From: Argopecten irradians
Taxonomy: Eukaryota; Mollusca; Bivalvia; Pectinida; Pectinidae
Length of the DNA: 64,000 nucleotides
Reading direction: 5' to 3'
NCBI RefSeq assembly: GCF_041381155.1
Contig: NC_091138.1
Location: 18,973,255-19,037,254, forward strand
Below, piece by piece: positions 1 through 64,000 of this stretch; positions within the stretch are counted from its first letter, which is position 1; the number at the start of each line of letters is the position of its first letter. Below the pieces are notes generated by a model. The model saw only the letters and a program-made list of their open reading frames with translations, was not told the DNA's origin and did not search any database. A program made the position numbers and the translations under genes.

Positions 1-236
1 CTGAAAACATTTATGAAATACTTAAGCAAAACAAACATTAGGCAACATTTTGTTTCAACATTAGCTTTACAAACCACACAGAGTTTTGTCCCCTTTATTT
101 CTTCTCTGGTGAAGATTCACAACTTATTCAAAGCAAATATCAATGATATTTTTACCTAAAATATGAATGAAAATTTGGGAAGGCATGCTCTAGATCTGTG
201 TAAACATACTTTCGATAGGAAGTCTGTACTGTAAAT

Positions 237-623
237 CACAATCTGATTAAAATACAGATCCTTATTATCACTACGTTAGAAAATCCCATTAGGGGTCATG
301 TCCAGGTGACCTTTGGAAATGGTCAATCAAATTGCTACTTGCAAAATTTTGACAGTGAATTTCAGGGACGAAATAGTTTGAAAACACTATCAGAATTATT
401 TTGGTTTGCGTGGTCATCTTGCCCAAAGAGCACAATAAAGCTAATTGTATATGTATACTGGGACGAAATATCGTTGTCAATGGATGTGACAAGGTGTAGA
501 AAATGTATCTGATATGAAGACCACGTGGTATAAAGGTCATCTGGACATGACCCCCTATGGGATAGTGTCAGATCCTTTATATAACGGAGTGGTTATGAGG
601 ATCTGTATTTTAATCAGATTGTG
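237..623. mobile_element. MITE with long terminal inverted repeats
   Basis: The left end, starting CACAATCTGATTAAAATA, is repeated in inverse orientation at the right end, ending in CAGATTGTG. The arms can be followed for about 80 bp with some mismatches, including a shared block around GGGGTCATGTCCAG. The pentamer TAAAT lies directly outside both ends (232-236 and 624-628) and is a candidate target-site duplication. There is no transposase. This looks like a non-autonomous DNA transposon. The superfamily is not clear to me. Confidence 0.75.
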
Positions 624-1712
624 TAAATCAATTTTGGAATTTCTCTATAGAAAGGTTATAGAGTACCTGGCAAGATACAAAAAAGAAAAATGTCATTCAA
701 AGATCATAATGAGGAAAAACGGTATAAAGCTAGTATATTAATAATCCGAAATAAAAGGCCAAAATAAATTCAAAGTAAAATCAAAATCATTTCTATGGAA
801 TATATATTCAGCCACTCAAACATTCAAAGACGATGTCACATTATTTTTTTCTTTGGCGTCAATGTTGGTTTACATGATATCTGAGCTTGTTGTGTGCCGT
901 ACTGATTTGAAAATTAAATGACATCTCTTATTCTTGGATGTTGAAATAAAAAAAAGGTTTGCATTGGTAATATGTATTTCTAATGGGATTTCTTTTTGTA
1001 TAACCCATATTATATAAGTTCTGCTGGTAATATTGAATTAGTCATTCAATCATATGAACTTTTTTAATACCTATAACTTCATTACTAATAATATTCTTTA
1101 GTTCTTTATTGACATTTTTATACATGTTTTTCATAAACAACTATTCATTAGCTGTTATCTAAGAAGATGTACCAGGTACCTAAATAAATAATAAAAAAAC
1201 TTTGGCAAAAGAGGAATTTGTAGTTTTCTGTTTCTTATAATTCTAACATTATTTCCTAATTGTAGATTGCTTAAGTAACACCATAACCTTTTGTTATTGA
1301 TCAGGCTTGTGTACTGGGTTGTTTACCGCTAATGCTAATTCTACTCTCTACTAATATGTAAATTTATGTTCTGGTGTTCAGATTAAAAATTGTAACAAGT
1401 GAGACTTTTAACGTTGACATATTTGCCTGATGAGGGTGACAGGGTACACATTGTACAAGTCATGGAAACATCAACATAAAATGTTTACTGGTTGTGTAAC
1501 ACTTTCCAACCCGAAGAAAATGTTTAGAAATATTGACACATATAAGTTCATTAAATATACAGTATATAAATCATTGCATTGTATTACTATTACTGAAAAT
1601 ATTTAGAACATTTTATAATAAACACTTGCTCCAACTTTGCAGCACTTGCATACAGTCAAGATTTGTTTACAGTATTGTTAAACACATAATTACAGCAACT
1701 ACCATCATTTTT
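624..1712. other. Non-coding AT-rich stretch, nothing recognised
   Basis: No convincing exon, RNA gene or repeat was seen on either strand. It may be intron or upstream flank of the Chibby gene, whose N-terminal exons I could not find in this window. Confidence 0.5.
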
Positions 1713-2461
1713 GTGTCGCCTGCAACGCAAGGGCGACACTTAGGTATCACAATGTCGGCGTAGGTGGTGTCGGCGTCCGGAAAACAGTTTCCGTGCGATA
1801 ACTTAATTCTTTATTGTCCGATTTCAACCAAATTTAGTATATTGCTTTATATCAATGAGATCTTGGATGAGTTCGATGATGGTAAAAAAATATTTGCAAG
1901 AGTTACGGCACTTTAATAAGAACAAAACAGATAAATCAATGGTTTCCTCTTGATAACTTAAATATTTATTGTCCAATTTCAACCAAATTTTATAAATTGC
2001 TTTATATCAATGAGATCTCAGATGAGTTCAATAATAGTCAAAATACGTCAATACTTGAAAGAGTTACGGGACTTTAAAATCGTCACAACAGATAAATCCA
2101 CGGTTTCCGCTCGATAACTTTAGTATTCATTGTCCAATTTCAACCAAATTTGGTGTATTGCTTTATATCAATGAGATCTTAGATGGCTTTGATACTGGTC
2201 AAAATCCGTCAATATTTGCAAGAATTACGGGACTTTAAAATCATCAATATATGGTTTCCACTTGATAAATTTAGTATTTATTGTCCGATTTCAACCAAAT
2301 TTGGTGTATTGCTTTATATCAATGAGATTTCAGATGGGTTCGATACTGGTCAGAATTCATCAATATTTGCAAGAGTTACGGGACTTGATAACTTCACCTA
2401 ATTATTAACAATATTTTCAACTGTAATTAACTATTTTTTGTGATGCTGTGCAGGTGACATA
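1713..2461. repeat. Repeat family A (GTCGCC-type) with four internal tandem units
   Basis: The element starts GTGTCGCCTGCAACGC, followed by a GTCGGCGT-rich block, and ends near TGTGCAGGTGACAT, which mirrors the start. In between lie four degenerate tandem units of about 151-161 bp. Each contains a TTTCAACCAAATTT core followed by TATCAATGAGATCT. The cores fall near 1826, 1981, 2142 and 2293. It carries no credible protein. Its architecture matches three other repeats in the window (18358, 29243 and 30623). Confidence 0.7.
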
Positions 2462-2503
2462 TCCATTTCCGTGGAATATTCTTGTCTAAATTTCAAATTA
2501 GTG

Positions 2504-2700
2504 CGAGATGATCTAGTATTAGAATTCAGATGAAAAATTCTTATCAGCAACTACTACATATCAAAACCTAAATTCCATACTAGGGGGAGATAATCTAGTA
2601 CTATAATTCAGATGAAAAAATTCTTATCAGCAACTACTACATATCAAAACCTAAATTTCATACTCGGGGGAGATAATCTAGCATTAGAATTCAGCTGAGA
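2504..2700. repeat. Tandem repeat, about 82-83-bp unit, roughly 2.5 copies
   Basis: The block beginning AGATGATCTAGTATTAGAATT recurs near 2588 and 2671 with few changes. Each copy carries CTTATCAGCAACTACTAC in its middle, except the last, which is partial. Confidence 0.8.
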
Positions 2701-2912
2701 GTTCTTATCAACATCTTCAGGTCTTGTGACCTGTTAAAATGGCTATATTTAGATATCAGAATTTGTTCTGCGTTTGTCAGTAAAACAATTAAGCATTTTA
2801 TCATACAATCACATGATATCTGTATAGCTAGAAATTCCTTCCAATAGCTGACACTTCCATTGTTTCGTTGTTAATTGCATGGTTTGAGTTGTGTTTCTAT
2901 TGTTTTTGACAG

Positions 2913-5900
2913 AGACCGGTACCAGTGCAGCTAGTCATAAAGAAGTGATGAAGCTGCGGAAGGCCAACCAACAACTTCAGGAAGAAAACAACTTACTGAA
3001 ACTTAAAACAGATATACTGCTGGATATGGTAAGAAAAAGTGATCTAGAAAATATTTCTGTATTTGTAGTACATTTTTACGACTGGATATGGAATTTTGCT
3101 AGTGGACATTTGATACAAATGTACATTCTGGATTGAGAAGTCAGTGCCTTATGTTTCTTATTCTACATATTTAATTTCATTTAAATTTTATTCACATATT
3201 TATTTTGAAGGAAGCCAAAGTATTTACACTTACAATTTTGATTCAATAGCATTTTTTGAAGCATAAACATTGTCTGCTCTAAAATATATAGATTTCTAGA
3301 TATTGATAGCTTATCAAAGTTAATTACTTGCTGTCATGTATTGCATGATCGACTCCATGTCTATGATGTGAAATGATTGTCCCTGGTTTGAATTTATATG
3401 ACTGTAATCTAATGAACACTTGGTAGAATATTACTGGAATTAACTGCTGATCAACCAGTACATGTTCATGTTCTGTGAGACAGTGTTACATGAACGAATA
3501 ACAGAAAGGAGAAACCAGCAGCTAAATTCAAAACACAATTTAATTATATATACAATATTATACAGAGATGGTTTACAATATCTAAAGTAATTGGTGGTGG
3601 TACAAGACTAGTACGATGATTTAAAGTGTTACTTATCTGTATGCGAATGTCCTGGTATAATCCTTGATCCTTCCAGGTTTCAAATTAACAATAATCACAA
3701 ATCCACAAGGAAATTGAATGTCCACCGATGATTTGTAAAGTTCCAGGCAATATGAAAAAATCCACACAAAGTGTTGTAATAATCCACAGATAAAGTCACA
3801 ATAGCTCTCCCAATAGAATCTTATATGGCGCTGTACAATTCTTGATATGTCTTATTACAGGTCTCATTACAGTTCTGATTAGCCTTGGACAGCTGGAGTG
3901 TATATAGCTAAACCGTAATTCAAGAATATTTGAGAACCTTCTACTTCTAGAAATATCTAACTAAAAACAGTAAACAAGTAAACACACATAACTTTCTGGA
4001 AATAGATCATTCTAGATCTCTACTTAAAATCAACATGTTTACAAACATATTTGTTTATACATGATTAAATTCTAGAAAGTTCTATAACCTAAATCAATGA
4101 TATGACCTTCATAGGATGTATTGATAAAAAAAAGCTATAGGAGTTATCTCCCTTATCTCATAACTACATGTATTTAGTGTCATACATAACACACCCCTCC
4201 TTAAAGAAAAGAAAGTTTTCTTGAAAAGGAAACTTTCTTGACATATCAAGTAATATTTAAATCCTTGATAAAGCATCAGCTAGAATATTGTCTTTCCCTT
4301 TGATATGTTTGATGTCAAGATTGTACTCTTGCAAAGTCAAACTCCACCTGAGAATTCTTTGATTTTTGTTTTTCATTTTCCCAATGAATGTCAAAGGGTT
4401 GTGGTCGGTGAAGACCAACACAGGCACAACTGTAGTGCAGAGATACACATCAAATTGGTTTAAGGCCAAAATCAATGCTAAACATTCTTTCTCAATGGTG
4501 GAATAATTTCTCTGGTGTTTGTCAAACTTTTTCGAGAAATAACAAATTGGATGGTCAATTTGTTCAGTACCTTCTTGCATCAAAACAGCACCAACACCTA
4601 CATCGCTGGCGTCAACAAACAGTTTAAACTGTTTATTAAAATCTGGAGCAGTCAGAACTGGTGAGTTTGATAGTATGGCTTTCAATTTCTCAAAGGCAGA
4701 CTTACATTCGTCTGACCAGAAAAATTTGACATTTTTCTTTAACAAAGCAGTAAGTGGAGCTGCTATAACAGAGAAATTTTGACAAAATTTTCTGTAGTAT
4801 CCAGCCATACCAAGAAACCTCATCAGCTCTCTCTTGCCTCCAGGAGCTGGAAAATCTATAATTGATTCTACTTTGGCCTGAACAGGTTTAACCTGCCCCT
4901 GTCCTACAACATGGCCTAAAAATTCAACAGTTGCATGACAAAATTCACATTTCAATAAGTTTACAGTCAATTTCATGGTAGTGAGTCTTTCGAAGAATTC
5001 ACGAATCCCGCGTAGATGGTCTTCCCACGTGTCGTGGTAGTTGATGACGTCATCAATGTATCCATCACAGCCTTCCAGGTCTGATATCACGCTGTTAAGA
5101 AGACGTTGAAATGTTGCCGGGGCATTCTTCATACCAAATGGCATAACTTTGTACTGGTACAAACCTTGCGAGGTTACAAATGCCGACACTTCTTTAGCTC
5201 TTTCTGTTAATGGCACCTGCCAATATCCTTTCAACAGGTCAAACTTGCTTACGTACTTGGCTTTGCCAACTTTGTCAATACACGAGTCAATCCTTGGAAT
5301 TGGATAAGAGTCTGTTTTTACTGACAGAGTTTACTTTTCTGAAGTCAGTACAGAACCGGTATGTCTTGTCTGGCTTTGGCACCAGAACACATGGAGAGCT
5401 CCATTCACTTTTGCTTGGTTCAATAATATCATTGTCCAACATGTATTGAATTTCTTTCTTTAAGTGTTCTTCTTTCAAAGGATTGACACGGTAAGGATGT
5501 TGCTTGACAGGTGGCGCATCGCCTACATCCACGTCGTGATAGATAGCATCTGTTTTGCCTGGTGTATCCGGAAACAAATGTTTATACTCAAGTATCAAAT
5601 CTTTAAGTTCATTGCGTTCTTTTTCCGATAGATGACACAGTTTCTTGTCCAAGTTCGCGAGCACATCTGAATTCCGTAACTTAACACCACAGTCTAAACC
5701 TACATCTTGTACACCACCATCTATGTCTAATTTACAAATATCAGCTGTACTTTCACTTTGTGATGGTACAGAGGCCAAAGTAGCAATAGGTTGAGAGGTC
5801 TTGCTCTCTTCTCTATCTACATATTTCTTAAGCATATTAACATGACATAATTGAGTTTTCTTGCGCCTCCCTGGAGTTTGTACAATGTAGTTAACATCAT

Positions 5901-8900
5901 CGACCTTTTTCTCAACAACATAAGGTCCAAAATATCTAGCTTGCAAAGGCTGACCCGGTATTGGTAATAGAGCCAAAATTTTGTCACCTGGATCAAAACT
6001 TCTTGCACGGGCATCTTTATCATACCATGTTTTCATTTTGGTTTGAGTAACGGCCAAATTTTCTTTTGCCAGTTCACATGCCCTTGTCAACCTTTGCTTA
6101 AAGTTAGACACATACTCTAAGAGATTAACTTTAGAATCTTCGTCCAAAATTTTGTCTTTCAAAATTTTCAAAGGACCACGTACAGTATGTCCAAACACAA
6201 GTTCAAAGGGACTGAAGCCAAGAGATTCTTGTACAGATTCTCTAACGCCAAACAACAACATGTGTATACCTTCGTCCCAATCTCTTTTGTTTTCAAAACA
6301 ATAAGATCTCATCATATTCTTCAATGTCTGATGAAAACGTTCTAAAGCACCCTGAGACTCTGGATGATAAGCACTAGACTTATACTGCTTGATCTGGAGC
6401 TGGTACATGACTTGTTGAAAAATACCAGACATGAAATTCGAACCTTGGTCCGATTGGACAGCTTTTGGAAGACCAACCAATGTAAAGAATTTAACCAAAG
6501 CCTTGACTATGTTAGGGGCTTTAATATTCCTGAGTGGAATGGCTTCAGGAAAGCGTGTAGAAGCACACATAATAGTTAAAAGATACTCATTCCCAGACTT
6601 AGTTTTGGGTAGAGGACCTACACAGTCTATAATGACTCTATTAAATGGTTCCTCAAATGCTGGAATGGGGTGCAAAGGTGCAACAGGGATTTTCTGATTA
6701 GGTTTCCCTACCACCTGACAAGTATGACAAGACCTACAAAAATCAGCCACATCCCGTTTCAACTTGGCCCAAAAGAAGTGATCTAAGATCCTGTTATAAG
6801 TCTTGGTCACACCTAGATGCCCTGCCATAGGTACGTCATGAGACAAAACTTAGAATATCTTGCCTATACCTCGGTGGGACAACTATTTGATTGACAACCT
6901 TCCAGTCTTCCTCAGGAGACACATCAGGGGGGCGCCACTTGCGCATCAACACACCTGACTGACGGAAGTAACAAACCGGGACTTTCTCAGCCTCTTCCTC
7001 ACTCAAAGCCCGATTACACAATAAGGAGATTTCATGATCTTTCTCCTGTTCTACTATAAGCTCCTCTCTAGACAAAGATGATTTACTCATCATGTCAGAC
7101 AAAGAAGTACCCTTGTTAGGAACAACTCTATCACTATCAAAGTCTACAGGATTGCTCAAAAGATCACACTTGCTCCCGATATCCTCTATATCATGAGCCA
7201 AGAAAGTGTCACCTAACCCTGGACTATAATGATCCTCAACTACTGCAACATCAGAAACCTTCTTACTCATTGAACGAGTTACAGCACAAGAAGGGAAAAT
7301 ACCAGGAAATTCCTGTTGAATAGTCTCAGCATCATCTGTTTTATCAGGGATACTGGACACTAAGGGATCTACCCTAACTTTCTCTCCAGCCAAGTCATTG
7401 CCTAAAATGAGCGACACGCCCTCTATGGGAAGTTCCGATCTAACACCAATGGTGACAGGCCCAGTAACCAAGTCTGACTTTAAATAAACACAATGGAGAG
7501 GCACATTAACAAAACCTAACTCTACACCTTGAAGCAAAACACTACTACCAGATGAGGTCTCCTCAGACAAAGGCACTACACCATCTAATATTAAAGAATG
7601 AGAAGCCCCAGTATCTCTCAAAATCTTCACAGGTTTCAAGTTGGTGATATCACTAGTAAGTGAAACAAAACCTTCAGAAATGAAGGGAGAGTACTTCTCC
7701 AAGACACTATCAGACTCTGAGCTCTTGATCTCAACAGACACTTTAGAATCTTCCACAACATCACTAAGTTTCTGACTAGGCTTTGACATAGCTAACACAG
7801 AAGGAACTGACTGTTTACGCCTTTGCTCCTTACGCTGGAGAGAATAACATTCAGACATAATATGTCCTACTTTCTTGCAGTAATTACAAACAGGACCAGA
7901 AGGAGACCCCACACCTGCCCTATGATCTGTTTTAGAATCAGACTTAGTCTTATCACCTAATTTAGGTTTGTCGTTAGAAGGGCCACTAAAGGTTGTGTTG
8001 CTAGGCTGACCAAATTTACTAGTACCTGTGGTACTGTTTTTGTCTTGAGAACTGTTTTTAACAAATGAGCCTTTGTGGGTGAGAGCGTAATCATCAGCCA
8101 TTGTAGCTGCTTCACTAAGTGTTTCAACTTTTCTCTCATCTAAATGAGTTTTTTATGTTTGTGTGGACACAACGTTTAAACTCCTCTATCAACAATAATT
8201 GCCTCAATTTACCGAAATCCTCATCAATTTCTTTAGAATCACACCACCTATTAAATAATTGTTCTTTTTCTCTGGCAAATTCTACATGAGTTTGTTCATC
8301 TCTCTTTCTCGAGTTTCGAAATTTCTGGCGGTAAGCCTCAGGAACTAACTCATAAGCTTTCAAAATAGCTTTCTTGACTACTTGGTAATTTGAAATCTCA
8401 TCTACAGATAAAGAAGAATAAATGTCTCTAGCTTTACCAATCAAGACACTTTGAAGAAGCATTGTAAGCTTATCTTCAGGCCATTTCATACTATCAGCTA
8501 TTTTCTCAAAATGCAGAAAATACTTGTCAACTTCTTTCTCTTGAAAAGGAGGAACTAACCTAATGTTTCTACTGACATCAAAACCTCTGTTTCCTTGTAA
8601 ACCCCTAAAAGTTAGATTACTTGAACTGTCTTGAGAAGCTAGCTCTAATTCTTTCATTCTAAGTTCTGTTTCAGCTTGAATTTTCTGCTTCTCTAGCTCT
8701 AACATCTGATCTCTCTCAATCTCTCTTTCTTTTAATTCTCTTTCAATTTCTTTTTCTCTTAACTCTTTTTCTATTTCCATTTGTCTTAGTTTCATTTCAT
8801 GTTCAAGTTCCATTTGTCTAATTTGAATTTCTGAGCTGACTGTTTCCTCTATACTATCTAATGCACTAGAGTCAAATTTGTCATTGTCAACAAAATATCT

Positions 8901-10186
8901 TATAATTACATTCCTAATTTCAGCTTTCCTCAAATTAGTTTTGATAGTAAGGCCTAAATGTTTACCCAATAACAGTAAATCCTTCTTACTAACTTGCAAA
9001 AGAACTTCCAGGGATGGCGCTTTAACAAACTGTTCTACTTGCATAGTAGTCATATTTATCTAGCTGTTGGTTTCAAATGTAAACTCAAAGTTTGTACACA
9101 AATTTTGAAAATTTCTTAATTAATTTTTCAAAGTTAGATTTCACAAATTGAATATCGATCCCGGACGAGCCCCCAATTCTGTTACATGAACGAATAACAG
9201 AAAGGAGAAACCAGCAGCTAAATTCAAAACACAATTTAATTATATATACAATATTATACAGAGATGGTTTACAATATCTAAAGTAATTGGTGGTGGTACA
9301 AGACTAGTACGATGATTTAAAGTGTTACTTATCTGTATGCGAATGTCCTGGTATAATCCTTGATCCTTCCAGGTTTCAAATTAACAATAATCACAAATCC
9401 ACAAGGAAATTGAATGTCCACCGATGATTTGTAAAGTTCCAGGCAATATGAATAAATCCACACAAAGTGTTGTAATAATCTACAGATAAAGTCACAATAG
9501 CTCTCCCAATAGAATCTTATATGGCGCTGTACAATTCTTGATATGTCTTATTACAGGTCTCATTACAGTTCTGATTAGCTTTGGACAGCTTTGGAGTATA
9601 TATAGCTAAACCCTAATTCAAGAATATTGGAGAACCTTCTACTTCTAGAAATATCTAACTAAAAACAGTAAACAAGTAAACACACATAACTTTCTGGAAA
9701 TAGATCATTCTAGATCTCTACTTAAAATCAACATGTTTACAAACATATTTGTTTATACATGATTAAATTCTAGAAAGTTCTATAACCTAAATCAATGATA
9801 TGACCTTCATAGGATGTATTGATAAAAAAAAGCTATAGGAGTTATCTCCCTTATCTCATAACTACATGTATTTAGTGTCATACATAACATGTTCTGTGAG
9901 ACAGACTGTATGCATAAGTATCATATCCATGTAAGGCAGTTTGACTTGGTCATTAATCAACTTCCAGATAGCCCGGATTGGTAGAGAATTCATCTTGTGT
10001 TCCTGGATTTCACTCCTATTACACATGTGTATACGTGTATGTGGACTTTTTTGTTTTCATCCCCTATCCACTAATCACAGTTGAAATCTTCATTATTATT
10101 TTTTTTTCCAGTTGGCAGAAGCATCAGCAGTGTCGCATTATCATGAAAATGAACTGAAGCAGTTAAAGGCTGGACGGAGAAAGTGA
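2913..10186 (+). CDS. CBY1: Chibby homolog, last two coding exons (partial)
   Basis: Two exons encode the C-terminal coiled coil of Chibby, the small protein that binds beta-catenin and acts at the ciliary base. Exon 2913-3028 (acceptor TTGACAG, donor GTAAGA) gives ETGTSAASHKEVMKLRK and then EENNLLKLKTDILLDM. Exon 10112-10186 (acceptor TTTCCAG) gives LAEASAVSHYHENELKQLK, AGRRK and a stop. Human CBY1 has the parallel tail EENNLLRLKVDILLDM followed by LSESTAESHLMEKELDEL, and it also ends in basic residues. The join keeps the frame. The first exon begins inside a Glu codon, so at least one more coding exon lies upstream. I saw no N-terminal exon between 1 and 2912. The 7-kb intron between the two exons is almost entirely an LTR element inserted antisense. 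Confidence 0.88.
3469..3483. repeat. Left copy of 15-bp target-site duplication
   Basis: TGTTCTGTGAGACAG sits directly outside the left LTR and is repeated exactly at 9890-9904 directly outside the right LTR. LTR elements normally duplicate 4-6 bp, so 15 bp is notable. Confidence 0.85.
3484..4191 (-). repeat. LTR (3' LTR in element orientation)
   Basis: The boundaries are TGTTA at 3484 and TAACA ending at 4191, forming a short perfect inverted repeat. The sequence is about 99% identical to 9180-9889. A purine-rich tract on the minus strand (4192-4202) adjoins it, as expected of a polypurine tract. Confidence 0.93.
4257..5480 (-). mobile_element. Pol region of the LTR element: reverse transcriptase and RNase H
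   Basis: Reverse transcriptase hallmarks are visible, including MPFGMKNAPATFQ and the catalytic YIDD box. They are followed by the thumb/connection (RKFCQNFSVIAAPL) and an RNase H domain with FVDASDVGVGAVL, the STIEKECLA motif and TDHNPLTF. These are standard Ty3/gypsy signatures. The domain pair is the last in the polyprotein order, just before the polypurine tract. Confidence 0.9.
5800..7000 (-). mobile_element. Pol region of the LTR element: integrase, upstream of reverse transcriptase
   Basis: An HHCC zinc-binding module (GHLG, then CRSCHTC) is followed by the catalytic D,D,E core around VIIDCVGPLP, VQSDQGSNF and SQGALERFHQTLK. A C-terminal GPY-type module (GPYVVEKK) comes next. This integrase precedes reverse transcriptase in the element, the feature that places it with Gmr1-like elements. 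Confidence 0.9.
7350..7890 (-). mobile_element. Zinc knuckle and aspartic protease of the LTR element
   Basis: A CCHC zinc knuckle of spacing CX2CX4HX4C lies at 7847-7888 (minus strand). The protease active site, DTGAS within LRDTGASHSLI, lies near 7604-7620. Both are standard for gag-pol of this class. Confidence 0.88.
8136..9053 (-). mobile_element. Gag region of the LTR element
   Basis: The N-terminal part has a SAP-like helix (LEVLLQVSKKDLLLLGKHLG). A long Glu/Arg-rich coiled coil made of repeated QMEIEKEL-type segments follows. The retrotransposon gag domain comes next (VDKYFLHFEKIADSMKWPE to FNRWCDSKEIDEDFGKLRQL). It lies directly downstream of the primer-binding site in element orientation. 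Confidence 0.85.
9158..9175 (-). promoter_or_regulatory. Primer-binding site complementary to tRNA-Pro
   Basis: On the minus strand this reads TGGGGGCTCGTCCGGGAT, four bases from the 5' LTR. That is the 18-base site used by murine leukemia virus for tRNA-Pro, from memory an exact match. Confidence 0.88.
9180..9889 (-). repeat. LTR (5' LTR in element orientation)
   Basis: The boundaries are TGTTA at 9180 and TAACA ending at 9889. It pairs with 3484-4191. The copy is followed immediately by the second copy of the 15-bp host duplication (9890-9904). Confidence 0.93.
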
Positions 10187-10378
10187 TCTTAGACTGACAT
10201 TGTAACATGTACTGTAGTAGGAGAGAGACATACATCACATCACAGTCTCATTTAGAGGAGATACTGGACCATCAGAAGAGAGTGATCTCAGACTGACATT
10301 GTAACATGTACTGTAGTAGGAGATAGACATACATCACATCACAGTCTCATTTAGAGGAGATACTGGACCATCAGACTG
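10182..10378. repeat. 99-bp tandem duplication starting at the CBY1 stop codon
   Basis: Two copies (10182-10280 and 10281-about 10378) begin with AGTGATCT and share nearly every base to GGACCATCAGA. The first copy starts one base before the CBY1 stop, so the duplication covers the start of the 3' UTR. Confidence 0.9.
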
Positions 10379-11540
10379 AGGTGCCAAACATATCACAGGG
10401 CTGTATCAGTCATATTGCTGTCCTCGACCTTCAGTGTTTTGTAGGGTCATGTACACATATCACAGGAAGGCTGCCTAGTGAGACTCATTCCTGTATATCT
10501 TTTGATAAGATGTAGATAGAAATAATAGCATAACCATTTCATATGTCTTCAACAGTCCGTCCAAGATACTGAGTACATACATTGTACATGTACCATCATT
10601 TGTGAAGTAAAATGTTTGATGTATGACAGCTGTTCACAATATTTGTATCATATGGTTGTCTTATTGATGCAAAACTCATCTGTATCAATTTCAGCACTTC
10701 AGAATGTTATACGTGATTATAGCAACATCAGAGACTATGTAGCGTTACGCAGATTTTATCATGACAAGTTTGTGCTACAATGTATATATGGTAGAAAAAT
10801 GATTTGTGTATGTTCATTTTTCGATATTGTTAGGTCGTATTTATTGTAATTTAATGTTATAGTAGTTGTTTATATTTTGTTGTATCTGTGATATATGCAT
10901 GGTTTTAAGTGAGCTTGTATAGATGGAATGCTTTAGGATAGAGTGGTGTCTGAATTGATAGTGTGACTGAAACTGTTTTAGTGGTGCAGTTAGTCTGAAA
11001 GAATAGAAGGATTGAAGTGTGAATGAAATTTTATTGAAGGATCGAGTATGGCCAAAAATTGAGTCAATATGTGAACAAAATTGGTTAATGAAATTTCCTC
11101 TCAGCAATTTTGTCAATAGCAAATTGATTAAAAAGAAACAATGATGATCTGTTATTTGCATTCTAACTCTACATGTTCTGTATTTTGAATTTTATTTACT
11201 CTGAAATCTGCTAAAGTTTGTGAGGCGACATGTAATCTCAAATTCATGGGTATTTTAGAAATTTTTGGCAGTTAACTAGTTAAAGTATATTTTATATTAA
11301 TACTGAATACTCTTTGTATTGATATACATATTACTTTTGTAATTTGAAAGTTTTAGTTTTAAATTCAGGAATGAGAGATCTGTATCCAAATTCGGGTACT
11401 GCAACAGTAGTTTCTGTCATGATTCATCCCATCATATCTATGATGATATTTATTATGAATGCTGATATTTTGGAAATTAAAAAGAAATATTATATTATCA
11501 TCATTTATAATTTGTGATATAATTATAACATGACAATAAA
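10187..11540 (+). other. Probable CBY1 3' UTR with AATAAA signal
   Basis: No coding sequence is seen after the stop. The first clear polyadenylation signal on this strand is AATAAA at 11535-11540. A further AATAAA at 12090-12095 could serve as an alternative end. The extent of the UTR is inferred from these signals only. Confidence 0.5.
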
Positions 11541-13630
11541 AGTATTTTAGCAAATATCATTTTGTTGTAATTTATAAATAAGCTAGCATAAGTTGGATTT
11601 TATTCCATTACTATAGTCAAGGCCATGAAGGATACATGTACAATGTATATGTATATGGTTATTATTGTTGATCTGATAATTCAGAGTTACCAGAGAAAAA
11701 TGCTTTCACCAGTGCATAATGCATTACAACATGCTTTTTATGCAACATATTCCATTGTGAAGTGTAAATCCCTGTAAGTAATTTTTGGAAAAAAGGGGGC
11801 ATAACTTCATCAAATATTTGTAGAATATTCAAGCAATGAAGTTTGACGAAAATCAAGCAGGTATTAATTTAGTTATCTAATACTACTGAGTGATGGAGAG
11901 ACTATGCCATATCATTTCACATACCTACTTCATCAAGCATATCAATGACCTTGAGGATTTCTACAATACATTGTAATCAATGACATCACCAAACTCTTCC
12001 ATCAATTTCCTCTAACATTTACAGCATTACAGTACACAATAAGTACTTGTACATGTATTTATTGTTGACCTTTACTTTTAGTGTATTGTAATAAACAAAA
12101 CTGATATGTACAATGTAAGGATCCGCACAGTACCTAATGTCGATATAACCCGACTACAGCAATGGTCCATATTATACAGTGTATAAATCTTATGCTGTTG
12201 TGAATCAGCATAATATAACTCCAGTGTGGACTCCACTGATCTAAGCACAACTTTCAAGGTTTTAGCAGTTCAGTGTCTAGCTTTATGAAATCTTGCCTCT
12301 CCTTGTTATTAAACTGGGTGACCTTGCCCTTGTGGTTCCTGATCACGACTCATTGAACAATGAGGTTTATTTCCCATGTGTCAATCACAGAACTGAAGAC
12401 CATGCCATGATATTTTAATATACCAAAACGATGTTGGTGAAGTGCAATTTATTGTCGATTAATTTCACCTGCTGATGATTGTGACGTCATATTTTTATTT
12501 GATCTTTTGGGATGTCACATCACCAGAAGATAGACTAATCGAGCGTAAATGGTACTTAACCTAGAAAATGTATATCATTCTGGTATCTCAAAAACCCTGT
12601 ATTATGATATTGATGTAATCTAGTTTTTGTGGTTCCTCTTCAACAATATTCCGGGTGTGACGGTTTCATCTCTATTTTATTTGCCAATAACACATCTTGG
12701 GTAATCTCAATATTGAGTCTATGGTTCAAAACACTTTCTGTGGTTCAAGACCACTTTAGTTGTCTTGAAAAGGTGATAGAAAACAAAAATAAATTCTCTT
12801 GCTAAGTTTGATGATAAATAACAGAAAACGCAACAGAAAAATTTGGTTTCAGATTTAATAAAATTGAATATATAAGACATCATAGATTTGAAATGCTGCC
12901 AATACAACAACATCCTATTCAATCTACATGTAAAATAATAGTCTGGTTTCAACATTTTAACTTCAAACATTGTCACAGTGCTGAAAAACATTTACTTTGA
13001 TTCCAAAGCCATGGTCGATATATATATACATGTATAAAACTTGATCACTATATTTTGACTGTAGTCTGAAATTTTATACTCTGCCTTCTAAGTAAATACT
13101 ATTGTGTAGCTATATCATGCTCAAAAATATTCAATTTGAACAACCATCAACAGATCTACTTATAAGTAGCCAAAACATTTTAATAATACCAAAGACAGTA
13201 AATAGCATTACCTGTAAGATCATTTTAACACCAGAATTAAACAGAAAAGGATGGAAAGTTTTTCTTATAAGACATGTCACTATGCATTTATATAAAGTTC
13301 AAATTCTCCAATATGAAATATCATTTATACGTTAATTATACAGGTACATGTCACACTCATACTGAGAACACTTTGTGGTCTACACATCTCATATTCTAAT
13401 GTTTCTTAGGCGATTCCTTTCCCTTACATACAAAACAACTGAATGAGTTTTATAAAAAATCATTTTACCTATGTCTGAAAAAAACAACAGGTTCTCAAAG
13501 AAACAATGTCAATTTCCAATAGTCAGAGATACTCCTTTCAAACACAATGATAAAATTTTTAGTATATGCCCCTAATGCCTATAAAGTGTTACTTTTTACC
13601 CCTACCCCCACCCCAACAACGAAAGAATGT
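11541..13630. other. Convergent intergenic region between CBY1 and GAR1
   Basis: The stretch is AT-rich. It should hold the GAR1 3' UTR, since GAR1 is transcribed leftward and stops at 13631. AATAAA-type sequences on the minus strand occur near 12673, but I cannot fix the cleavage site. No other feature recognised. Confidence 0.45.
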
Positions 13631-16600
13631 TTAGTATCTTCCTCTGCCCCCACCCCCACGTCCTCCTCTGAAACCTCCACCACCTCTAAATCCTCCTCCG
13701 CTGCCTCCGCGGCCACCTCCTCGGAAACCTCCGCCTCCGCGTCCTCCTCCTCTACCTCGGAAGCCTCCTCCACCGCCTCCTCTTCCGCCACCTCGGCCAC
13801 CTTTAAAGAGACAACAGACACAGTTACTACATTACCAGGTAAAATCAATGGAAATGTCATCAACCTTCACCGCCATATACTGAAGCATGACAAGACGGAA
13901 TATGGCAGACACAGGTGACAGTAGAGATGTAATTCAGAGAGAATACAAACTCTATTATCTACAGAAGGCAGAGGGACATCCAGTTTATGGGCATATTACC
14001 TTGTCTAACTAATTATATATGTACATTATTCATGTATCTAATTTAGTACAAACATATTATATTTTCAATGAAGATTATTGCTAACAATTTGTGGACCACA
14101 CACAGGTGTCCAAACATGGTGATTGCTGTATAAAGTAGGATGAGAAGTATGGGTGGTTGATAATAGAGTTTGAGGAGAGTTCTGTTAAGGTGTTTACCTC
14201 TTCCACCTCCTCTTGCTCCTCTGCCGGCTCCTTTAGGCTGAGGTAAAAATCTTTGAAGTGGTAACAACTTTGCTGGGTCTATGAAAAACTGAAAACAAAA
14301 ACTTGGGATTGAAATTCAATGAACACCTTTATGTTGTATACTAAAGTTGAGAAAACATTATGGACATCAAAAACAACAATTTAAATCAAGAAAAATAATC
14401 CAAAGAGTTGATGAATATTCAATAATGCAATAAAATAAAGTGGCCATGCTCTAGTAAGTAGCTTTGAATTTGAAGTATGGAAACCTGTTCAGCAATCTAA
14501 CTTGTTCAATGTTCTTAAACACATAGCATTTCAAATTATACAATACAGAGCCATGCTTTTATCATATTGTAACATTTACAAAATAACTACCACCATTTCC
14601 ATTAGGCCAAGATACATCATTTGGTATTGGACCAGGTCAACTCTGATTGGGACTGCTTACAAAACATTCCCACCGAGAAGCGTCATTTAACTTGGTCTTT
14701 TCAACAAATGAATAATTCATATATTCATAGCAATCCATTTTATCATGCATGCACATTATATTATGTCAATACAGTAGTTTCCTTTACGCAACTTTAAAAT
14801 CTTCCTCCTCATTGTCGCCATTTTCTCATAGTGCGTAAAACGCCTCTAATCTCGACGGATTGCTATATTTGGGTAAATAAATTATTCATTTGTTGAAAAG
14901 ATCAAGGTAAGTGAGGCTTCTCTGAGGTCAGTCTGAATAGAAGATGACCTGGCCCGATATGGTGTCGGCGAGTTCCAACTTTTGATATAGCACTGCACTC
15001 TGGCCCTAAACCAGACATCTATCTGTCTTAATGTCTAACTCTGGTGTCAGGGCCAGAGTATCTCCGGCTACATTATCATATCTTACATTCTTTGTGATCT
15101 ACTGTAACAACACACTCACCTTTGTATCTTTTGTAAATGATTTTGACTTCATGTCATCTGAGAGTTTCACTGATACATACTTTTATTGGTTAGGGAATCA
15201 AACTAACATTTTGATGATTGTTTGCAATATCAATAGTAATGACACACAGTAAAACACAGTTATATTAAACAAACATCTGGAGAACAGCAAAAAATCACTT
15301 CGTTGTAATCTTGAATTTGTTGTTATTGTAGTCACGGTATGTTTTCACCTGTACACCTGGTAGCCTCAGCCGGGTAACTGGTGTATCATTGTCATTATGC
15401 TAAGTGATTAATTATTTATTTGTTTTATAAGTACAGATAGTATGATAGTGTAATGGTCCACCAGCTTGATTGATGTTGTACTTGGTACATACGATATATG
15501 CATTAAGAATAAATAGTTCAATTTTTTAATTCACTATTTTACTGGTTATTTTGTTGTGACGTAGATTTATAAAAGTATGTTTTACTGTAATACTTTTGCA
15601 TATCAATATGTGGGGAAAATATAAGATTGCAAGAATTAGATATGTCAAGAACTGAGCATCAAGCTTTTTATCATACTTCAAACACTGTAAAGTTTGGGAA
15701 TCTCTACTCTATCTTTACTGCCGTTCTATCATAAGATTGCACGATTGTGTTACAGTACTAGTGTATCAACTCACTGTAGTAGATTACATCGCTACATGGT
15801 ACAGGTGAAGTGTCTATGTAACACGCATTGTGATTGGCTGAAGTGTGTATATAAATAAACGTTACACAATGCAACCTATTTGTGCAATCGGGACGTTGTA
15901 AGTACGTCGAAACAATTACAAATGTTCATAGATAAACATCTGAAAAATTAATATTTGTAAAATAGAAGTATTACGCTGTAAAAATAAATAACGCTGATAT
16001 ATAGAATTCGCGCTGTAATATACATGACTGTTGGGTGTTTTTTTCCGTAGTACACCTAGCACATGTGACGAACTTGACTGACAGAGTTTCCTGAAATAGC
16101 TGTTGTAAATATATAAATAAGATGATTGAAAAAAAATCAAACATGGAAAGAGATAACACACAATCAGGTTATACTAGCTGTAGAAGAACACATAATATTG
16201 ATTTAAACATGATAATACTGGTACTGCCGTTAATGAATAAATATGAAGGTCAAGAAGAAAGTATCTGCTAAAACAACTGTTCAGTTTCATAATTATGGTA
16301 AGGTATATTTAAAATGTCAATTTAACTCTGAATTTGAACTTTATACTGAATAAAAAAGTGTGGAAGTACTAAAAATCGTCGATCGCCAAGCTGCCAACGC
16401 GTGCATATTATAAGTTACCGGTAAGATACATGTGTGTTTGCACATGTGTAACGTTACGTTACTATTTTAATCTCTCGCTAAAATTGCGCCAAAATTAGAA
16501 GCGGTTCAACCGATCACAGCCAAAATTAGAAGCAGTCCTCAACCGATCATATGTCGACATGTCAAAGCCACGAACCGATCTAAAAGTACGCGAAAGGGTA

Positions 16601-18270
16601 GTGAAAATGTACAATGATGGCATGGGGTGTCCTATGGAAATATATCTAAAGCGGCCGACGTTTGTAAATCCACCTGTCGGAAACATCGCAAAGTTGTGCG
16701 AGGAACAACATAATTCTCTGCTTCCACGTGTTCGGTCTATCATGACACCAACAAAGGTCAGTGAAGAAGTTGTTAAATTCGTCGAATATCGGAAGAAAAT
16801 GAGACCAAGCATGGCAGGCTAAAAAAACCAGCTTTACTGTGCACACACGTTTTTCTCTTCTATTTTTAGATCAACTCAGCCAATCACAATGCGTGTTACA
16901 TAGGCACTTCACCTGTAACATGTAGCGATGTAATCTACTACAGTGAGTCGATACACTAGTACTGTAACACAATCGTGCAATCTTATGATAGAACGGCAGT
17001 AAATGGAACTCAAGTTTGTACATCCATTTAACTACGATATATATCACAACAATGGAAATTAAAATCAAAATCATTTATGGTTTCAAGTTTTCATTAGTTA
17101 TATTGACCATAGATATCTATGAATACAGATATCCATGCATAACTGGCTGAGTAAAAGGATACATAGTCCCTGATTGATCCAAAAATCTCGTCCACTTTGC
17201 CTATCTGTTGTTTGTTCTCTAGGTACAAAGGAGCATTGAAGTAGGGGATCTTCTCGTTAGTACATTTACACACCAAGTCATCCTCACAGGGGTGGATAAA
17301 GTGGCACAGTTCTGTAAGTAAAGCAGTTACAGTTAAACAAACAGAAATCACCAAAAGTACATTCACAGAAAATACACCGGTCCCTATGTAGCTTGACTCA
17401 TAAAGAAACATTCTCAAAAATCTAGAACTGCTAATATTAAACTGAGGAGTTATTGATGTATAACTGATGCAATAATTAAATAAATGAAAGTTTATGTAGC
17501 TAAAATATAGAAGACATAGTATCAAGACCTTACCCATCACTTCCTCTGGAGGCCCATAATCCTGGTAACCACCTCCACCACGTCCTGAGAAAAAAGAAAC
17601 TTTTGTTATAGATTCACCAACAGCAAATGTGAATGTTAATCTGAGTGATAAATGTTAATATGTATCTGCATCACACTTTATGTTATCACAGTTATGTAGA
17701 ATATAAGTTGAAGAATTTTTTTTTTACTTTTCTTGAAAATTAAGATGACTTTAGGGTAATTAACACCACTTTTGGTAAATATCATTATATGCAGATATAT
17801 TCTAACTAGAGCTATTACCAGAGATGACAACTAATACCTTGCGCGCAACTCCATTTAATGATTAATAGGGGAGATCTAGAGGGCATTGCAGAACCGGCCT
17901 ATATAATTTACTCAACTCCCCTTTATGTAAGAGTTCTGTATACTAAATTGTATCAAAATCTGTCAAGTAGTCTAGGAGGAGTTTGCCAGACAAAGTTGTA
18001 TCTACAGACAGACAACCCAATTCCAGTATACTCCCCCTCCCCACTTAACTTTGTTGCGGGGGGTATAATTAAGCTGCCTCTAACACGTGTTGAAACTATA
18101 CTACATAGACAGAAATGGAATAAAAATATTCTTTTTTTATGAGATTTAAGACTTTACCTCTTACCTCTTCCACCTCTACCACCACCTCCTCTGAATCCTC
18201 CTCCTCTTCCACCTCCGCCGCCTCTAAATCCACCGCCTCCACCTCTTCCGCGAAAACCTGGTGGTGCCAT
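13631..18270 (-). CDS. GAR1: GAR1, H/ACA ribonucleoprotein subunit 1
   Basis: Six coding exons on the minus strand: 18270-18165, 17584-17534, 17311-17163, 15179-15120, 14288-14198 and 13800-13631. They join in frame to 208 residues, against about 217 in human. GAR1 is a core protein of H/ACA snoRNPs, which pseudouridylate rRNA, and of telomerase RNP. Residues 1-40 are an RGG/FRGG-rich N-terminus. The conserved core (about 53-145) has [30 protein letters not shown], then [11 protein letters not shown] and [18 protein letters not shown]. The C-terminus (about 140-208) is again Gly/Arg-rich and ends GRGRY. All introns have GT-AG ends, and the phases agree. The 60-bp exon 4 was found by homology. 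Antisense open frames over both RGG exons are by-products of the GGA/GGT codon bias. Confidence 0.95.
14620..14965. repeat. Foldback (inverted-repeat) element in GAR1 intron 4
   Basis: The segment CTTGGTCTTTTCAACAAATG at 14692 is mirrored at about 14889-14908, and the arms run on inward to TAGCAATCC. Weaker inverted similarity continues outward to about 14620 and 14965. It has no coding sequence. It is probably a degenerate MITE. Confidence 0.6.
14998..15059. repeat. Hairpin within GAR1 intron 4
   Basis: The arms CTCTGGCCCTAAACCAGACAT and its near inverse ATGTCTAACTCTGGTG plus TCAGGGCCAGAG surround a loop of about 12 bases. It lies 60 bp from GAR1 exon 4. Its function is unknown. Confidence 0.6.
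15713..17003 (+). mobile_element. Tc1/mariner-like remnant with 130-bp terminal inverted repeats
   Basis: The ends 15713-15842 and 16871-17003 are inverted repeats starting TTTACTGCCGTTCTATCATA, with only about four differences over 130 bp. Inside, 16559-16822 encodes 87 residues resembling the N-terminal paired-type helix-turn-helix of Tc1/mariner transposases: [18 protein letters not shown], then [19 protein letters not shown]. No DDE catalytic domain follows, so it is an internally deleted, non-autonomous copy. A near-duplicate of about 30 bp precedes the frame (AAAATTAGAAGC at about 16492 and 16523). No clear TA duplication was seen at the ends. It sits in GAR1 intron 3. Confidence 0.75.
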
Positions 18271-18357
18271 TTCACTACAACATAAACATTACATATGTCA
18301 TCAATACGATGTATACTGCTGCTTGATAGTACTAAATACATTGTCTGTTGATTTTAT

Positions 18358-18753
18358 TTTTAGCCCACCATAATCAGATGACGAGCTATTCAAATCACCT
18401 TTCATTCAGTTGTTCCTTCTGTCGGTTAACAATTCTCGTTACCACTATTTCTAAGAAACTACAGAAAGGACTCTTCTCAAATTTCATATGTTGGTTCCTC
18501 TCGGGTCCTAGTTGTGCATATTGCATTTTGGGACTAAACAAGATGGCCCACAGGCAGCCATCTTGGATTTTGATTGTTGTATTTTGTTTCCGCTATTTCT
18601 CAGAAAGTACTGAACTGCTGAAGTGTTCCGTCTCAAATCTCATATGTATTTTGTAGTTGAAGTTTAAAAAAAAAAACGAGAGAAAAAAATCCCTATTTTC
18701 ATTGTCGGGCATAGCCATTCTTTGGTGGACCCCAATATCCCTCTGGGATCTCT
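18358..18753. repeat. Repeat family D (TTAGCCCACC-type)
   Basis: It starts TTTTTAGCCCACCATAATCA and ends CCCTCTGGGATCTCTTGTT. The block around CTATTTCT...AAGTACTGAA with CAAAT(T/C)TCATATGT occurs twice, about 149 bp apart. The end sequence resembles the ends of families B and C. It lies in the probable 5' UTR intron of GAR1. Confidence 0.7.
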
Positions 18754-18765
18754 TGTTACATTTTA

Positions 18766-19104
18766 AAGTGAACAGTCGGGCAAGGATGGCTAAAGTCGGT
18801 AAAAATGGTGTGAATGTATCCAGTATATTTTCTTATGAAATAGACAAATAAAATCTCTCGTCAAAATCTGTCTGCGTACAAAGAAATTAATTTAAAGTAT
18901 AGCAATCCTAAAACGTCCTCTCGGCTGACTATGTCCGTGGTTACATTTCCACGCAGCCTCGCTTTCAATGCTTTCAACTTTCTTTATTTCAGTGGTCAGA
19001 ACTGGGAAACGTAAGCAGAACTTGACCGTCGTATTAAAACGTGAGAACTTTTGGAAGGCCAATGAACGCATTTAGACTGGTTTTCTTTGCCCGACTATTC
19101 ACTT
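18766..19104. mobile_element. MITE with AAGTGAACAGTCGGGCAA ends
   Basis: The left end AAGTGAACAGTCGGGCAA and the right end TTGCCCGACTATTCACTT are inverted repeats with one mismatch. TA lies outside each end (18764-18765 and 19105-19106), as expected for Tc1/mariner-type insertion. The element is 339 bp, without coding capacity. Confidence 0.78.
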
Positions 19105-19458
19105 TAATATGGTTTTCAACCTACTTTATGACATATGCAACAAAACATTTATTTATGCTCAATCTTAGTCAAATAAAATAATCAAAAAGATGTATATGTG
19201 AATGTGGGTGGGAATTCAATATAGCTGACCGACTACTAACCGTTAGCACCCAGTTGTGCTACTGTTTTGATGTTACATGATCATGTGTGTATCTAGAGAG
19301 TGCTATTCTATGTCGGAAACTAGCCATTCATCATGACAACACGAAGTGAGACCGGTGTATACTTAAAAGTACTGTTATTATTTAAATTGTAAGCAAGTGA
19401 AATGTTATCTATATTCATTAACAATCGAAAGATCTATCCATTTTGATACAATACTTAC

Positions 19459-19811
19459 AACAGAAAACACAAACGTTCGGTATACACGTGCTTCCGGTAT
19501 CCCACGCATGCGTGACTGATATGTCGTAAAATTATTTTACGAAATAAACATCGTTTATGTGGAAGTAAAACAAATACAAACATAATTACATATGTAAATA
19601 GTTATATATTCATTTCATTTTTATATTCTATAAAAAAATATTTGCGTTCTTATAATAAAAATGAGTTCGTTTTACGATTGTCCAAAAAATCTTATTCGGC
19701 TAAACGTTTAGATTACATGGCTAAAGAAACATTGAAAGTTAAGCGCAAAGTTGAAACATAAAGCATCGTTTTTTAACGTTCGTTCTTTTTTAGGAGCAAC
19801 CGATCTGCAAA
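19459..19811. promoter_or_regulatory. Probable shared GAR1/DDX46 divergent promoter
   Basis: On the minus strand a strong donor (TT|GTAAGTATTG, exon edge at 19459) pairs with an acceptor just upstream of the GAR1 start (TTGTAG, exon edge at 18274), suggesting a non-coding GAR1 first exon here. On the plus strand TTCTTTTTTAG immediately precedes GAGCAACCGATC and the DDX46 ATG, so DDX46 may also have a leader exon. Between them lie ACCGGAAGCACGTG on the minus strand (ETS-like CCGGAAG) and the palindrome CACGCATGCGTG (NRF-1-like). Start sites are inferred. Confidence 0.5.
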
Positions 19812-35724
<15,913 letters not shown>

Positions 35725-35981
35725 ACGCTCGCCAGCGTACCAGAGGTGTTGGACTGTTATCGTGAACATTAGTTAAATCATGACTATAATGTTGAATGAT
35801 TTCATTTACATGGACATGGCTCCTGTAAAATGTTTTATGTTACTGTGTACCAGTAAAAAGAACTTGTATTTGAGGACTTCACACTCTAAAACAGTGCAAT
35901 CTGGTAATGAAATTTTAAATCATGTCCTTTCAAGTAAAATTCTGTGCTAAATTAAGATTTTTGTGACTGGATACATTTTTC

Positions 35982-35987
35982 ATTAAA
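35982..35987 (+). terminator. DDX46 polyadenylation signal (ATTAAA)
   Basis: ATTAAA lies 258 bases after the DDX46 stop and is followed by a T-rich stretch. It is the nearest credible poly(A) signal for the gene. Confidence 0.55.
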
Positions 35988-36506
35988 GATATGTATTTTA
36001 TCTTTATTTTCTGTTTTGCTTTACCAAAGAGTTACCTGATTAAAATGGCTCATATCAATATTATATTGCTAGGTTCAGACATAATGACAACTGATAGGCA
36101 TACTGCTATTCCAGGTGTACTGTTATTCCAGTACATTTCTCTGTGATGGTTTGCACACGTCACATTTTCTATATGCCATTTGTATGGAAGATATCATAAA
36201 GACCTGATTCATTATTGCAGATTTGTTTGAAATTTATTCTGTGCTCATTTGCACATTTACACTTAATTCTTTATCAATCAAAACACTTATTTTGTCTTTG
36301 CATAATTATTACAGAATTATTTTCTCAAGGGGTTGGATATTGATTGTGATCTAAAAATATTGTTATCTTTTAGAGCAAAAAAAATTGTAATTTTCTCAAA
36401 AAAAACCTCATTAATATCTATCCTTAAGAGTAGATACCTCTGTAATATACAAACACTGAATATTAAAACATAAAAGTTAACTCTCTGAAGTAATTTAAAA
36501 GTTTCA

Positions 36507-39500
36507 TTTATTACTCACAAAATGTACATACTTGGTATGTGATGTGTATTCAAAAGTCAAATACACAATAGTCACCCGAGTCCAGTTATTTATGGCTTAT
36601 CTCAATCTAAACATCCTCAATAAATGATTTCTCATTACTATCTAAATCTGCCTTAAACAACTCGACTCAAGTCACTCAAAACAATGCATATATAAGCAAC
36701 AAGGAAAACGTTGCTAAGCAATGAAATCTACGTAAAAGACTTGAGAACTCTTCTGTCTACATAATATTACAACAACAAAAACAAACATACAAGGGAGGCA
36801 GACATGTTGTGACAGTTCTATAACAGGGAACAGTTTCATCAACATTACTTAACTTTAAGGAAATCATTATCAAAATTGTCATAGAAAAGCATTATGAGAA
36901 CAAAAAAATATTAAGGGACTCTACTTTACTTTTGTAATGCTTTCCTGTGGAGAATTTTAAGAAAGGGAATTTTTTAATTAAAGTCAAGGAATATTGGTGA
37001 AACCGGGCCCCAAGTATGTTTAACATGAAACTTTGTAAGTCTATTCTGTTAATTCTAGTATCATCATAAAGTTTTGTCACCAAAGTATCATATTAAACAT
37101 GAGACAGTTATGTCATTGTTATGTGCTATTGCTACAATAATGTTGAAGGAATGATATTCAATGAGTTTATGTTCAAACTAACAAATTATACACTTTTCTA
37201 TAAAAAAAAAATAAATGTATAGAGTAGTTTGAATCTTACTCTGGTTTTTAACTGTTTAATATCAATCTTTATATAAATATATACATGTACAAACTTGGAA
37301 AAAATCAAAAGTTTTAAATGGTAAATAAATGTACTGGCTTAAATGCATCATTCTCTGTGGGAGGACAGGGGTCATCTACATATATATATACATAAATAGT
37401 TATAACTGGAATGCAACAAACATAAAAAGCATATATTTTCTATTAACATATCAAGGTGAAGTATATGGAAGGAACCCATTAAACTGATTAAGTCATTAAA
37501 TTCACTAGAGAATACAACAAAACTGCCAATAAATTTTGCATCACTAGAACTACAATGGAAACTATAAGAAGCTGCAGACTGTTTTGGTTTTACTAGTAAA
37601 ATGTTCACCAATGTAAAGCCCTAACTAATGTTCATAAATTTAAGTCCTAATAAAAGACTGATGGCTAATTATGAATAAGAATATCATTAGGGGTCTTTCA
37701 AAACATTTTCGCAAATTGCAGTCCCCTGTTGAAATAAAATTCAAGACCATATCCATGCTTTCTATTATGGTAGCTATATAGGTCACAGGTTAAGATGAAC
37801 GTCAAAGCGACAGACTTATGGAAAATGCAAAAACACCTTGAGAGGTACCAATAATCCTGACCCAAGCATGGAATTCTAGTGACAAGTATGAAGTTTTGGT
37901 CAAAGATAAAAAATAGATCACAACAACCTACATTTGGTAAAAGAACAAAACTGCTGAAGGTCACACAAGGCAAATCTATATTACATTATAGGCAGTGAAT
38001 GGTTAACTAGAAATAGGAACAATTATAACACACTGCACTGAGCAGATTACAAATTCAGATGGGGTGGGGAACAATCTCTATAAACACAATCTTAACAATA
38101 CAGGGAATATCAATTAGCTGCTGCAGAGAAAACTTACATACTAAAATGTCTTTGAGACCAACTCTAAGTAACACTAACCCAAGTCCACAACCAATTGATA
38201 AATGTATCATATATGGAGAACAAAAAGAATACTAACAAATTAATGTAATCTACAATTTTGAGCAAAATACATTATCTAAAGCACTTCTCAAATCAACAAA
38301 ATATATTGTAAAAGCAATAATAAAGTCAATAGGATTTCCTTCTGTCAACTAAATGGTGAGATTTCTCACCCGTCAAATTGTGTACAATAAGAAAATGTAA
38401 AAAAATTCTGGAGTACATCCAAGAAGCCTTAGAGAAGTGATGGAAATGTTCCTTTGTTAAAGCCTCTGTATAACTGTATAGTAAAAATTTGTCAGCCACA
38501 TTAGATACAATGTATATGGAAGATACTGATGGGGTCAGCATCTTATGACCTACAGAATAAGACTAGCTTACTACTAGTATTAAAAAACTTTCTAATGAAC
38601 TGTGTAAGTTTTACAAAAGTTCTACAATCTTTTACACAAGATGATGATGCAATTTCTAAATAAGCTGATAAGTAAATCAGTTGCATGTTCAACTCATGTA
38701 GATCCTATGTCCATAAGACATTGTTTAACTGAGTAAAGTTTAATTTTATAGAAACTGTTACACTTACACTGGCCTTTAGCTGCTCCAACACATAAGTCTA
38801 GATCTACTCATCAAAGAGTAAAAATGAGATTCATCAAAGGTAGTTTGTTCAGTGTGGACATTAAAGTAAAATAAGATATGTATAACAACTACAATAAACA
38901 TATATAACAATTACATTTTTAACTTTCAAAAACTAGGATTCAACGCTTTGGCAATTTTTGTGAGTTATCTCCCCTTACCAAAGACATAGATAATTGTAAC
39001 ATTTTCTTAAGAAATATCTGGTATATCAATGAACTAACTGGATTTTTAAATCTTACATTAATTAGCTTTACAGTTAAAAAAATAATAATTTCAATGAAAA
39101 TGGCAAAAATGGGCCATATCTCCCTTCTCAAATACGTTAATAATAATTGTATATCAGTTCTATTTCAATCACAACTTAAATCTAAATAATACATCTGCTT
39201 AAGCATTTTACAATAAATTAAATTCTCTGTGATAATATATATGTACAAGAGTATAAGGACTAAATTAGAAGTAAGAAAAAGTCATTGAGTGAAGAAAAAA
39301 ATAATGAAATAGAGAAAAAAAATTTGAAAAATTATCAATTTCATCTGTAAGTAAAGTGGCTAAGTTTGCCTGTGATTTGCACAAAATTTAGGCTGGGATT
39401 TACATAATTTAGTCATACAGGATTACCCATCACTACTGTGGAGCTACTGGAGGTGTTGCTATCGGAAACTAGTTTGGCAGTTATCTATCGTCTGGTTGGT

Positions 39501-39514
39501 TGTTTGACTTTGAC
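36507..39514 (-). other. Probable long 3' UTR of the tetraspanin gene
   Basis: No coding sequence on either strand between the tetraspanin stop (39515-39517) and a minus-strand AATAAA at 36507-36512. The length, about 3 kb, is inferred from that signal. The gap to the DDX46 poly(A) site is about 500 bp. Confidence 0.4.
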
Positions 39515-42500
39515 CTACAAAGCCTGGTAGAGGTCACTGTTGGTAGCAGTGTACCAACATCTGTTGTTTTCTACACGTCGTATAAAATAGTAGGTAACCA
39601 AAAATCCAACCACCTGAAATTTAAGTAGGAAAGATAGAATTTACAAAATGTTCAGGTATAAATATATCAAGTTTTCAAAAATGAAATGCACTATTGACAG
39701 ATCGCCAGCTGTCAATCAAACCGCACGTGACTTTGCATTTTGAATTGTGTGCGCTACGATGTTTGCTCCGACATTGAATAGAAACACGTGTGTGTGTGAG
39801 CGCGAGGCGAGCCTATATTACACCTGGCGATCGGTCAATTATATGATATTTGAAGGAATGAACAGCAAATTAAAATACAAGTTTGCGAGATACCATGTGC
39901 ACTTGGTTTCTAAAGCATGAAATCTTTGTATGTGAAAGTATGAAAGCAATTTCATGTGTGGCTACATCCTTGTTGATTTTCAAAGATACTTGGTAAATTG
40001 ATTTCATTAAAAACCAGTTCCTACAGATAGAGCAAGAACAGGGCTGTGTCATTACCTGTGGAATTGCACATCCCAGAGCGAAGGCTCCCACCAGATCTAG
40101 TCTACTGCTGAGTAAGTAGGTGAAGGAGTTCACACATCCGTCAATGTATACCCGACCTGTCGGTGACTGCAACTTTAAACAGAACGTGGAATCGGTAAAG
40201 GAGACAACTCATTTACCTAAACAGTAAATTGAAATAAATAAAACAGTACCGTCAGATACCCTCTTATTAGAAGGATAGAATATTCCAACAGATGACTAGT
40301 GAGCTATAGGTAGATGAGAGAACTCCTCACGAGCTGATGATAGTCACACAATATATAACTACTTAGCTACAGATACCAGTACATCTTACTGTGATGTATG
40401 TAGAGTATACTCACTGTTGTATTGAGACGAACACCATGACCACACATTTCTCCAAATTCACTACGCTACAATAATAAACATTATTCATGTTAGTAATGAA
40501 CATTTCAAAAAATTGAATTATAAATACAGGAATAATGATTTGAACAGTATCTCCCTTTATAGCTTTTCATCAAAAATACAGTTAATTAACTCACAAATTA
40601 AGTGAGAAGATGTGCAAATTTCAAAGCATTCAATATACAATTAAATAAGATCCGAACAGGAAGCGACACAATAAAGCAACATAAGATAGGACAGTCTTGA
40701 ATAACACTATTGCGTATGTAACCCAGCTCCCCTACCAATAAATACATATCCAGGTTCTCCTGTGAATTACAACAATTAACTTGAGCTGATATTTACCCCT
40801 TGAGGTGTACAACATGAGGCTGGTACACCACAGGATTCTGGCACGGAACTTCCCAACGAACAGGCAAAGTTAGGGTTGGACTCGTAATCTCGGAACGATG
40901 TGATGCCGCAACAGCCAAACTGGTAACAAAAAGATATCTGTATTCTAACATAGAAAAACTAAAGCTGAGTATGACATTATACCCGATACAGGTACAATCT
41001 TGAAAATGATAATCTATTTGGAATGTAACATATTCAATCCTAAGTTGAAGTGATAACAACATTTCCTATATCATACTTCTGATTATACATGTACTTATAA
41101 GAGATAGCTTTCCATAATACAGCATCCGTTCTATATTACTGACAATGTACTTACTGTTGACTGTAACATATCCATGGCAGTGGTGATCTCTGTACTGTCT
41201 GAGTACGCCTCCACCCCAAAAATCAGATCTGGCCTCACCATACTCGGCACCTAGAGGAACGCATACTTAGATTATTCATAGATAACACAGTGGCAAAAAA
41301 ACAGGACTTTGAGCTTAAAAAATCACTGGAAGCAAGTTTTAAATACAGAGAAATTTTATAACCACTTAATTCAGAAAAGATAACTGAAGTTTTTAGCATT
41401 ATTCATCAAGGTGACATTATTGCATGTAGGTCATGGTTACCCAATTGAGCAAACTAGATAGCTATTCACTCAAATAAAGAGGATCGTTATGTGCTGAAAC
41501 ATCAGGCAGGGTCGCAATTGTACTGACCAGCCTTTCCTTGTCTTGAGTGAAGTTGTGTCCTAATTCATTTGGAACATTCTTAATGACCCTGAGTTTATCC
41601 CAATTCATATGAATCCTGGTTGTGACTTAATCATCAGTTGCTGATGATGAATTCATATTGTTGTATCTCTATTGTCAAACATCTCTATTTTCTCCAAAAA
41701 CCCTTGTATCTCAGTTCTGAAGAGCCATGACTATGATCTAAGTCCTTGACCTTGACTGTATACCAATAAATCATCCTGGTTGTGACTCACTGTTTAAACT
41801 TCTTGTAGGTTGTGCCACAATTCTAAAGGATCCTGCTGACATTCACAAAGTTTCTAAGAATTTGATCATGATTGTGTCCCAAATCCTGAGAAAACCCCTG
41901 GTTCTAACTCACTTTTTAAGGCCCCTAATTTGTTTACCAATTTTCTGAAGAGCCTACAAGCTTTGACCCACTTCCTAAACACCCATGGTGGTATATAACA
42001 AACTATGTTGTATATTGAAAATTTGCTACTTTTTAATAAACAAATATTTTTAAGTTAGTTTGTTGACATTTATAGATGGACATCTGAAATTGGTAGTGAC
42101 AGCCAAATGGTGATGACATCATGTCATCTGAGTCAGTCTAATGAGAGGAATTCTAGAAATGGTCTTAAGTCACTTTATGTGAGATGTAGGAGTAGTAATG
42201 AAGGGAGACAGCATGAAACAGAAATCAATAAGGGTGTGCAGCGTTAATTACATAAACCTATTAGACCACATCCGTATTGAATCAATTACAGCCTCCTAGG
42301 AGATTACACACCATGCCCTAAAGTGTCAAATGATGCTGAAAGTCAACACACACCTACATTAAGACGTATTCCTAACCCTACTTCAGTATTTAGTGAACTA
42401 GACATGTATACATACCATTTACTCAGCGTTTAGTGAGCTAGACATATATAACATGTATACATACCATTTACTCAGCGTTTAGTGAGCTAGACATATATAA

Positions 42501-45500
42501 CATGTATACATACCATTTACTCAGCGTTTAGTGAGCTAGACATGTATAACAAAGACTACCTCAATATTTAGTGAACTGGCCATATATATACTCAACACTA
42601 TCTCAGTGTTTATAGTGAGCTAAAAAAGTTCAACTATAATTACCTCAATGTTCAGTGAGCTAATCATGTATAACCACCTTTTACAAAATCATCAACAGCG
42701 TACAATTTCAACAGGAAATTCAAATTAAACCTTTGGATCAACAATACATAGTGCATATGATACATTGTGTTAAGTAATTGAACAGATCATGAACATAAGG
42801 TACATTGTGTTAAGTAATTGAACAGATCATGAACATAAGGTAAAAGGCACAGGTATGTTTGGCTAGGGGATTGGGTGAGTTTGAGGCCTGGATAGGCAGT
42901 GAGTACTCAGTACTTCCTCTGTGTTTAGTGAGCTAGACATGCCTACTTCTACCGGTGTTTAGAGAGTTAAGCATGAATACTCACAACTATTTCCCTATTT
43001 GCTCAGCTACATAGCCTTTATAGGTAAACCTAAACTAATAAAATATTTATATAATTAAAGACTGGCATACCTACATATTCACAGCCTCAGTTTAGGGAGG
43101 AACACTTACCTTACGTTTATAGATGTACGCCAAAACCCCAATTGCTACTTGTACCACAAAAGCTATGACAGTAAAAGACAGGAACTGGAAACAAAATTTC
43201 ATAATTATATATAGTGTCTCAATGAAAATGGATCTTATAAACATTTCAATTAATTTAATTATTTCTCTTTTCTATCGAGTTCATTTTCTCACCCATAGTA
43301 TGCAAGATAAGTAATTTGCGTCATACTTACTAGTTTGAGGAGTAGAGAATTCTCCTTTAATGTGCCACAGATACCACCAAAAGCATTGATGGCCACAAAC
43401 AACCCCACAAACATTACAAGGGCGACCGGCAGTGACAGAGAATTGTTGAGGTGTCGATGGTTTTGTCTCTCCAGCTCCGTAAATATCCCAAGGATGAACA
43501 ATCCAAGCCCCACAAACTAAAACATGACAATGGAACAATTGCAACAGGTGTTTGTTGTCAACAGATATAACTTTATAATAAATATGTGCTATATTACTGT
43601 AACAGGGTGCAGGGTTTACAATAAATTTATTACCTGCCTCTGCCAGGGATCGAACTCGGGACCTCTGGATTACTAGTCTGACGCTCAACCGATCGAGCTA
43701 AAGAGAAGTTCTCTCTAGCCGAGCGATATATTGCGGCTAGTATTGACCAGGGTTACATACTCCCCCTCCAGGGATGAACTCGTCTGCGAGTTTCCAGGGG
43801 TCACAACGATTCCTTCGCAGGTATCGTGAAGTATCATTCCCGAGTCCCTACATGGGCGCCAATGTAACAGGGTGCAGGATTTACAATAAATTTAATACCT
43901 GCCTCTGCCAGGGATCGAACTCGGGACCTCTGGATTACTAGTCTGACGCTCAACCGATCGAGCTAAAGAGAAGTTCTCTCTAGCCGAGCGATATATTGCG
44001 GCTAGTATTGACCAGGGTTACATATGTGCTTATTACTTTCAACATCTATAAGATGACCTTTCTCTGCTTGAATTCAACATTTTGAATAAGTGTTTTTTGT
44101 TTGTTTTTTTTTCTTGTAATTTTCATATGTAACAAGCACTTGATGTTTATAAATCTTCGCTGGTGCTTACTTTATTCAATTCTTATGACAGGAGCTGTTA
44201 TCTTCAATAATCATAACAGGTGTTTGTTGTATATATGCATATGCAATACATGTCATGGGAAGATTTTCAAAAACACAGTAAAACATTCACATTTTACAGT
44301 TTAATTGCTATCAAAACCTTCTATAGATATGTGGTTATTTATAAGGTTAAATATACATTTGAGTTTTATTCTACAACCTTATATTACTAGACCATATAAT
44401 TACTTGATAACAATGTATGCGCACATGACACATACACCTTATATCTGTATAAAGTGTTTAACTTTGCGGCTACAATGTTCGACATGACCTATGTCTACAT
44501 ATGAATTGTTATGTAGGTTATCACATCCCAGGGAAATTCAAACCAAGGTCATCTCATTCAATCATATGATTTATGTGAACCTTCAAGTCCTTGACATTGG
44601 ATTGTCTGCCCTGCATTAGGGCATTAGAATTATACCTTCTGTCTCTTTGCATGCTTGTAAAATGGGCACTAAAGTAATCTTGTCTTTTTTAATCTTCCAA
44701 ACTGATCATGACTATCTTTCTTCCTAACATCTCTGATTCTCCGTGGACACTGCCTCGATTTTGGCCTTGAAGTGAATGCTTGGCCCTGCGAGGAAGGCTC
44801 TGGGTTCTGTCCCCTAGTTGAGACATACCCTAGTCTATTAGTGGTAGCTTATGCTCCTGTTGTCAGTATAATGTGACCAGGTTGTGTGGGGTGTAATTGT
44901 TCTGTGACTGGTGTGGTACATGTGATTGTTTTGTCTCTAGCAGCATGCTTCAGTAAGAAGGCAAAAGGCAAGAGTTCCACTATTACAAATAGTCATAACA
45001 CAAACTTACTACAGTCTCCTAAAACATGCACCCACTTCACACACACAACACAAACTTACTGCAGTCTCCTAAAACATGCACCCACTTCACACACACAACA
45101 CACAAACTTACTGCAGTCTCCTAAAACATGTATGCACTTCATACACACAACACAAACTAAATGCAGTCTCCTAAAACATGCACCCACTTCACATACTCAA
45201 CACAAACTAACTGCAGTCTCCCAAAACATGCATGTACTACCATGCATACTCACACACACACAACACAAACTTACTGCAGTCTCCCAAAACATGCACACAC
45301 TTCACACACACAACATACTAAATACATAGGCAGTTAATAGTAAAAGCTAGGACATTACAGTCACACTATAACCAACCAACTATTATTACATTGTCCATTT
45401 CAGGTAAAGTTCAATATAAGTTTTATATGCTTATATCATGGAGATAAATAATTATACGTAAATATGTGTTGATGGGATGCATATTACTTATTTGTGAGTT

Positions 45501-48500
45501 TGGGATATACAATGCATATCAAGTATACATGTAATGTAATTCAAAATGTCAGCTAGATCTATAGGTGTGCACGTCTCAACATATAATTTTTCACATGATG
45601 TTTTTTTAAACACATGTACTTTTTCCAAGTAGAATGAGTATACATCATCTCACATATATTTGAATACAATCATTGTTCTACTCATAAATGAATGGTTTTA
45701 GATATAATATGAGAATTTCATCCGCATGAGTCATTTGTTTATATAAAAGAGTGAAAATATTGATCTGCACCTATAGGTATGTCAATAACAAAATCAATAT
45801 ATGATTTTTATTTGTTCAAATGTTCAGCATTTAAACAGCGTTATTATTTGAAAGGATAAGCATATTTATGTACATTTTGTATAATATAGTCCAAATGAAG
45901 TCTAGCTGGTTGTCAATTATGATAACACCTAGTACATATTGTATCTGTTACTGTTGTGAAGTACTGTCTATATCTGTATATACAGATATATTTTCAGTCT
46001 CTCATCACTGTAAGTAACAGATGATATATAACCCTTGATCTCTATTCCCCTGTTATATGTATACCAATCCCTGATCTCTACTCCCCTGTTATATGTATAC
46101 CAATCCCTGATCTCTACTCCCCTGTTATATGTATACCAATCCCTGATCTCTACTCCCCTGTTATATGTATACCAATCCCTGATCTCTACTCCCCTGTTAT
46201 ATGTATACCAATCCCTGATCTCTACTCCCCTGTTATATGTATACCAATCCCTGATCTCTACTCCCCTGTTATATGTATACCAATCCCTGATCTCTACTCC
46301 CCTGTTATATGTATACCAATCCCTGATCTCTACTCCCCTGTTATATGTATACCAATCCCTGATCTCTACTCCCCTGTTATATGTATACCAATCCCTGATC
46401 TCTATTCCCCTGTTATATGTATACCAATCCCTGATCTCTACTCCCCTGTTATATGTATACCAATCCCTGATCTCTACTCCCCTGTTATATGTATACCAAT
46501 CCTGATCTCTACTCCCCTGTTATATGTATACCAATCCCTGATCTCTACTCCCCTGTTATATGTATACCAATCCCTGATCTCTATCCCCTGTTATATGTAT
46601 ACCAATCCCTGATCTCTATCCCCTGTTATATGTATACCAATCCCTGATCTCTACTCCCCTGTTATATGTATACCAATCCCTGATCTCTACTCCCCTGTTA
46701 TATGTATACCAATCCTGATCTCTACTCCCTGTTATATGTATACCAATCCCTGATCTCTACTCCCCTGTTTATATGTATACCAATCCCTGATCTCTACTCC
46801 CCTGTTATATGTATACCAATCCCTGATCTCTACTCCCCTGTTATATGTATACCAATCCCTGATCTCTACTCCCCTGTTATATGTATACCAATCCCTGATC
46901 TCTACTCCCCTGTTATATGTATACCAATCCCTGATCTCTATCCCCTGTTATATGTATCCAATCCTGATCTCTACTCCCCTGTTATATGTATACCAATCCC
47001 TGATCTCTACTCCCCTGTTATATGTATACCAATCCCTGATCTCTACTCCCTGTTATATGTATACCAATCCTGATCTCTACTCCCCTGTTATATGTATACC
47101 AATCCCTGATCTCTACTCCCTGTTATATGTATACCAATCCCTGATCTCTACTCCCCTGTTATATGTATACCAATCCCTGATCTCTACTCCCCTGTTATAT
47201 GTATACCAATCCCTGATCTCTACTCCCCTGTTATATGTATACCAATCCCTGATCTCTACTCCCCTGTTATATGTATACCAATCCCTGATCTCTACTCCCC
47301 TGTTATATGTATACCAATCCCTGATCTCTACTACTCCCTGTTATATGTATACCAATCCCTGATCTCTACTCCCCTGTTATATGTATACCAATCCCTGATC
47401 TCTACTCCCCTGTTATATGTATACCAATCCCTGATCTCTACTCCCCTGTTATATGTACAATCCCTGATCTCTATCCCCTGTTATATGTATACCAATCCCT
47501 GATCTCTACTCCCTGTTATATGATACCATCCCTGATACCAATCCTGATCTCTACTCCCCTGTTATATGTATACCAATCCCTGATCTACTCCCCTGTTATA
47601 TGTATACCAATCCCTGATCTCTACTCCCCTGTTATATGTATACCAATCCCTGATCTCTACTCCCCTGTTATATGTATACCAATCCCTGATCTCTACTCCC
47701 CTGTTATATGTATACCAATCCCTGATCTCTACTCCCCTGTTATATGTATACCAATCCCTGATCTCTACTCCCCTGTATAATGATCTCTATCCCTGTTATA
47801 TGATACCAATCCCTGATCTCTACTCCCCTGTTATATGTATACCAATCCCTGATCTCTACTCCCTGTTATATGTATACCAATCCCTGATCTCTACTCCCCT
47901 GTTATATGTATACCAATCCCTGATCTCTACTCCCCTGTTATATGTATATACCAATCCCTGATCTCTATCCCCTGTTATATGTATACCAATCCCTGATCTC
48001 TACTCCCCTGTTATATGTATACCAATCCCTGATCTCTACTCCCCTGTTATATGTATACCAATCCCTGATCTCTACTCCCCTGTTATATGTATACCAATCC
48101 CTGATCTCTACTCCCCTGTTATATGTATACCAATCCCTGATCTCTACTCCCCTGTTATATGTATACCAATCCCTGATCTCTACTCCCCTGTTATATGTAT
48201 ACCAATCCCTGATCTCTACTCCCCTGTTATATGTATACCAATCCCTGATCTCCCCTGTTATATGTATACCAATCCCTGATCTCTACTCCCCTGTTATATG
48301 TATACCAATCCCTGATCTCTACTCCCCTGTTATATGTATACCAATCCCTGATCTCTACTCCCCTGTTATATGTATACCAATCCCTGATCTCTACTCCCCT
48401 GTTATATGTATACCAATCCCTGATCTCTACTCCCCTGTTATATGTATACCAATCCCTGATCTCTACTCCCCTGTTATATGTATACCAATCCCTGATCTCT

Positions 48501-51500
48501 ACTCCCCTGTTATATGTATACCAATCCCTGATCTCTACTCCCCTGTTATATGTATACCAATCCCTGATCTCTACTCCCCTGTTATATGTATACCAATCCC
48601 TGATCTCTACTCCCCTGTTATATGTATACCAATCCCTGATCTCTACTCCCCTGTTATATGTATACCAATCCCTGATCTCTACTCCCCTGTTATATGTATA
48701 CCAATCCTGATCTCTATCCCCTGTTATATGTATACCAATCCCTGATCTCTACTCCCCTGTTATATGTATACCGATCCCTGATCTCTACATTCCCTGTTAT
48801 ATAATAATCCCTGATCTCTACTCCCCTGTACACCTATCTATAACTGGGGACTGCTGCTCCTGAAATATTCATATCCTCAATTGGTTACAGAGGCTACAAT
48901 GGTCCAATTAGCCCCACATTTAATCTTTGTCTAAATTACCAGGAGACCTATAGTATTGGTACACATGGGGAGCATCTTCAATCTCTGGCCATCTCCAAAT
49001 AATAGGGCAGTTCGTTTCCAATAAGTATTTCATTAATGTGCACTACACTTGCTTGTACTGAGTGACTTTAGCATTCACCAGAAATAGTTCTGCCTCTGTG
49101 TCATTCAGCCAAGGAATGGAAGTACATTTCTACACATCCAAGTGCATATTACTACAAGATATATGGTCTGTGTATCTGGTAATAAGATCAGAGGCCGGGT
49201 TCTGGCTAGCTAGAAGGTTGTATTGGTGTCAAAGACATGACCAGCAGTAACATTTCACACAGACTTAGGGAACGTAGCAAGCCTTAGTCTAAGAAATTCT
49301 GCAGTGTAATTTTTAGCTGTGTAAAATAGACAATCAAAGGTTCTGTTGTGCATTACCAATTAAACTTTTAAAGCATCAACTCTTATGTTCTCCAATTTTT
49401 AATGCTGTAAGAATCTTTCATGTGTGTTGAATCAGTCAAAAACTAAATACATATATATATATACAATATAATCAAAATTTATCCCATTAAATTCTGTTTT
49501 CCATTAATTAATTTCATAATCATAACAAGGTAAAATACGGTATGTAAAATTAAGAAACAGTTTAATAAAAGAAATATAATTGATAAGTAATGAAACCGAT
49601 CAGGTTTACTGCACTAGTTAAAAACTCACAGTAATAATGGTATTGAAGGTTTTTGATATTATCTAGATTTTATGTTTCATTTAAAGTTTTTATCAGCACA
49701 TGATGATATTGTTGTAAGTGTTATAAAAGGACTTGTCTTGAAACCAATCCCAGAGTGCTAGTGCCATCTACTGGGTAGATAACAGATACGCCAGGTACCG
49801 GACACACCAGGTATCAGCAGGTACGCTGACATCACAGATTACAGGTGATACCAGGTGTGAACTTTGATACAGGGGTATAACAGACTGCGTGTAAGGATGT
49901 TCGGACCTGAATCACTCATGGTGATAAGGTATCGGATGTTAGATCTCCCCAATGGTGACATCATAATCTGTCTATATGTAATCTCCAAATATATGTACTA
50001 CACCTATACCAAGAGGCCCTGACGTTTATCATGTAGCTCTATTTATCATCAAGTGTACTTCATGTAAGATTTTCATGATATATATATATACTGTAGATAT
50101 TTCTACAACTTAAAAACTGAATGGAACGAAAGGAAAATTGTGGCTAAATATCTACCCCCTATATATGCTTTTCAAGAAACTAAATGCATTTGTCTTACAA
50201 TAAAACCATATCAATATACCTCGGTAAATGAAAAAAGAGAACACAGCTTTTTGATAATTTATATAATATCCCCTGGAATATTTATTAAATATGAAATATC
50301 ACTATTTCAATTGTAGATTTTTTTACCAGATATATATACAAATGTACTGAAGTTGTGATGAATAAAGCTTTCTGTGAGAAGTATAGACAGAGTTATATAG
50401 TATCTTGCAAAACAATTGATAACTTAATACAACATATCCATTATAAGAGGTATATAGAAAAAAGAAACCTTATCAATGGCAAATATTGCAAACAAATGTG
50501 TAATGCCATTGAGGATACTCTTATTACTAGTGATAAAGGAAATGATACACCTGCTACTGAAGAACTGTATTTGTATTACATTCAATCATGTTAAAGAACT
50601 ACAACCAGAAAAATTTTTTCATGATTTTTTACACTTTTTTAACGTCAGATCATGACATTATTTCCTCTCTACAACATGCTAATTATAACTAGCAATTATC
50701 ACTACTTCATGAGAGGAAATAGTTTGGCACAACAGCCAACCTGAACTGTATAATAGACGATAAACAAGTTTCCTATAGTCTACACCCATAAACATCTGTT
50801 GTAGGAATATTGTATGTGATGCATGGGGAAAACAGATGCATGCACACCACAAAAACATTTACTTATATAACTAATACCAGCTATGAAGCTTCTTATATAT
50901 CAAACAGCTGTTTCAAGTTATCCCCAGTATATGGCTCTAGTCAAATCGTAAAATTGTATATATACATAACTATAGTGTAATTATTTGTGACTATAAAAGA
51001 GGGGACATTATCCTAGCATAGCGGAAACTGTTTTGTATTTAGCAGGGCTATTTTGGCTATAATGTCAGTCGAAAAAAACCATCCCTAAAAATACTATTAC
51101 CATTGTTTTGTGAGTCTATGCTTTGAATAAATCTACACATAAAAAATTACATCAACTTTATGCTTCAGTTGTCCTATCTTCCACACCCTCTTAATTTGCG
51201 CTTGTACAGCTCATACCTAACACAGCTCACATTAAAATGACCCTATGCTCATATAATTGCATGTAAAAGGATTTCCCCCAAAGCAGAAAATCTATAATTG
51301 TTCTCATAAATATCAAAAGGGAAGGATGACAATCACTCAGTGATGATTCACATTGATACATCCCTGCTGGATGTGCACACCATTATTGGCATTATACCAC
51401 AATGTCAGTACAAACCTATCATTAACCACAAAGGATTGTAGGTTTTCTGGGATAAATATGATCACAAATAGCCCCTAGTACATCTCCATACAGTTATTTA

Positions 51501-54500
51501 CTGATTTTATTCCTATGGCATATTTAGTGATTATAATTATTGATTCATCGTTTAGATAGTGGTGATGATGGTTAAATGGAATCAGAGAGAACAGCCCCTA
51601 CAGACAATGTATCTCAAACACTTCTACAGCGCAAGGAACCCTTTGTTAGCTTGACCATGTCAATGTATCACGAGAAAAGCTTGATGATATGATATTAATA
51701 TCCATGTCTAAAATGCAGGTTTTTATCCAACTGGTTCGGTTTTAGCTATATAAATTTGTTAATTTTTTCCATATTTGTAATGGCTTTTATTAACTTATTA
51801 ATCAAAATACTTGAGTATGATCATATGTATTTCATTTACGGTACAATTTTTATCTTCAAATTTAAATTCAAACAAATGAGTGGGAACAATCATGGACATT
51901 CCATCATGTGCTAAAGAAAGAACATATACGATAGGTCACTAGGTGTTTATGTGAAGAAGGTGTCAGAGAATTTATAACTTAACAGCAGTTTAAAACCTTT
52001 TTAGAGTTAATGGCTTTGTGAAGAGCTGTACTAATGGTTTTCCTGACAAAGCTAACTAAGATATGTTCTCTCTGGTGTTAATGACAGAATATGTGATAGA
52101 ATGACTGCCAATTTTACAGTATACAATAGCTTACAGTAACCACATTATAACTTAAAGATGCTCCACCACCGACAGAGCATAAATGATATTAATCATTTGA
52201 ACAATAATTGGTGTTTAATCGTGTATATATATGCCTAATTAACACAAAAAATAATATAAAATAATTCGCCTTTGGTGTATGCGCAATCAGTACTTCATTC
52301 CATATAGGATATAGTGTCACGGAATTTTTTCGGGACGCAATTAATTATTTTTCATATTTTTAACTTGAAGTAAAATTAGAAGCTCAAACTTTTCAATGGT
52401 GGTAATGGTGTAAAGTAAGTAACTTTTGTAACTGAAGAAAAATACTAAATCGTCTGCTCCTGTTTTTTATAGTGAAAAAATACCATTTGTCAGCCGTGGA
52501 GCATCTTTAAAAAATCAGGAAATTGTTCATCAAGATCAGTCAATGGACATGGTTTTTTCAAACTCTGCTTGTCACTCTGTTTTTACTATTACAATCTATT
52601 TCCTTTCACTGTCAGCCATGAAACTAACCATACATGGACCTATATAGGGACCAGTTGGTTATCACAGCTGATCTGTGCAAAGGCTTGTTAGTCTGGGCCC
52701 GTGGGGAGTTAAACCACACAGATAGGTTAACATCAGAAGTTATCTCTTTTATACACTGATGGTTCTATATCATTACAGAGGAAATGACTTCCTGCTGCAA
52801 CAGTTCTCATGTTTTGTATCCATGATGTGCATATATGTCAGGGATGATATTTCCACTGATAGTAGTGTGGCAAAATTTTTAAGCTTGGAAATTACATCAC
52901 TTAATTCAGTGTTCCATTACCACCGAGGTAAATCGGAGAGTTAAACCACTTTTAACAGTATAAAAATCAATACCAGTGCACTGGTAGTACAATGTCACAG
53001 GCCAGCGTCTCCTGTGGCTCAGCCAGACCTAATCACATACCACATTTTATTTGATGTCAATCATATGAAAAGTCTCCATCTCTGGGACACTAGAGAAATT
53101 GAACGCAGACAATTATATTACAATCGGCCTCTTTCAGCAATAGAAAATATCCGATTGTTTTTCGTTCAATTTTCTCTTGGTAAAAGAAGCCAGTTAACAA
53201 ATTGAGCCTAAGCCAAGCCAAGCAGAAAATTCAATATACACATGAATAAGCCAAAATGTCAGCAATCAGGAGCCCCAGTCAGACATCCTTTGAAATTTAA
53301 AATGGCAAGTCGACTGTACAAATACTGCAGCAGTGCTGATAATTATGTTGCAGTGTTGTACAATAGAGAATATTAGGGATAATGAATGTCCTTCAATATT
53401 GTGGCCATCTAAAAAATACTTTTTATACCTCAAGCTAGATATAATTAATTGTAGTTTTGCATAATGTGTAACACTTCTGCATACATATCGTCCAATGTTT
53501 TACACATTATTTAACATCATTCATGTAACTACTGGTACCTACAATAAGCAGATATTCCATATATATCACAAGGCATTGATTAGATGCCATAGCTAGAATA
53601 TAGAATAATAGGCCTTTCTATCTGTTCTGTGTTTAGCCTAGTATTCTTTTGTCCTATCACATTGCTGATTTGAATGTGAATGGCATCCTGTGCTAACCAA
53701 TACAGTAATTATTTTAAAACCTACCATCACGGAAGTTTCTCATTATCCACTTTGGTTATTTTGGTATGCTACTGCATATATAATACGTAAACACATGCAC
53801 TGATATACACACAACAAATATTGTTTATTTATTCTGAGTATAGGTGAAATGAAAATATTTTATTCATCACTATAAACAAAGATCTTGTCTCAATAAAAAC
53901 AAATGAAATTGTCTTTATCAAAGACATAAATGCCTCTGCTTTCACATGTGATCAATGTGGACAGCTAGGACACATTTAGACACAACAGGACGAGACGCGA
54001 CAGAACAGACATGAGTAATATATGTTATATATCCCAATGGTCACCACCAAATTTCATGATGGGAACATTAAAACATATTAGTGTTTGAAATGTTTTATTT
54101 TATTTATGTTATCTACTGTCCATTTGTTATATCTTCTGCAGCAAAGATCCATGATATCTATGGTAACTAGTTAATCTGAGTCAGACAAATAACTGAGGCT
54201 GCATGACCTGACCTTGACTGTCCCTGTCCATAAATACATCAGGCCCACCATCATTAAATCAAACTACAGCAGTGATCCCCATTAATGAACCAATAAAACC
54301 AACACAATTCACATTCTCCATCCATTCAAAATATTAATGAGGGATTAATACTGGCTACAAGCTTGAGCCTTCAAGAGTTTTTTTTTAAAACTAAGTGAAT
54401 TCTGGAGTAAAGGCTTCAGTCTGGGTGAATTCTATATGGGATTAAATTCTATATGGGATTATCTCCCCCTGATTGTCATAAAAACAAATTTATTTTCTAA

Positions 54501-55992
54501 AATTTCATTGAAGATCGAGTAACTGATTGTCACTAGATCATGTTTCATATTGTATTCCATAATACAGGCAGAAATATATATTTTATAGCATTATCTCATA
54601 CATTACAATGCTTCATCCTCTACAATATTGCAAACTTATATAAATAGACATTATATACCAGAAACACATATGCATACATATCTGTATATGTTTCTGTATA
54701 TACTACTTGATTTGATTTTTTGAGTTGTTGGGAGACCAATATTATTATTATACCTCACCGATGAGTCACAGTCGCTGATTGGTCGAGAGACGTCACATGT
54801 GAGGGCAACAAAACATCGTGTATCCCGCTGAACGTCATGTTCAAAAATCATGTTTCCCCCATGCGGAGCCCCTCGTACGTTTAGCAAGAGTTATCGTTCG
54901 TGTAACGGAACTCTCCGAGGTATTCCGATAACAAATAAAATGGATGGCAGACGACGCTTTCGTCCGAGGAAATGTATTAATATTCTTATGATAAAGGATA
55001 CAGATAACACAATTACACTCCATATAATGTTTATATGATGTAACATGCTAAAGGGAGTTGATTTGGGCTGAAAGATGCGGTAGGTCTAACTTCTGATTTA
55101 ACTATATCTGTAACGTCAGCCTAACATGGCAACAGTGTTTTGGGCAAACAACTTAAAGTCTAGCCATTACGTTAGGCTTGTATTTTAGCACGAGAAAAAC
55201 TTTATTTGTTCGGTATAATAAACAATTTATTGCCCTGACGGTAGGGAGACATCGATGACGCTTAGTTTACCCGCGGCAAGTCATATTTCCCTTCCCTCGG
55301 GAAATATGACATGCCTTGGGTAAACAAAGCGTCATGTCTCCCTACCGTCAGGGCAATAAATGTATAATATCCTTAGACTACAGAAAATCAAACCTAAACT
55401 TAGATGGTCTATGTTCGTTTAATTATTTGAACTTAATTCAGACTTGTTGAAATTGAAAACACACTGTACCGTGAACGTACTGATTAACATGTCCCATTGA
55501 GAAACAAATGGTAAAGTGGATTCATGATCAGTACAAAACGACAGATCAAACCAGAGTTAGATGCTGCTGTGTGCACTAAGATTTGTCATCTTGAACCTCC
55601 AATTGTTTAATGATGTGGAAATATGTGATAACTTGATAACAAAATCAAACAATAACGTTAACCCCCTGTTTCTGTTATTCAGGATGTTTTCAAGAACTGT
55701 ATGTTACACCTAGTACGAAAGTGAGGAGGACTCAACTCCAAAGCAAGTTACCCAAATACTGTAGCTAGCTACATGTACAGTACATAGGAGCCTAGCCTAA
55801 CATGAACACTGTTGTTATTTCACTCATTATAAAATTAAGCATGGTTTATATACTCACCAGGTATAACAACTGATACAGGAAAAGCAACAATTTGTTACAA
55901 CTGAATGTTGTTTGTTCACACAGAGGTCGAGGAACATACTGTCTGTGACCATATTCATCTCCCACCAGCTTGTTATTTTTGTCGTCCGCCAT
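39515..55992 (-). CDS. Tetraspanin with eight EC2 cysteines (TspanC8, TSPAN33-like)
   Basis: Eight in-frame exons on the minus strand: 55992-55858, 43516-43331, 43184-43110, 41250-41155, 40919-40797, 40465-40415, 40166-40056 and 39613-39515, giving 291 residues. It has four membrane segments (about 36-58, 76-97, 108-129 and 246-270). The large loop carries the CCG motif (167-169) and cysteines at 167, 168, 184, 194, 200, 201, 213 and 233, with ASCC and DGC in their usual places. Eight cysteines define the TspanC8 group, known to escort the sheddase ADAM10. GAFALGCAIPQVVG in the last segment and MCGHGV in the loop resemble TSPAN33. NNS in the small loop and NTT in the large loop are possible glycosylation sites. 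Intron 1 is 12.3 kb and full of repeats. The start codon is 166 bp from that of the divergent prosaposin gene. Confidence 0.92.
39693..39839. mobile_element. Short MITE in tetraspanin intron 7
   Basis: ATTGACAGATCGCCAGCTG at the left end and CACCTGGCGATCGGTCAAT at the right are inverted repeats with two mismatches, 147 bp in all. Confidence 0.65.
41251..42381. other. First part of tetraspanin intron 3, nothing recognised
   Basis: Non-coding on both strands, with no structure I can support. Confidence 0.5.
42382..42550. repeat. 49-bp tandem repeat, about 3.5 copies
   Basis: ACTCAGCGTTTAGTGAGCTA recurs at 42421, 42470 and 42519, with ATACATACCATTT between copies. Degenerate relatives of the GTTTAGTGAGCTAGACATG core persist to about 42980. 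Confidence 0.85.
42761..42840. repeat. Perfect 40-bp tandem duplication
   Basis: Two identical copies, 42761-42800 and 42801-42840, starting TACATTGTGTTAAG. Confidence 0.95.
43598..44022 (-). mobile_element. TRIM (miniature LTR retroelement) with tRNA-like LTRs
   Basis: Two direct repeats of 160 bp (43598-43757 and 43863-44022) differ at about two positions. They are bounded by TGTAAC and GTTACA. On the minus strand a primer-binding site, TGGCGCCCATGTAGGGAC (43844-43861), follows the 5' LTR. It resembles the lentiviral tRNA-Lys type site. A purine tract GGAGGGGGAG precedes the 3' LTR. The internal region is only 105 bp and non-coding. Each LTR contains a tRNA-like body with an A-box-like TAGCTCGATCGG and a B-box AGTTCGATCCC. 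Host sequence TATGTGCTATATTAC (43583-43597) recurs as TATGTGCTTATTAC (44023-44036), a target duplication of about 15 bp. The element is recent and depends on enzymes supplied elsewhere. Confidence 0.82.
43632..43702 (-). other. tRNA-like (Pol III promoter-like) body inside TRIM LTR
   Basis: Reading on the minus strand, TAGCTCGATCGGTTGAGC matches a tRNA D-arm/A-box and GAGTTCGATCCC matches a T-arm/B-box, about 45 bases apart. The anticodon stem does not pair well, so this is a tRNA-derived module and not a working tRNA gene. It is repeated in the second LTR near 43897-43967. Confidence 0.7.
45002..45316. repeat. About 50-bp tandem repeat, 6-7 copies
   Basis: Units contain CAGTCTCCTAAAACATGCA followed by CACTTCACACACACAACAC. 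Because the array is open in one frame, it produces a spurious reading frame. Confidence 0.85.
45317..46031. other. Part of tetraspanin intron 1, nothing recognised
   Basis: AT-rich and non-coding, leading into the minisatellite. Confidence 0.5.
46032..48829. repeat. Minisatellite of 36-bp units, roughly 75-78 copies
   Basis: The unit is CCCTGATCTCTACTCCCC followed by TGTTATATGTATACCAAT. Most copies are identical. Variants with one or a few bases missing cluster between about 46500 and 47960, while 48000-48700 is almost uniform. Because 36 is divisible by three and the unit lacks stops in the plus frames, long open frames run through it (repeating SLISTPLLYVYQ or IPIPDLYSPVIC). These have no start context or codon bias of genes and are rejected as coding. 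It lies in tetraspanin intron 1. Confidence 0.97.
48830..52151. other. Part of tetraspanin intron 1, nothing recognised
   Basis: Non-coding. A 79-codon open frame at 50355-50594 has no family resemblance and is probably chance. Confidence 0.45.
52152..52510. mobile_element. MITE with TTAAAGATGCTCCACC ends
   Basis: TTAAAGATGCTCCACCACCGACA at the left is mirrored by TGTCAGCCGTGGAGCATCTTTAA at the right, 359 bp apart overall. There is no coding sequence. TA within TTAA at each end would fit a Tc1/mariner-type target. Confidence 0.72.
52511..55224. other. Part of tetraspanin intron 1, no gene recognised
   Basis: Mostly AT-rich non-coding sequence. The GC-richer part near 54750-54970 (CTCACCGATGAGTCACAG, GTCACATGTGAGG) may belong with the foldback element that follows. 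Confidence 0.4.
55225..55361. repeat. Near-perfect 137-bp inverted repeat (foldback)
   Basis: The left arm begins ATTTATTGCCCTGACGGTAG, and its reverse complement ends the right arm. The arms are about 62-66 bp with a few mismatches and an 8-base loop. A long stable hairpin could form in DNA or RNA. It is probably a young MITE. Confidence 0.88.
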
Positions 55993-56158
55993 CGCGCTCT
56001 CTGCCGTATTTTTGTACACCATCACGTGACTACTTCAAAAGTTCACAGGGGTCATCAAGTCACATGACTTACATGTGATCTGCCGTTCAAAGTGTGAATT
56101 AGTGGCGATGGTCCTTTTAGTGTGAAGTTTTCTTTTGGATGTGATTTTAAAATTCAAA
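55993..56158. promoter_or_regulatory. Divergent promoter of tetraspanin and prosaposin with CLEAR-like E-boxes
   Basis: Only 166 bp separate the two start codons. The interval holds ATCACGTGAC (E-box TCACGTGA at 56022-56029), which differs at one base from the CLEAR consensus GTCACGTGAC bound by TFEB/MITF factors. It also holds GTCACATGAC (56059-56068) and ACATGTGA (56071-56078). No TATA box at a suitable spacing was seen. A bidirectional, TFEB-type-controlled promoter is an inference that suits the lysosomal role of prosaposin. Confidence 0.6.
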
Positions 56159-59100
56159 ATGATTCGGAATTTATTATTTATTACGATTTTAATCATTGGC
56201 TATGTACACAGTAAGTATCTTAATATGTTTTATCCAAAGAATATTTAATTTTCCAGAATGTAGATGCAATAGATCTACATGTATGTGCCGGTGTGTAAGT
56301 TGTAATCAATGGTCAATGTTCATAGATATGTAAACGTTTAGATGTACGGTAACTAATTCATAAAATAGGGTAGCATTTTGTGATTTCACTACACGACTAT
56401 TTTCGTACGTTATTACAAATGATATTATCGCAAATAAAAGATACATTTTCGTAATTTTTTAAATATCAATTTTCATATATTATGTTTTATTTTACCTGCG
56501 ACAGGTGCTCCTTCGCTGCTACCGTTGAGTGCGTCCACAGGAGATGATGCATTATGTAGTATTTGTGAAATAATGGTGGAAGATCTGAGATCTCTAATTG
56601 GAGAAAATTCAACAGAGGTGAATTATATCTTAACTGTTTTAATTCCGTATATACAGTTCGTATTAAAATGGCTTTTATTCTTATTGAATATTCAAAGTAG
56701 TGTTTTATTTCAAATATTTCTTGAGAGGAAATTATTAAGGCGCTGCTAATCCCGTTATATCAACAATAAATGTTTTTCGTATTACTAAATCGTCAATATA
56801 AAATATTGGTTCCGTTAAGTCATAATTATGTATATAGGAGCGTTTTATATATAAGAATGGCTGACACTATCAAACAATTTAATATATCTAGTGAGCAATA
56901 TTTTCGTCCGCATTCGCAATTGTTTAATATTCTGGAAAAAAAACTCTGTGAAATCGAAGAAGAAGCACCTTTATCATAGAGTCATGGGCCATTCAACCCG
57001 AGCTCTATGAAACATGCAGTGTAAGGTACCCATTCGCTTTCTGAATGACTCGTGCGTACGCAGATTGACAGAATGTATTGTCGTATGAGTACGTATAAAA
57101 ACCATTAAAAATCTGCGTCCCATGAGACTGCTATATTTATATGACAGTGTAGCTGCCATGTTCCTTACGATATGAAACATTGGCTATAGATATATTTGTC
57201 CTATCTTTAGGATGTTATATATCACACAAGTTGTTATCTGTATTCTTGTGCCCTGAGATAAAACTTACGATTGTTTAATCTTGTTAGCTATCTCGTCAAA
57301 GGTTAACCTGAATGGTATCTTAAACTACCCATGTGTATTCGCACTTAAATATAACATACACTAAACCTTATTTACTATTAGATCATTGAATCAATTATCG
57401 GGATAATCAATGTCATTGTTCTTGATATTCTCAGTTGATTAACAACATAAATAAAAAATGAGTCGTTCTGACGCTGACAGTCGTTCTTAAAAATGATGAC
57501 AGTCGTTCTTCTTGACGCTCCATCTCCACATAAAATCCAAAATAACACGACTTCTACATTCTGATTACACATTTTAAAAGTGCAATGAAAATTATAAATA
57601 AATATTGCCTTTTTAGGCACAAGTGGAAGATAAAATGGACGACATTTGTAACCGACTTGCAGCCGACAGGGAAACGTGCACATCTATGGTACACCAGTAT
57701 CTCCCCGCCTTGTTCTCCAAAATCTCGGGAGCAATCGTAAGTGGTCAAGGAAAAACAACACGTCGAATATTATTATTCCTTAATCTATAAGTATTTGTAT
57801 CTATTTTAGCCCAAAATGAATTTTGAAACATGTTAGTGCAGTGATTAATGTGCGTTTTCGTAATAAATACGGCTAGTGTAATACTAATTTAGAGCAAAAT
57901 GTCTAGCACAATAAACGCTGTGATACTGACTATGCTGACAGTATTTATGTTTTGGTTTACGAATCTTCTTGTAACGAAATTACTGATCACAGATGAATCT
58001 TCTCTTTGCAATAATTCTCTGAAAACTCATTGAAATGTATTAATAACTTTACATCAGCTATCTATCGTCTTTTATCGAAACTCATGTTTTCCAGGACCCC
58101 AAGTCTGCCTGTGTGGAACTGAAGGTGTGTACCAAGTCGGAGGATGGAGTCCGGTACGACACTCCGTTGGAACTGGATTATAAACAAGTGATAAGTAACA
58201 CTATCCCACAGGAACCCGAGGCTGAACCCATGGTAGAACAAGAAATAGATAATGTCATTCCTCAGTTCCCAAACCCTTACAGTGGACGGAAAGGAAAACC
58301 AGTTAACATTAAACAAAAGGTACGAATAAAATCTTGACGAATTCATTACGCTGACTAAGGATATAATACCAAAGGGTTCTTGCATATTGAATGGTGTCGG
58401 TGATTTTCTTTATGTCAAAAATTTTGTTTTTGTTGAAACAGCTCGACAGCAATGAAACGTGCCAGATATGTGAATTCCTCATCCAAGTCTTGGATGCTTC
58501 CATAGCAACCAACCAAACTGAGGCCGCCATCAATAACACCATCATGCAAATCTGTTCAGCTCTTCCAGATGAACTGGCTTCTTTTGTAAGTTAATTTAGA
58601 AAAAAATGAAATCTCACTTCTATAATAGTATATACACGCCATGCTTTTATCATAGACGTTTTAGATATGGTTAATATGTAGTGTGGTCTAGATCTAGCAC
58701 ATCAACGCGATGCTTCCATTTTGGAAACATCGGGTCGTCTTTAATTTGTCCATGCTGTCCCTGTGTAATACATTTTCCCAGATTATTTCATCACGATAAT
58801 ATCCTAAGAACATGGTTCTTTTTTTAATTATCGCGCAGGAGGATATTTGCTTTGTTCAAGATGTTGTCATAAAGCCATGCACCCTCAGTTATTGTTTAAT
58901 TCTAACAGGATGATACAATAGCGTTTTGATCTCAACAATAAAGGTTCATAATTGATAAATTTCCATTAACACTAATGATCCATCCAAACTTCATTCTACC
59001 GTAGTTTCATTACCAACACGGGTCGCTCTGTCTGTTACTTGTAAAATGTTATCGCTGACACGGGTAACTCCTAGAGGACTTTTCAATATGTTTTTATGGG

Positions 59101-62100
59101 AACTCTAAACACCACGGTTTACACTCCTCATTTTCAGTACACACGACCAGAACTGCGTTTTAGCTGTTTTCCGTTCACAAATCTTCTTAGTTATAGTTTC
59201 CCAAAGACACTGCCAAATCCACAATGACCAGTTTCTTTGTAGCACTAACTAAACAGTTTTATCCCCAGCGGTTCTGATCTGTACTAGAGAGGACCATCTC
59301 CTGCATGTCTCATAATAGTGTTCAGTCGTTGCCCGCTGATTGGCGTAATCTTTGACTATCCTTCTGGGATATCATAAAAACTGGGTTACCAAATGCTTCC
59401 ATTGTCCCTGGCGGGATTGCTGATAGTATAAGACCCAGTAACATAACCTCCCGGCGGGTTGACACTTGACTTCTTCTAAGAGATCACATATTCGGAGATT
59501 CACTGTAATTAAGAGACGACATATACTTCCACCAAAGGTTATCTCACTGTCGTTTTCTTCCTCTTTCATCTCATATCGTGGCCATGAGTTTTGACTACAT
59601 ACCTGCACTACAATGGCGAGAGTCGAAATTTTCAACTAGTACGTACAGATATTTCCTTTTTGAATGCATTCTTCAATATGGTACTTCCCTACGGCGTTGG
59701 CAGCATACCATTTCCTCCATAAGTTGGCGTTGCCAGTTTAGACTCAGAAGAGTGACGACGCGTGTCTATTTTCTGTTCTCGAGTTCCTTTGTGAAACCGA
59801 AGAAAACGAAGGGTTTTTTTTTGTGTATACTAGTAGTCTAAGAAAAAATCCGGTAAGGTTTCTCAGGATATCCTCTGATATGGTTGCTGATCTACCTCGC
59901 CACCTTTTAGATAATGAGAAATACAGCTTCACTCAACTTCAGTGGACATGTTCGTCTCGACAGAAGTCATGTTGGAACTTTTATGCATTGCATTCAGGTC
60001 ATCCTTCACTTGAATCGTGTCATGTAAATGTCAAATAATATTTTGTTTCTTGATGAGAAATATAATTGATTTTTGAAATTTGAAACTCATTTTTTTTCCA
60101 CCTGATGTCTATTTCAAACAACTTACCCCACTCAGACCTGCTGATAGTCGCCAAGGCATTTTCATCAATAAAGACCTATCTTTAATCACTCCTCTATGTT
60201 TTCTATCTACCCTTATCGTGATTTTCAGAGCCATATCAGACTATTCTACCGATATCATTCATCCCTTCATAATTATTTTCTACTGCTACCTATCAGTTTG
60301 AATGTTATGCACTTTGAATCGTGGCTGTGTTCTTACCAAGAAATTGTTCACTCTGGATGGTATCTTCTGTCTTCTCGAGGAAGCAGCGTTGTTGAAAGGT
60401 TTCCTCTATAATTTTTTTGGCTATTGGATCCCACATATATTTTTCAGGTCAATCCACAGCAGCTTCTGATCTTCAATACAGAATACATCTTATAATGTTC
60501 ACTTGGCTCATTTATGAAGGTGTAATACTTATCCACTATTCATAAACAAAAATATGTTCATTTTAGACTACCGATTAATTCCCGTACACTCACTGAAAGC
60601 ACAGTTCTCTCACATGTCTTCAACAATAGTTCGTATATAAACTTGGAAAATGATGTTAGCATGGCAGCATTTTCTGTAGTGGATTGCTCTGTTATGGGTG
60701 GGACGACTGCTTCGGTAGTTATCAGTGTGATGTGATTTCGAGTTGAGATTGTTGATTATTTTTAAGTGAGGCACAGCTAGACATTCTATTGGGAAGTTAG
60801 ATGGAAAAACTACACGGTTATATCGTAGTCTCAGAGCACTTGGTATACCCAGGCTCTATCGCTCTTTTCAGTTCGCAGACTACCCAGAACACTTGGCATA
60901 CCTCAGTACTTGCTTAGGCCCATCGTTTTCATTAGTTCGCAGGCTATCGACATCACGCCCGATCGCTCTTTGTGGCTCTCCGCCCCTAAAAAGACAATAC
61001 GTATTGATATAATATTCAGAAATATAAAGCAAAGCTAGCCGTACAGGAAATTAAATGTGTGCACGTTGAGATTCATAGTTCATGAAAGTTCATTTATTTA
61101 GAACTCCTAGCATTACCCACATTATACACATTCATAAATGCCATGCCGTTTCTCTAGTTACTAAATGTTTGCTCTTACACATTTTAACAATATGGTTATT
61201 CTTCTATGCAACAGTGTAGATCCATCACTCCTGCCCTAATTAATGTTATCGAGAAAGGTATTGACCCCGAGAAAGGATGTGTTACTCTAAGGCTTTGCCA
61301 AACAGGTAAGACATTTCTCTGTATTATAGCGATCGTAATACGGGTGTAAGTTCATATTCAATATATCACAGGTTAATTACTGCAGCTCTTATTTCTATCA
61401 ACATGCATTACAACAGAATATGTGTTGTTTTGTAAAAATATATGCGTTTGTATTCGATTAATTTGTATAAAATATGAACGTGATTTATGAGTCAACATTA
61501 AAACGATAAGATTTACTGATGAAATTTTGCGACAAATCTTTGCAAAGAAATATTTTGAAGTTTCGTTTTTATTGACCGGTGGGTATTATTTTCAGCCAAC
61601 AGTGTGGTACATATGAAAGGCCTGACCTGTGACATGTGTCGTTCTAGTATGAAGGAGGTGTTTGGAAAGGTAAGACCTGCTGTGATGCGGAATCCCTAGT
61701 CAACGACGATCATTTGTATTGACAAACCCCAGAGTTCCTCTTGGTGTCTATGTTCACAAGTATTTGTTATTATTTCAAATTACATTTATTCCGTTTCATA
61801 ATGACATTCCATGGATTCGCCTTGGTCTTAAAGTTCACGGTTACATGCCTTTTTATTTAAGATCGCGTTTCATTTTGACGTATCCTTAGTTTCTTCTCGT
61901 TGTTCATGTTGTTGTTGGTTTTTTAACATTAACGTTTCATTTTAAAGTATATTGATGGATCCATGGTTTACTTAATTTAGCACCCCATGAAATAGTTTTA
62001 TGTTGATTGCTTACAGTTCTTTTTATAATTAGCCTTTTATGCGTTAGATAACATGCTTCAGAGTATATTAAAACCTGACTTTGTGGGAAATAGTTACTAA

Positions 62101-63665
62101 GTAATACATTTGCTACAATGACAGATATATTGGCCTTTTGTTTCTGAGTCCCATTTCACTGTTTCTGAGTCCCATTTCACTGAATACTTTGAAGATTTTA
62201 CATCTTGTAGAATTATAATTTGTAACAATTGTATGTATTTAACCTTCGATAGGCTGGCATGAAGGTATGTGATGAGGTTCGAGGTTTGTGCTCACCAAAG
62301 AAAGCTGGATATAATGCTCACAAAGAGTCGGTGATCTATGAGGAGATGGAAGATGTTCCCGAGGAAAAGATGGCTACCATTCCCAACGAGGAGGAAGATA
62401 TTCAGGTATAGAAAAAAATTAAAACTGAACATTTCCGTTTTTCTGGGAAGTAATGAAATATTAAGAATTCAGTCTCTCCATTTGTACTTTAAATTACCAT
62501 ACATTTTAACCCAAGTAACTAACTGACTCTATGGTACATGATTTGAAAACAAAATTTGAATGAAAAAATATTAAAGTTTTGTCAAGTGATGTTTTATGTT
62601 TTCACTATCTGATACCCCAGGCTAATCCATTGGAATGTGAACTGTGTAAGGTTCTGGTGACTGAACTCAACAAGGTTATCCTCAATAATAAGTCTGATGA
62701 GGCCATCAATGCCACAGTATACCAGATTTGTGCTGAGGCACCTGGAGCTCTGAGTGGAATTGTAAGTTCTATAAACAATCCAGACATTTGCATATTTTAG
62801 TACTTATTTGAACTATGCCCAAACATACAAAGGTTATCATTTATATTTCACATTTAACAGGTACCCGTAGAGTTTACAATTGTATTTTTAAATAGAAATA
62901 TATCGTGCCACAAATATTTTTATGTTGATCATTTCTATACATTCTGTCTTTTAACCCTTGCCCTATCCTCGACATAGATATCATTCATAAACATTGCAGC
63001 ATTTTCTGATGGCTTTCACTTACACGTACTGCAAACCTAATTCTTTCCGCCTGCAAAAAATTCGCTTATTCGCGGGGACTTAAAATAGTCGTCATGAAAT
63101 TGTATCAAACGCAGAACCTTATACGTTTAAGTCGCGAAATTAAACCACATTGAAAAAACCATTAAGGACAAAAACGCGAAACAAATCGCCGCCAAAATAA
63201 GTTGGTTTACAATATACATACTACATGTAATGCCAAATAATGGATTTGTTTTTGTTGGTTACAAAATATGTCCAATCACTTAACATTTCTTTACAGTGTA
63301 TGAACTACGCTCCGCAAGTTGTCAGCTTACTAGAGAAAGGGTTTGACGCTTCCGCAGTCTGTAAATTAGTACGAGCATGCAGTGGTATGTATCATAGCAA
63401 CCGTCACATGATATGGAGTACTTCTAGGAATTTGTGGTCTTGGTGATTTACAATTTATTGAAATACACATGATGTGATGGCGTTATATAAAATTCTAAGT
63501 ATAAATGTTGTTAGTGGAGCTTTCATCCAAGAAAACACTATAGACTAAAAAAATATTATATATTGTGTGTACCCTATATATTAAAATATAATTTACATTA
63601 ACATTTGCATTATTTTGGTTTAAGCTGCCACTGCCAAGATACAAGAGGAGGTTGAAGAAGTAGAG
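56159..63665 (+). CDS. Prosaposin-like, multiple saposin B domains (partial, runs off the right edge)
   Basis: Exons 56159-56210, 56505-56617, 57617-57736, 58095-58319, 58442-58585, 61215-61305, 61596-61669, 62253-62405, 62621-62761, 63297-63384 and 63625-about 63665 join in frame to over 400 residues. A hydrophobic signal peptide (MIRNLLFITILIIGYVHS) leads to saposin B domains, which activate lysosomal lipid hydrolases after cleavage of the precursor. Domain 1 spans Cys35-Cys107, domain 2 Cys177-Cys246 and domain 4 Cys330-Cys399, each with six cysteines. Domain 3 (Cys260-Cys286) has only four and lacks the middle helices. NST, NQT, NNT and NAT are likely glycosylation sites. An acidic linker follows domain 1. 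The exon 11 donor (GAG|GTTGGT) is weak, with GTACAT four bases later as an alternative. The cysteine pattern excludes most other families. Whether it is orthologous to PSAP cannot be settled from a partial gene. Confidence 0.88.
58586..61214. other. Prosaposin intron 5, unidentified moderately GC-rich insert
   Basis: From about 58680 to 61000 the composition is less AT-rich than neighbouring introns, and the text has no stop-free frame over 90 codons. It may be a decayed mobile element, but no transposase, RT or terminal repeat could be recognised. Confidence 0.35.
61670..62252. other. Prosaposin intron 7, no exon seen
   Basis: Searched by eye for the middle part of saposin domain 3, and none was found. 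It contains a short direct duplication of GTTTCTGAGTCCCATTTCAC near 62140-62180. Confidence 0.5.
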
Positions 63666-64000
63666 GTTGGTACATTTGCATTCTGTAAAAAAAAAACCTA
63701 TGATATAAGTATAGCCATTTGAAATAGAATTAGATTAGTTGTTTTGACAATTTCTTATAACCCTTAATCTCTCTTTATTCTTCATACCGTAGTCAAACAC
63801 GTTTAAACAAAAGCAAAACAGTTCAAGAGTTACAATATCTACTGGTGTGAGATATGCATTTAACGTTACAATTTTATACAAATCAAAACTTTTCAATTTA
63901 GAATTAGAAATTTCTTGAAACCTATTTCGAGTTTTTGACAAGGTCACATCTTCTTTTCATTAAAGCTTTAGACTAGATAAATTCCGAAAGGACAAAGAAG

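What the first reader, a model, noticed from the sequence alone, without database searches (positions are those of the whole stretch)
43598..44022. TRIM whose LTRs carry a tRNA-like Pol III promoter body
Seen: 160-bp direct repeats ending TGTAAC/GTTACA, a TGGCGCC-type primer-binding site, a purine tract, a 105-bp non-coding interior, and inside each LTR an A-box plus B-box in tRNA order. Known: the plant Cassandra TRIMs carry 5S rRNA sequence in their LTRs. A tRNA-derived module in an animal TRIM would be a parallel solution. Inference: the LTR may be transcribed by Pol III while copying uses a partner element's reverse transcriptase, a hybrid between a SINE and an LTR element.
Basis: partly seen in the sequence, partly recalled or inferred. 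Interest (0 to 1): 0.82.

Follow-up and report, generated by a model that had tools for sequence, protein, structure and literature searches.

The report
Tiny jumping element with tRNA-like promoter
This is a very small retrotransposon whose end repeats carry a degenerate transfer-RNA gene that probably drives its transcription; the type was described in 2024 (Helenus), so it is a good new example of a known kind, with one oddity in how this copy entered the chromosome.

Summary
Two 160-bp LTRs (2 differences) flank a 105-bp interior with a primer-binding site and purine tract. Each LTR carries a full-length tRNA-like module (20.9 bits, below Rfam's cut-off of 29). The same genome holds 154 exact LTR-PBS junctions (reversed control 0); 33 of 68 usable loci have a 4-bp target duplication (shuffled mean 3.4). 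The PBS is an exact 18/18 complement of the host's own tRNA-Lys(UUU). A Ty3/Gypsy-type element in this genome has the same PBS (19/19 letters) and is a candidate helper. Six diverged LTRs keep the tRNA module while the LTR 3' end changes. This is Helenus (Kojima 2024, PMC10886601), described from six animal phyla including molluscs: a new member of a known kind. Pol III transcription remains untested. Unexpected: the window copy lacks a 4-bp duplication and sits between 14/15-bp direct repeats, and three other copies have exact 15-22-bp duplications with slightly trimmed LTR ends, which suggests that a minority entered without integrase.

The parts
43863..44022 (-). 5' LTR (160 bp, TGTAAC...GTTACA)
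   Evidence: the same 160-bp boundaries in most of the 40 regions
43900..43972 (-). tRNA-like module of the 5' LTR (A box 43954-43965 TAGCTCGATCGG; B box 43911-43921 AGTTCGATCCC; box names and limits recalled)
   Evidence: Rfam RF00005 20.9 bits, full length; 58-67 of 73 positions kept in the six diverged LTRs compared
43844..43861 (-). primer-binding site TGGCGCCCATGTAGGGAC, one T after the LTR
   Evidence: exact 18/18 complement of the 3' end (with CCA added) of host tRNA-Lys(UUU) genes L133-L135; 67 of 80 interiors begin with it exactly
43758..43862 (-). interior, 105 bp
   Evidence: recurs in other copies: 63 of the 80 interiors collected are 105 bp
43777..43792 (-). perfect 6-bp hairpin AACTCG-CAGA-CGAGTT before the purine tract, role unknown
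   Evidence: fold of the whole interior not better than shuffles, z -0.97; a 5-bp-stem form in 67 of 80 interiors
43758..43769 (-). polypurine tract GGAGGGGGAGTA against the 3' LTR
   Evidence: mean purine content of the last 12 nt is 0.88 over 80 interiors
43598..43757 (-). 3' LTR (160 bp)
43635..43707 (-). tRNA-like module of the 3' LTR (A box 43689-43700, B box 43646-43656)
44023..44036 (-). upstream flanking direct repeat GTAATAAGCACATA
   Evidence: 14 against 15 nt with one indel; swapped flanks score 8 or more in 0 of 3000
43583..43597 (-). downstream flanking direct repeat GTAATATAGCACATA; no 4-bp duplication in this copy

Best explanation
A non-autonomous LTR retrotransposon (TRIM) of the Helenus type. 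Inferred: RNA polymerase III starts at the tRNA-derived A and B boxes in the 5' LTR and reads through the interior and the 3' LTR; in the window copy the sense strand has no TTTT before a site about 76 nt beyond the element. Shown by sequence: host tRNA-Lys(UUU) can pair with the PBS over 18 of 18 bases. Inferred: a Ty3/Gypsy that uses the same primer supplies capsid, reverse transcriptase and integrase; minus-strand DNA jumps to the matching R region inside the 3' LTR, plus-strand synthesis starts at the purine tract, and integrase inserts the DNA. Shown: 33 of 68 usable loci carry 4-bp target duplications, as this route predicts. This particular copy has 14/15-bp flanking repeats instead, so it more likely entered by end-joining of its cDNA at a staggered break.
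For: Anatomy. Recurrence in the genome. 4-bp duplications in 33 of 68 loci, shuffled mean 3.4, maximum 9 in 2000 shuffles. PBS 18/18 to host tRNA-Lys(UUU). Gypsy-type element with the same 19 letters after its LTR and an open RT-RNaseH-integrase-zinc frame about 4 kb downstream; no tRNA match was reported in its LTR pieces (L129, L131). In six diverged LTRs (L052, L055, L060, L068, L120, L122) the tRNA module keeps 58-67 of 73 positions and the last 37 nt keep 14-25; in L052 and L120 the first 50 nt are lost too (18 and 23 kept) while the module stays. A second tRNA-bearing TRIM family in the same genome scores 48-50 bits. Published Helenus share the tested features.
Against: No expression data. 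The tRNA score is below the gathering cut-off and ARAGORN calls no tRNA. Among the relatives, only L122 gave tRNA matches (24.5, 25.6 bits); none was reported for L052, L055, L060 or L120 at E 1 in that 15-kb search. In four of the six diverged LTRs the first 50 nt are kept about as well as the module (43-47 of 50), and positions 97-112 with the B box keep only 12 of 16 in L060 and L122. Within the main family the module is no better kept than the rest of the LTR. 10 of 129 LTRs contain TTTT, and a sequence of this make-up lacks TTTT 44% of the time anyway, so its absence is weak evidence. ATTAAA (95 of 129) or AATAAA (22 of 129) in the LTRs would also fit Pol II. 31 of 68 loci show neither a 4-bp nor a long exact duplication. 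Gypsy and TRIM share only the PBS; the next letters differ.
Confidence: 0.8

Rival explanations
1. The 160-bp unit is a tRNA-derived SINE that happens to occur twice here.
For: The tRNA-like head and the long flanking repeats of this copy are SINE-like.
Against: The interior recurs with exact PBS (67 of 80) and purine tract; 4-bp duplications in 33 of 68 loci; 154 LTR-PBS junctions against 0 in the control. The loci were selected by full-length, interior or junction queries, so they cannot show how many LTRs are solitary; lone LTRs could not be counted.
Confidence: 0.02
2. A Pol II-driven TRIM in which the tRNA module is only a relic; ATTAAA/AATAAA in the LTR serves as polyadenylation signal.
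For: ATTAAA in 95 and AATAAA in 22 of 129 LTRs; no terminator needed; L068 keeps ATTAAA; the first 50 nt of the LTR are kept as well as the module in four of six diverged LTRs.
Against: The 5' LTRs of L052, L055, L060, L120 and L122 lack both signals, yet keep 58-67 of 73 positions of the tRNA module.
Confidence: 0.22
3. The window copy and a few others entered by LINE-type target-primed reverse transcription rather than by capture of cDNA.
For: Direct repeats of 15-22 bp, and 14/15 bp in the window copy.
Against: The four copies start at LTR position 1-14 and end at 143-160, with no A-rich tail and no TT|AAAA-like target seen by eye; an RNA started at the tRNA module would lack the first ~45 nt of the LTR.
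Confidence: 0.15
4. The long flanking repeats were already tandem repeats at the target before a normal insertion.
For: Fits L021 and L016, which also have a 4-bp match, and L127, which is low-complexity. Unbroken sites of the window look like such repeats (score 10 or more) in 5 of 6000.
Against: The window copy has no 4-bp duplication, L034, L041 and L043 are exact over 15-22 bp, and those three have trimmed LTR ends.
Confidence: 0.2

Closest known systems
Helenus (Kojima 2024, PMC10886601)
   Different: No tested feature differs in kind. Added here: exact match of the PBS to the host's own tRNA-Lys gene, a Gypsy with the same PBS in the same genome, and copies with 15-22-bp flanking duplications, not mentioned in the parts read.
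Cassandra (plants, 5S rRNA in the LTR)
   Same: Small-RNA-derived Pol III promoter inside the LTR of a TRIM
   Different: 5S instead of tRNA; Cassandra is reported to end its transcript in the 5S part of the 3' LTR with conserved terminators (PMC10886601, passage), whereas the window copy has no TTTT in its LTRs
biv-TRIM (Satovic 2019, PMC6934838; abstract and first part of Results seen)
   Same: TRIM found in bivalves, with tandem copies
   Different: 202-218-bp repeats, 77-80-bp interior, no unambiguous PBS; here 160 and 105 bp with an exact PBS. Sequences were not compared.
tRNA-derived SINEs (recalled)
   Same: tRNA-like Pol III promoter head
   Different: LTRs, PBS, PPT and 4-bp duplications

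Membership tests
Helenus | TRIM layout: two short LTRs around a short interior without coding capacity | tested here: met
   no frame of 150 aa or more touches it, though a 138-aa stop-to-stop frame of the flank runs into the 3' LTR
Helenus | tRNA-derived sequence inside each LTR | tested here: met
   (20.9 bits, full length, both LTRs); below the gathering score
Helenus | PBS complementary to a host tRNA just after the 5' LTR | tested here: met
   18/18 to tRNA-Lys(UUU) with CCA
Helenus | polypurine tract before the 3' LTR | tested here: met
Helenus | 4-bp TSD (animal families) | tested here: met
   For the family: 33 of 68 loci. The window copy itself does not have one.
Helenus | sequence match to a named Helenus family | not testable with these tools
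   Repbase and the paper's supplements were not available
Helenus | working Pol III promoter (expected by Kojima, not shown there either) | not testable with these tools
   no RNA data
Cassandra | 5S rRNA sequence in the LTR | tested here: not met
   the only Rfam matches at E up to 1 in 43300-44300 are tRNA
SINE | solitary unit with LINE-type tail and long TSD | tested here: not met
   four of 68 loci have long duplications

The most novel reading that the evidence does not exclude
This Pol III-type TRIM uses two doors into the chromosome: integrase (4-bp duplications) and, for a minority that includes the window copy, integrase-free capture of its linear cDNA at staggered breaks, leaving 14-22-bp duplications and slightly trimmed LTR ends. 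A Gypsy in the same window (3484-9889) with an exact 15-bp flanking repeat hints that this route is not confined to the TRIM.
Probability: 0.4. Interest if true: 0.5.

Novelty: new member of a known kind. Interest (0 to 1): 0.32.

Why it matters
It gives an independent, well-supported case of a tRNA-promoter TRIM, and adds to the published description: the PBS fits the host's own tRNA-Lys(UUU) exactly and a Gypsy-type element in the same genome shares it, so the helper question becomes directly testable. Two tRNA-bearing families live in one genome, one with TTTT after the tRNA and one without, which allows a test of how Pol III can make a full-length template. The long-duplication copies would be natural examples of integrase-free insertion.

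Tried and rejected
Absence of TTTT as a signal: rejected as weak (a sequence of this make-up lacks it 44% of the time; 30 of 298 background pieces lack it; 10 of 129 LTRs and 1 of 80 interiors have gained it). Better conservation of the tRNA module within the main family: not seen; differences per 10-bp bin were 0.014-0.049 with no dip at the boxes. Interior fold: z -0.97, not special; the whole-element fold z -3.58 was not used, since two near-identical structured LTRs are enough to expect it. Polyadenylation signal as a conserved feature: absent from five of six diverged 5' LTRs. One scan of viral contigs with a 26-base pattern and one search of phages gave no match. LINE-type target motif at the long duplications: none seen by eye. 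The solo-LTR count and other copies of the window Gypsy could not be obtained: the genome machine did not answer.

Full report
What is there. The element occupies 43598-44022 and reads on the minus strand. 5' LTR 43863-44022 and 3' LTR 43598-43757 are 160 bp each and differ at two positions. The 105-bp interior starts with T plus TGGCGCCCATGTAGGGAC and ends with GGAGGGGGAGTA directly before the 3' LTR. None of the 16 stop-to-stop frames of 150 aa or more in the window touches it; a 138-aa stop-to-stop frame of the flank runs into the 3' LTR. Each LTR matches Rfam's tRNA model over its full length on the same strand (20.9 bits; gathering score 29), with several unpaired stem positions; ARAGORN reports no tRNA gene. 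It is a degenerate, whole-length tRNA-like module, not just two boxes. The element lies about 80 bp upstream of an open frame, on the same strand, that resembles a tetraspanin exon (Pfam E 9.5e-07, 29.1 bits, just under its cut-off of 32.1).

Is it a family? Yes. In the own genome (845.8 Mb, 1508 contigs, unnamed) the 425-bp query has 44 scored matches (a lower bound), the window copy included, and the LTR-PBS junction GTTACATTGGCGCCC occurs 154 times against 0 for the reversed control. I examined the flanks of 79 loci (further loci at the same places were dropped by eye, and eight loci in one minisatellite were left out). 68 of the 79 are distinct by their flanks and have LTR sequence at both ends; the filter was strict, so at least one pair in the 68 is a single insertion copied with its flank (L046/L049), and L093, L115, L116 and L117 share flanks. 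Where both LTRs have equal length they differ at 0-5 positions, so activity is recent. Of 80 interiors, 63 are 105 bp long and 67 begin with the exact PBS. Tandem forms with three LTRs exist (L010, L029, L034, L039, L122, L123).

How it inserts. 33 of the 68 loci have exact 4-bp flanking duplications (L046 and L049 both counted; the ambiguous L016 and L021 are among them); shuffling the flank pairs gives a mean of 3.4 and a maximum of 9 in 2000 rounds. 31 show neither kind: 18 of these have broken, diverged or BLAST-shortened ends, 13 do not; L015 and L037 have 6-bp repeats, and L127 an imperfect 14-bp repeat in low-complexity sequence. Four have long duplications: L041 22 bp, L034 20 bp, L043 15 bp (all exact) and the window copy 14/15 bp with one indel. 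Swapped flanks reach a score of 8 or more in 0 of 3000; random pairs from the window reach 10 in 6 of 6000, and unbroken window sites in 5 of 6000. The three exact cases have trimmed LTR ends (start 14, 3, 5; end 160, 143, 157 for L034, L041, L043), while 32 of the 33 copies with 4-bp duplications have exact ends. Small losses at the ends of LTR DNA are reported for break-dependent integration of a retrovirus under integrase inhibition (PMC3605128, passages). Integrase-free insertion of an LTR element is known from fission yeast, but there it goes mostly into sequences partly like the element, by annealing (reviewed in PMC12786077, passages; the primary paper is not held), so it is not the same event. 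I favour cDNA capture at staggered breaks for this minority. Four loci is a small number, and two other readings (LINE-type insertion, tandem repeat at the target) are not excluded.

Primer and helper. The host has tandemly arrayed tRNA-Lys(UUU) genes; the three fetched end in GTCCCTACATGGGCG, and with CCA added this is the exact complement of the 18-nt PBS (L133, L134, L135; the other two of five stretches fetched, L136 and L137, are not tRNA-Lys). A pattern that excludes this TRIM's usual LTR end found 29 further junctions with the same PBS start, 25 of them reading CTACATTGG; at least two of the other four are by place TRIM-derived (one in the minisatellite, one 266 bp from a TRIM junction). 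I looked into one (C15:607495): an LTR ending in CTACTACA is followed by the identical 19 letters TTGGCGCCCATGTAGGGAC, and 4 kb further on lies an open frame with reverse transcriptase, RNase H and integrase zinc-binding domains in that order. A second copy of its LTR lies 8.1 kb downstream. Beyond the PBS the two elements share nothing obvious, so this shows a common primer, not a proven helper; the stretch between the two pieces was not read.

Promoter. Against six diverged relatives the tRNA module keeps 58-67 of 73 positions, while the last 37 nt of the LTR keep 14-25. The first 50 nt keep 43-47 in L055, L060, L068 and L122, which is as good as the module, but only 18 and 23 in L052 and L120, where the module alone stands out. 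Positions 97-112 with the B box keep 12-16 of 16; part of the change in L055, L060 and L122 is from GATCCC to GAATCC or AATCC. The two L122 modules found score 24.5 and 25.6 bits; no tRNA match was reported for L052, L055, L060 or L120 in the same search. Within the main family there is no such contrast. A second family in the same genome (L138-L140, LTR about 131 bp, interior about 93 bp) has a far better tRNA (48.4-49.6 bits) followed by TTTT, an LTR end CTGTTACA (CTATTACA in one LTR), a TTGGCGCCCAAC primer site, and exact 4-bp duplications in two of three copies (CTGT, CAAG, read by eye). The window copy has no TTTT, so a Pol III transcript could run through both LTRs; because such a make-up lacks TTTT 44% of the time by chance, this is a suggestion only. 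Pol III use is inferred throughout.

What is known. Kojima 2024 (PMC10886601; abstract, Results, Discussion, figure and table texts and some passages read) describes Helenus: TRIMs with tRNA-like LTRs in fungi, plants and six animal phyla, 51 families in pteriomorph bivalves, 4-bp duplications in animals, tRNA-Lys among the primers of bivalve families, and Gypsy as suspected helper. The features tested here agree. A search for 'Helenus', 'TRIM' and 'retrotransposon' lists only that paper. Long duplications in Helenus are not mentioned in the parts read; my searches on long duplications and integrase-free insertion listed no paper on Helenus.

Verdict. The host-tRNA match, the shared PBS and the long-duplication copies are the additions.

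Noticed in passing
window 3484-9889, minus strand: Ty3/Gypsy element with 710-bp LTRs (98.9% identical), integrase domains upstream of reverse transcriptase, a SCAN match in gag (30.1 bits, cut-off 27), and a primer site that looks like tRNA-Pro (recalled). It resembles the Gmr1-like type (recalled). An exact 15-bp repeat CTGTCTCACAGAACA flanks it instead of 4-6 bp. Other copies could not be checked.
   Followed up: partly
L138, L139, L140 (C1 and C6 of the genome): A second tRNA-bearing TRIM family, spacing about 223 bp, tRNA score 48-50 bits, TTTT after the tRNA, 4-bp duplications in two of three copies. It may make up most of the 746 pattern matches that are not tRNA-Lys genes (inferred from the part listed).
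   Followed up: partly
L133-L135; contigs C561, C608, C614, C672, C931 and C10: tRNA-Lys-like genes in long tandem arrays with a unit of about 1.6 kb; three fetched are tRNA-Lys(UUU) by ARAGORN.
   Followed up: partly
L071-L078 (C2:72603292-72606709): Minisatellite of 56 bp, about 60 units, made of the last bases of this LTR and the first 44 of the interior: a TRIM fragment turned into a tandem repeat.
   Followed up: partly
L110 around 1000-1040: TRIM LTR and PBS joined head to head to an inverted primer site of what looks like another LTR element, as if two cDNAs had met at their primer sites.
   Followed up: no
L129-L132 (C15:606801-615700): The candidate helper Gypsy occurs in tandem with an 8.1-kb unit; the second PBS differs after its first 14 letters.
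   Followed up: partly
L115, L116, L117, L093: TRIM copies with shared flanking sequence, so they probably travelled inside a larger repeat.
   Followed up: no
window 46036-48829: Long tandem array, 36-bp unit, open in several frames on both strands.
   Followed up: no
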